The notes under the pieces were generated by a model. It did not search any database, was not told the origin of the DNA, and saw only the letters and a program-made list of their open reading frames with translations. Positions 1 through 64,000 of a stretch of DNA of 64,000 nucleotides are shown here, piece by piece (position 1 is the stretch's first letter; every line of letters begins with the position of its first letter). The DNA is from Lepraria neglecta (Eukaryota; Ascomycota; Lecanoromycetes; Lecanorales; Stereocaulaceae). The stretch lies in the NCBI GenBank assembly GCA_033220425.1, contig CM065647.1, forward strand, positions 1,674,001 through 1,738,000, written 5' to 3'. The translations under genes and the position numbers were made by a program.

Positions 1-230
1 CGGCAGTCAGTCACGAAGATTAAAAGGAGCCATAGGCTCTGTTTGGGAAGAGTTCTTATTTCACGGCCGTAGTCCATGAAGTTCATCAAACGTGGGTGCC
101 GTACCCGCATTAGCTATGCATATCAACATCGTACCGCATTTTCATAATCAATCGCATCATGCAGGGGTATCTCCGCCATGCTCCGAAACACCATCGCTAT
201 GTCATGTCATGCACGTAAGAGAAACCCGCC

Positions 231-740
231 TCACTCATCCTCATCCCCCAACTCCTCATCGCCATGAACCTCACGCTTCGATAACCCCTCAGCAGCCTCC
301 TTTTCCACGATCTTGTCCTCTTTTCTCTTCCTTCCACCTCGCTCCAAGCCGACTTTCCCCTCGTCAATATCCGCAATCTGCTTCCGTGCATCCTTTAACA
401 CCTTGTCCTGGTTGAGTAGCTCCTTGTGGCGGCCGGTGAGAAGTTCGTCGCCGCGAATAGCGAATTTGAAGTCGTCCAGTTTGATCTTGGTGCGACCGGA
501 GTATTCGGCGGATTTTGCGGCGGTGTGACAGGTCTCTATGAGGAAGTCGGTTGCGATTTCGTCGAGGACACGGACGGTTTCGTCGAGGGGATTCTTATCG
601 TCTCCGAACGCGTAGAGCATTTCTCGGACTAGAGAGCTGTTAGCATCCTGTGGATGTAGGATAGGGTCTATGCACTCACGTTCGTGCTCGAAGTTCATTA
701 GGCCCTTGTGGCGGGCCGCGCGCGCACGTGGCTCTGCCAT
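231..740 (-). CDS. TAF13: TFIID subunit TAF13
   Basis: General transcription factor TFIID subunit 13, a histone-fold protein that pairs with TAF11 in the nucleus. One intron at 629..679 (GTGAGT donor, TGCTAAC branch site, CTAG acceptor) joins NFEHE to LREMLYAFGD; the spliced product is 152 residues. The histone fold covers roughly residues 15-110, and the family signature near FKFAIRGDELLTGRHKELL is plain. A short acidic tail follows (GDEELGDEDE). I chose the ATG at 740 (MAEPRARAARH), because the reading frame extends further upstream only through low-quality sequence that would be 5' untranslated. Family assignment is firm; the exact tail length is as read. Confidence 0.93.
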   Translation of the reverse strand: MAEPRARAARHKGLMNFEHERECIDPILHPQDANSSLVREMLYAFGDDKNPLDETVRVLDEIATDFLIETCHTAAKSAEYSGRTKIKLDDFKFAIRGDELLTGRHKELLNQDKVLKDARKQIADIDEGKVGLERGGRKRKEDKIVEKEAAEGLSKREVHGDEELGDEDE

Positions 741-2846
741 TTTGAGAGTATTGATCTTGCTGTTGGTTGAGTAGAAGGGTTGGAGACCGCTGATATGTCT
801 GTTTTGAGCGGGAAAATGGATGGATGAGGCGTGAAATGAGGGCTGGAAACCTGTGATAAGTATGTATGTAGGGTGGGATTCGATGAATGTAGCTCGGCGA
901 AGGGTTAAACCCCGTGAGCAGGTATGTATGTATGGGTTATCCCAATCATTATGGCTTGTGATGAGGTTGCAGCCCATGCAGTGATGGGTGTGCAAGAGGT
1001 AAAGGTCCTAGTGATCGGGTAAAATGCGTTGGTGGATGAGGCAATTTTGTAACTGATTTGAGGGTTGCTAATGCGCTAAATGTACTTGTGCTCGGATTCG
1101 AAATGTGCTAATGGCTTGTAGAATTGGTTATACTCCCCTTAGAAGTGGGTGAGATATGGTTTCGCGGTGTTCTGCATTGTCCAAGTTAGATCCTCTGGCG
1201 TCTACCGGCTGAACTTCGGTGAAACTCTTACTGGCTACAACTGGCAAAGCTCGGCGTCTGCTGCGTCTGCGTCAGGCTTGTAAAAGCAATAGATGAGACT
1301 GCAGGCACCTGTAATTCTCTGTATCAGACAACAACTTCGACTTCGACGAGGATCAACCAAACTGAGTACTTACAGAAAGCGAGGGTAGTCATGGTGAGTT
1401 TCTTGATTTCGCGACCGATTTCTGCAAAGCTGAATGCCACTGTGTCATAGTCAGCACTCTTCAATTTCCAGTCGCTGTTGCTGGTGCTCTTACTTGTGAT
1501 ATGCACGTCGACGTATGCTCATGCGACTTTTCCAAAAATCATGGACCGAAATCGTGAAGGGTAAGTAAACGAGCGAGGGACGCTAAGCCCTACTAGGCAG
1601 GGAGCTTACAATCTCGCCAGCATCTTTGGCATATTCTGGAAATGCGCGAGAGTTGGGGAACGACTGAGTCCGTATGTCAGTATATGTTGTGTTGTTATGG
1701 CTGTGAGTACTTTGGGACCTTCTCTAGCAATGTATTCTCTTCGATTATGGCTAATAGAAGTCTATCTAGGCGAGTCTGATGGCAAGCTCGTGAGGGAAAC
1801 GGAGTTGCGTTGCTGGCTTCTTATGCTAGACATGAGCTCAGCAAAAGCCACTTAGCTGGGGTTCTTTAGATCGTTTGGCGCTTTTATGATACCCTGTTCA
1901 TACACATTCTACGTTCCTGCAAGGGTTTAATACTGTTATTCGTCTGTTCCTTCAAGCCCACGCATTTTTGCCTCTAGCCACTTGCCACGAGACATCAAAG
2001 GGCCAGCAACAGCTCCTGTGTCCATCAAATCGACCATTCCAAAGATCTAGTACGCCTGTGAATCTCTGATCAATGCTTTAGAGATTCCAAATTGTCCGTC
2101 ATTAAGCTCTCCACGACCGCAGATTGAGAAACCCATGCTTCCCAGCTATCAATCAATACGTCAGAGCAGCAACAATGCCTCTACATGTCCCCTGTTCTCC
2201 ATTTCTGATAAGAGGCAAGAGGCAACGTCTATTACGGCTCTCAGGTTCTGAAGCTCAACCAAGAGCTTCGCTATTCGGGCTGCAACGAAGTTGGGACACC
2301 TTTGAATGGCTATGGAGCCTTTAACTCGATGATTGTGTACCTGTTTGGAGCCGTAATTTAACCCATTAGTTAGAAAATAGAGTGAGTAGTATCCTTTGCG
2401 CTCATATGGGTCGATAAATCGCAACGGACGGTGGCCAAACCTAGCTCGAAAACATGAAAGTGACACGCATTTAGCTTCGTCACTGTCTACAATAACAAGT
2501 TGCTCGCTCGTACACTCCAGTCGACGGACTTTCAAGAGGTCTGGCATTCGAATTTGCTACGTGACTGAGTGCAATGCACTGGCTCATAACTCAGGTATTC
2601 ATTGATGTCTATGTACGGTGACATTCCTTCTATCGGTCGATTTTACAGCGTAGAGTGGGTATAGATTCAAAACGCAGTGCCACGATGCCCGAAAATCCGC
2701 TCTTAATCTACTCCCAAATCCTTACGCTTAGCTCGCAAGTAGCTCTCAAGCTCTTTCCCCTGAGCTGATCCTTCCGATTCCCAACCTTTCGCCATAGCAT
2801 TCACCTCTTCGACCGGCGAAGGCCCGTTCTCGGTCGAGCTTCCCTT
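741..2846. other. Gene-poor interval between TAF13 and the PPR gene
   Basis: No gene that I can support lies here. The TAF13 promoter occupies the left edge. A minus-strand stretch near 1324-1506 has a GTAAGT donor followed by an acceptor-like CTGATACAG and could be part of a small spliced gene, but I could not extend it to a recognisable protein. A minus-strand open frame of about 128 codons at 2161-2547 has no motif, transmembrane segment or biased composition and looks like chance. Confidence 0.5.
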
Positions 2847-5300
2847 CTACACCGGCGCTTCATCCCCGATCCCTCTCTTCAGCGCATCAAGCAGTCGGCT
2901 TCGATTCCACAATTTCCCCAAGCCCTTCAACGTATAATTATTGACCTCGTGTCCCGCAGCCTGCATGCCCTTCACAGCGCCAACGGCAGCTTCGACGTCC
3001 TGTAGACTGGAATAGCCACTGATCATGGTGTTCCAAGTGACTTTGTCAGGCTTTAGGCCGCGTTCACGCATCATGGAAAAAACTTTTTCCGCAGCTAGTC
3101 TTTGGTTGTGTCGAAAGTAAGAGGCGGCTAGGATGGACCAGGTGCGGACTGTTGGTATAGCGTATGCTGGTTGGTCAGGTGATGGAGGTGCTTCGAGCAT
3201 GTGTTTGATGACGGTGGTGCCGTGCTGGAGCGTTTCAGGCCTTTTTCCAAAGGCCAGTATAAAAGAATTGGCTACGTAGTCTTCTTGGGCGAGAGGCGCG
3301 ATGACTCTGTGATTTTCACGTACGAGATCGTGATATAAGTTGTACCTATGGATCAAGCCATTGGAGGACTGATGGAGTTTGTTGTACGCTCCAATCATCT
3401 GTCCAAGGATGTGTTTGGTCGGTGTGGCTCCTACCACCTCCGTGCCAGCAGTTGGCTTTGTTTCTGGTCCGCAAAGTCCCAATTCCTGGAGAGGCTGAAG
3501 GTCACAGTGTTGTTTATAAAACTCAAGCATTGATGGATATTCGTCGCCAGGTGAGAAAACGTAGATTGTGCTAAGAATATCACTGACGAGGCGAAGATCT
3601 TGCAACTTTTCGGGGTCCTCACTGGCCTCGCGAAAGACGAGGTCAAGAATGTTGGCGTTCCCGCTGAGCTTTGCACCCTTCAACAGAATGCCACAGGTGA
3701 TTGAATCAGTCACAAAGTTGTTTCGTTTAGCCATGTCGTACGTCTGCCACGCAGTATCGAAGTCATGGGCCTCTATCATATTGAGGAGAATGACGTTGTA
3801 CATATGAGTATTGGGTTTGATACCCATTTCAAGCATCTGGGTCAACATCCTTGACTGCATTGCGTATGGCTCCTCCACATCTCTGGGAGCACGCAGTAAT
3901 CTCACGCAGGCGCTCTGAACCTGATCCTTTGATAGGGGAAAATCCGAAATAAGAATCCTAGCAAGGAGCTTCATGGCCATGTCGCTTTCTTCCATGTTGA
4001 CGAACCTTTCTAGAAAGTGGAGCATTGTGTCCGGCTGTAGGCTGACTCTATTGAAAACCAACAGCTTATAGAGTGAGAGCGCTTGTGCATCATCACCATA
4101 CCTGAGCAGGAGTCGCACGAGAGAGTGAGGTACAGAATACGTTCGGACATCTTCGGTAGTGACACCGTCCACAAACTGGCGGGTCAGACGCCAAAGAGCA
4201 TGCATAGCAGAAAGTCCAGGCTTGGAGGCTTTGTATAGATAGTGTCGAGAAAGGAAATGCAGGCAGTCTTCGACCAGATTCCTTGGAGGTCTGAATCTAT
4301 GACCTCTGATAGTGGCAAGAAGGAATTGTAGCGCCCGCATTGGACTATTCTGCAAACACCAGAGCATCGTATCTTGCCAGGTTTTGTTCTCGAGATCAAA
4401 CAATATTTGAGGTTTTGACGATCTCCTTCTGGAAAGGCCAGCGTATTTCTCCAATAGGTATGCAATATCGGAGGTAAGCTCAATGTCCAAGCGGTGCCCG
4501 TCGTTCAGGCGGCTGAACCCCACAGACCATGCCGTATCGAACTTGTTAAGAAACCATACAGGATTTTTTGGCGCTGAAACTGGGACGACGTCCGGTAGAC
4601 CAGCCGACCAGGCATTGAGGGATACCCAATGAGTACGGGCCATGCTCTTCTCGAGCTTCGGACGCTTCCAGAGCCGCTGTGTATATGCTTTATGGACCAG
4701 TCTGGATCGACGCCTTCTTCTTCTAGCTGAGGATTCAGGCGCATGGTGAAGGACATTATCTCCCCTTCGTGAAATGGTGCTGCCTACGAGTCGAAATGTT
4801 GCTTTGGTGGTTATATTCCCTTTGGGAGTGCGTATCAGAGTTCGGCGCTTCGTAGACGGGTAATTTCGCACTGATGAAGGTGATGAGGCGTTCACTTTGT
4901 AAACCTTTGCCGTTTTAGATGTCTTTCGTGCCATGAAACGCAATCTCCTCCGCTCGGCATATTGCGGACCAGTCCTTAGAGCCAATGGACGATTGCTTGA
5001 CACCATTCTTACTACCATGGCTTCCGAAGCATTAACCTTGGAGGACCCATCTTTGGCGTCCTTCGTCCGATGCTGAATATTCTTAGGCACATTTCGATTT
5101 TCAGGCCCAGAAGCCTCATATGCATGGAGCAGTTGGGCATATTCGAAAGCAGACCGCTCTTCCAGCGCTGAAGACGAGTGCGAAGTAGCAGTTGCGGAAG
5201 AAGCCTTGCGACGAAGGGAGGAGCTTTGAGAGAGGCGTGGCCGCGAGAGCCGATGGGGTCGTGGCAGACATCGTGGGACAGGCACGAAGCGATTGAGCAT
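2847..5300 (-). CDS. Mitochondrial pentatricopeptide repeat (PPR) protein
   Basis: An 817-residue intronless protein. The N-terminus (MLNRFVPVPRCLPRPHRLSR...) is rich in Arg and Ser and lacks acidic residues, a typical mitochondrial presequence. About 200 basic, low-complexity residues follow, then helical repeats of PPR type in the second half. The clearest are around MYNVILLNMIEAHDFDTAWQ and, near the end, RTWSILAASYFRHNQRLAA and VTWNTMISGYSSLQDVEAA. Such proteins bind mitochondrial transcripts and support their processing or translation; the specific target cannot be read from sequence. The frame extends six codons upstream to a GTG; I start at the ATG. It is divergent from the Cwf18 gene, sharing about 390 bp of promoter. 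Confidence 0.85.
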   Translation of the reverse strand: MLNRFVPVPRCLPRPHRLSRPRLSQSSSLRRKASSATATSHSSSALEERSAFEYAQLLHAYEASGPENRNVPKNIQHRTKDAKDGSSKVNASEAMVVRMVSSNRPLALRTGPQYAERRRLRFMARKTSKTAKVYKVNASSPSSVRNYPSTKRRTLIRTPKGNITTKATFRLVGSTISRRGDNVLHHAPESSARRRRRRSRLVHKAYTQRLWKRPKLEKSMARTHWVSLNAWSAGLPDVVPVSAPKNPVWFLNKFDTAWSVGFSRLNDGHRLDIELTSDIAYLLEKYAGLSRRRSSKPQILFDLENKTWQDTMLWCLQNSPMRALQFLLATIRGHRFRPPRNLVEDCLHFLSRHYLYKASKPGLSAMHALWRLTRQFVDGVTTEDVRTYSVPHSLVRLLLRYGDDAQALSLYKLLVFNRVSLQPDTMLHFLERFVNMEESDMAMKLLARILISDFPLSKDQVQSACVRLLRAPRDVEEPYAMQSRMLTQMLEMGIKPNTHMYNVILLNMIEAHDFDTAWQTYDMAKRNNFVTDSITCGILLKGAKLSGNANILDLVFREASEDPEKLQDLRLVSDILSTIYVFSPGDEYPSMLEFYKQHCDLQPLQELGLCGPETKPTAGTEVVGATPTKHILGQMIGAYNKLHQSSNGLIHRYNLYHDLVRENHRVIAPLAQEDYVANSFILAFGKRPETLQHGTTVIKHMLEAPPSPDQPAYAIPTVRTWSILAASYFRHNQRLAAEKVFSMMRERGLKPDKVTWNTMISGYSSLQDVEAAVGAVKGMQAAGHEVNNYTLKGLGKLWNRSRLLDALKRGIGDEAPV

Positions 5301-5693
5301 GGAAAGAGCGCCTTTCACGGGCCCATTATTGGGGGAAATAAGAACCTAGGCCATGGTGTTTCGGATATCAAAGCAGCTGTCATAAATAGGCATCGTTAGT
5401 CATTGATTGATGAATAGGAACAACTTCGAGGTTTGAGGAGCTTTCGTGCCAAGACTAGCGGACTGCATTCCGCGAGCCAAGCTTGAAGATGCTCATTCTC
5501 AAGCCCATCAAGTTCTACATAAATACTACCAGCTTCTTTGTTCTGCCCCAAGCTTAGGAGAAGCCTGCGATTCAATTTCGAAGTCCTGGATCTCCTATCC
5601 ACCAACCGTATCGACTCTCCAATCTCAAGCACATTCGACTGCGCACCCACGAAAGCTCCCAGATCAAAGCCATATCTCTTCCTCTACAAAACC

Positions 5694-6362
5694 ATGGCCT
5701 CCAATCACGCCTCCCTCGACGCAGCAGCCACGGAACGAAAAGCCCGCCTCGCAAAACTCGCATCCCTAAAACGCAAAGCCCCCCCAATAGAAGACTCCGA
5801 AAACTACTCCCCCGCCGCCGCCGTCCCCACATCAACATCCCCCCCTTCCACATCCACCCCAGAACCAACAACCGCCTACCTCTCCGGCCGGAACTACGAC
5901 CACGAAACGCGCGGTCCAAAGCTAGGTTTCGAAAATGCCCCAAATGCAGAAGCAGAAACATTAGAAGATCGTGCCGCAGCAATCGCTCTAGAAACGCGAG
6001 CGAAAGAGGAGAAGGAAAGACAGGAGGAGAAACCGATTGACCTTTTTTCGCTACAGCCGAAGAAGCCGAATTGGGATTTAAAAAGGGATGTGGCTAGGAA
6101 GATGGAGGCGCTGAATGCGAGGACTGAGAATGCTATTGCGAGGTTGGTTAGGGAGAGGGTTGAGGGGCAGAAGAGGAGGGAGGTGGAGAGGGTGGATGGT
6201 GGGGCTACGAATGGGCAAGGGGAGGGGGAGAGTTTGGGAATGGGTGGGGTTGATTTGGTGGAGGGGGTGCATGTTAGGGAGAGGCAGGAAGAAGAAGAGA
6301 AGGAGCAGGAGAAGAGGATGGATAAGGAGTTGTATGGGGAGCTGATAGATGCTCAGGTGTAG
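5694..6362 (+). CDS. cwf18: Spliceosome-associated protein Cwf18 (CCDC12 family)
   Basis: A 222-residue nuclear protein of the Cwf18/CCDC12 family, part of the NineTeen/Prp19-associated splicing machinery. The diagnostic block is IDLFSLQPKKPNWDLKRDVA followed by a helix MEALNARTENAIARLVRERV. The N-terminus (ATERKARLAKLASLKRKAP) matches the family start, so I begin at the ATG at 5694 although the frame stays open upstream. A Pro/Thr/Ser-rich spacer and a Gly/Glu-rich C-terminal tail make it longer than the fission yeast protein. Codon use changes sharply at about 6080, from C-rich to G/A-rich, within one frame; this reads as compositional bias in the tail rather than a fusion. No introns seen. 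Confidence 0.88.
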   Translation: MASNHASLDAAATERKARLAKLASLKRKAPPIEDSENYSPAAAVPTSTSPPSTSTPEPTTAYLSGRNYDHETRGPKLGFENAPNAEAETLEDRAAAIALETRAKEEKERQEEKPIDLFSLQPKKPNWDLKRDVARKMEALNARTENAIARLVRERVEGQKRREVERVDGGATNGQGEGESLGMGGVDLVEGVHVRERQEEEEKEQEKRMDKELYGELIDAQV

Positions 6363-6593
6363 GCGTAGATTCTCTGCTACAGTGAGGGCGATGAGTGAAT
6401 GGTCTGCTGTACCGTCTTGCGCTTCAGCGTGGAGTTCAGCGGCAGCAGGGATTTGATACGACTTTAGACAGAGTTGTTTGGGAATAATATTTCTGGATTG
6501 CGGCGGAGAATATAACCCAATCCCAACTAAAATCTGTTCAAATCCAGCCAGTTTCCAATGCCCCCTGGGCCTTCTGAACGCCAACGCTAAAAT

Positions 6594-7801
6594 TCAACGT
6601 CCCATGTTCATTGCTTGCGTAAGTGCTAGCCGTTTGCTGAAGGGGCTCAAACTTCTTTCCTTTCGTAAAGGTGGAGCATTTGGCGGCGGCCGATTGGGCC
6701 TGACATTCTCGTTTCGGTCTCGAACGCTGCCACCGTAGCGGTCGTTGTCTTTCGAATAGCTATCGTTGACGTTAAATGAAGGGCGATGCTCTCGCCGCCG
6801 AGGGCCATCAATCTGCCTCGAAGGAAGCCCGGGTGTCATTGATTTCCTGTTTTTGGTAAGCTGACTCCGGTCTCTGCTATCGCTAGGGCTCCTTGTCCGC
6901 CGACTGCCTCTGGTGCGGAAGGAGTCTCTATCTCTGCCTCGATCATCAGGACTCCGGGAAGAACGCCGACGTCTCTTGCTGCGATATTCGCCATGCGAGT
7001 CTCTCCTACGGTGTTTTTCGAAAGAGGACTCTGACGTGGAGGACGTCGACCGAGACCTGGAATACTCTCCACGTCTGGGTTCACGCCCCTTGGGTGGATC
7101 AGGACTCCTTCGTCTCCCCTTAATAGCCGGGCTTATAGAAGATTTCCACTGCCGAGCTTTGTCATCTCGAACTCGAGAGCGATCCCTCCGCTTTTTGGCG
7201 TGAGATGACTCTGACGTGAATGACATTGACGTGCTTGGGCTCCTTCTTCGCTTGCGATCCACTTTAAGATCAGCCAGCAATTGACTCTGGCCTGTATGGG
7301 CGGTGGCTGCGCGTTTGGGCGAGGGAGAGCGGGATAGGTTGGTGGATATAGTAGACACAGATGTCGACGAGAGGGACCGCGAACGCTTCCTCGACCCCTT
7401 CATATGATCACCTTCGTCTGCTTTGCGTTTGCGACCTCGTTCCTCCTCTTTTTTAGCCAGCTCTTCGTCGGCGACACCCTTCCTGTTCGCTGTCAGTCTT
7501 ATCCCAGACTCCATGCTGCCAACGCAGGACTTACTTCCGAAGTAAGTCATTGGGTACATCGCTGGTCAGCGTTGGTACGAGCTTGGGGTTTGCGAGCTGC
7601 TGCGTTCGTGAAGGCCTTGAGGTGTAAGGTCTCTCCTGTGCGGGAGCTTTGCATTCATAACTGTAGTGCCGTGCTAGGTGGTCAGCTCTTGAGTTGGTTT
7701 TCAGATTCGTAGAACTTATCTCGTTTGAGGCATTTCTGGCACAGAGTCTGCGGAGTAGCTTTCGAGGTTGCAGCAGCTGGCCCACGAAAGCGGTTGATCA
7801 T
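6594..7801 (-). CDS. Zinc-knuckle, Arg/Ser-rich nuclear protein (SREK1IP1-like)
   Basis: A three-exon gene. Exon 1 (7801..7716) encodes MINRFRGPAAATSKATP and the start of a CCHC-like knuckle (CQKCLKRD). Intron 1 is 7661..7715, though its donor (GTTCTA) is weak. Exon 2 (7660..7535) carries the conserved block ERPYTSRPSRTQQLANPKL. Intron 2 is 7483..7534 (GTAAGT...ACAG). Exon 3 carries GVADEELAKKEEERGRKRK and then about 280 residues of RS/RD/KR-rich low complexity. The spliced length closes in frame at 366 residues. Proteins of this architecture are probable nuclear RNA-processing factors. As spliced here the knuckle lacks its usual histidine, so exon 1 joining is the least certain part. Confidence 0.72.
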
Positions 7802-8863
7802 TGAAACTTAGGCACCAATTCTAGCAGTCCAATATCTTCGAAGTACACGCCTGCACGTCTGATGAGTCAGGCTGACGAGAATCTGGAATTGATGTGGGGA
7901 TTGCCGGATTCCTCTGGTGATCCCGAGTAAAATACATACAGCTTAAGTCAGGTATGTGAACGTAGCGGTGATCGGGAAGCAAGTCGAGGATGTGAAGTTG
8001 CAATAGCTGACTGAGGGGATACTCGCAGAATATCAGAAAACAAAAGCTTTGGCAGGGAAAGCTACTTTAGCGTCCAAACCCCCCCAACCGGCCAGCCTTA
8101 TAGGGCTATCGCCCGGAATTATCGATATTTCTGCTCCGGGGTATAACGCTAGGGGTGTCCTAGGGGCTCAGGCATCGAAAATTTGCAGAGCTCTACAATT
8201 CACCAACGAGGCAAATTTCGACAAAAGATTCGGTACCAAATTTTTAGAGGCGTACAAAATCTACATTTCTATACGCAAAAATATATTGTCAAACTTCGTA
8301 TCTGTGGAGTTAGAGCAAGGTGAACGGTTGGGGGGTTTGGCCGGTTGGGGGGTGAACTCTTCTACCGAACGCCCAAACATGGAACATGGGTGAGCGTCGC
8401 GCGATCGAAGGTCATGCACGAATCAAAATACCACATGCTATATGTATGAGATTTTTGGGTGAATGCGTCCCCTCGGGGATGAGCTGCTGCCTGATCGCCT
8501 GCTTGTCAGAAACCATTATTCACGCCCAGCAAACGGCTTTAGTGAGATTCTAGCCCTGACGAATTTAGACGATGATCTCACTATCAGTAGGGCATTGTTC
8601 CATCGGTCCCTTGTAAAATGGATGCACACGGCGTCTTCAAGTGATTGCCTTTCTGGTATCTCCAATATTCACCTAATGGAAACTCACGGCAAATCAACAT
8701 CCGCAAAGCGGGCGTACCCACTCCCCAACGAAGCGAGTCAACCTCAAAAAAACGAGAACCTACGTAACCACCACTGACCTTGCCCCCAAGGCGCCAGCAG
8801 AGACAAAGCGCTTAGGCAAACTACTCCACCCCCTTCCTCCCACATCTTCTCACCTCCCTTACA
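7802..8863. other. Intergenic stretch holding a short inverted-repeat element
   Basis: Apart from the element at 8076..8355, listed separately, I find no supported gene. Small open frames at 8049-8393 and 8463-8777 show no recognisable motif; the first coincides almost exactly with the inverted-repeat element. Confidence 0.4.
8076..8355. mobile_element. Putative MITE-like element with C/G-rich terminal inverted repeats
   Basis: The left end at 8079-8094 reads CCCCCCCAACCGGCCA. Near the right end the same sequence appears in inverted orientation (TTGGCCGGTTGGGGGG, about 8337-8352), preceded by a second copy of the CGGTTGGGGGG core at 8325-8335. The enclosed roughly 250 bp is AT-richer and codes for nothing I recognise. 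Size and ends fit a non-autonomous miniature inverted-repeat transposable element. No convincing target-site duplication is visible, so an unrelated hairpin-forming sequence is the main alternative. Confidence 0.45.
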
Positions 8864-9500
8864 GATGGTCAACACGCCGTCTTCGTCTCCCGTCTCCATG
8901 CCCTCTACAAAGCCCCGCTCCCGCTTCCCCTCCCGTCGGGGGATGATCACCCTTTCCGCGTCCTCGACGTAGGCTGCGACACCGACATCTGGACCCACTC
9001 CTTCGCCCTCGCCCACCCCTCCTGCACCGTCATCGGCATCGATATCTTGCCATCTTCTGAGCGTCGCATTCCCAACTTGCAAGACGTTCCCCCTAATTGT
9101 TTCTTCGTTAAAGGCAATTTTCGAGGAGATGTGGACGTTTGAAGGGTGCGAGGAGCCCTTTGATTTCATCTACGCTCGTATGTTGATGGCAGGGGTGCAT
9201 GAATGGCCAGGACTCTTCCGCAGATGCTATGATCGGCTCCGACCTGGCGGCTATCTCGAGGTGTTTGAGGGACTAATGGAGATGAAGGCGGAGGATGGGA
9301 CAGGGTCTGAAATGTCCCCTGCCATCCACTGGTTCCAACTCGCACAGCATTATCTTGCCTGAAAGAAGGCGCAGGAAGCGTAAGAAGGCAACCACCAGCT
9401 GCATGGAAAAATTGGAGACTTTCTAAAGGTGCATGTGACTCTGGGGTCAGCTGGATCGGCATGGATAGCCATATGCATATCAAAGCGCTAGCATGGCACC
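8864..9500 (+). pseudogene. Decayed LaeA-like SAM-dependent methyltransferase
   Basis: Translation shows the core of a class I methyltransferase of the fungal LaeA-like/UbiE-like group: motif I as RVLDVGCDTDIWTHSFALAH, the acidic loop VIGIDILPS, VPPNCFFVKGNF, and then, in a different frame, EPFDFIYARMLMAGVHEWPG and RLRPGGYLEVFE. The frame changes near 9110-9125 without plausible splice sites. A stop follows HWFQLAQHYLA at 9361, after which homology fades. The N-terminal third is missing. It is therefore a pseudogene of an enzyme that would methylate a small molecule or act as a regulator. It sits beside a broken P450 in the same orientation, which suggests an eroded secondary-metabolism group. 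Confidence 0.8.
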
Positions 9501-9657
9501 CCATGATATCCGTATGCTCCGTACTTGCGGCTAAGTGAAGGCGAATGACTATCCACCCGGCGCGAAAGATACCTGTAGACTCTCTGCAGGTCTGTAATAC
9601 TATCTGATCACTATTCTCTTGCAGTCTTACCTTGTGCGCAGCATCTCACTTGCTGAG

Positions 9658-11614
9658 ATGGCCTTTGTCTCTCTTGAAGCTATTAGCTGGGCTAGTCTGG
9701 CAGTTGTTCTGTACAATTTAATACTGGTAATATATCGCTTGAATTTCTACCCTCTTGCCAAGTTTCCTGGCCCAAAAAATTGCGGCTGCGACAGGATGGT
9801 GGGAGTGCATACAAGACCTCTTTGGCGGTCGTCAGGGCGGAGACTATATCAATCAGGTTGAGCAGATGCATGATGAATACGGTGCGAGATGAAAAGAGAT
9901 GCTTGCTCTATTGAATATGATGTCTCCTGACGCAAGCCCAAGGTCCCGTTGTGCGCGTTACACCCGATGAAATCCACATAAAAGACTCAGAATGGTCGCA
10001 CGTTCTTTACTCTGGGCCTGGACACGCAAGGGATAAAGACTCGTTTTTAGCACATGCTGCCGGGACAGCTGATGGAAGCACGTCAGCAAGGATAGCCTTA
10101 AGATGCAGGTAGAACCGGGCTAATCAGAACAAGTAGCGTTTGGCTCCGTATCGCATTCAGTCCATCGGCGTCGTCGAATACCCGTCAGCTCCTATTTCTC
10201 CACCATATCCGTCCGCGAGCTCCAAGGCAAGATCTGGGAACGAGCTGAGCATTTGTGCGACATGCTACGCGGACATTACAAAGCAAATCGGATAGTCAAT
10301 GGCAGAGCGACATTCCTAGGATGGTCCAATGACACGCTGAGAAGTTGTGCTTTTGGAGAAAGTTTGAATCTGTTGGATCATCCTCATCGAGCAGTGCAAT
10401 TCGATCACGTCTTCAACGCGTTCGCTGCATTTTATCCCATCCTGAAACAATGCGAGTGGATCAGTCCGGCTGCGTTGCAGTTGCCGATTAGGCCATTTAG
10501 GTATACATACACGCCTTTGGCGACACTCTTGACTGTACATGTGGTATGCTCGTTCCCGGACGCTCAGTAGAAGGATCTGTGCAAGAGGGAGTCTAACGCA
10601 ACCTTCTGTTACCGCAGGAAATGATAGATCTCGCCAAAAAGGCTAAAGCGGAGCATTGCAGAAAATAAAGGAATCAACAAGGCAAACAAAGAGCAATTTT
10701 TCCACAATCTCTATCACGCCCTTCTCGCCAGCAGTCTTCCAGAAGACGAGAAGCGACCGGAGCGCATGGCACATGAAGGTTTCGAGATTCTTCTCGCGGA
10801 AAGTGACATAACCGCTCGGACCATGGGAATTGCAGTATATCATTTGATTGCAAATCCGCCTATCGCCCAAAGATTGAGAGAAGAGTTAAAGACTGTGATG
10901 CCCAGACCGCAGGATATAGTTGAATTCAAAATACTGCACGAGTTGCCGTGGTTGGTCAGTCTCCGAAGAGGGAGCGAATCTGTGAGGGCTCATGAGTGCT
11001 GACAATGTCATTTTCCAAAGAGCTGCATCATCAAGGAGTCACTGCGAATTGGCAAAGTCACCGATCACCGGCTCAGTCTCATTGCCACCGAGGAGACGTT
11101 GCGGTATCAAGGTTGGCTCATACCAGCTGGCGTAAGAGGCATTCCTCATTCCAACGGGCGTATCATGTCCATGAATCATTAATCGCTGACCGGCTGTTGC
11201 GGCCACATAGACACGCGTATCTATGACACCAACCCGCAACTCCAACGATACTAAATTCTTCCCAGAGCCCACGAAATTCACCCCAGAGCGCTGGCTTCAA
11301 GACGAAGAAACCGTAGCTGCTATGCGTAATGTTTTCATGCCTTTTGCGGCTGGTAGCCGTGGCTGTCTTGGGATGCAGTACGTTGTCCTCACGCCCCTCT
11401 TTTTTCATTTAATTGGGCGAGTGATACCAACGATTGTGATAGTTTCGCAAAAGCAGAACTTTACATTGGCCTTGCGCAAATGTTTGGACAGTTCGACTTC
11501 GAGCTGTACGACACGATTCGGGAGAGGGATATTGATCACATTTGGGCGCATATCGCAGGGGAGCCTGACAAAAGGGGGAAAGGATTGCGATTCAAAGTGA
11601 TAGAAGCCTTTTGA
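9658..11614 (+). pseudogene. Cytochrome P450 monooxygenase pseudogene
   Basis: A microsomal fungal P450. It has an N-terminal membrane anchor (SWASLAVVLYNLILVIYRL), the hinge YPLAKFPGPK, a region RVTPDEIHIKDSEWSHVLYS, an I-helix-like segment around LLAESDITARTM, an ExxR helix (SCIIKESLRIG), the PERW motif (KFTPERWLQ) and an intact haem-binding loop FMPFAAGSRGCLG. Several introns remain canonical (for example around 10540-10619, 10955-11020, 11132-11210 and 11379-11448), and the last exon ends cleanly with VIEAF at 11614. The 5' half, however, has about three reading-frame breaks that no splice sites explain. Overall resemblance is to trichodiene-oxygenase-like fungal P450s; substrate unknown. 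Confidence 0.85.
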
Positions 11615-11940
11615 GGCTGTGCGTAGCGAGGTGGAGAGATTGAGGAATACTAAACCTGCGGATGGCCATGTCCATGGATTTCGATCTTGGAGAGAGGACT
11701 CTAAGCAAAATATGCGATGATGTGATCTCCTCGTTTATAGACTGTACGACGTTCTGCAGTTATCGCCTCTCTATTAGATCTCGAGAGCACTGGAATGTCG
11801 GCCTCAGAAGAGTTTCTTGTTTTTAATCGCAAGATGTCTCCACTATCTTGACTCAGGCCTCTGAGCTACCCTAACGTACCTTGGGGTGGGGAAGTGAGCT
11901 CGAATCTCTACACAGCCTTTAGACTTTGCATGAGTGGCAC

Positions 11941-12240
11941 TCACAGCGTGGTATGATAACCCCTTGTCTCCCGCATTGTCTCCGAATCCTTAGCGGCCTC
12001 TGACGACAGGGTCTTGCCCTCCTCCAATTTCATTCTAGAAGAGCTATGCCGAAAAGCCCGGGGGGGCCTATTTTCAACCATATCGCACATATCCCTCAAA
12101 TATTGTTCTGCCACCACCTCTCTCTGATCCTCAGGGTCACAGACATCAGGCCATAGTTGCATCTTTATCGGCACGTCCTGCAGAATAATAAACCCAGCTT
12201 CCCGCAAATAACCGGGCAGATCGTCACATCATAGGGGAGA
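11941..12240 (-). pseudogene. Possible C-terminal fragment of a methyltransferase
   Basis: The minus strand reads YLREAGFIILQDVPIKMQLW and continues open for about 60 residues. The pattern of an AGF turn followed by a beta strand and a WP-type motif resembles the C-terminal strand pair of LaeA-like methyltransferases. It lies 2.5 kb from, and opposite to, the decayed methyltransferase at 8864. No upstream catalytic core is visible on this strand, so at best it is a relic; chance similarity is possible. Confidence 0.28.
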
Positions 12241-12284
12241 AGGGCCAGCTGGGCATGGGGCTACCCTGTACGAAAAACTCGATA

Positions 12285-12372
12285 GGTTCGAGTCAGCTAC
12301 ACTCGTCAGGTCTGAGGCAGATTCATGGATTGGTTCCGAATCAGCTACACTCGTCAAATCTGAGGCGGCGTG
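12285..12372. repeat. Imperfect 48-bp tandem duplication
   Basis: The sequence TCAGCTACACTCGTCA-(GG/AA)-TCTGAGGC occurs twice, at about 12292 and 12340, with flanking similarity giving a period of about 48 bp. In one minus-strand frame it would encode a doubled SASDLTSVADS peptide, but no gene is evident there. Confidence 0.6.
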
Positions 12373-13247
12373 GAAGATGGGATGTCTGTAGACTGAACGC
12401 ACAGACATCTTTCCGATCATGGACGCTCACCGGTGCTGACATTGAAGCGCCAGAATTGTATGCTACATGATTGAATGATGCGTTGTTCTTTGCAGCGCTG
12501 TGGGCCCAACATGTAAAGATGTTACCTTCCTAACATGACTTTTTGCCGACAAAAGATTAACACCACCAACCATCTTAGTCCGAACCTGAACAGCCTCAGG
12601 CTAATTAGAGGCAATACTACAGGGCGTACCTATTCAGCAATATTTGGCGCTAATTGCGTAAGTACTACTACGCCGTACCGTTGCACTTGTTGCACTTAAA
12701 GGCGGGCCATCCCATTGCACCAATCAGGTCAAAGCATATTAAGCCCGCTAAATCCAATGTCAGAAACAAGGGTTTTAGTGTGACAGCCTTCAAACATGGT
12801 TTCTGGTATTCCAGATAGCAGGCAAGTAAGAAATGTGATCAACGAATAGCAGGGGAGTACTTACCTTATCATCCAAGAGAGACGGCATGAAATCATAAGA
12901 CGTTGACTCCGTTAGTGCCACAGCCAAGCACGCATCCTTCCACTACCTTAAGGTACATGTGTTGGGTAGGGCCACTTGAATTTATATCAATACAGCTTGT
13001 TTCACTTTCAATTTCACTTTCACTTGCACTTGCACTTGCGCTTGCACTTGCACTTCAACTCCTCATCGCCTCATGGTTCAGTTTTAGATTCAGATTCAGC
13101 TGCCGTGAAACCTCTAAGAACAAGTCAGACACAGTCTTGGTCCACATCACCTGAGCCTCGAGCTTACGGAAAGCATCCTTGCACTGTCCATACGCTCGTG
13201 CAGTTCCCAAACCCAATAACTCTTCGAGCCGCGAACCCCATTCCACC
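12373..13247. promoter_or_regulatory. Upstream region of the alpha/beta hydrolase gene, with a microsatellite
   Basis: No gene is supported here. At about 12998-13056 a run of TTTCAC, CTTGCA and related hexamers (TTTCACTTTCAATTTCACTT, then CACTTGCACTTGC units) forms a pyrimidine-biased microsatellite some 190 bp before the hydrolase start. It could be a 5' leader or promoter pyrimidine tract; no specific factor site can be named. Confidence 0.4.
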
Positions 13248-14081
13248 ATGCCAATGGAGAGAACAAAACCCACCATCCTCATAGTTCACGGCGGCTATTT
13301 CTTGCCCCCAGCATGGTCACATTTCATCTCCTCCCTCAATGCTGCCGGCTTCGAAGCTCATTGTCCCCGCCTCCCCACCTGCGGCGATGACCGTCCACCA
13401 ACGAAGACAATCAAAGACGACGTCAACGCCATCCATACCGCTGCAACTGAGCTCGCCTCTGCGGGCAAGAAGATCATTGTCCTAGCACAGTAACTTTCCC
13501 CAAGCACTCGCCCCTCTAACCTAATTCGGGCTGATATCTACCCTAGCTCATACGGCGGCATCCCCGCATCCGAAGCCATCCCCCCTTCCCTCTACGCCTT
13601 CAACTCAGACAACGGTGGCGGCGTCATCCACATTATCTACCTCTCCTGCTGGCTCGTCCTCAAATCCTCTTCATTAGAGAAGATTATAGAGAAATACGGC
13701 TTCCAATCGCGTGTTGAGGTGGGTTTCAACGAAGACGGCACTGCGTATGCGAAAAACGCCGCAGCTACTTTCTACAACGATGTGCAGCCTCACTCTAGAG
13801 CAGAGGAGCTGGCGAAGCAGAACGTGACACACAACTGGTCCGCGGTTGGGGGAAGCGTGGAAGGAGTGCCATGGATGGACCTGCCAACTACGTATGTACA
13901 TTGCGAGAAGGACCAGGCAATATTGGTGGGTTTGCAGAGGAGCATGGTTGAAGATGCGAGGGAGGCTTTGGAAGGAAAGGGGTCTTTGACGACGGAGACG
14001 TTGGACGCCGGGCATTGTCCGTTCTTGAGTATGCCTGATGAAGTGATGAAGTTTGTGACGAAAGTTGCAGACGGAGGGTGA
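13248..14081 (+). CDS. Alpha/beta hydrolase (EstA-like)
   Basis: A 258-residue soluble protein in two exons. The intron at 13490..13546 splits the nucleophile elbow, joining VLA-H to SYGGIPA, and the spliced frame closes. Strand beta-1 and the oxyanion region are PTILIVHGGYFLPPAWSHF; the nucleophile Ser is in AHSYGG (a variant of GxSxG). The acid is probably within TTYVHCEKDQAI, and the catalytic His is in LDAGHCPFLSMP near the C-terminus, so the triad appears complete. These fungal enzymes resemble salicylate/methyl-ester or AB-hydrolase-1 family members; the substrate is unknown. I use the ATG at 13248. It is the only intact member of a group with the P450 and methyltransferase relics. Confidence 0.85.
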
Positions 14082-14586
14082 TAGTTACCAGAGCAGAAAA
14101 GTGAGACGCTGATGACGGTCTCGTCGGAGTGAGGACAACTTGTCATTCTCATGGGAAAACATAGGACCGTAACCTGATGGCATGACATGTTTTGGTAAAG
14201 TAGTTAGCGCCCTCCATTTTTAGAGGGTCCCGCTGGGGGAACACTGAAGGGGAGTACTCCCCACGAGTTATCCTAAAGTTGAAGGCTCGCTTGGGGAAGT
14301 ACTCGCAGCGGAGGGCGAGAATGGCGTGGAAACGATCGGGGTTAGCAGAAGTTAAATCAGCACTAATCTATTTTAGGCATCAGTCTCGATTCATTATGCC
14401 ATTCTCTTCCAGCCTATGAGCAGTCGGTGGGAATATCATCGAGAGGGAGTAGGGTCCAAATGAAACTGTCTCTCAAGGGCCCTACTATGCGTGGGTGAAA
14501 ACGCTTAAATCGTAGGGGCTCTGCTCATTCACCGCCTGTGCCAGTTTGAGGTGCGGATATGGCGCAACCAGCAATCTTTTTGCTTT
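14082..14586. other. Convergent intergenic region
   Basis: This lies between the 3' ends of the hydrolase (plus strand) and the kinase-like gene (minus strand). I see no gene, RNA or repeat here. Confidence 0.4.
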
Positions 14587-15606
14587 TTATACCCCTAGAA
14601 AATGAAAGATACCCTTGAGACCTTGTAGATCACCCTTTACACTGTCCGCTAGTTCTGGGTGGACCCAATGTTCTGTCCAACCCCCCCCGAAATCAATTAC
14701 CCAAGTGTCGTCATTCCTGTCGATAAGAATATTGTCCGCCTTCGCATCACCCCATACTACCCCAACATCGTGAAGTTTCTCGATGATGTCTTTGATTTGG
14801 CTTGCCCACTTCCTTCTTCGAGGGATGGCGACGGCGTTGATGTTAATCAGACCAAGTCTCGGAGTTTCTGGATTCGTCGTGATGTTGGTTATGAGAATCC
14901 CCAAGAAACTATCATTTCCTAACCCGATGACTCCACAAAGCTTTGGTATGCGCAGTGGAGGATCGAGACTGGCAGCTGATATTTGTTGGAGGCAGCGAAA
15001 CTCTCGATCGATAGCAAGGTGAGTCCGGTCATCAGCCACCTTACAGCACATCACTCGGCCACGTGCTGAAACCTTCATGATACTTGTTCCCTTATATTTC
15101 TCCAATACTTTGATCTGCTTCGGAGGGAATTTTGGCAGATTAAGGTTGGCAGCAGTTGTTCGCACGTGTAGGCCGGAAAACGTTGAGTGAATGATGCCGT
15201 TGCCGTTGCATCTGATGACTTTCGGCTTTCCGTCAACCGTTATCAGTTGGAGCTTATAGGTCTCTGGATTTAGACAGGAACCAAGGTCTAACACTTGGGA
15301 CTCGTCCCCAACAATTGAAGCAAACTCCTGAAATATAGGCTGACACACCGTTGCGACGAAGCCGGATATCTCTTCGATAGTGGTGTCCACTTCCAGTGGA
15401 TCTTTCGACTCCAGAGCGTCATCGAGTCTTTTCAAATAGGTGCATTCGATGGAATTAGGCTTGTCAGAGCATGGAAGAGGACAGCGTGATAAAAGAACGA
15501 TGAAGCGTTTATTGTTGCAAATAAGAGTGATCTCGCAGTCGGAATCGACACCGCAATTCACCTCCTCAGTAATGCTGATCATAGGAAATGTTGACCGAGT
15601 AGACAT
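14587..15606 (-). CDS. Protein kinase-like protein with WGD catalytic loop
   Basis: A 339-residue protein starting MSTRSTFPMISITEE. The frame continues upstream only to a TTG codon, so I use this ATG. The N-terminal 170 residues are a poorly characterised fungal extension. The C-terminal half is a kinase fold: a beta-3 Lys in RVMCCKV, a helix-C Glu in REFRCLQQI, the catalytic loop GVVWGDAKADNILID and the metal-binding motif WVIDFGGGW. The usual HRD is WGD here, a substitution I associate with a fungal-expanded kinase-like family, so phosphotransfer activity is uncertain although Lys, Glu, Asp and Asn are all present. The C-terminal lobe ends early. It stands alone in an accessory region. Confidence 0.75.
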   Translation of the reverse strand: MSTRSTFPMISITEEVNCGVDSDCEITLICNNKRFIVLLSRCPLPCSDKPNSIECTYLKRLDDALESKDPLEVDTTIEEISGFVATVCQPIFQEFASIVGDESQVLDLGSCLNPETYKLQLITVDGKPKVIRCNGNGIIHSTFSGLHVRTTAANLNLPKFPPKQIKVLEKYKGTSIMKVSARGRVMCCKVADDRTHLAIDREFRCLQQISAASLDPPLRIPKLCGVIGLGNDSFLGILITNITTNPETPRLGLININAVAIPRRRKWASQIKDIIEKLHDVGVVWGDAKADNILIDRNDDTWVIDFGGGWTEHWVHPELADSVKGDLQGLKGIFHFLGV

Positions 15607-16273
15607 GATAGAGCATGATCCAGCTGCGATTGAGTGATCCAACGATGAAGCGGTGCGTCGTACTTGAAGGTCGTAAGGGAAGAAGATCGTAGTATCAGGA
15701 CGCTCATACTCTGAAATTCGGTAAAACCTCCTTCGGCGTTGAACCAAACCTTAAACCCTGGTTTATCGTGAACCAAATCCTTCGAAGCTAGCTTGTTCTT
15801 GGAAAATCATAGTGTTAGTAGTAATCTCCTTTATATTAGGATTGGTGAGGCCATCGGCTCGTCAAGCCTTTTTACGCCGGTGGCATTACTGCCTATTGTT
15901 GCCTGCTGTCCCCCGAAGTGAAAAATACTCTGACATATCTTGTCATTCTGGCTAGAGATGTCTATTACATTGGAATTATATTCGAGGTTATCTGTTATAT
16001 GTTACGAGCTCTCCTGGATCCTCTTATCAGCCCTGCAATTCTCATTCATTTGTACCTTCTTCGAACAGTAATTCTGTGGTCGCCGAAGTACGTTAAGGAA
16101 TCTAGAGGTCTCGGTGGTCGGTCTCCTTAATCTTGTTTCAATTCTTCAAGATATGCTACACTTACCGGTATTGGCATCGTTGTGGTATTCATTATAGACA
16201 AAGTACGGTTCACTGTTCGAATGCCGCAGTCAATCCAGCTACGGGACAACGAAACGCTTGCTTCAACCGATCC
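15607..16273. other. AT-rich spacer
   Basis: Between the kinase-like gene and the small cysteine-rich frame. An open frame of about 70 codons at 15918-16130 is hydrophobic but has no support as a gene. An upstream exon of the mini-protein at 16274 could lie here (an acceptor-like TTATAG occurs at about 16192-16197). Confidence 0.3.
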
Positions 16274-16468
16274 ATGACCGAGTCAAATCAGACACAGTCC
16301 CTTTGCGAGAGAAGCGATTGCCCTCACTCCACATACCGCGGGCACTGGAGATGCTGCCGGTGTAGGCAGGGGCCGAAGAGGTCGAGAAACTGCATATTTA
16401 CAGTCTCCGGCTGCGACAACTGTGGGCATAAATGTTGCTGGAGTTGCTCACATTACCAACAGAGCTAA
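16274..16468 (+). CDS. Possible small zinc-ribbon protein
   Basis: A 64-codon frame from the ATG at 16274. It contains a dense pattern of Cys and His: GHWRCCRCRQGP, then about 13 residues, then CDNCGHKCCWSC. This paired CxC/CxxC-H-x-C-x-x-C arrangement matches a recurrent type of short fungal zinc-binding protein. The frame is open a further 47 codons upstream, but only to a TTG, so a spliced upstream exon is possible. Function unknown. Because the surroundings are gene-poor and partly degenerate, it may also be a remnant. Confidence 0.4.
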   Translation: MTESNQTQSLCERSDCPHSTYRGHWRCCRCRQGPKRSRNCIFTVSGCDNCGHKCCWSCSHYQQS

Positions 16469-17599
16469 TGATTCTGTACGAAACACTGAAGTCTAAGCTT
16501 TATTAATTCCTCCTCTGTATATTCTGTAAAACATTCAAGTTAAAAGGCTAAGGATTTCCTAAGCATCTGCCACGCCTGTCCAATGCTCTTTCTACAAACC
16601 CTCTTACCCGCTCAACGCCAACGTTCAGTTTCGAAAGCCGGCGAGCCAAAAGTGTGGCGGTTGAGCAACAACGTATCTATTCGTAGGAATAGTATAGGTT
16701 GGGGAGCGGTCCAAGGATTGAGGGACGGCAATACAGCAGAGGGCGTTGGTCGATAAAGCGGTAGGAGAGGAATTCGATGCTGTACTATGCGTCAGTTCCT
16801 CAGTTTTTTGGTACATAGAAAGCTGTCACAAATGTCCCGTAATGGTGACAAGGACTCAGATCAATGACCTTGGGATCCTCGAGTCAGCAGTCGCGAAATA
16901 GATTTGGGGGGCCAGCAGGCGTCCGGACATCCTAGGAGAATTGGCTTGGGAGATCTCTCCTAAGGCTTAGGGTAATTAGGGAGGAGCCAGTATTGGATTC
17001 AGCGGATCCACCCTGATGTTGGAACTCCTAGGATACTATACCCAGGAGATCTCACAAGGGACGTAGCAGTCTAGTAATAATCAAAAGAAGCTATACCGCC
17101 AAAATCTGGAGAGACACCCACGGCGTGGCTTCGGACCCGTATTATTTCAAAACGTTAGATCTGAAAGAATATATAGTGGCAGGCAGTGTTGATAGGAAAG
17201 CTCGCCACTGAAGAGAATCACTTTAAGGGAATAGTAGATACTCCCCAACCATCTAAATAAACTTTGATAAATAAGTGAAAGATATCGAATAGGAAATATA
17301 AGCGCTGTAATATTAAGAGCGAAGTATTTTTACCTTATAAGTTTGAAGTGAGAAAGAGATTTGCAATATTCTATAGATCGCAAATTCACGAAAAAACTTG
17401 CCGCTCGCCTTACTCGCTTTATTTCCCTAAGGAGCAAGCATCAATATAAAAGAGCGTCGTTTCTTCTCCATCTTGACTATCAGTGCGTCAACCGCAAACG
17501 CGACATGTCCCGAATTATCAAAACTTTTACTGCGGTCCCGAAAGAGATATTTCGTTTGGACAATAGGGGACCTCAGTCACCTTATAGGGACAAAAAGAA

Positions 17600-18060
17600 A
17601 TAACCAACAGTCCCCAACCCTTGTCTATATATACCGGTCTCCCTCATTTGCCTCCCCGCTGCGCCTGGCGTTTGGCCTCAAACTCCCGCACCAGTTCCTA
17701 TACATTTCCTAACTCGTATTCGAGCAGCCATATTCTCTTCTAGCATACCTTATATTTATTACCCTTTCCCCTTCGTCTCTTACCAACGATCCTTACGATC
17801 TCCTACTCCCCTTCATCCAATACTGAACCTCCTTAGTCTTAAGGTTGCTCCGGAAGAGGTAGAGTAACGGCAATAGCATAAGGAGGATAGACGGTCGCTG
17901 CTACTCCGCAATCACCTCGACGGATAGCCTGCTCAACTAAGTCACGGGATAGTGCGACACTGGGAGAGACGGGGCGATCAGAGGGGGAGGTGGAAGGTTC
18001 GGTGGTAGGTTCGGTGGTAGGAGGAGAACTCAAGCAACCGTGTGTCGTTGGCTATTCCCT
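17600..18060 (-). mobile_element. Relic with chromodomain, probably from a Ty3/Gypsy chromovirus-type LTR element
   Basis: On the minus strand the translation shows the hallmarks of a chromodomain like those at the C-terminus of fungal Ty3/Gypsy integrases: an acidic lead-in, EIVRIVGKRRRGKG, a KYKV strand and ELVREFEAKRQAQ. It is clearly broken, with a few interruptions over this short span. No terminal repeats or other enzymatic domains could be recognised nearby, so only a fragment survives and its age is probably considerable. A host chromodomain pseudogene is the alternative. Confidence 0.42.
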
Positions 18061-19150
18061 CGGGTGGGAGCTTTGGAGGTGTACGGTACCAACCTCAGAC
18101 TCTACGCTCGTGGCCCTGGTAGAAACCCCAGTTTCGCCAGTCGTTTCGTCGTTATCCTCCACCACGAGAGGGTCATCTAGAATATATTTCCGGGGTGCTG
18201 GTCACAAATGCACTGGGGAGCACACCTTAACTGTTACTAACTTCACTGGATCGACTTGAGCTTCTTGTTTTCTTGTGTTGCTGGAATTTTCGCGGAAAGG
18301 GAGGCCGTCTGAAGACAGGCTTAGGTTGCGATCGGATCCGTGCGAAGTCGAGGTTGTTTAAGTTATTATCGGTATCATCTGTCTTGTTGATCACGATCCC
18401 GTCTTTCTAGAGTCATTAAATGCACCCGCAGAGACTGGGACCTGGGCACTAACCTACACGGCGGGCCTTCTCCAACCTGTGTATACCTTCTCTACCCGCG
18501 TTCAAACCTGTACTGTCTGCTGTGCGCTTGGAGGAACCTCGAATGTGGATGGCGTCCATGGCTGTCACTGGTTCAGCGTCCGAAGGGCTCGTTGGGCTCC
18601 ATATCCATGGTGAGCCAGCCTGATCTGCCGCTGATCCTACGGCGTCTTCTCGGAGCGGAGACCGCTACGGAACCAGTGGCGGTTCAGGATTTGACGATGT
18701 AATGGGCGATCTTAGGGAGTATGGGATGATGTCGTCTGTACTGCAGCTCGCTCCTTTGTGCCCTTTTCCTTCCATCTCACGGGAGTGACGAGGCTCGATA
18801 CTTTTGAAGCTGATTTGTGTATCGTATGTCGGCGAGAGGAGGGTAATAGAGAGAGGAGGAGGAGAATCAGAGGTGGGATCTTCTGTCTTTTCGCGGAGGA
18901 TGGAATATCTAGATAGGTGCCATCCGTCAATACTAAGATCTGCTAGCTGGGGTTTCAAGGGTCGTACCCAGCTTCTGAGCCTACCACAGAAGTCCGTGGA
19001 GTGCTAAGGGAGTAGTGCCTCCCGCGTTGCTCAAAACTCGAGGCGTCACTTCTAGAGTGGACTTTGCTGTTTCTGTCGGTATTCGCACCCTTATTTCCAC
19101 CTAGTCTCAACCTAATCTCAAGCCCGATTATTGTGACTCTTAGGTGCTGG

Positions 19151-19187
19151 CTCGCGCGACGACTGTCACCTGCCTGTGTCGCGCGAG
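19151..19187. repeat. Perfect 10-bp inverted repeat (hairpin)
   Basis: CTCGCGCGAC at 19151-19160 is answered exactly by GTCGCGCGAG at 19178-19187 across a 17-base spacer. The stem is CpG-dense. It may be an end or core of a small repeat, or a palindromic regulatory site about 660 bp upstream of the R3H-domain start codon. Confidence 0.6.
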
Positions 19188-19850
19188 AGTAAAGCGGCGC
19201 TCACCCTAGACCCGGGTGGGAGGTGAGGCCGGGGCAGATGTCTGTCACCTTGGCAAAACGCTAGTGGCATCCCACTGCGAATCAGCCTTCTTTACATGCT
19301 CACCATCGATCTTTACATTGAGATTTAAACTCAGTAACTTGTCCAGTCTCCCTGGACAAGAACTTCCGTCGGATTTTGGGGCAGCAACTCCGCATTCACG
19401 CAGATCGACCAGGGAAATCGGGCAAAAGAATTCAAAGCCTTGGGGCGGCAGTAGAGAGACCGCTTTCTTTGTGATACAAGGCAAACACAAACCTCCGCGC
19501 ACACATCGAGGCAGCAACCGGACCAGCCGAACGCTCTGTCAGACTAAATGGCGAGCCTTCATAATGCCAAAGGAACCCTTTTCAATATCCTTGGACTTAT
19601 TTGATATGCCTCCTCCTTGACCTTTTGCATTCTACAAATCCAACTTCTACACTCCTTTACTTGGGTTTGGCGCAGCACGGGTTGTGGCTCCGAATCATTC
19701 ATTCTAATCCGTGTATACAATGGCAACACACATAGCCAAGACGTCTGTGTCAAAACCATCTTTTGCAAGCGTATATGCTCCTGCCCTGCCCAATTCAACA
19801 CGGCGTTCAATATGGCGTAGACTGCTTACTGACCAACCCAGATTGCGGCA

Positions 19851-22386
19851 ATGGCTCCTCTCGCTCTCAGTGGACCACCACCTAACGGTCGAGAAAACGA
19901 GAAGCCCTTCTCAGCGACCTCACCTACCCGTCCAAGCAAGTCACCTATGGTCGAAAGTCCCTCTGCGTCACAATTACAACGGGAACTTCGTAACTCTATG
20001 TCATGCCTTACCGTCAAAGAACCCTCACTAGCAGGAAGCTCGCTCAATGACCAACAGAAGAGCAACATCAGTCGAGCGGGACTCAGATTCGATGACGATC
20101 AGACTCAGGTCTCTACGTCGTCCACCAAGCCCGCAAGCCTTGACGGCAAGAGCACCATATCGGGTGCGCTGGATGAAAAGGAGTCTCTTCGACCGGATGA
20201 TAGTGCCAGCGTCAAAGCTGCTGAAGATGATGACTTTGGGTCGGGGCCTACAGGGCCGAACTCCCGAGTTGGCTCAGAAGCTGGAGGCAGGGCGTTTGGG
20301 AACCAGTTCTATGAGATATCGGAGAGCATTGGTCCTGGTCACTCCAGAATGCATCCTCTCGGTCGGAGGATCATCACTGGGATTGAAGAGGAAGGACCGC
20401 AAATGACACACCCGCCTCTTGGGACTGCGCTGCCAGCGCCAGTCAGCTTACCGCCTCCTCAGCTCATTGCACCTACTGGACCTTCAATAGACTACAAGTA
20501 CCAAGAACCAGACGAGAAACTGTTTGAAGCTCTTCAGTCGCCCAAGGATCGCTTGTTTCTCCTAAAGCTTGAGCAAGAAGTCATCACTTTCGTTGGAGAC
20601 TCCACGTAAGCACTCTGAACACATTTCACTGAGCTAAGCTAATGATTACATTCAGAGAACCGTTGATTGATCTACCGCCTTGCAATTCTTTCTGTCGACT
20701 GCTGGCACACAAGCTTGCAGACTACTATGCATTGACTCATTTTGTGGACAATGCTGTAAGCTCTGTGAGGCTGTACAGGACGCCATACTGCCGACTGTGA
20801 GTTTTCTTCTCTATGGTGGTATAGTTGCCCGTGCTAACGTTCTCTCTAGCCCAACGCCGTTGAGTGCGCTTGCATCGAAAGCTCCCACACCATTTGACAC
20901 AACGCAATCCTCGCAGCCAGCAATGAAGATAATGCGCCGCGCGGGATTGGGTAGGGCAGGTTGGAATGGTGGCTCTGGAGTCAACACAGCAGAGGCTTCA
21001 GCGACTCCCTCGAAAGCAGGCTCCGATACTGGGGATGACAGCCAGAGAGGCAATGGCGTAGCATCTCCAACAGACTCCAACGTGGCCAAAGACAAATCGT
21101 CCTTGACACGAGAAGAGCGAGAAGCAAAGTACAAAGAAACAAGAGAGCGAATATTCGGACCAGAAAGTGAGAATGCTGACAGCAATGAGGCCGTAAATGA
21201 ATTGTCTCGAGCCAGTTCACGAAATGAAAGGAAGAAGAAAAAACATAAGAACAACGACGATGGGTTCGAAGCGCGGTCGCAGTTCAATGCATATTACCCA
21301 CAGGTGCAATATCAACCTGCCTCCTATGACCCAAATGCAAATGCTCCTGCTTATTACAGCAGCCCTTATGCCGTGCAGCCAGGACTTCCGATGGGACAGC
21401 CTGGGACTATGGGCCCTGGGTTGGTGCAACAAAGCTATCAGCAGGGGTATCAATCTATGCCGAGCGCCCAAGCTTTTCCGACAAACATGAGTGGGAACCC
21501 ACTGATGGTTGGCTACGACATGCAGAATGCGGCACCATTTAACCAGAACCAGCAGATGCCGTCGCAGTACTATCCACAAATGCAACAAGGCTACGCTATG
21601 GGTCAACAATCCCCAGCTATGTCTTCGCCTGCATTGAGCAATAATGGGCAATTCCCACGTCCGCAGTCGCAAATGTCCGATCATCAACGGTCACAGAATG
21701 GCTACACCTATTCTTACCAACAACCTGGAGATCAACAGCAATTCTTTAATCAACAAATGCCAAACCCAAATACGATGCAAAATCCGAACCCCATGGCCGG
21801 CGTACAATCGGTCCCCTATCAATATGGTCAACTGCCGATTCATCCGGGTCTACAAGGAGCAAAGTCGCAACACCCATTACCCGGTAGTTACAAGAGTCAG
21901 GCTTTCAATCCTCAGACTCGAGCTTTTATACCCAATAGTGGTCCTATTCCTTCGCAGATGGTCCATGGAGGTAATAGCCCTAACCACCACATGCCACGAG
22001 GCCTTGCTATGCCAATGCCAAATGGCAGCCAGTATTCCAATTACGGCCAACAAGCGCCAACCTACCCCCAAATGGCTTCGATGCCAGTGCCATCACCGTA
22101 TAGCTTCAGCCAAGAAGCAAGGACCTATGGACCGCGAAAGAGCTCCGCACAATCGAGCATCACCCACTCGCCTGCCCAGAGTTCTCTTTCGAAATGGGGC
22201 ACACCGTCGCACCTTCCTCCAAAGCCACCGCCACCAGAGACACCTAGCATACCTGATGTGCAGCACTCCCTCCCGATGAACAACCAATTCAACGTTGCTG
22301 TGCAGCCAATGCATGGAGGACAACCGATGCCGAGCTATCAGAACGGGGTTTATTCGATGCCAGGCGCTAGTCCTCAAGCGACATAG
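19851..22386 (+). CDS. R3H and SUZ domain RNA-binding protein
   Basis: An 810-residue protein in three exons (introns 20606..20655 and 20797..20849, both canonical; spliced length closes in frame). Residues 1-230 are Ser/Pro-rich disorder. The R3H domain follows, spanning exon junctions: KLEQEVITFVGDS...EPLIDLPPCNSFCRLLAHKL, with the conserved R-x-x-x-H (RLLAH) and DYYALTH. A SUZ-type motif (LTREEREAKYKETRERIFG) comes next. The remaining 350 residues are a Gln/Pro/Met/Tyr-rich, prion-like region. R3H-SUZ proteins bind single-stranded nucleic acid and act in mRNA metabolism in the cytoplasm. The low-complexity tail is suited to condensate formation; that is inference. Confidence 0.85.
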
Positions 22387-22875
22387 GAGAGCCAGGGTCA
22401 AGGGTCCGCGCAATTGGAAAAGGTGAGAATCAGAGGACTGTTTCAATGTTGGTTTTGCAAATTGCATGCATAGCGATTGAAGGCGGCAAGGGAAAAGCGG
22501 GCAGGCATACTCAGCATATTGACATTTCTTACAATGCATAGGTCGAGGTCTAGTGCTCTGTGGTAAACAAATAAGATTAGATCAATTCACAACATCAACA
22601 ATTACTGGTGCCACGAACATTAAACTTGTCTTGATAATCTACCAAAATCTCTCTAGAGTTCACATACTTAAATCTGCGATATACTCGCGGAATTCATTCC
22701 GATCGCCAAGCTTTGAGTTCGATATTCGAACCTTCCTCAACCAACCTCACCAACAACTCTGTCGAAACCTATACACTTTCCCACCGGCCTTGGAGCCAAA
22801 CAGCCCAACGGCCGAGACTATCCCACCCTCCACCATCACCACCATCGCCGTTACTACCCACGACCTCACCCAGCA

Positions 22876-23202
22876 ATGGGATTCACAACCTCCCTCTTCG
22901 CCGGCATAACCCTAACATCAACAACCCTCTACCTCTCCCTCCTCTACCACCAACGCTCGCGCGCCCACCAAGCCACCCTCCTGCACCAACAATCGCTCCT
23001 CCTAAACAGCATAACCGACCCACACCTCGCCTCCGAACTCGCGACGATACAGGAAGAGAATTATAGTGGGGGATTGAGGGAGGGAATTAGGGATTATAGA
23101 TTGCAGAGAGCGTCGTTGGTAGAGAGGTGGAAGGATGGGTGGAATAGAGAGGTTGAGGGGGCGGTAAGGTGGTGTCAGGGGTTTGATTGGAGGGGGGGTT
23201 AG
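22876..23202 (+). CDS. MIC12: MICOS complex subunit Mic12
   Basis: A 108-residue intronless protein. It starts MGFTTSLFAGITLTSTTLYL, an N-terminal transmembrane segment typical of fungal Mic12/Aim5, followed by HQRSRAHQATLLHQQSLLLN and a charged C-terminal helix (ERWKDGWNREVEGAVRWCQ). MICOS maintains crista junctions in the mitochondrial inner membrane. Length fits the family. The 3' end lies about 470 bp from the convergent NLR relic. Confidence 0.8.
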   Translation: MGFTTSLFAGITLTSTTLYLSLLYHQRSRAHQATLLHQQSLLLNSITDPHLASELATIQEENYSGGLREGIRDYRLQRASLVERWKDGWNREVEGAVRWCQGFDWRGG

Positions 23203-23671
23203 GGAGGGGGTTGAGGGCAGGGCGAGGGGGTGGAGGGAGGGGGAGAGGAGGGTTTGACGGGGATTTTATGCGTGATGTTGAAGCAGGCTGAGCTTGATGC
23301 AGAAAAATATTCTCGGTCAGGCGAAGTTTATGGGATTCAAGCATTCAAGCGGTTGCTAAATCAGCCGAATAGCAATTGAAAGGTCGTACAGGACCCTTTG
23401 ACTTGTTCTCCTAGCCATCTGGCTATGCTCTTGCTATAATCTTTTTTCTCTCTGCTCTCAAGAAGCGGCTCCAAGAAAATCGCAATATTTCTCCCCCTTG
23501 GACATATGAATAAACGGTATCCCACAGGTCCGAACCCTTTTGCCAAATGCATAGGTCTGGAACCTTTAGCAAATGCCCAGCTTCCCGGCAAATCCAAATT
23601 CTAGAGGCCGCGCTAAATGGGAAATCAACTGCATTGGGACTCCCTTTCAAGCAAGAGGTCGAGAAAATTTG

Positions 23672-26600
23672 TCATTTCTCGTCTGATTCCACGGCTCCGT
23701 ATTTGATCAAGAGCTCTATCATCTCCCCTTGACAAGTATTTTGGGCTTGCTGAAGTGCAGAACTAGGGCACGGAGGCTCGTGTCTAGACGTCAGGGATTG
23801 TGTGGCATTCGCATTTGCCCCTAGCTCAAGCAAGAGTCTCACTGTGGACATTTCCTTGTTGGAGACTGCCCTCCAGAGCACTCTGCCGCCCATCGCGTCG
23901 ATATCAGCCCCCGAATCCACTAATGCGCGTACTAAGTCGTCCAGACCCTGTTGAGCCGTCAAACACAATGTCGGCATGTCGTACTGTTCGTAGCAGCCCG
24001 ATTTGTCCCATCGCTTGGTCGGAATCGTTAGATTTGCATTCGCCCCATACTTCAAGAGCATTTCCACAAGGATGGATCTTCATTTTTGAAACCTATGTTC
24101 ACGATGATTCCCCAACTTGCAGCGTCCTAGTGCCATCCCAAAGACATTCCACCCCCGGAACATCGTGTGAGGCCTTGCTCCGTGTTCCAACAAAAGCTTT
24201 GCACAGGTTTCCTTGTCCTGCTCAACAGCCTTCCACAATGCAATCCCAAGGTACGAGGTCTCTCGATCACCTTTGGGCCATTCAGTTAACACCCGCGCCA
24301 GTCCAGCATCATTGCCAGCCTGTACTGCTTTCTCCAAGCGTGTTGCGCCCTTCCAGAATTCTTTGGAGGAGTGATCGAAGTCCTTGTGCTGTGAAAGCAA
24401 CAACTTTGCAGCCTCTTCATGGCCATCAAAAGCGGCTAATTGGAGTGGTGTTGCACCATCTTCATTTCTGACCTCAAGATTTTCCCCATGCTCCACGAGC
24501 AGCTCCAGCATCGGTATAGAATTTCCGGCTGCTGACGTATGTAGCGGATAATTGAAATCTGGCAGGTCAATGTTCCAAGCCGTGAAATCGCAAATCGCTC
24601 TTCGATCTTCCAACAGACGGAAAAGGTCTCGCTTCGAATGTCGTTTGAATCTCAAGCGGTCTATCTCTGTTAATTTTTTCCATCATCTGCTCGTCTAACC
24701 TGGCTCCTACCTCCAAGAGCACCTCGGCTTCTCTGATATTTCTATACATGCAAGCTAAATGTAGTGCTCTATTGTAACGAAAAACGGCGTAAGGGTTTAA
24801 ACCCATTGGGTCGCCATCGAGACGGGTCTGTAGGATATCTTCAAACCCCCAAATGCTTGCGCAAAAGAGATAGTCTGCTGGGTCGCTTATCATGGAGAAT
24901 ATTTTGCGGTGATATCCATCCCACGGTAAATAGGAAAAATAAGTGTGATGCAGGGCACCCCTGTAGACTTTACTCTGCTGAATGAGACCGTTCCACTATA
25001 TAAACGAGCGCGAACACTTCCGATGTTCGTCTATCATGAAGTCTCGATGTACGTCTTTGAGAGGAGAGAATAGCCGATATTCTCCGCTCTCAAACAGGTG
25101 ACAGGACCAATACAAACACGTGTAAGCGTGGAAGTCATTGAGGAATGCATGGCCGGCTGAAAGAATCTCTTCCTCATCTGCGATACCTCCTTCACTCTCG
25201 GAAATCGCAATGTCCCTGTGAGCCATATCATTCCACAAAGCTTTGAACTCGTCTGTCGCTCACAGTACAGATGGTACGGGTGTGAGACTTCATAAACAGG
25301 TAGTCAATGCAGGATCGAGCCGCAGACGCATGGCCCCTCCCGGATTCGTAGCCTCCTTTGGTTTCGAGAAACTCCCGAACAGACAGATGAGCGAAGCGAA
25401 AAACACCTAACCCAGTGTCAAGCACAATAAAGTTGGCGCATAGATCGAGTAGGTCGTCTTTGCATAACTCGGTCCTCTCCATCCTGTGCGACGACACAGC
25501 ACGGATGAAGTTTCTACTGCTCAGGGGTACTTGGAGGCACATCAGCAAGTGTAATGCGCCTTCAGCAACAGATTTCTCTTCGTCTTCGTACGCATCAAAT
25601 CTTTGTACATAAGCGTCATTGTAGAGCTCGCGCAAGTCTGTCGGCGGTTTCCCCAATCGTTTGCGTACCGCAGTCTCCAGTCGCAAACCTTGGAGACATT
25701 GCAGTTGTAAGCTAACCCATCGAAACCTAAAATTAAACTATCTATCAGTTCAAATATGTAGGAATACGTATCGGACACGCTATCAAACCATTATACGTCC
25801 ACTATCGGGTTCTTATGAAAGACCAGTTTACGGAGAGTGGTTGATCTAGTAACGAAAGTTTTGCACTGACATGCCATGAGCTTGAGTTCGAAGTCTCTGT
25901 TTTATGTCATCACGTAGACCTGTACATACTTTACCGTAGAGCAGCCTTTTGGGTTTCATCAAATTGTCCACCTCATTGTTCACGAAATGGTTGATGTCTT
26001 CTGAATTATTACTGACGTCGATATCGAGATTAATGTACCCTTCTAGAAAAAGACTGATATCTCTGTCGTCTCGACCAGCTACGAAGATCTTAGTCAAGCT
26101 TCTCGAAGTTGTTCTTTACCCGAGCTTCGTAAGCCTCTAGTACTGGGTCTAAGACTGCCTCGCCAGGTTGAAGGCAAGCCATCTGCTTGGCGATGCTGCG
26201 GAGCAATCCTTCGGGTTCGCCTCGTTCGGGTTCTGCGGGACTTCGTGTGCAGTAGGAATAGACAGGATTGGGATTTTTGCCGTCTTGAAACTCTCCCAAA
26301 AGCTTTTCGATCAGGATTGACCTGTGCGCAGTTAGCATTGATACGTTGCATTGCAGGCATCTAGACGTTATAGAGACAGACACTAGCTTGCTTTTCCCGA
26401 AGCCTGGAGGGCCATGAAGCCACATGATAGGTGAGCATTCCAATAGGGGTTCATCGTTAAGAAACCATTCACCAGTCCCTGAGAGAATGTCTTTCTGGGC
26501 CTGAGTATGATGCATTATATACGGAGTTGGGGATAGCCAATTGAGAATTATTGCTCGTTTCCATTGTCGAGACTGTCTTGAATACTCTTCAACTGGGTTT

Positions 26601-27613
26601 CTATTCGATTGATTGGTTGCCCAAGGTCTTGGAGTAAGCTCGCAAGGCGCTGATAGTCGCTGGCCTCTTTCATTGACAACGCTTCCAGACCTCCTTCTAG
26701 ATTCTTGAGGTAATGCGTATTCACAATATCTGTATATCTCTTGACCTCCTGTTCCTGCATGCTGATGCGGTCGAGACGTTCTTGGAACTTGTTGTTGACA
26801 TCAGTGATACTTTCAAGAGCTCTAATTATAAAACGGTCAGTAAGACTGAACCATTTACACCATTTCGTGCAGTATACAACTATTGCGCAACCGCAAAACA
26901 GAATCACAATCATCAAAGGTGAGAACTTGTCGCTATAGTACTTTGGCTTTGATTTGAGAGATTAAGACATACAACGCGAGGCTTGGACTCACTTTTACCA
27001 GACTTTGAGTAGAATCTTTTGGCTTTGGCAAGGAACACCAACACGTGGTCGTAGAGGTCTACAAGACAGTCTTTGAGCTGCGCCATGATTTCCCCAAATA
27101 GAGCTTCTCAACGATTCGATACCGCGTGATTACGTTCATCACCTTCTCGACACCATCAATGACAATCGAATGTCGCTGGAAATCCTGGATGGAAGCCTGA
27201 AAATCGTCAATGACGATTCATTGCCAGAATCGTTGGAGGCTTTGGCCTTCCCAATCCTCCCACAGCATAGAATCATGGTGCTTCGGCAATTGGCACTTTC
27301 AAGACATGCAGCGGACTGAAAGGGAACGAACCTTGAGAAGAAATCGAACAGCCGCCCATGAAAGTGCTGCATAGCCAGGATCATACGAAACAGCAACATC
27401 GCCGACCTCGACGAACTTCTGTATCCACACTGCGATTTTGCTGAATACATCACGCAGGATGACTTTATTTACAGTCCACTGCTTTCGTTGACACTCGTCC
27501 CTACTGTCTTTCACGTTTGAGAGCAGTTATTCCAAGTCCACGGTAGCTCCGAAGTCGAGGCTTTTCTTATCTTCGTCTCTCAGTCTTGCGGCAGCCAGAC
27601 TCCAGAGGTCCAT
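23672..27613 (-). pseudogene. Decayed NACHT-ankyrin NLR-like STAND protein
   Basis: A relic of a large fungal NOD-like receptor read right to left. The N-terminal domain begins at the ATG at 27613 (DLWSLAAARLRDEDKK) with the typical ILRDVFSKIAVWIQKFVEVG and YDPGYAALSWAAVRFLLKV. A coiled region (26548-26830) and a NACHT domain follow: NWLSPTPYIMHHTQ, the P-loop HGPPGFGKSKL, and KIFVAGRDDRDISLFLEG. Next comes the winged-helix region (FRFAHLSVREFLETKGGYE) and at least five ankyrin repeats (for example DGATPLQLAAFDGHEEAAKL). One 140-nt intron is intact (about 25733-25872; GM joined to FRWVSLQLQ). The segment with the Walker B acidic motif is absent and several frame breaks are present, so I call it non-functional. 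Confidence 0.82.
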
Positions 27614-28138
27614 GACTTGTCACAGGGTACTCGAGCAAAGTGCTACTTATGCAACGACCAAAAGAGACAGCAGTGGTGGTTTAGAAAACGAGGTAAATTC
27701 TGGAAGATAGAGAGGTCTTCCATGATGACTTGGATCAGGATTTCTTGTCCCAGCTGCGACACTAATGCATCCCTCTGCGGGGTTGAACATGAGTGTGTAT
27801 ATCCAGTATTAGTGGCATTGCTGCTACGGGCAAGTTTGTGTAGATCTAGGAAGCACTTTTTAAAGTGTCGGATTCGATGTAGCAAGGGAGAATAACGGAT
27901 ACGAATACTACAGAATCTTCAAATGATTGAGACTGCGGAAGGAACGCTAGGAGTAGCTGCACAAAAACGCCAAGCATTTATTAAATTATCCAGTTTCTAT
28001 GCAATTGATATCAACTTCAACTTCTCTGCAATCCCCTCCACCACGCCACAACCCTTAATCCAGTTGCGCACTCCTCACCCTCTCGCTCATCGAGCCCCCA
28101 ACGTTCCTCACCACTGTCCCCGCGCCCAATCACCACCG
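27614..28138. other. Divergent promoter region
   Basis: Between the NLR relic (minus) and the bL17m gene (plus). Overlapping open frames of 80-92 codons on both strands (27617-27895) look non-coding. A pyrimidine-rich tract precedes the ribosomal-protein start codon. Confidence 0.35.
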
Positions 28139-28942
28139 ATGGCCGGCGGCCACCTAAAATACCGCCATCTCTCTCGCGACTCCGCCCATCGCCAATCCCT
28201 CCTCCGCAACCTCGTAACTAGCCTAATAACCCACGAATCTATCCGAACCACCTGGCCAAAAGCAAAAGAAGCGCAGCGGCTCGCCGAGAAACTCATAACG
28301 CTCGGGAAGAAAAACACCAATGCGAGTAGAAATCGGGCGGAGCAGATATTTTTTGTAGGTTCCCCGCCAGCACCCCTCCTCGCATCCTAGACTCCCAGGA
28401 GGGACAGAGAGATGGTAAACAGGAACGTATTGCTAATTGTTCTTACCGCCCCGCAGCAACCATGGGACCACCTCCCCAAACTCTTCGGCGAGCTTCGCCG
28501 CCGGTACATAGACCGCCCAGGCGGCTACACGCGCGTCCTCCGCACTGAACCCCTAAACCGGCACGACGACCAAGCACCCTCCGCAATCCTCGAACTCGTA
28601 GACGGACCCCGCGACATGCGTTTCGCCATGACGGCCAAAAGCATCGCCCACGAGCGCTCCTCGGGCGTTGGACTTAGGGATATTACAGCACGGAATGTGG
28701 CGAAGGTTACAAGATATAGGAAGAATGGGGCTAAGGAGTTGGAACGGTTGGTGAAGAGTATGGGGACGTGGAGGAGAGGGAATAGGGAGGGGTATGAGAT
28801 GAGGGAGACGGGAAAGGAGATGGAGGAGAGGAAGAGGGGTTGGGCGGAAAAGAGGGGGGAGGTTTGGGAGAGGAGGCATCCGCATGGGGAGAGGGATCCG
28901 AATTCGGGGAGGAGGAGGGGCGGGGAGGATGATGACGATTAG
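28139..28942 (+). CDS. Mitochondrial large-subunit ribosomal protein bL17m
   Basis: A 233-residue protein homologous to bacterial L17 (yeast Mrpl8). It has the canonical start [20 protein letters not shown] and the strand-helix core [21 protein letters not shown]. An intron at 28355..28456 joins RAEQIFF to [10 protein letters not shown], after which [20 protein letters not shown] and [14 protein letters not shown] complete the L17 fold. A charged C-terminal extension of about 90 residues, ending in an acidic run, is typical of fungal mitoribosomal forms. It acts in the mitochondrial matrix. The upstream frame is open for another 72 codons, but I choose the ATG that matches the family N-terminus. 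It separates two NLR-type loci. Confidence 0.9.
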
Positions 28943-30011
28943 GGAGCGGAACTGTGAGGAGAAGGCATTGTACATATGTAGTATACAGCATAGCGTGGCT
29001 GGGCCGATCATTCCAAGCTTCATAATCATGAGTTTTTTACATCTAGTTCTAACGTCCATCCCTGGGTCGCGGAAAGCCCACCGTACCGGAAAATGTGAGG
29101 GGTACTTCAACTTTAAGCGACTATGACCCTGCGCATACGTCGGGATCTACTACAACTATGTGTCAGTCGTGTGCTGTGGCTACTTGTAAATATTCGAGAC
29201 TCTTCCTACCTGAAGATTACGTCCGTATAATCGCCCTTGCGCCTGATTCGCAGAGAGTTTCCTTCTATAGCGTAATATTATCCCATCTCTATAGCACTAC
29301 TGTTAAACTCTTACCACTCTATAATACTCATGAATAATCTTATCTGAGCCTCAAAGACTTACTACGATGTTAGAAAGTCATCATCAGCCTGATGTGTGTT
29401 ATGGTGCGCAAAATCATGCAGGGTCGCCACCCTAGTCGGTACTTCAAATGAAAGCAGTTACCAACTCCGGCTAGTATAAAACGACCCCGTATGGCTCACG
29501 TAATCAATACATTGTAATTTAATGTCATCCGGTAAGCCATTGTGGCTGTTAGCTGTACGGACCCTCGGAATATAAAGATCCAACTCCGAACAAATAACCG
29601 GTACATATCTTGAAGCCCGAGTGTTGACCGAGGCATCTTGGCATAGGCTTTCCAATGTATGTGACCCTACAATACCGTCAAATTCATCTACGTGTGACGG
29701 GACTGTAAAGCATAAATCCCTCGCCGGCCTTGGACCAGCCGGATTCAGCGTCTGCCCATTAGACAAGGATATAAGAACCTGATGTTCGCAATTCTATCTC
29801 AGGCGTTAATATTACTATCATTTGTGTATTTCCTTGACAGATTAAATTCACATAGTGACAACCCTATATCGATCTTTATACTCATGGCTAACTATATAAG
29901 CTTATTCCGAAGTCGAGTGAGAAAATTGGTTGATCGCCTTTTGGAGGTCTCTGAGTATCGAGTGTGAAACGTTTCGACACCTGAAGGCCGTTGCTGCATA
30001 TTCTCCGAACT
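28943..30011. other. AT-rich spacer before the NLR-TPR gene
   Basis: No supported gene. A minus-strand frame of about 102 codons at 29458-29766 and plus-strand frames at 29095-29337 and 29782-29967 carry no recognisable motif. No tRNA or tandem repeat found. Confidence 0.4.
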
Positions 30012-32040
30012 TTATTTGAAATACTCAAGTGTGCGTATCGAGTGGAGGGTGTCGGGATGCTCCTCGCCCAGCGTCCTCTTCCATACTTCTACTACCCGCT
30101 CCGTCAGCTGTAGTGCTTTTTGTCTCTTACCCGCCTCGCTATATATAATGGCGAGATCGTGCATCGGGCCGAGGGTGTCGGGATGCTCCTCGCCCAGCGT
30201 CCTCTTCCTTGCTTCCACTACCCGCTCCGTCAGCTGTAGTGCTTTTTGTCTCTTACCCGCCTCGCTGTAACTGATGGCGAGACTGTGCATCGAGTGGAGG
30301 GTATCGGGATGCTCCTCGCCCAGCGTCCTCTTCCTTGCTTCCACTACCCGCTCCGTCAGCTGTAGTGCTTTTTGTCTCTCACCCGCCTCGCTATATATAA
30401 TGGCGAGATTATATATCGGGCCGAGGGTGTCGGGATGCTCCTCGCCCAGCGTCCTCTTATATATTTCCACTACCCGCTCCGTCAGCTGTAGTGCTTTTTG
30501 TCTCTCACCCGCCTCGCTGTAACTGATGGCGAGACTGTGTATCGAGTGGAGGGTGTCGGGATGCTCCTCGCCCAGCGTCCTCTTCCTTGCTTCTACTACC
30601 CGCTCCGTCAGCTGTAGTGCTTTTTGTCTCTCACCCGCCTCGCTGTACCTGATGGCGAGACTATGCATCGGGCCGAGGGTGTCGGGATGCTCCTCGCCCA
30701 GCGTCCTCTTATATATTTCCACTACCCGCTCCGTCAGCTGTAGTGCTTTTTGTCTCTTACCCGCCTCGCTGTAACTGATGGCGAGACTGTGCATCGAGCC
30801 GAGGGTGTCGGGATGCTCCTCGCCCAGCGTCCTCTTATATATTTCTACTACCCGCTCCGTCAGCTGTAGTGCTTTTTGTCTCTCACCCGCCTCGCTGTAA
30901 CTAATAGCGAGACTATACATCGAGTGGAGGGTGTCGGGATGCTCCTCGCCCAGCGTCCTCTTCCTTGCTTCTACTACCCGCTCCGTCAGCTGTAGTGCTT
31001 TTTGTCTCTTACCCGCCTCGCTGTATATGATGGCGAGACTGTGCATCGAGCGGAGGGTGTCGGGATGCTCCTCGCCCAGCGTCCTCTTATATATTTCCAC
31101 TACCCGCTCCGTCAGCTGTAGTGCTTTTTGTCTCTCACCCGCCTCGCTGTAACTGATGGCGAGACTGTGTATCGAGCCGAGGGTGTCGGGATGCTCCTCG
31201 CCCAGCGTCCTCTTCCTTGCTTCCACCACCCGCTCCGCTAGCTGTAGTGCTTTTTTTCTCTTACCCGCCTCGCTGTATCTATTAGCGAGATTATGTATCG
31301 AGCCGAGGGTGTCGGGATGCTCCTCGCCCAGCGTCCTCTTCCTTGCTTCCACTACCCGCTCCGTCAGCTGTAGTGCTTTTTGTCTCTTACCCGCCTCGCT
31401 GTAACTGATGGCGAGACTGTGCATCGAGTGGAGGGTATCGGGATGCTCCTCGCCCAGCGTCCTCTTCCTTGCTTCCACTACCCGCTCCGTCAGCTGTAGT
31501 GCTTTTTGTCTCTCACCCGCCTCGCTATATATAATGGCGAGATTATACATCGGGCCGAGGGTGTCGGGATGCTCCTCGCCCAGCGTCCTCTTATATATTT
31601 CCACTACCCGCTCCGTCAGCTGTAGTGCTTTTTGTCTCTCACCCGCCTCGCTGTAACTGATGGCGAGACTGTGTATCGAGCCGAGGGTGTCGGGATGCTC
31701 CTCGCCCAGCGTCCTCTTCCTTGCTTCTACTACCCGCTCCGTCAGCTGTAGTGCTTTTTGTCTCTCACCCGCCTCGCTGTATCTATTGGCGAGATTGTGC
31801 ATCGAGCGGAGCGTCTCGGGATGCTCCTCGCCCAGCGTCCTCTTCCATACTTCTACTACCCGCTCCATCAGCTGTAGTGCTTTTTGTCTCTCACCCGCCT
31901 CGCTGTACCTGATAGCGAGATTATGCATCGAGCGGAGCGTCTCGGGATACTCCTCGCCCAGCGTCCTCTTGCATATTTCCACTGCCCGCTCCGTCAGCTG
32001 TAGTGCTTTTTGTCTCTTACCCGCCTCGCTGTATACGAGC
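30012..32040 (-). repeat. Tandem array of about 16 nearly identical 126-bp TPR-coding units
   Basis: Each unit encodes KRTLGEEHPDTL, five variable positions, LA, two variable positions, YSEAG(E/K)RQKALQLTERVVE and a variable pair (AR, IY or VW). Fifteen full units, one truncated C-terminal unit and one more diverged first unit are visible. Outside the variable columns the units are almost identical even at synonymous sites (for example the CTCCTCGCCCAGCGTCCTCT core on the plus strand). The first two complete units (about 31790-31990) and the edges are the most diverged, as expected for unequal exchange in the middle of an array. Confidence 0.95.
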
Positions 32041-33576
32041 GCAAAGACGCTGGCCATCCTGTGACAATCGTCGCCGATATCTTCGAGATAGAATATCCCT
32101 TCCTTCCGAAAGCTTAGGCATATATCGATATGCGGTACCAGAGCTTGTCGGAACCGATAGTTCGCTGTTCGGAAAGTCTGTGGTATCGATAACGCTATTG
32201 CTGAGGTCGTCTGCGTCCAGACCGTCTCTTCGTCCGACGGACCTAGCCGATCTCGGACCCATGTATGCACAAGTGGATGCATGGATATCAGGTTCTCCTT
32301 ATCCCGATAAATCAGGGAGAAGGACAGCAGGACCGATACCGCGATCCGGAAAGTATTGGTATCCCACTCCTGACGGGATCGACGGAGGACTATCTTTGGC
32401 AGGTGGGAGAGCATCCAGTCCGATTGCCTGTCGTTTCGTAGAGTATAACATGCCTGGGAGAAGATCTCTTCCGAGATGCCTTCGTGATGGAGGAAACTAA
32501 ATATTTGTAACAGTTCAAGAGCGTCCTGTCCGGCCTCGCTCGACCTCTCCTCGATCATCTGCCGGGAAACTTCCCACGTCGTGTATACCGTGTATCGATA
32601 GTCGTCTCCGCCTTGGATCGCCTTCTGACTTAGGAGCTCTTTTCGACGCTGAGCGTAGAGCGTGCAATATTCCCCCATCCGACAGCCTTGCCAAATCACC
32701 GCTCCGGCTTGGGTGATTGCGAGCGCCAAGCATCCCAGGGTCAGAACCACCGGTCTCGCGGTCTCCCGCATGGACTGGCTCGAAAGATCACGGATTCCCG
32801 CCGTCTTCAGCATGAGCGTCACCGCTTCATCCACGCCCATTGCACCCAGTTCGTATGACCCGACGGTGGAATGAAACGTGCACTCCGGATTCCGGCTCAT
32901 TATCAGGATCACCCCTCGATTACCCACAGGAAAGTACGGAGAAAGATCCAGGTGAGGATCATCCGCGTTGTCCAAGACCAGGGCCCATGATTCCGAGACG
33001 TTCGACAGCCATCGCTGGACAACAGCCATCCGAGCCTCCAATCCGCAGATATTCGCTATCTGCAGATACCCTCGCTCCAAGCTCTCCGCACTGCTGGCAT
33101 CCACCCAGAACACTCCCCAGAACCTAATGCCTTGTTATAGTATGAACCCAAGCAAGAGAGTGAACACCTACTCGTCACGGTGATCTCCGACAAACTTGAG
33201 GCAGACCTGTGTCTTACCCGACCCGCCCAGCCCGTGAATCACATATCTCTTCTGCTGTCCTCGTATATTTGGCGTACTAGATGGAAGGCAGCGCGCTTGT
33301 AACTGTTCGCAGATCTCTTCTCGTCCTGTGAAAGTGGGACTGGCATTTCGGGGTACTTCGAAGTATTTGTTGCGGAACGGGGAAGGAGGGGAGGGAAGGG
33401 GATCTGTCGTCTCATTTCAGCCAGCTGCGTGTAGTGGTAGCATACCAGATAGCGAGCACGGTCCACTCACTGCCGTAGTAGTGTCTGTCCCCGATCTGTA
33501 CCTGACCCTGTCCATCCACCCGGAAGTCCTCCACTCGATGACCCAGGGATGGAACAGTGGATGCCGGAGTAGTCAT
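30012..33576 (-). CDS. NLR-type STAND protein: NB-ARC plus tetratricopeptide repeat array
   Basis: Three exons (33576..33471, 33403..33172, 33123..30012; introns 33404..33470 and 33124..33171) splice in frame to 1,149 residues, apparently intact. Residues 12-36 hold a short motif (GHRVEDFRVDGQGQVQIGD) in place of an effector domain. Then comes KYFEVPRNASPTFTGREE and the NB-ARC nucleotide-binding domain: P-loop GLGGSGKTQ at about 93-101, a RNBS-like FWGVFWVDASS, and the Walker B-like WALVLDNADD. After a winged-helix region, about 16 kinesin-light-chain-type TPR units of 42 residues run to the C-terminus. Such proteins are fungal regulated-cell-death or non-self receptors; the ligand and partner are unknown. 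It lies 2.4 kb from a decayed NACHT-ankyrin gene, with bL17m between. Confidence 0.9.
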
Positions 33577-34527
33577 GGGAATGCTCGCTCATGCTTGGGA
33601 GATTGCAGCCTCATCAGTCGAAAAAGAGCAGCGGCTGAAGCTGCGAAGCTGCGACGCTGCTCAGTATACAGAGGTTCTTGCGCATAATATTGTAGTTGCA
33701 AACAAGTTGTAGATGGTTCGTGATAGCTCAATGGACTAGTAGCATTGTTAGAAGTAGTATCATTGTTCACAAAAACGATTGATAGATCATGCCCTGCAAG
33801 GAGAACAGGATTATGGACCACCGCTATTTCATGCGTTGGTGAATGACTCAGCCTTATCCTCACTTGAGCCAATAGTCAGAGACAGCTGGTAACAATGAAT
33901 GCATGCGCACGCCGGGACGTCAAAAATAGCCAGCACGTGACCGCGTATAGATGTTTCTAGAAGAGCGCCACAATATGAGTCAGCTAGGTGTATTATCGAA
34001 TAAAACACAGATAGCTAGTTATCTAATACGCCACTACGTAAGCGCGCTAAACCCAAATGTCAAGATACGCTACAGACCCATTTGCACGGATAAATTCGGA
34101 GTGTATGCTTTCAAGGGCTATGTGTCTACAAAGCTAGAGCTATCTTCTTTCATCATAGAACTATCAATTTAATGCTCCGAAACTTGAAATTCTAAAGATA
34201 ATCATAGTGCAGGAGGGGTACAAAGCTAATGCAGTTCTGCATGTTCTAAAAGGACTGAGCGACAGCGTGATTAAGACCGCTGTATTTTTTTAGCTGCATA
34301 CTGTTTACTTAGAGTGAAATATCTAAAGAATAATATTATTTTAATTAAAAATTGGTAGAATTGCGGGGGAGAGAGTTAAGATGCCTACATAATGGATTCA
34401 TTCCGGCACAGGGGGTTTTCCGCTACCCAGGGGGGGACGTTAGTAGCCATTTCTAAACTTTTGTACAGAGAAAAAAAAGATTCGAGTTTAAAGCCCATCA
34501 CTTTTGAGCAAACCTGCGAATCCGATG
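33577..34527. other. Upstream region of the NLR-TPR gene
   Basis: No gene I can support. A 73-codon plus-strand frame at 33951-34172 has no motif. The stretch 34180-34400 is AT-rich. No effector gene (HeLo, patatin, lipase or similar) that would pair with the receptor is visible here. Confidence 0.4.
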
Positions 34528-37434
34528 TCATGAATGGTTCAGCGCAGCCAGTAAACCCCCACTGCCCAAAACCACACAGATGAAAACCAAAAACACAATA
34601 GCTCTGTGCACCCATCCAACATTGTCTTCTCTCCCAACCGTACTCCCGACCCCAATAATCGCAAACACTAAGCTGGACGCCACTCCAATAATGACACCTG
34701 CATCCACAGTTACTTCGGCTTTCGTACGTCCTGTCGTCTCCAGAATGGCAGCGACAATAAGCAGGAGGAAGGAAGCACCGAAGGAGGCTATGCAAGAACG
34801 AAACAGAAGCGTTTCTCGAGCGCGGACGGCAGGTGACTGTGGTAGGGTAGGGAATGTGGAGTAGCGGCGTTGGACACTGGGGCTTCTATGAAGGACTGGC
34901 GAATCGTCATCTGATTCGGATTCCTCGACGCTGGGAGAATGGAAGCCGTTGACGAGGGGCTGGCGCTCGTTTGGAATCGTTGAGGGCTGGCGCTTTAGCC
35001 AAGAGGAAACTTTTTCTTCGGAAGCCTTGATTCCCGATGCCAAAGATGTGAAGAATTTGGAGACTGTTGCTGTCCCAGGGAAGTTGAATGATGCGTTTGG
35101 ATCAACGTAGATAGTGTAAGCTTCGTTTTCGGACCCCTCGCTGCCGTCGTCGAATTCGTTCCAGTAGCGCTCTTGTCGACGTTGAGAAGGCTGCGAGAGA
35201 CGTTTTTGGAGCATATTTTTCCGGGTCGAACGTCTTCGCTTCTTCTTGAAGACATCTGGAGATGGAGCTACGAGAGCGTCTGGCGCTGATGTTGCCGAGG
35301 ACTCTCCACGTAGAACTGAGAAACCGCTGCTCGAGTGCCCATTGCGTGTCGACGGAGCCGAAACAGAGCTGTGCTGAGTACTTGATTCCTCAGGAGTCGC
35401 TCGACCTTGGGAGGGCCGTCGCTCGGGTGGTTTGGGAGCTGAGGGTATTTTTCTGATGTCCTGCTTCAGAGCTGGGAGCTAGAGACAATTAGCAAAGAGA
35501 GAGGTATATTCACTATGACACTTACCCAGAACGGACGTGGCATGCCCTTCGGCTCGCACAATGTTGCAACAGCATGTGTTTCGAGGGAGAAGCCACGCAC
35601 TCTTTCAGTCTGACCCTCTCGTTAGCAGGGTCTCGTGACTTGTCGTTCAAGGATGACCTACTAGGTGCGAGGAGTCCAACGCCGCGACGAGATCGGTATC
35701 AGCATCGCCTTCTAGTCTAACCTCAAGGATTGCATGGGGGAAAAAATCCGAGTCATTTTTGCCCCCCTCACAAATTGTACTCAAGCCATTGCCATTAGCA
35801 AGTGACTCCGACGAACAAGTTCTCATGGAAACGTCCTTGTCGAGTGTGGCCCAAATACCTCCAGTGCTATTGTTCCGCAGACCAGTGAATCGAGTGCGTC
35901 TTGACTGTAGCTGTACCAATGGTTGCACCTCTCGATGTTCGGAAAGCCATTCGCTTACGCGCTCGGAATTGTTTGTGCTATCTTTGGCAGACTGATTGCC
36001 ATTGGACGTTTCAAAGAATTGGCGTACTGCCTTGCACTTTAGTTTAACTTTCCTCGGTGAATATCCCTCATTCGAGTTTGGAGATTGTCCAGACTGTTCA
36101 GAGTTTGTATCCACCACCATGACCGCTTCGCCACTCTGTGCGTATCGAATACTCGCTGCAGCCTTCTCAGCTGCTGTGCCCGCAGAATCCTCAGAGGCAC
36201 TGATGGTCTGGCTGCTCCGCCGCTTGGCAAAACGTTGGAGATCATCGCATACAATAACACCAACCTCATCGTCTGTTCGAGGGGTAGGTTTCCTAGAAGA
36301 GTTGCTAAAGGATATTCGGGGCGAAGATCTTGAGCTTGAGGGAGAGTCCGGCGAAGACATTGAGTCGTTCGATTTGTGCAGTCTAGTAAATTGCAACAAT
36401 AGTACGTGGACTTGGACAATGTTGTCGGGGTGGACCCAGTATATAGCCTTGGTAGCCCCGCGACCAAGTGGTATTATGGCGAGCGCAGTGTCAATGTCAA
36501 TGTTGGACCCCTCATCCCAGGTAGAACGCAATTCTGATATACTGTTCGAGTCTGCAGCAAAACGCTTGTTTGCTTGGTGTGCAGAGCTATTCAAGGCCTT
36601 CTTTTGAACTGACGCCTCCGATTGGGAACTTGCTCCTTCAGAATGTCGTGGCCCAGGTTGCCAATTGGCGCCGTCACTGAAGGGCGCTCTTACAGCTGCC
36701 AAGACCTCGGTCCATTGGGCCAACAGGGGTTCAAAATCTCTTTTCGAAAAGCTTGAGGGACGTTCCAAGACCTCGTTGCGAAAACGAATGCCAAGTTCTG
36801 AAGAGCTGGTCCATTTCCTGTACTTCTTCAGCAGCTTCTGGAAGGCTGTTCGTTGTGCCCCTACAAATCGAGACAAGGATTGTATATCTTCGCCTGCCCT
36901 AGTCTTCCTGTTAGCATTGTTAGGTCCCTTCTTGTTATTCTTAGCATTTACTTCAATGTAGCTTCCTCCGCTCTCGAGAACTTCTCCAATCGCCGCACAG
37001 GTAATTTTGCATGGCCCTTAGAAAAGCTGCGGAGTTCCAATTGTGCAATCTGCTTATCGAGGTGGGCTTCAATGAGGCATTATCAGTCACTATCACCTTG
37101 TAGACCCTAGACGTACGTACCCAATCTTCTCGCTATCTCTCCAGCCTTGCTCTGAACGAAGAGGTCAATCCTCTGATGTTGATCTCGCAACTCCCTGAAC
37201 AGTTCGTCCTCGAATGCCTGAAAAGCCTCTGCCTCTCCGTAGCTGCCGGGTATAGCTCGTGCCTGACCTTGACCTTGGGTGGTGCGGACCTTGATAAGGT
37301 GCTTGATGTCATTGTAATCGACATTGTCTAGTGTCGCGTGACCAGTCAGTGATTGCAGTTGAAGTCATTGAATTGGACTCACAGCTCTCCCAGAGTGGGA
37401 TAGACCGCTGTTGCAGTGTTTCCCCGTACTTCAT
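34528..37434 (-). CDS. VTC5: SPX and DUF202-like membrane protein, Vtc5-like VTC complex subunit
   Basis: Six exons with five short canonical introns (37328..37382, 37067..37120, 36908..36951, 35610..35661, 35479..35525). The spliced frame closes at 884 residues. The N-terminal SPX domain starts MKYGETLQQRSIPLWESYNV and includes DIKHLIKVRTTQGQGQ and the basic helix FQKLLKKYRKW, the inositol-pyrophosphate-sensing surface in this family. A long Ser-rich middle follows. The C-terminus has three transmembrane helices (FRSCIASFGASFLLLIVAAI; VIIGVASSLVFAIIGVGST; AIVFLVFICVVLGSGGLLA). There is no recognisable polyphosphate-polymerase tunnel domain, which matches Vtc5, the accessory subunit of the vacuolar polyphosphate polymerase, rather than Vtc2-4. 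Confidence 0.83.
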
Positions 37435-38029
37435 CTCCCGTCCTAACCCTCGAGGCTTCCAAGAATATGGGTAATAATTGAGAGGAAACTCATAGGAAGT
37501 GAGGCAATGCGGAGAAAAAACATGCTAATGTATAGTGGCCACCCGCGGATATACTGCGATGCTCGGTAATAGAAATGGTCACCTACACCCCAGTCCTTGC
37601 AGACATCTCAACGGCACTTCCCGAGAGCGGGGCTGGAGCCAATGGATGTTAGCTACGCACAAAAGGGAGGATGTCAACACAAGTTGACTGGACGGCCGGA
37701 GTGAAGTAGCAAGTCATTACTGTACGTGATGCAATATTCAACCTGAAGAAGCTGATCTGAGTTCCTTGATCCTTGAGACTTTGGCCGTTTCGAGAGCGGG
37801 ACAAACCTACCCCAAACTCTAAACGTTAGCGTCGATCTCTCCGCTAGTGTTCTCGGCTAAACTTTTCGACAATGCATGACATCGCAATCTGCAATTTTGG
37901 CATCGGCACCGCAGGAGCTTGTTGAGATGTCATGCCACTTCTTGCATAGATAACAAGTCACACTGAGGTCGCCACTTAGGATTTGCATACTTGCTCTGGT
38001 TACTGAATGGCCTGCATTCCTTCGTTATC
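37435..38029. promoter_or_regulatory. Divergent promoter of the Vtc5-like and Mpp10 genes
   Basis: About 600 bp between two start codons facing away from each other. No coding sequence seen. I cannot assign specific factor sites, and no Pho4-type CACGTG box is apparent. Confidence 0.5.
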
Positions 38030-40282
38030 ATGGCATTAGATGTTCTGGACCCTCGATCGAGTCCTCTATCTGCAAATCACCAAGCAGCTGCGGACTTACA
38101 TCCCGCATCGGACCAAGCATTGCTCACCACCCTTGAAAGCTCCTCCCACACCTTCCTGCAGCCACCTCTTAGCCTCCATGCTGCGTCTCTAGTCCTTGCG
38201 AAGCGCTACCTGGACCCTCTAGCAACGTCTACAAGCGATGTGCAAATACAGAGACAGCAAAATTCAAGGCGAAAACGAAAGAGAGGAGAGGTTGATGACT
38301 ATGGGTCCCAGAAGCCGTTGCGCCTGAAAGAAGTTCACTTGGAGGGGTTTAGGATAGATCAAATTTGGGAGCAAGCAAGAAGGGTGTTGGATGCGAGTAG
38401 GCTGGAAGCCGAAAGATCTCTACCAGCGATATTGCAAAACCAAAATCAGAAGACTTTGTCAGGCAAGGCCGCTAAGACTCGAGGAGAACATGGGAAGGCT
38501 GTCAGATTCAAAGACTTGGACGAAGATGGCATCAGCGCCGACGATTCGGATACGCAGGAAATTGGCATCGAGGAAGACGAGTCCATGGCAGAAGCAGATG
38601 GCTTTTTAGATGGATTGGAGGGCTCAGAAATAGATGGTATAGAGGAGCCATATGACGAGGACGATGAAATGCTGGATGAGGAAGACCTCGCTAACGGAAT
38701 TGACAAGGAAAACCTAGAGGCTTCCGATCTCGATGAAGAACCGAAAGAGACGTTTGTTCCAGACAAACTTGGCTTGAACGATGGTTTCTTCTCCATAGAT
38801 GATTTCAATCGGCAGTCAGGATTTCTAGAGCAACAGGACGCACGTGGAGAGAATGACGGTGCAGCATCTGATGAAGAGGACGTGGATTGGGACGCTGACC
38901 CACTAGCAACAACCTTGTCACGCAAAGTTGGTCAAAGTTCGGATGAGCATGCAGCAGACGAATCTGAAGATGAAGAGGACGGTCCCACATTTGGCAATGC
39001 AGACCTCAACGCCCCAGACATCTCGGACTCGGACGATGGTTCTGACAATGGGGTCGAAATGGAAGACATCGGATCTGTGAACAATACAAATGACATCAAG
39101 TATGCCGACTTCTTCGAGCCTCCACCCCGCAAGGCCTCCAAATCTCGCCGCCGTGCCCTTCCCAAAACCCAGCCTCCGCCTTCCACCACTGCACCTCAAC
39201 AAGAAACAGAGGATGACCTCCAACGGACCATCTCTGCCGTACGCCGCGATATCTTTGAGGATGACCTCACACCTGACGAAGATGGAGCCGCATCCGACAC
39301 AAATGACGCTCGCTCCTCCCACCAAAAACGCCAAGCAGCCCTCACAGCTGAGATCCGCCGCCTCGAAGCCGCTTCTGTAGCGAAACGTGACTGGACCCTC
39401 TCCGGCGAAGCTCGCGCCGCTGACCGGCCCATTAACTCACTGCTAGAAGAAGACCTCGAGTTCGAGCGCGCCGGCAAACCAATCCCAGTCATCACGCAAG
39501 AAGTCAGCGAAGACATCGAAGCGCTGATCAAGCGGCGCATCCTTGCTCGGGAATTCGACGAAGTCATCCGCCGCCGTCCCGGCAATCTTGCTACCGGTGC
39601 AGACGTCCGTCGCGGTAGGTTCGAATTAGAAGATACGAAGCCCCAGCAAAGTCTCGCAGAAATGTACGAAGCCGATCACCTCAAGAATGCCGACCCAGAA
39701 AATTACACCTCCAAAGCGGACGAGAAACTAAAGCACGAACATGCCAAGATCGAAGCGATGTGGAAAGATGTCTCTGCTAAGCTCGACGCGCTGAGTAGCT
39801 GGCATTATAAGCCCAAGCCTCCAAGCGCAAGCATTAACATTGTGGCCGATGTGCCGACAATTAGTATGGAGGATGCGAGACCGGCTGCTAGTGGGGATAT
39901 GGGTGGAGAGAGCATGTTGGCGCCGCAGGAGGTGTATAAGGCTGGTGAGGGGAGGGATAAGAAGAGTGAGGTTGTGACCGGGGGTGGGTTGCCTGTGGGA
40001 CGGGAGGAGATGACCAGGGATGAGAAGGTTAGGAGGAGGAGGCGGGAAAAGGAGAGAATCAGGAAGGCTGGTGGGTTGGTTCCTTCGAAGGGTGGGCAGG
40101 AGACTAGAAAGGGTGGACAAGAGGTGGACAATAAAGCTAAGGAGAGGCAGGGCGTCATTGGGGATTTGAAGAAGGGTGGAGTCAGGGTTATTGGGAAAAA
40201 GGGGGAGATCAAGGATGTGGAGGGGAAGGCTGTGAAGGCGGAAAGTGGTACTGGGAAAGGCGGCGGTGGATATAAGTTATGA
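38030..40282 (+). CDS. MPP10: U3 snoRNP protein Mpp10
   Basis: A 750-residue intronless nucleolar protein, a core subunit of the Mpp10-Imp3-Imp4 module of the small-subunit processome (18S rRNA maturation). Visible features: acidic tracts (EEPYDEDDEMLDEEDLANG), the Mpp10 signature KYADFFEPPPRKASKSRRR, the conserved helix EDIEALIKRRILAREFDEVI, and LYKPKP-type segments near SWHYKPKPPSASINIVADV. The C-terminus is Lys/Gly-rich. I start at the ATG at 38030 (MALDVLDPRSS), since residues upstream lack family similarity. Divergent from the Vtc5-like gene. Confidence 0.92.
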   Translation: MALDVLDPRSSPLSANHQAAADLHPASDQALLTTLESSSHTFLQPPLSLHAASLVLAKRYLDPLATSTSDVQIQRQQNSRRKRKRGEVDDYGSQKPLRLKEVHLEGFRIDQIWEQARRVLDASRLEAERSLPAILQNQNQKTLSGKAAKTRGEHGKAVRFKDLDEDGISADDSDTQEIGIEEDESMAEADGFLDGLEGSEIDGIEEPYDEDDEMLDEEDLANGIDKENLEASDLDEEPKETFVPDKLGLNDGFFSIDDFNRQSGFLEQQDARGENDGAASDEEDVDWDADPLATTLSRKVGQSSDEHAADESEDEEDGPTFGNADLNAPDISDSDDGSDNGVEMEDIGSVNNTNDIKYADFFEPPPRKASKSRRRALPKTQPPPSTTAPQQETEDDLQRTISAVRRDIFEDDLTPDEDGAASDTNDARSSHQKRQAALTAEIRRLEAASVAKRDWTLSGEARAADRPINSLLEEDLEFERAGKPIPVITQEVSEDIEALIKRRILAREFDEVIRRRPGNLATGADVRRGRFELEDTKPQQSLAEMYEADHLKNADPENYTSKADEKLKHEHAKIEAMWKDVSAKLDALSSWHYKPKPPSASINIVADVPTISMEDARPAASGDMGGESMLAPQEVYKAGEGRDKKSEVVTGGGLPVGREEMTRDEKVRRRRREKERIRKAGGLVPSKGGQETRKGGQEVDNKAKERQGVIGDLKKGGVRVIGKKGEIKDVEGKAVKAESGTGKGGGGYKL

Positions 40283-40524
40283 GCATATGAGTTGTGGATT
40301 ATTACAGCTCTGTTAAGGCATGAATTGCTGCTCTATGCTCTGCTCTATGTCTCGCCTCTATTGTTCTGCTCTATCACTTTGCTCATTACTCATCTCTATT
40401 GCCATGCTCTGCCGGTCCGCTCTATTGCACTTCTTCTTGCTCTCTCGTCTACCTTCCCAACATCACTTAGTCGGTATCTTCCTCTGCCATGGCTTAGTCT
40501 TCGTCGCTACAGTGAAAAGTCTTT

Positions 40525-41488
40525 TCAGAACTGACCTTCCCTCCTAATCTCATACAACAGCACGCCTTGTTCCTTCTCCCACTGCACCATTCTGGAATTA
40601 GTAGCTGTCTCATGCCTGAAACGAGGATAGAAAAGGCGAAACTATGCTTCAGAAGGGGTGCTCACCGGGCCCTTAATCGCCTCCACCTCAAACACCTTTC
40701 CCAGAATCTTCGTCATATCCTCATCCGCGCGTCTCCTCTTGTTAAAGCAGAAATAACACACCGTTTCTTGACCAATCAGTTCCCGCATCGTTTCGAGCAG
40801 TAGTGGAAACGCGGGCTTGAAGTATACGCAGTCGGCTGCTAGAATGACATCTGGTTCTTCAGGTATTCCGGGGGGTAAATCCTGGCCCCAAGGCAGGACT
40901 GAAGGTAGGACGAGGGAAGTGTCGCGAATATTGCTTCTATTGAGGGCGATGTTCTTTTGTAGGAGGGGCAGCAGAGCGGGAAGCCCGTCTGTGATGTGGA
41001 TTGTGTTGCTAATGTTTGAGGTGGCGGAGAGGCCTAGCGCTACTGCGAGGCTGCGAGGGAGTAGTATCAGCGAGAACTCATTGTGGAAGAGGCTTTGGGC
41101 GAAGGATAGGTAGCATACCTGGTAAGACCACTCCCAGCGCCGAGTTCAACTCTGTAGCACAAGAGAGCACTCGTTAGCACATGATTCTCTCTCTTCTGGG
41201 CAAACAGCCATTGGACCATAGAAAATCCTTGGAGCGTACAAACATTGTCTTTCCTCGTAATTCATCCATCTTATTCAAGAGTAGATATTCGGCCAGCACC
41301 ATTCCTGCCGGCCACAGCTGCCCACCGCACTCTGAGACGTCCGTTTGGAGCTTGAGAGGTGGGTTGAGGAGGTTCTTGAAATTTAAAGTGACTATTTGTG
41401 ATTGCTGCTCTGTTCTTGAGGGAACAAGGTCTTCTGAGATGTAGAGGCGGGGGAGAAATTCGGACGGGTCAATGGCTGCTGGGTCCAT
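40525..41488 (-). CDS. EFM6: Protein-lysine N-methyltransferase of the EFM6/METTL21 family
   Basis: A seven-beta-strand SAM methyltransferase that, by family, methylates elongation factor 1A in the cytosol. Exon 1 (from ATG 41488, MDPAAIDPSEFLPRLYIS) carries SECGGQLWPAGMVLAEYLLL. Exon 2 starts with SAM motif I, VELGAGSGLT. Exon 3 (41050..40666) contains SLAVALGLSATS, LVLPSVLPWGQDL and the post-I motif DVILAADCVYF. Exon 4 (40581..40525) ends EKEQGVLLYEIRREGQF. Introns 41051..41118 and 40582..40665 close in frame. The first intron (donor at 41239, acceptor at 41152) leaves a one-base excess with canonical sites, so either an unusual junction is used or the gene carries a small frame break. Confidence 0.75.
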
Positions 41489-41979
41489 TGTTTGAGTTGT
41501 TGGAGGTTTGTGGCCGAAGGTTTGAAGGTTAAAGGCTGTAGATTGAAGGTTAGAGAGTTGGTGGTTCGCGCTCAATATATACACTTCGGTCTGGTAGACT
41601 CGACAGATTCCAAATATATTTAGAAATCGTTTGTCTTCATGTTCGGCCTCGAGTGTTCCAAATACTTTGATAAGTTATATGTTCTCGTGTCCAGCTTCGA
41701 GCGAGGCCAGCGCGTTGAGTCCATCATGATCCCCAAGGTATTCCAAATACTAGAAATCCTTCATCACAAGACAGTCAGTCGGCCTCGAACGAGGACCGCC
41801 GAGGTAATACCAAGGGCGGAATAATTCCGTGACGCGCCAAGCCTTCCTTCCTCTTCTTTATTGGAACGCTACCCATCTCGCCCTTGATCATAGGTGCCTT
41901 CTACGGATCAGCAAAGTAAAATATCAAGCCATGCAGTGAGGTGGTCAGCCTGTTGGTCTTTAAACAATGCTTGGCATAA
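41489..41979. promoter_or_regulatory. Divergent upstream region of the EFM6-like and GNAT genes
   Basis: About 490 bp; no supported gene. A 61-codon frame at 41639-41824 has no motif. The sequence CGAGTGTTCCAAATA / TATTCCAAATAC appears twice near 41650 and 41740 as a short imperfect direct repeat. Confidence 0.3.
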
Positions 41980-42480
41980 ATGCGCAGCATGGCTACGTTC
42001 ACACCATTATCTTTGCAAACAGGCAAGCACTTCCCAGCTTCAAAACAGGCCATACTCGCTCAGGTGCAACGCGCTGAGAGAAAGAACTTCCCCCGCCATG
42101 AGTCTTTCGATTTTGAGTCAGAACTGAGAAAACGCAATGTGGAACTTGTGGCTGTTCTGAATGAAGATGCGTCTGGCCCGATTCTCATTGCTTACTTGAT
42201 CTTTGTCCATGCTAAACCTGGCAACTTTGTTTGGTTGCACAAGATCTGTGTCTTGGAACAATTTAGACGTCAAAATACAGCATCGACGATGCTGAAAACC
42301 ATGGCTGAGAGATACAAAGGCCGTGGATGCTCCAAGATCCAACTATGGGTGGACGAGCAAAATCTGCCTGCCAGGGGCCTCTACAAGGGAGCAGGCTTCC
42401 AAGACGTGAATAAAGTCGAAGACTATTATACTCTGGGCCGGACAGGCATCCGGATGGCTTTGCTCCTCCTATCTCCATGA
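41980..42480 (+). CDS. GNAT family N-acetyltransferase
   Basis: A 166-residue intronless protein (a second in-frame ATG at 41989 gives 163). The acetyltransferase fold is visible from strand beta-4 (PILIAYLIFVHAKPGNFVWL) and the acetyl-CoA loop VLEQFRRQNTASTML. There the canonical Q/R-x-x-G-x-G/A is R-R-Q-N-T-A, so the central Gly is replaced. The C-terminal part is SKIQLWVDEQNLPARGLYKG and GFQDVNKVEDYYTLG. It resembles small fungal acetyltransferases of unknown substrate. Confidence 0.78.
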   Translation: MRSMATFTPLSLQTGKHFPASKQAILAQVQRAERKNFPRHESFDFESELRKRNVELVAVLNEDASGPILIAYLIFVHAKPGNFVWLHKICVLEQFRRQNTASTMLKTMAERYKGRGCSKIQLWVDEQNLPARGLYKGAGFQDVNKVEDYYTLGRTGIRMALLLLSP

Positions 42481-42929
42481 CTACTCATTCTTTCAACTCT
42501 TCAAAGAATGCGGCTTGGCACTCACTGGCACGAGCTCTCCTTGCAGCCATGCTAATTTGCCACTTTTGTCCCCACGGACGTACCTTATTGGTCTCTTTTA
42601 TAGTGCTTGCATATGAAGTCGCGATTTGCATTCATGAGGCCTGAAAGAAATGCGACGCGTCCGGACCCTTTACGGCGGTGGGAACGCTTCTATCCGAGGG
42701 TCCATTTTCTCTCTCTTTGTCCAATTCATTGTTAGCATTGCTGTAATCTGTCGATCCCCAAGATGGCCTGACACTTTTCCGCTGCCGATTCTCTCATCCC
42801 CTCAGCTTGATGCTGTCAGGTTTCGCGCTTCTACGCTTGGCGATTTAGGACTCCCCTGAGAACCTCAGCTCCTGGCGCAGGCGTCCGTGAGCTTACCGTA
42901 GACACTGGCAATCGCAACGTACACGAAAA
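42481..42929. promoter_or_regulatory. Upstream region of the Axl2 homologue
   Basis: About 450 bp; no supported gene. It probably holds the promoter and 5' leader of the large membrane protein that follows. The short frame at 42650-42859 has no motif. Confidence 0.35.
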
Positions 42930-45900
42930 ATGTTCCTGCTCATTCTGCTTCTGGAGTTATCGAACTTGATACAAGCAACTCCCAGCGTCAATCTCCTCAT
43001 CAATGCGCAAGTACCGCCAGTCGCTCGGGTGAACCAAGCCTTCTACTTCGTCTTTACGCCATCGACCTTTTCAGACACAAGCCCTGTGAGCTATACACTC
43101 GAGAATACGACAGACTGGCTACAACTGGAGAGCTCTAGCGGATCCTTCTACGGAACGCCAGGACCGCAGGATGTTGGATCTTCGGTTGTGATCTTGGTTG
43201 CGGCCGACTCCACCGGTTCGGTTTCTATGCCAGTCACTTTCATGGTGTCAGCGAATCAAGGTCCTGAACTTGGTCTGCCTGTCGTGTCCCAGCTTCCCGC
43301 CTACGGCGCCTTCTCTAGCCCAAATAGTCTTCTGCTAACGCCTGGGAGCGCGCTTTCGCTTTCACTTTCTCCAAACACTTTTACAAACACCAACAACAAT
43401 ACCTCCTACTATGCCAAAAGTGCAGATAATACACCTTTACCTTCCTGGGTCATCTTCAACCCTAGCAACCTTTCATTCTCTGGAAAAGTTCCGCAAGCGA
43501 CTTCTCCAACCGCGATACCTCAGACGATTGGGATACAGCTTACGGCTTCGGATGTGATGGGTTTTGCAGGTGCAATTGCATCTTTCCAGCTAGTCATCCA
43601 AAGCCATCTCTTTGCTTTTAGAAGCACCCTGCAGACCATCAACTTCACCCCAGGCTTAGCGGTGAATTATAATGGTCTTTTGAGTGATCTCACTTTGGAA
43701 GGCCAGCCAGTGGTTACGTCCGACCTTGACCAAGCTTCCACAGATGCCCCCAACTGGCTATCCCTAGACCAGAATAGCCTTGTACTATCTGGCACGCCTC
43801 CCGCAAATGCATCTCAACAGAATTTCACGGTCAGTGCGACTGATCGCTACGGAGACTCTGCTAGCACCATCGTCCTCATCCAGGCTGCTGTCAATTCCTC
43901 ACTCAATATACTAATGCCGTTCCCTTCTTTGACTGCCACGGCTGGATCCAATTTTCTTTACAACCTTAATACCTCGCTTTCTTGTGACCCAGATAGTGCT
44001 GGAATCGACTTCACGGTATATCCTGGAATAGCAGCTGCGTGGTTGACCTACAACTCGACTACTATGAATCTTCAGGGCTATATTCCTAGTACCCTAAAGC
44101 CCCAACAAGTACAAGTCACAATTACAGCAACTCAAGGAAACCAGAGCCAGTCCGAAATCCTGAATATCACTCTAGGCCTTCCAATTAACCCGAAATCCCA
44201 CACCGCAAGCGGTAGTCCAAAGCCCACAGAGAGCTCAGGAGCTGAATCAGGCTTGGGAGCAAGCAAACATAAGGGGTGGATTGCGGCCGCAGTAATCGTC
44301 CCACTCGTTGTCGTGATCGCGGGACTACTGTTACTATGTTGCTGCTGCAGGAGAAACAGCAAGCTACGACTCAAATTCAAAGAGAACAAGGAAAAGAGGA
44401 AGGAAAAGAAGGGAAAGGAGAAGAAAAAGAAGATTTCCAAACCACAAGAAGAGAAGACCCAAGATGCAGCGGAAGGACAGCCTGAGACGGCTGAGCCTTT
44501 CGATATAGACCAGGAGGTGGCTGAAATACCGGCGCCAGATGTACATCAGGAGGGAGTTTCGGCATTTGACGTAAACAAAACACATCAGAAGCGAGCCTCC
44601 AGGTCGCCTAGGGCCCCGATGATCAAGCGCTTTTCTAGATTCCGCATCTCGAGAGGCACCACCGATGGCGCCGAACCGACGAGGCCGGATTCCTGGCAAA
44701 GATATGTTGGAGGACTGGAACCTATACGCTCGAAGCCAACAGTGATACCAGAGTATAGCCTCGATCCCGAAGAACAAATGCCATATAGAACAAAGGCAGT
44801 CCATACCCGCTTAAAACCAACCTTAGCTATGGTGCAGGGGTCATCGATCAGTGCCGAGACATCACCAACGAAGATATTATCCAAGCAGAGAAAACGGGGC
44901 TCGGGAATCTTTTCAAGCCAGAGAGTGAGCGGAGTTGGTCACGGACGGAATGCTTTGAGCCAAGGTATGAGCTACTGTCATTTTGGTAGCAAAGGTGTGG
45001 GCCATGGTGATGGGGCTCAATTGGGTGGACCTCCGGGCTATGGCATGGTCCATAAATCATGGCGCAACATGAGTGTGGCTAGCTGGACTACCACACAGAG
45101 CCCTCCTGATACCGGGGATCCGATCGTCTGGGCGGAAAGACTGGAGAGACGACCAACCCAGAAAACCATTGACTCGATCTTATCATCATTTCCGGACCCA
45201 TCAATTACATCATCAATGGAAACTTCTGTAAAACCTCAGACCATCCACGAAGCCGTGCTTGACGAACAAACCAGTGCGGGCCCCCGGTCTTTTAGGGTTC
45301 TTCCTCGAAGCCACCTCCCTTCGAAGCGAGATTCTCCTGCCACAAGCAGCAACAACCTTGATCCCTTACAAGCCTTCCTCAAGCGACGGCGTCAACAAGG
45401 AAGCTACGATAATCCATTCTGGGTTGCTGGACCCACGTCATCTCGTATATCCTCCTTGCAAAATTCGGGCCATCAAAGGCGTATTACCCACGAGGACAAC
45501 GCTTTGCCATCGACGCCGCGAAAACAAACAGTTCGACGATCCTACTCACAGTCCTCTTCTCTCGGATCCCAAATCAAAGTCGGTCCAACGAGAACGTCAT
45601 CATCACCCGCCCCCAAAAGAAGCCGAAATTACAACTTCACGCGAGTGAACAGCAAATCCAGCTTCAGCTCTAGCACCACTTCAAGGTTCGCAAGTGCCGC
45701 CAGCGAATTCGACTTTGAAAATGCCTTGCAAGAAGAAACGGACAACGAAGGAAACAGGAGGTGGTTTAAAGAGCATCCTAATCCTCTTCGCCAGAACAGC
45801 ACGGACGTTACAGATCAGGAGTTGATTGATAGTCTCAGAGCTGATGGCCAATTTAGTGCCGCGCAGAGACTTAGTGTTCTGAGAGCAAAAACGCAGGGGG

Positions 45901-46055
45901 TCAGTGCTGAGGCTTTCGAAGCAGATGCGAATGTTGAGATTCGGAGTCCTGTGGGTAAAAATTTGGGACAGAAGATGGGTTTGATACGTGGAGATCCGTC
46001 GAATACGAGTATGCGTGGGGACATACGGGATGCTGGGGAGAGTGCTTTCGTCTAA
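42930..46055 (+). CDS. AXL2: Axl2-like cadherin-domain plasma membrane protein
   Basis: A 1,041-residue type I membrane protein, intronless. A signal peptide (MFLLILLLELSNLIQATPSV) precedes repeated dystroglycan-type cadherin-like modules, visible as QAFYFVFTPSTF...WLQLESSSGSFYGTP and WLSLDQNSLVLSGTPPAN. N-glycosylation sequons are many. One transmembrane helix (GWIAAAVIVPLVVVIAGLLL) near residue 455 is followed by CCCCRR and a Lys/Glu-rich juxtamembrane run. A long disordered cytoplasmic tail is rich in Ser/Arg/Pro. The layout matches Axl2/Bud10, the axial-budding landmark; in filamentous fungi homologues affect septation or conidiation. The family is confident, the exact role inferred. Confidence 0.87.
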   Translation: MFLLILLLELSNLIQATPSVNLLINAQVPPVARVNQAFYFVFTPSTFSDTSPVSYTLENTTDWLQLESSSGSFYGTPGPQDVGSSVVILVAADSTGSVSMPVTFMVSANQGPELGLPVVSQLPAYGAFSSPNSLLLTPGSALSLSLSPNTFTNTNNNTSYYAKSADNTPLPSWVIFNPSNLSFSGKVPQATSPTAIPQTIGIQLTASDVMGFAGAIASFQLVIQSHLFAFRSTLQTINFTPGLAVNYNGLLSDLTLEGQPVVTSDLDQASTDAPNWLSLDQNSLVLSGTPPANASQQNFTVSATDRYGDSASTIVLIQAAVNSSLNILMPFPSLTATAGSNFLYNLNTSLSCDPDSAGIDFTVYPGIAAAWLTYNSTTMNLQGYIPSTLKPQQVQVTITATQGNQSQSEILNITLGLPINPKSHTASGSPKPTESSGAESGLGASKHKGWIAAAVIVPLVVVIAGLLLLCCCCRRNSKLRLKFKENKEKRKEKKGKEKKKKISKPQEEKTQDAAEGQPETAEPFDIDQEVAEIPAPDVHQEGVSAFDVNKTHQKRASRSPRAPMIKRFSRFRISRGTTDGAEPTRPDSWQRYVGGLEPIRSKPTVIPEYSLDPEEQMPYRTKAVHTRLKPTLAMVQGSSISAETSPTKILSKQRKRGSGIFSSQRVSGVGHGRNALSQGMSYCHFGSKGVGHGDGAQLGGPPGYGMVHKSWRNMSVASWTTTQSPPDTGDPIVWAERLERRPTQKTIDSILSSFPDPSITSSMETSVKPQTIHEAVLDEQTSAGPRSFRVLPRSHLPSKRDSPATSSNNLDPLQAFLKRRRQQGSYDNPFWVAGPTSSRISSLQNSGHQRRITHEDNALPSTPRKQTVRRSYSQSSSLGSQIKVGPTRTSSSPAPKRSRNYNFTRVNSKSSFSSSTTSRFASAASEFDFENALQEETDNEGNRRWFKEHPNPLRQNSTDVTDQELIDSLRADGQFSAAQRLSVLRAKTQGVSAEAFEADANVEIRSPVGKNLGQKMGLIRGDPSNTSMRGDIRDAGESAFV

Positions 46056-46402
46056 CATACTTTCTTTGCCTGGAGGGGAATGTCTTATGAATGTCCAGAG
46101 CCACTTACGATGTCTTACTAGGTCTGGGATCATATGTAGTAGTATAGATGTATTTTACATACGCAATATCTGTCTCGCAGTTTTGGTCTCTCCACGTACC
46201 AGTTTGAGTTCGGCTTCATGACTGGGAGCTGAACAGAGATTGACCGTGTGGTTCTCACGACAAAAAGGTTCATACGAGGATAAATTATTGCTCAGCTTTC
46301 TAGTCTGACGAAAAGTTGCCATTACGATTCATTTCGGATCAAAACTTGCCTTGCTGAGTGTGACCTACTGCGAAAGCAAAAGGACGATGACATCTCCATT
46401 CT
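46056..46402. other. Convergent spacer between the Axl2 homologue and RING copy A
   Basis: About 350 bp; no gene, RNA or notable repeat seen. Confidence 0.4.
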
Positions 46403-47197
46403 TCAGGCATTGGCAAGTTGACCGCGATACGCCCTGCTATCGATCGTCGCCATCAGAGCCCCATTACCAAGCTCCCAACCACTAGCGACCTCGACCCCTT
46501 GCACCAACATACGTGGGCGCCAAACATAACCATAATGTCGAAGCATTTCCCAGAGGAACCAATCGACTTCTCCGCTCACCGGTCTAACGCCCCTCAGCAC
46601 CACAAGGTCGAAAGCGCCTCTCTTGCGAAGTTCTTCTCCCAACGCCATCCAGCAGGAGATATCGTCCTGTACACTACCTTGCACACTACCAAGTGGTGGA
46701 AGCTTGGGTCCTTCTGGAAGAAGAAGTTCGTATAATTGACGCTCTCTGGAATCATGCGTCCGGACAGCTTCTATGTGTTCCGCTTCGCTGACGTTGAGTG
46801 CGTCTATGGTAGCCTCGATTTCGCAATATCTCAGATGTGCTGTTGCAAGTTGCTCTTCGCCGAATCCAAGTGAGTCCAGGATCGCCTCATAGTCGACTTG
46901 TTCACCTTCATCGTCGGATTCCTCATCTGACTCCGTGGGGATAGGTGGGAATAATTCCCGACGGCAGTAGGGGCATGTATTCTTACCTCGTTCTAATAGC
47001 CATATCTTCAAACATTCGTGTCCTACTAGATGCGCACATTCTAAAAAGACCGCGTGCTCGATTTCCTCATTGGTGTCAGTGGCCGAGCCGTATTGGTCCT
47101 GAGAGATCATACATTCGCTTCCTGCTGGTAGATCTTGGTTGCTGACCCTAGGCAAGTTTTCAAGGAACTACTCCACGGAGAAGGAAATTTCGGCCAT
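46403..47197 (-). pseudogene. RING-finger protein, copy A of an inverted pair (probably decayed)
   Basis: The homologous start is MAEISFSVE at 47197, but codon 10 (47168-47170) is TAG where copy B has Gln. Past it the frame is open to 46403: FLENLPRVSNQD, the RING (HAVFLECAHLVGHECLKIWL then NTCPYCRRELF), an acidic linker, and a C-terminal domain (RERQLYELLLPEG, ELRKRGAFDLVVL, YGYVWRPRMLVQG). The first zinc-ligand pair, CMIC in copy B, reads CMIS here, so one ligand is lost. Translation from the internal ATG at 47110 would also lose the first Cys. A RING E3 ubiquitin-ligase role is therefore doubtful. It is intronless where copy B has two introns, and head to head with copy B. Confidence 0.75.
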
Positions 47198-47909
47198 CTT
47201 TGGGTTGGTGAGTTAGATGTGCTACGATGAAAGAATTAAGAGGGAATGAGTTCTACGAACTTAGTAGTCCTTTGTGTTGGGTCATGGTCTCAATAAAACG
47301 AGTCGTTATTAGAAAGAGTGTTGAAATGAGTCGCATTGTTACAACAGCGCCGTTGAACAGTCCATTCGAATTCTCGACAAAGTGTTTGTTCTCAAAAAAA
47401 AAGAAGTGCTTATGCAGCGCGTCACGTTCAAAGAAAAGCATCCTCTAAAATTGAAGATGTTGTTGCCTGCAATTATATAGAGGATGCATACGTTCGTCCT
47501 TGTGTAAGATTTGCTCGTCCTATCCGATCAAACGGAAAAGATGCCTCTACTATATCATTTTTGCCTACTGCTTGGGTTGCAAATTGGAAAAGCAATGGCG
47601 TCTTTGTCGGGACTTGAGCAGGAGCAGGTACAACATAGTGCGGTTCTATTTCTCTAAAGCATGTGATTCATTAGACTTGAGTCGGTTTCCATATCTAAAC
47701 CTTATTGAATGAAGTGTTGTACAGAAACTTGTCATGTAATGAAGGGTTTTAACAGTCACATGTCGTACCGGAACAATGATCTTTACCAAGGAATGACCTA
47801 CAGTCATGTGAATTTCTTCAAAGACATTTGCTACCCTTCCAACAATTATTTTCAGCTCAACAAACCTCCACTCTTTTAACGCAGCAAAGCCCAAACCACA
47901 AATTCGAAA
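47198..47909. other. Spacer between head-to-head RING copies
   Basis: About 710 bp. No gene I can support; it should contain both former promoters. Small frames at 47227-47448 and 47500-47712 have no motif. An A-rich run lies near 47395-47404. Confidence 0.4.
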
Positions 47910-49102
47910 ATGGCAGGCTTGATGCCTCTGTTTCAACTCTTGCAAATCGGCGATCAGAGAACGGCAGAAGTGGAGCAGTTTCTTCAGCAGTTGCCCAAGG
48001 TCGAGGGCGAAAAGATGCCACCCGAATCCGAATGCATGATCTGTAATGCTCCCTACGACACGGTGAACCATGAAGGACAAACCGAACACGCAGTTCGCTT
48101 GGAATGCGACCAGTGTGTCTTCTCCGGCCCCATATCTCCTCTTTTGGACACTTTCGGGAGTCCCTAGACATTTTTCGGGACTCCCTTACTCCCAATGGAC
48201 TCCCAATCACATCTCAAAAGAGTGATTACTGACTGAAGAACTACAACAGTATCATGGGAAGCGGCGTAAGCATCCTTTCCGAGTTATTATTCACTTTTCC
48301 ACGCCCCAGTTTGAGCCTCCGAGCCCCTTGAGACATGTCTCCCAACTCAATACTCATCTTCAAAGAAATAATACTGACTCTGAAATGGTGTAGCGTATAT
48401 CAAAATGGCTTTTAGAACGGCGCAAGAACCCATGCCCGTATTGCAGGAGGGAGCTGTTCCCGTCTCGAGAGGTAGATTCTTACGCGGACGACGATGAAGA
48501 CGATGACGATGAAGACGATGACGATGAAGACGATGACGATGACGATGACGATGAAGACGATGACGATGAAGACGATGACGATGAAGACGATGACGATGAA
48601 GACGATGACGATGAAGACGATGACGATGAAGACGATGACGATAAGACGATGACGATGACGATGAACGCTACGCCCGTGAAGCGGACCATGCACGCGCTCT
48701 TAGGTCGCGGGATGCCAGAGAGCGACAACTATATCGGCGACTAGTCCGGGCGGGAGCACAGCTACCGCCTTTCGCTGTTGTGGAAGGAGTGCTATCGACT
48801 GTTTGCCTAGGCGCGATGTTCGCGGAACTTCGGCGAAAAGGTGCTTTTGATCTCCTAGCGTTGCGAGAGGCTAGGATAGAATTGATCGGGATAACGATAG
48901 TGACGTGGTGGATTTAAATCTTTTGGCAATGATTAGAGCGAGGGGATTCGTGTGGCGCTCGAGGATGTTGAGGGATGAGGTTATGGTTGAGAGTGATTGG
49001 TCGACTGGTGATAGGCGTTATCGGGAGAGTATCGATAGCCTGGCGTTTCAAGGGCAGCTTGCGAATTCCCCGGGGATGAAACGGGCGGATTCGTTTTGGT
49101 AG
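47910..49102 (+). pseudogene. RING-finger protein, copy B of an inverted pair (decayed)
   Basis: It starts MAGLMPLFQLLQIGDQ. Exon 1 (47910..48112) ends in LEC-D; a 137-nt intron, a 16-nt microexon (48250..48265, IMGSG) and a 128-nt intron join it to RISKWLLERRKNPCPYCRR. The RING ligand that is Cys in copy A (HECLKIW) is Arg here (SGRISKW). The acidic linker has become an Asp/Glu microsatellite, with a one-base loss near 48652 that shifts the frame. Homology to copy A continues out of frame (ERQLYRRLVRAGAQLPPF, ELRRKGAFDLLALREAR), then shifts again before VVDLNLLAMIRARGFVWRSR. With two frame breaks and a lost zinc ligand it is a pseudogene. Confidence 0.8.
48483..48664 (+). repeat. GAC-GAT-GAA trinucleotide-based microsatellite
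   Basis: About 180 bp of GACGATGACGATGAA units inside RING copy B, encoding an Asp/Glu run. A 15-bp period is regular for much of its length, with local expansions of GACGAT. The break in periodicity near 48650 (GATAAGACG) marks a single-base slip. Confidence 0.95.
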
Positions 49103-49459
49103 CGGTGTTTTGCGAATGGATTTTGCTCTGGTGGCTTCTTCTTGGTCTGGGTCGAGCTGGGAGGTTTGAATGTTCTGCACATCAGAGGGTAAGCGACTTG
49201 AATTAAGGGACAGATAGTGGAAGTAGAAGTGTTTTGCATGCTTATCTAAGTCTATGATCCACGAGCTATGTGCAAGCTATGATCGACATCCTTGTTCTGT
49301 ATATCAACCCTCTCGTGCTGTGTCAAGGGCTTACCCAATATCGATTGGGGGATAAAAAAGTGGGTTATATCGCAAGACAAAGTACCCATCGCAAGCAATT
49401 TGCAACATACTCACGGACCAATTCCAGGGCATGGTTCAAATGTCCGGCCGCAGACATCT
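49103..49459. other. Spacer
   Basis: No supported gene between RING copy B and the small minus-strand frame at 49460; short frames only. Confidence 0.35.
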
Positions 49460-49772
49460 TTAGCGGAAGACGACGATGCCTTTGACGAGCTCCTTGCGTA
49501 CCTCCTCAGCAGTCCATTCAGTCCCACCCACAGGCGGCTCGGCTTTGGCCACCGATCTCGGAGCAACTTTCTTGTACGTTGGGATGGTGGTCTCTCTCCT
49601 TGTTGACTTGGATCTGGAGGTTGTAGCGCTTTGACCCGGTAATTAATCCTTGCATGTCCAAACAGAAGTTCTTATCATTTTATTTGGTGCAGACGATTTT
49701 GGGGAAGCCTGTCAGCTTCGAAGCGGGGATGCCATCGATAAAGTCCTTGAGAGCGTTCTTGTTCTTGACCAT
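49460..49772 (-). CDS. Possible small two-exon gene of unknown function
   Basis: On the minus strand an ATG at 49772 opens MVKNKNALKDFIDGIPASKL, ending after ten more codons. About 80 bases later another frame reads YKKVAPRSVAKAEPPVGG and TEWTAEEVRKELVKGIVVFR before a stop at 49460. The two halves look like parts of one small basic protein split by an intron (acceptor-like GGGTCAAAG), but the available GT donor does not close the frame, so the join is unresolved. I do not recognise the family. It may be a decayed gene. Confidence 0.3.
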
Positions 49773-50428
49773 GGTTGCGGTGGCGGTTTCGGTTTCGATT
49801 TCGGTTTCGAGTGTGGGGTTTGTGTGAGATTGTGATGGGGGTGGATGGAGTGGACGAGGAATGAAAGTTGTGAAAGACCAGAAAAGGGCTTTATGGAAAA
49901 AGGATTGGAGAAGTGTACAAGCAACAGTGTCCACAGCTTGTGTCGCCGAAAAGTGATCAGGTGCGGTGAGCAAACACATCCTGTATGAATTTCATCCAAC
50001 AGACGTAGGCGCCCAACAAGGTAGTTGTGTTCCGGAGACGGCAAAGCTTGAAGCAAAGAAGTCTCACGATAGAAATTCTCTGGCAAAAATGATCATGTTA
50101 CTTCGAGGTTCGAGTTAAAGGCTGCGGTGGGGCGAAGAATTGCGCAAATGATCGAGCTGATGACGAGTTGCGGAGCCTGAGACAAATTTACAATATTCTT
50201 AGAGATGATGGCAATAACCTGGGGAGCGATCGGAAGTACTGGCACATCTCCAATTTTACAGCTCTTACAAATGTAATTTTTCATAGTCTCAGGTCCCTTC
50301 TCGCATTAGGATCTGGTATTTCGCGAACAGTAGGTTGGGTGAATTGCGCAGGTGATGAAAAATGCATGCATTGTGGAGATATAAAACTCTCCTTACGTGC
50401 TGATCCAATTTGGAAATCCTTAACCAAT
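49773..50428. other. Spacer before the phosphotransferase pseudogene
   Basis: About 650 bp without a supported gene; short frames on both strands lack motifs. Confidence 0.35.
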
Positions 50429-51640
50429 TCAAGAATTGGCAATTGAATAGCGCATACTAGGCTGCGAGATTCCAGCATTCACACTATCAAGCCATCTCCT
50501 GATTTTCCCAAGACAGAATTTATCATCCGAACTTTCGACAGCCCACCCGAAATCTGCCTTGGCTTCTGACGCGTTGTACACATCCATCCAGCTTGGCTCG
50601 ACGAAGGCCATCTTCTTGAGGAAATTTTCGCGAAGCTTTGTCAGCTGAAACGCCTTGAGATGCTCGAAATACAGCTCGTCAGATGAGCCATCCTCATTGC
50701 GCAAATAACCTTCCAAGTGAGGTTCTTCGAGTCGATCTTGTCCCGCGAGTAAGAGCGGTATTTGACAGGCCTTCCAGAAAGGTACGTAGGAGACGTATTC
50801 CCAATCGACGAGCGCTGTCAACTGGCCGGGGGCATCGACAAGTATGTTTTGTTCATGAACATCATCATGACGAAGCGCAAAGTCCTCGAGGTGGTCGTCA
50901 GTTCGGGGGAAAAGCTTTGGCAGGAGTTGAGTCAACCGCTCGATCAGCACTCTAGCAAACTTATTATCGTAGTCATCGTCGTCATCATCTTCATCAAGGG
51001 CTCCAGTCAGCTTCTCTTGCGCGATTCGTTGCGCGATTCGATCACAATCATATTTTTTGATTGCGAGACTCGCGGCCAACCACTCCCTGCTTGTCGAGAA
51101 TGGACCACGAGGGATATTCAAGGATAGGTGATCATTCCAGAAAAATGGCATGGAACGATCCGTCCTACTCTGTTCTCAGGAGTCGCTGGACACTGTAAAT
51201 CATTGGGGATGTCGGCTGTATCCGTTGAGCGATAGGTACTTCGATCGAAGGCGCCCCTAGTCGAAAGAGCTGCGCAGAAAAGTCGACAATTTTATCAACA
51301 AGCTTGCACTTCGCAGACCAAGACATCGTGTGCCAGGTATCCTCGAGTCTAATTCCCGGTATGAAGTCCATGAGAATCTACTCGAATCCCAGTTCATTCG
51401 TATTCGAAGCGTCAAAGGCGATGACTTTTGGCACCGCTACTGAAGTATACTTGCGCACCAGATCGAGAGTGGCAGCTTCACTCAGTGTCTTGAAACGAGG
51501 GTCGACGGCCAAGGAAACCCTCATGGCGAAAGCTCCGCGCGAACAAGTGACTTTGTACCTGATTGATGAACTGAATGGAGCCTCTGCCAGCGTCGCTGCT
51601 AGACAGGCCGAGGTGGTGGAGGGCGGTCTTCTCAACCATA
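50429..51640 (-). pseudogene. Aminoglycoside phosphotransferase (APH) family pseudogene
   Basis: A fungal APH/choline-kinase-fold protein read right to left. Segments are LAVDPRFKTLSEAATLDLVR and VPKVIAFDASNTNELGFE (N-lobe), an in-frame TAG exactly where the family has Trp (NELGFE-W-ILMDFIPG), GIRLEDTWHTMSWSAKCKL, then a frame change to PFFWNDHLSLNIPRGPFS. The catalytic loop LRHDDVHEQNILVD and metal-binding TALVDWEYVSYVPFWKACQI complete the C-lobe. The last 240 codons (from 51151) remain open. At least one nonsense change and one or two frame breaks make it a pseudogene. The TGG-to-TAG change is of the G-to-A type that repeat-induced point mutation (RIP) produces on one strand. Confidence 0.82.
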
Positions 51641-52070
51641 AAGTTTGGGTTTTCGATGCATCTCTGCTGGGAATACCTTCTTAAAAGATATGGAATATGT
51701 CTTACAGGAGAAAATGTTGTTTGGATCACAAAGTTCAGGTGCCAAACCAGAAACAAAGAGGGCAATTGTGCAACTTCATTGTTCGGCAGTCGCGTCCAAA
51801 AATTATCGCACCGGCAAAACCTCGGCTACTTCTTCAGTCTTATCCTACCCAGCCCGCGACTTTTCGACCAGCCTGCCGAGCCCTGTGTCACGACCAGCTA
51901 CATATTTATGCTCTTGTATTTTGTTGCAGATGAGTGTACATAAATTGATACCATAGTGCGCTGCCAATTCAACAAGCCGACAAGACTTGGCCATCTCCGA
52001 ATCTATTTGCCTCTAACAATCTGGCTGGTACCTCCATCTGACTCCGAACAGAAGCGCGACCAAGGCACAG
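51641..52070. promoter_or_regulatory. Upstream region of the cysteine-rich GPI-type gene
   Basis: About 430 bp; overlapping plus-strand frames without motifs. It probably contains the promoter of the gene at 52071. Confidence 0.35.
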
Positions 52071-53516
52071 ATGCTTCTCCCAGCTGCCCTACAGCTTGTG
52101 CCAGCTTCGTTAATAGCATTCATCGCCACCGCTCCGACTCTCAGCCAAGCCAGAGAGATACCTTGGCCATTCGGCTTTCGATCTTTGCAGAACTCGCAAG
52201 ATGAAGCACTACCTAGAAGAGATGGGGGATTTGCTTCAGACAATCCAGCGCAGATGCTTGTTGGAGTGCGGAAGATGAGTGGCGACGAGGGCGAAATGTT
52301 CTTCCCAGAGTACTGGAGCTTTGAAGCTTCAAGCGAGCCGGAGCTCCCCATAGACAAGAGGGACTTCACACCACATTCACCACTCGATGGAAGAGAGAGC
52401 TCCGCAGACTGGGCCAATGCCAGCATACCTCAACCACTTCAAGCCCCCTTCGCCCTCCACACCAACGAACAATTCGATAACCGACCACTCCTAGGCCGTC
52501 CCCTCAAATCCCCACGAGCCATCTTTGCCCTCGAACAGCGCGACTTTCAGTGCCCTGGTGACACGACCGTGTGCAGCTCCGTCAATCAACCAAATAGTTG
52601 CTGCCCAACAGGCACAATCTGCCAATCAATCAAGGATTCTGGCAATGGAGCCGTAGGATGCTGCCCATCTGGACAGACATGCAACCAGCAAGTATCAGAC
52701 TGTCAAGCACCCGACACTAGCTGTCCTGATAGCTCAGGTGGAGGATGCTGCATACAAGGCTACACATGCAGTGGCGTCGGCTGCGTCGCAAACTCAACAG
52801 TAACGACTACAATCGAACCAGTCGTAACCCTGTCCCCGACTTCATCTCCCTCCACCTCAAGCGCCGCCGCCTCCTCCTCCACCGCCCCCATAATCAATAC
52901 CTCAACCTTCACAGCAACAGCCTCAGTAATCGCAACCGTCACTGGTGGTCCCTCACGCGACCCTCCCACCACCACCTCCCCATCAAGCACCACTCCAAGT
53001 TCCACAACCCCACCTCCGTCCTCCTCCTCCACCTCCACCTCTTCCTCAACCACGGCCCTAATCCCCGTCGTCCGCCCCACCTCCTCCACCCCCCTCACAA
53101 TAACAGCCTCCCAATGCCCAACAGGCTTCTACCAATGCAGCGCCTACAACCACCCCGGCTGCTGCCAAGTAGGTCGCGACTGCGGCCTGACTTCCTGCCC
53201 CGCTGCATCCTCCACAATAGCCCTAAACAGCAATGGCGTCACGATCGCGGTGCCGAGTGGGGCGCAGCCCGCCCTAGGGATTAGTGGGTGTGCGCAGGGG
53301 TGGTTCAATTGTGGGAGTGGTGGGGGCGGGGGGTGTTGTCCTAGTGGGTATAGTTGTGGGACGAGCTGTACGGCTACTGCTGTTGTGGTGGATGGTGGTG
53401 TTACGGGGACGGCGAAGGTGGCGAAGGGTAACGCGGGGACGAGGGTGGGGACGAGTATGGGGAGACGGATTTGCCAGTTTGTGTTGGTTGTGGGGATACT
53501 GCTGCTTTTGTTTTGA
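52071..53516 (+). CDS. Secreted cysteine-rich, Ser/Thr-rich GPI-anchored protein
   Basis: A 481-residue intronless protein. A signal peptide (MLLPAALQLVPASLIAFIAT) is followed by a roughly 130-residue spacer with an RR-type processing region (ALPRRDGG; PIDKRD). Granulin-like cysteine repeats come next: NSCCPTGTICQ, GCCPSGQTC, GGCCIQGYTC. A Ser/Thr/Pro mucin-like stretch follows, then two further CC repeats (GCCQVGRDCG, GGCCPSGYSCG), and a hydrophobic C-terminus (CQFVLVVGILLLLF) fits a GPI signal. It is presumably a cell-wall or surface protein. Its CC-x(4-5)-C repeat type recurs in the gene at 59386. Codon bias flips from C-rich to G-rich near 53270. Confidence 0.8.
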   Translation: MLLPAALQLVPASLIAFIATAPTLSQAREIPWPFGFRSLQNSQDEALPRRDGGFASDNPAQMLVGVRKMSGDEGEMFFPEYWSFEASSEPELPIDKRDFTPHSPLDGRESSADWANASIPQPLQAPFALHTNEQFDNRPLLGRPLKSPRAIFALEQRDFQCPGDTTVCSSVNQPNSCCPTGTICQSIKDSGNGAVGCCPSGQTCNQQVSDCQAPDTSCPDSSGGGCCIQGYTCSGVGCVANSTVTTTIEPVVTLSPTSSPSTSSAAASSSTAPIINTSTFTATASVIATVTGGPSRDPPTTTSPSSTTPSSTTPPPSSSSTSTSSSTTALIPVVRPTSSTPLTITASQCPTGFYQCSAYNHPGCCQVGRDCGLTSCPAASSTIALNSNGVTIAVPSGAQPALGISGCAQGWFNCGSGGGGGCCPSGYSCGTSCTATAVVVDGGVTGTAKVAKGNAGTRVGTSMGRRICQFVLVVGILLLLF

Positions 53517-53811
53517 GTTTGGTAGTGAGGGATGCGTGCATAGCGAGGACGGAAAGGTGCTGCTTGCGAGCATGGTGCATTGGGAAGCGTATATTTCCAG
53601 CATCCTATCTCGAGACCCATCTCTCTGAGAATGATGATCAGCAGTTTAAGTACTATGTGCTTTTTGAGGTCTAAAGTATCTACAAGAAGGGTATCTAATG
53701 CACGCATGCTTTCTTTATCCACCTTTTTCGTTCCTCGTTACTTATGCTTGGTATTTTAATGCCTCAATATCAATGCGCGCATGCAATACTAACAATTTTC
53801 CCCATTGCACC
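53517..53811. other. Convergent 3' spacer
   Basis: Short region between the 3' ends of the GPI-type gene and the glucoamylase gene; nothing recognised. Confidence 0.4.
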
Positions 53812-55747
53812 TCACACCAGCTCCCTCAACGTCATCCCCTCCTGCTGCCACTTATCATGCACCTGCACCTCACCCGCACACCCCCTCTCAACCAAAAACT
53901 CCCTATTCGCCCCCCCCTCAAACGTAAAACTCCCATCAACCCCCTTATCAACATACTTATACTGCAACGCCGTCCCGGCAGGCAAATCCACAGTGCCATA
54001 CCACCTTGGATACTCAGCCTGATAATCAACCGCCGAAAGCGCCACAGCGTCCACAGTATTCCAGCTACCGAGCTGAGTGATATTGCCAGCAAGGAAGATG
54101 TTCTGGCCGTAGCTAGTCGTTTCGGCGACGTTGAATGTTACGGCTACGGAGGTGACTGCTGTGCATGGTGATAGGGGGGCGGTGGCTGTGGGTGCGAGGT
54201 AAGTTCCAGTGGCTGTATAGCCGGCGCAGACGGAGGGGACGACGTTGGCGGACGGTTCGCCCCAAGAAGCTGGGACGACACCGTCGCGAGCTGCGACTGC
54301 TGTGAGGAAGGACGCGTAGCTCCAGGTTAAGTTGGAGGCTGAGAGGGGTGTTCCGTCGTTGCGATTGAATTGCTCGGCGAAGCTGCCGTCTGATGGGGTG
54401 TATTTCTGGATGAGGCTCATGTAGCTGTCTGCGTATATCTTGATGGCGGATGTGAGAGTTGTGTAAGTTGGAGAGCTGGATGTGTAGACGCCGGTAGCTA
54501 CTGATGGTGAGAAGTCTTGGAAGAAGGCCAAGCTGGTTGAGGAGACTTCGAGAGAGCCGATCTTGTTCCATTGGTAGAGAGCATCGTAGAGCTGTTCGGC
54601 AGCTGCCATGGTGCCGAGATACCAGGGATTTCCTCCCTGATATGTGTCCTCAGGATACCTTCCGATTCCAACGCCTGAGCCTTCGGGGATACCGGCGTTG
54701 ATGGAGAATACAGTCCGGAAGGAGTCTGAGACGACTTTATGATTTGCCAAAGCTATATCCGAGCATGGCTGGAACGTAGTGGTATCGCAATTCTCTGCGG
54801 ACGGATCGAAGGTGTGGATTATGCCCAGGATTGTGTTAAGATCTTTACGGCTTCGTTGATTGTCCTCGTTCTGGTTTCCAGCAATGTGATTACCCTCCCA
54901 GTAAGACTCGAGAAAACATAGGATTTGGGGAGCTTGGCCGCAGCTAGCGCACGACTGACCAATCTGTTCTGCGAGTGCGTTTCCCTCGACTAGAGCGCGA
55001 TGTTGGACAGCTGTAGTGAAGAACGAGGAGCCGAGAGTCTCTTCCCAAAGGTCATAGGTAGTCCAATTCCAGTATTGGCCCACAAAACTCAGATCGTTGG
55101 AGATGATTGGCCAGGTCACAGATGTCACGAATGAAGTGTCACCATTGCTAATTAACCATCGCGAATAAGCTATGAGGGCTGTTGCACGCAACGCTGGTCC
55201 ATCTCGCTGTGGTCTACCCCAAGGTGCGGTAAATGCAGTACCATCAACCTCAAATTTGGGTTCGCCAAGTCCCAGGCCATTGGAAAGGTTTCCGGAAAGA
55301 TTGGGCAATGTTTGCAGCTGGGCTTGCGCATATATGTAATTTTCAATTAGACTCCGTAGATTTGTGTTGCCGGCAATGAAAGCATCGACTAATGCCTTGA
55401 AAGTTAGAGCAGAATCTCTCGTCCAAGTATCGAAATCTGTGTTTGTTGTTAGTCACTTGGCTGAGAAAGATTGGCCACAACCGTGAGAGCAATGGGCACG
55501 TACAGTCAGGATTCTCCTTCGTAGGACTCGCCACTACCAAACCCAAGGCCACACCAACGGCATTCGATCCAGCAGATCCAATGTTGTTCAGAATGCCTTG
55601 CAGAGCAATTGGACTCTCCGAGGCGATGAAATCGTCTAGCGACTTAGTTGCACGGTCTTGATAGAGAGCGAGCGAGTTTACTAAAGGAACTTGTGCAAGG
55701 AGATTTGCGCCCACGGCAAGGTGCGTCAGGAAAGAAAGGAGAACCAT
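53812..55747 (-). CDS. Glucoamylase (GH15) with CBM20 starch-binding domain
   Basis: A 622-residue secreted glucan 1,4-alpha-glucosidase that releases glucose from starch chain ends. Two exons (55747..55504 and 55436..53812) with a 67-nt intron joining NPD-Y to FDTWTRDSALTFKALVDAF. Signal sequence MVLLSFLTHLAVGANLLAQV. The catalytic (alpha/alpha)6 domain shows DGPALRATALIAYSRWL, the general-acid region YDLWEETLGSSFF and the general-base region GSFAEQFNRNDGTPLSASNL. A short linker leads to CBM20: TFNVAETTSYGQNIFLAGNI, LGSWNTVDAVALSA, and the Trp/Lys sites in YPRWYGTVDLPAGTALQYKY. Domain order and length match Aspergillus-type glucoamylases, but the long Ser/Thr linker is missing. Confidence 0.95.
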
Positions 55748-56575
55748 CTTTGCGTATGCAAGAAGGGTTAGTAGTCGACCAAGTATACTTGAGCAAGCAA
55801 TGTGCTCGTGTAGTTGGTGTTGTTACTTGGGCTGTGGGCCAAAGAAGGGTGTTGATGGAAAGGGAGATGGAAAGGGGAGATCCCTTAGGAAGAGAGGATA
55901 TTTCTTCTTTATGCATAACGAACAACACGAAGAACGTGATCAACAAGCATCAGAACAACACGCGCCAAGGTAAGTTCCCGCACGAAAAGTGATGCGTCTG
56001 GGTCGTAGGACTCGAGTACGCAGGGTCTTGCGGGGGATGACCTACAACAAGAAGGTAAGGCCGCGATAATTCACACATGTTGCCGCATAAACCAGTATGA
56101 GGGGTAATCATAAGTGCTTTAGTAGGAATCGAAAGAGCGGACGATCCGACAACCAGCGAGTCAGGGCATCATGAGGGGTAATAATACATGGTTTAACACA
56201 GGTTCTGAAGGAGTGAAATGATAGGATGTGGTTGGCAGCTGGAAGAATCTTAGAGTTGCCGACGAAATTGCGGGGGCGGGTGGCTTCCGGCCCTTGGTGG
56301 GCGACCCGAAATGGAAGGTATAAAGGACACAACACAGCCCGTACTAACAACACGCGAGCCCGGAGAGAGCCCCGAGGTCATGAGATTCCCGGGGAAAAGA
56401 ACCTATCATGTCAGAGAATGACCCTCACTTACTTCGTACGAGGCCTGCCGGGGTCCCAAATGCCCAAAAGCTTTGTACATAATTCCAACCCATATGTACA
56501 GGTATGTACAATACAGTACATCTCGGTATCATACACTCATCTGTATACGCACGAAACCTTAGCCAAATAACGTGC
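55748..56575. promoter_or_regulatory. Glucoamylase promoter and acyl-CoA oxidase 3' region
   Basis: About 830 bp upstream of glucoamylase and downstream of the oxidase. No gene supported. A near-duplicate phrase occurs near 56095 and 56170 (GTATGAGGGGTAATCATAAG versus CATCATGAGGGGTAATAATA), a short imperfect direct repeat of TGAGGGGTAAT. Confidence 0.4.
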
Positions 56576-58720
56576 CTACAACTTACTATTAAACTTTTCT
56601 CTTTCATCCTTCTTGACCAGAACCACGCTCTCAGGGTACGGGTCAATCGTTAGTGCATTCAGCGGGTTCAGCTCACTAGCCCGATGGAACAAGTCCTCAT
56701 ACACCTTGCCATCGTACCTGCCGATGCTGCTGTCCAGCTGCCAGTCCGGGAAGTGCCATGCATCCACCAAGCGGACAGCATGGGGTCTGATTTCCTCTAG
56801 CAATTTCATTACGGCCTTGGTCCTCGCAAGTTGGATTTGCCGTACCGTGACAGCACTTGAGGAGAAGAACTCGGACGCCTCTCGCTCAAGCGTGTGGAGG
56901 GCGTAAAGACGGAAGAGTTTGTGCATCAGAGCGACTGTCTCGGCATCAAGTTCTTGCTCAACAGACTTGGAGCGAAGAGCTTCGTAAAAGTTCTTGACAA
57001 TGAGATACTGGGAATGTGCCGTGCTCAACCGCCAGAAGTCGACGAGGAGGCTGTTCCAGCTGTTCTTCTCTTCATCTCGGTGCTTCAGCGCTTCAAACGT
57101 AAGAAATGAGGTACGCCAGGCGAACGCCGCCACGATGTCTTCATCTCGGCCTAGGACGTCAAAGGCAGCACCCATATCCCTTCGAGAGAGGAATGAGCGG
57201 AAGATTCTAGTGGTGTCATTATCGGAGGGGTTGCCATTGAGAACGGCACGCGCAGACTTCAATAGATATCTTGCGACTTGTTGGGTCAACATGTAGTTGT
57301 CTCCTTCCCATGTTGTTGTTGGTAGGTAATCGGCGTACCAAGACCCTATGCCGCTGAAGCTGCTGTATCCATGTCCACCGCATGCTCTTCTACAGACTTC
57401 GAGACCTTCCGCGGCTGTGGAACTTGCCAAGGCCTTAAGGCCACATGATGTGGCATGTAGATCTGCGAGTAAGTCCGTACTGGGGAAAAGTTCTTCAGGG
57501 CTTGGGCCTCTGCCGGTGGACGCTACCTTGCCAACATTGCCTGCCATTTTCTTTTGATTCTCTTGATAGAGATCCATCATACCCCTGCCGGTGAAGTGCA
57601 AAGCAAAAGTAGCAGCAAGAAGAGGGAGTAATCGGACCTGAACCATAGTATAATTCAAAACTTGGTTCTCACCAATATCCTCCTTTGCATCCCGATCCTG
57701 AAATTGCCGCCTGACAGCGGCGTACCGGGTTGCTATCGTTACACCACGGGCAAGAACCCCGCCTGACTGTAGAACGATTGTGCTCCGCACCCAAGTCAAG
57801 GTACCATAGACCAGCGATGCCGAGGCAGGCTTCCCGTACTTATTCGTCTTAGGATCGACACTCGAAAATTTTGCCAGCATGTTGACATGGGGGACTTTGA
57901 CATGGTTCAAAAGCAAGAAGCCATTGTCCATTGTATTGTAGCCGAATTTAGGCCCAATGTCACCAACGTGTATGTTTTCCAGCGGCTCGTGTGTTTTAAA
58001 ATCTCGTATATGAACCACGAATGGGTGAGGGCCGTATGATTTGCCATCGATCATCAGTTGAGCCATTACAACGGCATAATTTGCTGTTCGTCCCAGGGAT
58101 CCAATCCACCATTTTGAAGCTGTGAGATGTGGCGAGTGGAGGGTAAATGTCTTGTCGTCAGAATTCCAAGTCGCAGTCGTTTCCAATCCTCGAACATTTG
58201 ACCCATGGCCCAGCTCTGTCTGTGCATAGCATCCAATGATCTCGTAGTTCTCGGCTTTTTTGAGGAACAACTCGTGCTGTTCTGGAGTTCCCTGGTCTCG
58301 GAGTGTGATCTGTCAAATGGGTGAGAATCAGGGCTCATTGAAGGGTGGGAATTGCATTCGTACCAGGAACATGCCAACATGCAATCCGTATGGGCCCGGC
58401 TCGCTGATCAGCTCTGAAGCCATCATGTATTCCTCTTTGGTCCATTGATGCCGAACAGCTAGTTGACGTAACCGTTTCTGGCGAGCAAGAGCCGTCTGGA
58501 ACCTTCCCTCTCTGCCATCGAAATAATTTTGCGACTTATCGAAAACCTTATCAGCCTTGAGGGTATTCAAAATCTTGTCCTGTCGGGCAAGGACTTCTCT
58601 GGTGAAGAGAAATTCGGACAGCTTCTCCACTGGGATATTCGATTGGGCTCTCTCTTGTGCCAGGAGTTCTGATCCCTGCGGACCGGAAGGCTTGAGGCTC
58701 TTTACCCATGGAGGCGCCAT
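56576..58720 (-). CDS. Peroxisomal acyl-CoA oxidase
   Basis: A 696-residue FAD enzyme catalysing the first, H2O2-forming step of peroxisomal fatty-acid beta-oxidation. Two exons (58720..58364, 58309..56576; intron 58310..58363) join in phase at GLHVGMFL-ITLRDQGTPEQ. The family start MAPPWVKSLKPSGPQG was chosen over a longer frame. Domain marks: YEIIGCYAQTELGHGSNVRG (FAD/substrate-binding CYAQTELGHGSN), the GPKFGYNTMDNGFLLLNHV strand, LEVCRRACGGHGYSSFSGIG, and the catalytic-base region TTTWEGDNYMLTQQVARYLL with its Glu. The C-terminus is SKL, a perfect PTS1 signal. The catalytic features all appear intact. It is probably inducible by fatty acids, but no regulatory site is assigned. Confidence 0.95.
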
Positions 58721-59385
58721 TGCAATTGATTGTCTCCAGGAAAATTCGGGAGGTGTCGCACACTTTGAGAGTGGAACGGCCTTCAAAAAGAAAGCAGAAT
58801 CCGGGGTAAATAATGACGTCGCGACCTCGGACCTCGGACTATCAGCTAAGCCTACGTCTAAGCCTTTTGAGGAAGTATCAAAAAAAAATCAAAAAAAAGG
58901 TCGTGGCAGTTCAACTCGTACTATCATGGAAAGCTCACTACAAAATTTATGACCCTACTCGTAGAGATGAGACCCTCCAAGCTCTGGTCAAGTCGCCAAA
59001 AGAGTTCGCAGACATGGGAAGTTGCTAGAAATTAGGTCATTTACCATGACTACCAGCGCTCTTGCTACTCTGTCTGTCATTGCTCATGTATAATTGGAAG
59101 GAGCTTTCCCTTCGAAGCTGTACATCCACCGCTTCATCGTCCACCATGGTGCTATTAACACATCACATTCCCTTTCGCAAAGACCAACAATGGCTGGCCC
59201 ATCTCTATTCTCTGCCTCAGCTTGCATCCACAAGTAATGCTAATTTGTCAAAATCCTGCTCATTCTCGTTGCGCCTCTGGCAGGCCTCGTAGCGCTAGTG
59301 GAGAGACCCTATCCATACCACATCTTCGGTGCTACAGAATCCCCCCTTGAACCCTCGCCCATTTGCTATCGCCGCTGGCGGCACC
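58721..59385. promoter_or_regulatory. Divergent region between acyl-CoA oxidase and the cysteine-rich gene
   Basis: About 665 bp. No gene supported. It has an A-rich run at 58879-58899 (AAAAAAAATCAAAAAAAAGG) and likely the promoters of both neighbours. Confidence 0.4.
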
Positions 59386-60265
59386 ATGGCCATCTTATTT
59401 TTCGCCTTGCTCGCATTCAGCCTTGCAGTCCAGGCTCTGATCAGCACACTATCGCCCCAGACACGGACGATTGCCATCAAGGGTCGGGACCGAGTATCGT
59501 CCCCCAAGATCTGGCGCTGTTGTTGGGAGGCCATGGGCTGGATAGAAGGAAAACCAGGTGACGAGCTTTTGCGGAGACCATGAGTCCGATTGTTCGAAGC
59601 TGGGACATTCAGTATGGCTTGGAAATCATCCACCGTCTCGTACTCGAACTAACATGTTGTGTCAGGAGCTCTGTTGTCTTCCAGATACCACATGCCGTAG
59701 TTCCTCTCATACACCATCTCACATCTTCTGCTGCCCTCATGGATTCTCCTGCAGCTCCAATACCCCAGCGCAATGCCCAGTGCACAACTTCCAATGTCCG
59801 GCTTCGCTAAGCGGCGGGTGCTGTCGAATCGGATTACGCTGCGCTTCCAGTCTCTACCTCTGCTGCCTTGATTATCAGTACAAGACACTCGCTTTGTACG
59901 AGCCATTAGTCGTCCGTGAATTCATAGCCTCCACGCGGTCAGACAATGACGATCGGACGTTAGAGATCGCTACTGTCGCTGCTCAAAATCCTCTTCCAAG
60001 CCCAAACTCAAACACGGAAGCCGCAGCTCCAACTTGCGCTTGGCCCAATTGTCAGCCTGAGATTCCTGAAGAAAGACCACTAAACCTACCTATCAGTGAC
60101 TGGATCCTTGGTATGCCTACGGTCTGGACAGCCAAGACCGGCGAAGTTGCTGTGAGTCAGACCGACGAAGGAAAGGATGGCAAAGAGGGACAGAAGCGAT
60201 TGAGGAGACTGGCGTGTGTCTGGGGGGCAATGGTATTGATTAGCGTGCTTATGGTGGTCCTGTAA
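59386..60265 (+). CDS. Secreted cysteine-rich protein with C-terminal hydrophobic tail
   Basis: Two exons: 59386..59557 and 59613..60265, with an intron of 55 nt (GTGACG...TTCAG) that closes the frame to 274 residues. The signal peptide MAILFFALLAFSLAVQALIS is clear. After an 'AIKGRD' segment come the cysteine motifs LCQELCCLPDTTC, FCCPHGFSC and GGCCRIGLRC, the same CC-x(4-5)-C type as in the larger GPI-type protein at 52071. The C-terminus (CVWGAMVLISVLMVVL) is a hydrophobic GPI-signal or membrane tail. No enzyme motif. Probably a cell-surface protein; function unknown. The intron assignment rests on the donor and acceptor fitting and on the cysteine pattern continuing across the junction. 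Confidence 0.68.
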
Positions 60266-60363
60266 AAATCAGAGATCGGAAAGCACCGTGCGGACAATGA
60301 GTGGAAGGCGATCGACCAGTAGAGGCAAGAACACGGATAGAAGACTCTGAGGGTTTGTTTTGG

Positions 60364-61134
60364 TTAAGCTGCCAAACCACTATTCTTCCTAAACGATACC
60401 TTTTCAACCCCCACGGTTTCCACGCCATTAGGATCAGTTTTCAGTTGATACACATATAGCACAAGCACGTCTCCTTGCACCTATAAAACCATTAGCGTCC
60501 CTCCTCAGCACACCAGAATCCTAAAACACTCACATCCATCAAACAAAAACTCGGCACCGGTTCCTCCCCATCAGCCCACCAACCAGTTCCCAAAGCCCCC
60601 GTCGCACTCCCCGGATTAATGAAGAACTTCCCCTCAAGCTCATATGCCTCAAACTTATGCGTGCCTCCCCACAGTAATACATCCACATCCATATGCCGTG
60701 CAGCTATCAGCAATGAATCCGCATCGCCTGGCGGTATTATCGTATGGCCGTGCGTAAAGCCAATGCGTAGCGAGCCATGAGTGACGACTTTGGAGAGAGC
60801 GAGATTTGGCGCTTCGACGTCGAAGTCGCCTTTTACTATCTGTAGGTCTGGGGCGATGCCGCGTAGGAAGTCGTAGGTTTCTTTGTCGGTGAGGTTGCCT
60901 AGGCAGAGAATTTGACCTATTTTGTTGGGGGCGAGGAGTTTTTTGAACTGTGGAAATGATATTCAGTAGGTAGTCAAATATCCGTAAAAGTTGCATGAAG
61001 ACGTACTTTAGCAGGTATATCCTAAGCATAGATTAGCCTAGGATGGCGCGCAAATGGCCTGGGATGAAACGACGTACGGGTGCTCGATCTGGTATGAAGA
61101 GGTCACCGAGCACTAGGACGAGTCTGGAGGACAT
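60364..61134 (-). CDS. VPS29: Retromer subunit Vps29
   Basis: A 200-residue protein with a metallophosphoesterase fold, the retromer core subunit that scaffolds Vps35 on endosomes. Four exons: 61134..61078 (MSSRLVLVLGDLFIPDRAP), a 15-nt microexon 61021..61007 (DIPAK), 60947..60534, and 60480..60364. All introns are canonical and in phase 0. Signatures: ILCLGNLTDKETYDFLRGI, VKGDFD, FTHGHTIIPPGDADSL, DVLLWGGTHKFEAYELEGKF and FINPGSATGA. The fold's usual catalytic His/Asn positions are altered, as is typical for Vps29. The short extension GTGWWADGEEPVPSF is common in fungal homologues. Confidence 0.93.
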
Positions 61135-61768
61135 TGTAGCAGAGCCTTGCTATCATTGAGCCCACTGGGGTCCTGCTCTTGGAATTTGGAAAAGAGCTGC
61201 CTGGCGTACCACAAAGCCAGTGCTTGCTCAACCTGCGTACCGACGGGTCTTAGAAGCTCAATCGACCATGTCGCTAGCACTTTCAATTCAAGCAATATCC
61301 TTCGGAGTCGTCAACAGTTGGCGTCGGTCAACGTTTACGGTTCCAGAGGAAGTGAAGCTCGAAGACGTCGCGCAAGCCGAGAAAAGATCCCTGCCGGCGA
61401 TCGTTGCGCTCTGAGGCTCTTCTCGTCATTATTGACTAATCTTTCAATGTCTAAAAGTCCCCTCTCAGCCGCATTTCCTGCATCTACAATTTTTCCAATT
61501 AGATCTACTAGTCCAGCGTTGAACAGACGTCATCCTGGCGTCTTCACTCCGCACTCTCCTTTGCCGAAGACCCCTCTCTTCTTTAGCCCTGGCTTCCCCA
61601 CGCGCAAGACTCTCCCTCATTTCGAGGCACCTTGAAAATAGACCTAGTTTGGAGATCAATACACCCTTCTCTACAGAAAGACTATCAAATGAACACGACG
61701 ACGTTGATTACACGCCTTTGAAGAGACATCCGCCAAAGTCTGCCTCACCAGAGGAGGAGAAACAGAAG
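61135..61768. other. Region between Vps29 and the aminotransferase, with open frames
   Basis: A plus-strand frame 61147-61635 contains an internal ATG reading MSKSPLSAAFPASTIFPIRS and SPALNRRHPGVFTPHSPLPK. A second frame from 61649 is contiguous with the aminotransferase (MEINTPFSTERLSNEHDDVD). These could be a separate small gene, an N-terminal extension, or upstream frames in the 5' leader. I cannot join them convincingly and leave them unassigned. Confidence 0.35.
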
Positions 61769-63028
61769 ATGTCTAGCCAGGCAGAACACCCGACTCTGCT
61801 TATTCCTGGGCCAATTGAGTTTGATGATGCTGTCCTGGGTTCTATGAGCCATTTCAGGTGCGCTATGTACTCCAATCTCGTAATTGCCACTGGCTGATCC
61901 TCACCCAGCCAGAGTCATGTTGGCCCTCCCTTCGTCGCTACGTTCGGCGAGACCCTCACCATGCTCCGAAAACTCCTACAAACATCCGATCCCGCATCTC
62001 AACCTTTCATCATCTCAGGAAGCGGTACACTTGGCTGGGATTTGGTAGCAGCAAACCTCGCAGAACGTGGTGAAGAAGTGCTGGTACTACACACAGGTTA
62101 CTTTGCGGACTCTTTCGCGGACTGCTTCGAGACATATGGCGTCAAGGCAACCCAGCTGAAAGCGTCAATTGGCGATCGACCGCAGCTACCGGACATAGAG
62201 AAGGCGTTGAAGGAGAAGAAGTATAAGCTGCTTACGGTTACCCATGTGGATACTTCTACCGGAGTCTTGAGTGAGATCAAAGCGTTATCGGAATTGGTAC
62301 ATAGGGTTAGCCCTGAGACTTTAGTGGTTGTAGATGGAGTGTGTAGTGTTGGATGTGAAGAGATTTGCTTCGACGAGTGGAAAATCGATGCTGTCTTGAC
62401 GGCCAGCCAGAAAGCCATTGGGTGCCCCCCAGGGCTTTCAATATCAATGTACTCTGGACGAGCAATGGAGGTATTCAAAACTAGGAAGACGCCGCCGGCA
62501 TCGTATTTTGCTTCCCTCAAGAATTGGTTACCAAGTATGATTCACTATTACCCTTTTATGCCGCATCATGCTAATGAAGTCGCAGTAATGCAAAACTACG
62601 AAGCGAAAAAGCCCTCATACTTCGCCACCCCTCCAACCCAACTCATCAACGCTCTCCATACCGCCTTGACTCAAATTCTCTCCGGCTCTCTTAACGAGCG
62701 CTTCGCCGCACACCGCGAAGCATCCCAGCGCATAAAGAAAACCGTCACATCATACGGCTTGAAGCAGCTGGCAGAAAAGCCTGAGAATCAAGCGAATGGT
62801 ATGACGGCAATGTATTTACCAAATGACCTTAAGGCACCAGAAATCTTGCCAAACATCCTCAAAAGAGGTGTCATTTTCGCAGGTGGGCTTCACAAAGAGA
62901 TCGCGGCTAGGTATATTCGGTTTGGACATATGGGCGTCAGTGTGACTGATCCAAAGAGAGACGATATTGAAAAGGCATTGAAGGTATTGAAGGAGGGATT
63001 GGGTGATGCTGGGTACAAAGCTGAATAG
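61769..63028 (+). CDS. AGX1: Alanine-glyoxylate aminotransferase (class V, PLP-dependent)
   Basis: A 402-residue enzyme that transfers an amino group from alanine to glyoxylate, making glycine; in fungi it is cytosolic, mitochondrial or peroxisomal. The ATG at 61769 begins MSSQAEHPTLLIPGPIEFDD, the family N-terminus. An intron at 61858..61908 joins SMSHFS to QSHVGPPFVATFGETLTMLR. The PLP pocket is seen in GSGTLGWDLVAANL, the aspartate region VVVDGVCSVGCEE, and the Schiff-base Lys in TASQKAIGCPPGLSIS. The C-terminal part is GVIFAGGLHKEIAARYIRFGHMGV. It ends KAE, not a canonical PTS1. An in-frame 40-codon upstream extension exists, but I doubt it is used. Confidence 0.93.
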
Positions 63029-63387
63029 ATAGGGTATAGAGTCACTTCAAAAGTATTCAACTAATAGGAGACAGCCATTGAGGTCGTCTGAAAAGCCAGA
63101 TATTTCATTGTGAGCTTCAAGTAAATCAAATCAGACTAAATAAGTCATGGACGGCCTGGAATCCATCAAGTGGATCTGAAAGCTAGGGCTTCACAAATGC
63201 TAGCGCCATTCTGGTAAAGCTTGTGCATGCATAGCGCAGACCTCACATACTAATTCTCAGACATCACGCTCCACCCCATCCCTTTTGCAATTACCCATGG
63301 TCACGCTCCCAGTTTGCTTACGTCTCTGCCAGCCAGTATGTCCTTGACACCGTCATTACGGCAGACTCCAACCTCGAGTTGTACGAA
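63029..63387. promoter_or_regulatory. Upstream region of the transporter gene
   Basis: About 360 bp. The transporter frame remains open leftwards from the chosen start (FAYVSASQYVLDTVITADSN), so an upstream exon or an earlier start may lie here; no in-frame ATG is visible before 63388. Confidence 0.3.
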
Positions 63388-64000
63388 ATGGTGGACAGAG
63401 ATGAAGCTAATGCCCCCTTGATTGGGGAACATGAGCCCGCAACTTTCGAGAATGATGGCCACAGAATCTCGCAAGAGCATGATAACGCACCCCCGAGCGC
63501 CTTCATCTGGGCCTTGACGTTTGCGGCTGGTATCTCCGGTTTGCTGTTCGGCTATGAGTACAACTCCTCACTCCATTGCGTTCCATCTCAGACATCACTG
63601 ACCGTTGTCAGCACCGGAGTCATATCCTCGACCCTTGTCTCCATTGGGACTGACCTTGGACACCCTCTGAACACACTCGACAAGAGCCTCATCACATCCT
63701 GTACCAGCCTTGGTGCCTTGATTGCCAGCCCCATCACCAGTATCTTAGCAGACAGGTTTGGACGAAGAGCGATCATACTGGTGGCAGATGTTCTCTTCAT
63801 TGCTGGAGCGCTGGGGCAAGCGGTCACTGTTAGCGTGCCTGGGATGGTCGTAGGAAGGACGGTGGTTGGTTTCGCTGTTGGTGGGGCTAGCTTGGTCGTT
63901 CCACTGTATATCTCTGAGCTTTCACCTTCGGCTTCTAGGGGAAGACTCGTCACGCTGAGCATCTTGCTCATTACCCTCGGACAAGTGGTCGCGTACTTCA
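63388..64000 (+). CDS. MFS sugar/inositol transporter, N-terminal part (cut by window end)
   Basis: A major facilitator superfamily proton-coupled sugar or myo-inositol transporter of the plasma membrane. From the ATG at 63388 (MVDRDEANAPLIGEHEPATF) an acidic cytoplasmic N-terminus leads into TM1 (FIWALTFAAGISGLLFGYD). TM1 is split by the intron 63558..63611, and TGVISSTLVSIG follows. The loop 2-3 signature LADRFGRRAIIL (D-R-x-G-R-R) and PLYISELSPSASRGRL (PxYxxExxPxxxRG) are both present, as expected for the family. The frame is intact up to the window edge. Similarity is closest to Itr-type myo-inositol transporters, but the substrate is not certain. Confidence 0.9.
   Translation, partial: MVDRDEANAPLIGEHEPATFENDGHRISQEHDNAPPSAFIWALTFAAGISGLLFGYEYNSSLHCVPSQTSLTVVSTGVISSTLVSIGTDLGHPLNTLDKSLITSCTSLGALIASPITSILADRFGRRAIILVADVLFIAGALGQAVTVSVPGMVVGRTVVGFAVGGASLVVPLYISELSPSASRGRLVTLSILLITLGQVVAYF

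What the first reader, a model, noticed from the sequence alone, without database searches (positions are those of the whole stretch)
30012..33576. NB-ARC-TPR receptor with a homogenised repeat array and variation confined to a few columns
About 16 TPR units of exactly 126 bp are almost identical in DNA, but protein differences cluster at the same columns: five positions after HPDTL, two after LA, E/K after AG, and the terminal pair AR/IY/VW. In a kinesin-light-chain-type TPR these would line the ligand-facing helices. Known fungal NLRs (for example the Podospora HET-D/E/R WD arrays) pair concerted evolution of repeats with diversifying recognition positions; this locus looks like a TPR version. 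The gene appears intact over three exons.
Basis: partly seen in the sequence, partly recalled or inferred. Interest (0 to 1): 0.82.

Follow-up and report, generated by a model that had tools for sequence, protein, structure and literature searches.

The report
Fungal immune receptor with self-similar sensor
A fungal gene for an immune-type receptor carries a sensor made of fifteen near-identical repeats that differ mostly where a ligand would touch; this kind of receptor is already known, but here the silent differences carry an unusually clean footprint like that of the fungal mutation process called RIP.

Summary
A three-exon gene (33576..30012, minus strand, 1149 aa) encodes a short N-terminus, an NB-ARC-type core and a kinesin-light-chain-type TPR array: one divergent unit, 15 in-register units of 126 bp (mean identity: DNA 91%, protein 86%) and a stub. 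Ten columns carry the recurrent variation (6-10, 13, 14, 20, 34, 35). Added here: (1) shuffling is visible within one allele; (2) five of the ten columns coincide with peptide-contact columns of KLC1, while 8 and 34 look core-facing; (3) silent transitions sit almost only at CpA/TpG (8 of 10 sites against 1 of 34), as RIP would leave, a bias not seen in four bacterial arrays; (4) changes outside that context are 17 nonsynonymous to 1 synonymous; (5) exon 1 fits the HET-s-related amyloid pattern in most points, with no partner effector found in the part of the window scanned. One allele cannot show repeat-number variation or site-wise positive selection. New member of a known kind.

The parts
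33471..33576 (-). exon 1 (35 codons plus one base): short N-terminus
   Evidence: ATG 33576, GT donor, reading frame
33484..33546 (-). candidate HET-s-related amyloid motif (r0-type), residues 11-31
   Evidence: fits hydrophobic 5/8/10/16/18, G19 and H3 of PMC4518210 (passages); shuffle frequency 0.0028, or 0.0004 with N/Q/H at 3; no Pfam match there
33172..33403 (-). exon 2: start of the nucleotide-binding domain with P-loop GLGGSGKT
32694..33242 (-). NB-ARC match (interrupted by intron 2, 33124-33171)
   Evidence: PF00931 16.3 bits, below the 23.5 cut-off; NF040586 FxSxx_TPR E 4e-47 over residues 57-446, below its equivalog cut-off
30012..33123 (-). exon 3: rest of NB-ARC, DUF7779, TPR array, stop codon
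32235..32531 (-). DUF7779 (PF25000) after NB-ARC; winged-helix nature is recalled, not tested
   Evidence: 36.6 bits, cut-off 27
31950..32075 (-). TPR unit 0, divergent edge unit
   Evidence: 68-75% DNA identity to units 1-15
30060..31949 (-). TPR units 1-15, 126 bp each, homogenised
   Evidence: (PF13374 E 1e-177, 16 stretches over exon 3)
31320..31823 (-). units 2-5, block repeated as units 11-14
   Evidence: 97.6% over four units, 99.2% over units 3-5/12-14
30186..30689 (-). units 11-14, like units 2-5
30015..30059 (-). 15-aa C-terminal stub (partial helix A)
   Evidence: helix 674-686 of the model

Best explanation
A fungal NOD-like receptor of the NB-ARC/TPR class. The TPR superhelix binds a ligand (self marker, or a molecule from another fungus or a parasite) in its concave groove; NB-ARC then oligomerises, and the short N-terminus, probably an amyloid-templating motif, activates a cell-death effector encoded elsewhere. 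The array diversifies in two coupled ways: recombination between units copies, reorders and homogenises them, and C-to-T changes in CpA (RIP or something like it) plus rarer other changes supply variants, of which those at groove-facing columns are kept. Shown here: gene structure, array, shuffling of units, CpA bias, overlap with known contact columns. Inferred: ligand binding, oligomerisation, cell death, allorecognition or immunity, amyloid signalling, and that RIP itself is the mutator.
For: Gene intact, 1149 aa; TPR_10 (16 stretches) and DUF7779 above cut-offs; similarity to bacterial NB-ARC/TPR-type model NF040586. Recombination: units 3 and 7, and 5 and 14, identical in DNA; 3-unit block 9 units away, order-shuffle p 0.0036; four gametes at 124 of 190 pairs of biallelic informative sites. 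Structure: model pLDDT 85.7, helix A columns 2-17, helix B 21-39; nearest solved sequences 4y6w/4y6c, then KLC1/KLC2; five of ten variable columns (6, 9, 10, 13, 14) are among the eight columns to which I could assign named KLC1-JIP1 contacts, hypergeometric p 0.012. RIP-like: transitions at 13 of 22 YpA sites vs 9 of 104 others, p 7e-7; silent only 8 of 10 vs 1 of 34, p 2e-6; TpA/ApT 1.18 in the array vs 0.53 in the NB-ARC part of the same exon; no such bias in 4 of 4 bacterial arrays counted. Other changes 17 N: 1 S vs 5 N: 8 S for RIP-type, p 0.001.
Against: One allele of an unnamed organism; no strain data. NB-ARC scores below Pfam's cut-off. pN/pS in the seven helix-A columns is under 1 (0.71-0.94 for ts/tv 1-4); the 17:1 excess against opportunity is only p 0.038 one-sided (0.058 two-sided) and its events are partly linked. 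Solvent versus buried columns of helix A: 7 of 10 vs 1 of 6, p 0.12. Columns 16, 17, 21, contacts in KLC1, are invariant here. Non-repeated flanks also reach TpA/ApT 0.97-0.99, so that index alone does not prove RIP. Exon 1 departs from the amyloid motif at position 15 and is richer in D/E than described for receptor-side motifs; no effector with a matching motif was found.
Confidence: 0.8

Rival explanations
1. The column pattern mostly reflects mutation and relaxed constraint: RIP-type changes and cassette exchange scatter variants, and only groove-side positions tolerate them; no diversifying selection is needed.
For: Silent changes also cluster in codons 6-15 (pS 0.28 there against 0.10 over the unit); RIP-type changes are 5 N: 8 S, not different from the 50% expected; the changes at columns 8, 9, 20 and part of 34 are RIP-type.
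Against: Columns 6, 7, 10, 13, 14, 35 vary by non-RIP nonsynonymous changes, transversions included; outside RIP context 17 N: 1 S; charged, probably exposed columns such as 17, 21, 29, 30, 36, 37 do not vary at all in units 1-15.
Confidence: 0.3
2. The unit number or order is an assembly product: short reads collapse or chain such arrays, so the block copy may be artificial.
For: PMC12222747 (passages) reports that short-read assemblies omit or create repeats in Podospora WD40 arrays whose unit is also 126 bp.
Against: The reading frame is open over all units and only pairs 3/7 and 5/14 are identical. The sequencing method of the window is unknown to me.
Confidence: 0.15
3. A structural or housekeeping kinesin-light-chain-like TPR protein, not a recognition receptor.
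For: The repeats are closest to 42PR/KLC sequences among solved structures.
Against: A STAND-type core precedes the repeats; [quoted passage not shown]
Confidence: 0.05

Closest known systems
Fungal NB-ARC/TPR NLRs with high internal conservation (Dyrka et al. 2014: Pa_2_10340, Pa_3_9910 and Pa_5_8060 [PFD/NB-ARC/TPR], Pa_7_3550; P. chrysogenum gi255934897)
   Same: architecture, homogenised TPRs, variable sites on helices of the concave side, KLC2 as template, PFD-type N-terminus in two of them
   Different: unnamed species, one allele; here a quantified CpA footprint and a partition of changes; their strain polymorphism is shown, ours is not
Podospora HET-D/HET-E/HET-R (HNWD)
   Same: strategy: concerted evolution plus variation at interface codons; RIP proposed as mutator
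   Different: HET-NACHT-WD40 with a beta-propeller sensor; no HET, NACHT or WD40 match here
42PR repeats, PDB 4y6c/4y6w (named 'anserina putative kinesin light chain' and 'NaB(AB)3ACb - light chain TPR-like repeats')
   Same: same 42-residue repeat, E 2e-42
   Different: 229-residue constructs; that they are built from a Podospora protein and the term 42PR are read from the entry names or recalled
Bacterial NB-ARC/TPR-type proteins and 42-aa TPR arrays (NF040586; loci L001-L004)
   Same: same repeat, partly homogenised; the twelve most variable columns include 6, 9 or 10, 13 or 14, 16 and 17 in all four
   Different: less homogeneous (78-83% DNA identity), no CpA bias; columns 16, 17 (4 of 4) and 21 (3 of 4) vary there but not here

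Membership tests
Fungal NLR, NB-ARC/TPR class | nucleotide-binding STAND domain | tested here: inconclusive
   PF00931 16.3 bits < 23.5; DUF7779 above cut-off; NF040586 E 4e-47 but below its cut-off; P-loop, DNADD and MHP motifs read by eye, motif names recalled
Fungal NLR, NB-ARC/TPR class | C-terminal TPR repeats | tested here: met
   PF13374 16 stretches, E 1e-177
Fungal NLR, NB-ARC/TPR class | high internal conservation (over 85% over at least 100 aa in Dyrka 2014) | tested here: met
   mean pairwise protein identity 85.9% over units 1-15, my measure, not T-reks
Fungal NLR, NB-ARC/TPR class | repeat-number polymorphism between strains | not testable with these tools
   no own genome held; no other strain at hand
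Fungal NLR, NB-ARC/TPR class | positive selection at groove-facing codons | tested here: inconclusive
   ratio 1.47 on chosen columns, 0.82 in helix A, 17 N: 1 S outside RIP context
HNWD (HET-D/E/R) | HET, NACHT and WD40 domains | tested here: not met
   none among the Pfam matches shown: 24 of 24 for the first 593 residues, 25 of 31 for exon 3; works alike, not a member
HET-s-related amyloid motif (HRAM) | hydrophobic 5, 8, 10, 16, 18 and G19 | tested here: met
   residues 11-31, rule from passages of PMC4518210
HET-s-related amyloid motif (HRAM) | preference for R/K at 15; receptor-side motifs poor in D, E, K | tested here: not met
   Q at 15 and four D/E in 21 residues; described as tendencies, not rules
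HET-s-related amyloid motif (HRAM) | effector with the same motif, commonly next door | tested here: not met
   best other six-frame rule hit scores 14 against 111 for self, motifs split by introns would be missed; no HeLo, HeLo-like or PNP_UDP in 40 of 79 ORFs scanned; HRAM3-like pairs are seldom adjacent (PMC9815663, passages)
PP and PUASM amyloid motifs | NxGxQxGxN; FxGxGxQxxGxGxF | tested here: not met

The most novel reading that the evidence does not exclude
The sensor array is a self-mutating one: because its units are near-identical it attracts RIP in the sexual cycle, which supplies CpA changes, while recombination repairs, spreads and reorders them, so that a genome-defence process serves as the mutator of an immune receptor. 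This TPR array gives the cleanest silent-site footprint that I know of for that proposal.
Probability: 0.45. Interest if true: 0.6.

Novelty: new member of a known kind. Interest (0 to 1): 0.42.

Why it matters
Whether RIP feeds the diversity of fungal recognition receptors was proposed in 2007 and left open for want of silent sites (8 of 9 CpA mutated; 78% at CpA against around 40% at other dinucleotides; PMC1805685 section 13). Here the contrast is 8 of 10 against 1 of 34. If it holds across alleles, a genome-defence process acts as a targeted mutator of an innate immune receptor, and crosses of laboratory strains with and without RIP could test it directly.

Tried and rejected
Rejected: HNWD membership (no HET, NACHT or WD40 among the matches shown); PP and PUASM motifs; a partner effector in what was scanned of the window (best other motif matches score 33 against 101 for self and 14 against 111); donor TPR units elsewhere in the window (blastn and tblastn gave only matches with E of 2.3 or worse). 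A two-unit period of the array is weak (lag 2 over lag 1, p 0.03), and links between columns 34-35 and the next unit are borderline (p 0.04 and 0.08): not claimed. Foldseek against the PDB put large TPR superhelices of other complexes first, KLC1 at rank 26, of no use for naming. Model coordinates were not found in the Python box, so burial was judged by helical wheel and by KLC1 contacts, not by solvent area. The second structure job was not used.

Dropped rows: all 12 bacterial loci were looked at; the six with the highest lag-42 identity in that list (L001-L006) went; two fell out for having fewer than four alike units; four were counted, with 9 of 9, 4 of 6, 4 of 7 and 5 of 8 units. They are few-unit, GC-rich (61-68%) arrays, so as a control for CpA bias they have little power each. 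In those four the fungal variable columns are not significantly more variable than the rest (p 0.067, 0.12, 0.24, 0.12); mean entropy at the KLC-contact columns is higher (1.51, 0.69, 1.08, 1.09), untested. Unit 0 and the stub were left out of the column, order and mutation counts. 79 of 121 ORFs of 110 aa or more were kept as non-shadow and 40 of these 79 scanned with Pfam apart from the gene itself. KLC1 contact N469 was left out, as I could not assign its column. Five N-terminal patterns were tried; two matched, the HET-s-related one and a RHIM-like tetrad VQIG at residues 26-29 (tetrad recalled; shuffle frequency 0.5%).

Full report
The gene. On the minus strand, exons 33576-33471, 33403-33172 and 33123-30012 join across GT-AG introns of 67 and 48 bp into an open frame of 1149 codons. 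Pfam gives TPR_10 (16 stretches, E 1e-177), DUF7779 (above cut-off) and NB-ARC (16.3 bits, below the cut-off of 23.5); NCBIfam's model NF040586 (FxSxx-COOH system tetratricopeptide repeat protein) matches residues 57-446 with E 4e-47, below its equivalog cut-off; that this is a bacterial NB-ARC/TPR family is recalled. Pfam finds no effector domain before the nucleotide-binding domain.

The array. Tandem Repeats Finder reports period 126, 15.8 copies, no indels. In register there is one divergent unit (68-75% DNA identity), 15 units at 86-100% (mean 91.4%; protein mean 85.9%) and a 15-aa stub that ends in a stop. Columns 6-10, 13, 14, 20, 34 and 35 carry the recurrent protein variation, column 3 differs in units 1 and 2, and columns 1, 22, 28 have only variants seen once. 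Seven of the ten columns lie in columns 6-14 (scan p 0.003). The 15 units are 13 distinct sequences, and these have 13 distinct combinations at the ten columns.

Recombination. Units 3 and 7, and units 5 and 14, are identical in DNA. Units 3-5 and 12-14 are 99.2% identical, units 2-5 and 11-14 97.6%; in 5000 shuffles of unit order a three-unit block this good occurs with p 0.0036, while neighbours are on average less alike than other pairs (p 0.03). All four combinations occur at 124 of 190 pairs of biallelic informative sites. This is what block copying, unequal crossing-over or gene conversion leaves, and it fits what was seen directly in Podospora WD arrays (Chevanne 2010, PMC2873952, abstract and section 10 read). 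The sequencing method is unknown to me, and short reads are known to garble such arrays (PMC12222747, passages).

Mutation. Silent variation has nearly one source. Of 22 unit positions where a pyrimidine precedes A on either strand, 13 show a C/T polymorphism; of 104 other pyrimidine positions, 9 do (p 7e-7). For silent transitions alone it is 8 of 10 against 1 of 34 (p 2e-6); for nonsynonymous ones 5 of 12 against 8 of 70 (p 0.02). The TpA/ApT index is 1.18 in the array, 0.53 in the NB-ARC part of the same exon and 0.71 in the window; array windows rank 3rd, 4th, 7th and 11th of 254 by RIP index. Against a simple reading, non-repeated flanks reach 0.97-0.99 and 23 of 254 windows pass the double threshold used (recalled). 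The stretch 17.5-18.5 kb has the highest RIP index of the window, so the species may well have RIP. Four bacterial arrays of the same repeat show no such bias (p 0.52-1.0), though each has few units and higher GC. Paoletti 2007 looked for exactly this in WD repeats and found too few sites to decide (PMC1805685, passages and section 13); Dyrka 2014 proposes it for repeat regions of fungal NLRs (section 20). In the listings of my searches I saw no paper that tests it in TPR arrays. Whether it is RIP or another CpA-specific process is inferred.

Selection. By counting, pN/pS (ts/tv 2) is 0.86 over the unit, 1.47 at the ten columns, 0.16 elsewhere, 0.82 in the seven helix-A columns alone, and columns 34-35 have no silent change. 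The ten columns were picked because they vary, so 1.47 is biased upward. Split by context the picture is clearer: RIP-type changes are 5 N: 8 S, compatible with the 50% expected by opportunity; all others are 17 N: 1 S against 75% expected N (p 0.038 one-sided, 0.058 two-sided), and the two classes differ (p 0.001). Several of the 17 are linked in one codon pair, so the true evidence is weaker than the count.

Place in the structure. AlphaFold2 on the array alone (single sequence, pLDDT 85.7, pTM 0.70; the five models range from 36 to 86 in mean pLDDT) gives helix A at columns 2-17 and helix B at 21-39. On a helical wheel columns 6, 7, 9, 10, 13, 14 lie 95-165 degrees from the centre of the face that I took as buried (5, 8, 11, 12, 15), column 8 lies in it. 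By alignment to KLC1, the residues that PMC6214655 names at the JIP1 peptide interface (passages: R266, N301, V305, K309, Y313, K340, N343, N344, L347, L348, N351, N386) fall in columns 16, 9, 13, 17, 21, 6, 9, 10, 13, 14, 17, 10; my assignment rests on the N-N-L-A motif and the spacing of residue numbers, and N469 was left out. Five of these eight columns are variable here (p 0.012); 16, 17 and 21 are fixed here but are among the twelve most variable in 4, 4 and 3 of the four bacterial arrays. Columns 7, 8, 20, 34, 35 are not among the named contacts. So the groove-side reading holds for most of helix A, and is open for 20 and 34-35.

N-terminus and signalling. Residues 11-31, in exon 1, fit the HET-s-related amyloid motif as described in PMC4518210 (passages): hydrophobic at 5, 8, 10, 16, 18, G at 19, H at 3 (as in HRAM3), polar 17, 20 and 21. 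Position 15 (Q, not R/K) and four acidic residues do not fit the described tendencies, and most HRAMs start nearer the N-terminus (positions 5-9; PMC9815663, passages). Shuffles of the first 45 residues reach the six-position rule in 0.28% (0.04% with N/Q/H at 3); it was one of five patterns tried. Elsewhere in six frames 13 other stretches satisfy the rule, the best scoring 14 against 111 for self, and there is no HeLo, HeLo-like or PNP_UDP domain in the 40 of 79 ORFs scanned. PMC9815663 reports that the HRAM3-like receptor motif and its PNP_UDP effector are co-localised in only a few cases. Two Podospora genes of Dyrka's Table 4 have the same PFD/NB-ARC/TPR architecture.

Verdict. A new member of a class described in 2014, in good order, with an unusually clear mutational footprint.

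Noticed in passing
23680-27400, minus strand: A second NLR-like gene (NPHP3_N with P-loop, ankyrin repeats) whose homologous pieces lie in different frames with stops between them; looks like a decayed gene, without a RIP signature (index -0.64). About 2.6 kb beyond the end of the receptor gene.
   Followed up: partly
17501-18500: Highest RIP index of the window (TpA/ApT up to 1.57); no Pfam match in the ORF 17891-18256; possibly a RIP-mutated relic.
   Followed up: partly
28391-28939, plus strand: Ribosomal protein L17 family match between the two NLR-like genes; probably the mitochondrial protein (inference).
   Followed up: no
42891-46052, plus strand: Large open frame with four He_PIG (putative Ig domain) stretches.
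   Followed up: no
48490-48658: Acidic 15-bp tandem array GACGATGAAGACGAT, 11.5 copies, inside the ORF 48394-48741.
   Followed up: no
L001-L004: Bacterial 42-aa TPR arrays that are also partly homogenised (DNA identity 78-83%), with higher mean entropy at KLC-contact columns (untested) and none of the CpA bias.
   Followed up: partly
30060-31949: Adjacent units are less alike than distant ones, with a hint of a two-unit alternation (IS-type and II-type helix A); p about 0.03, not claimed.
   Followed up: partly
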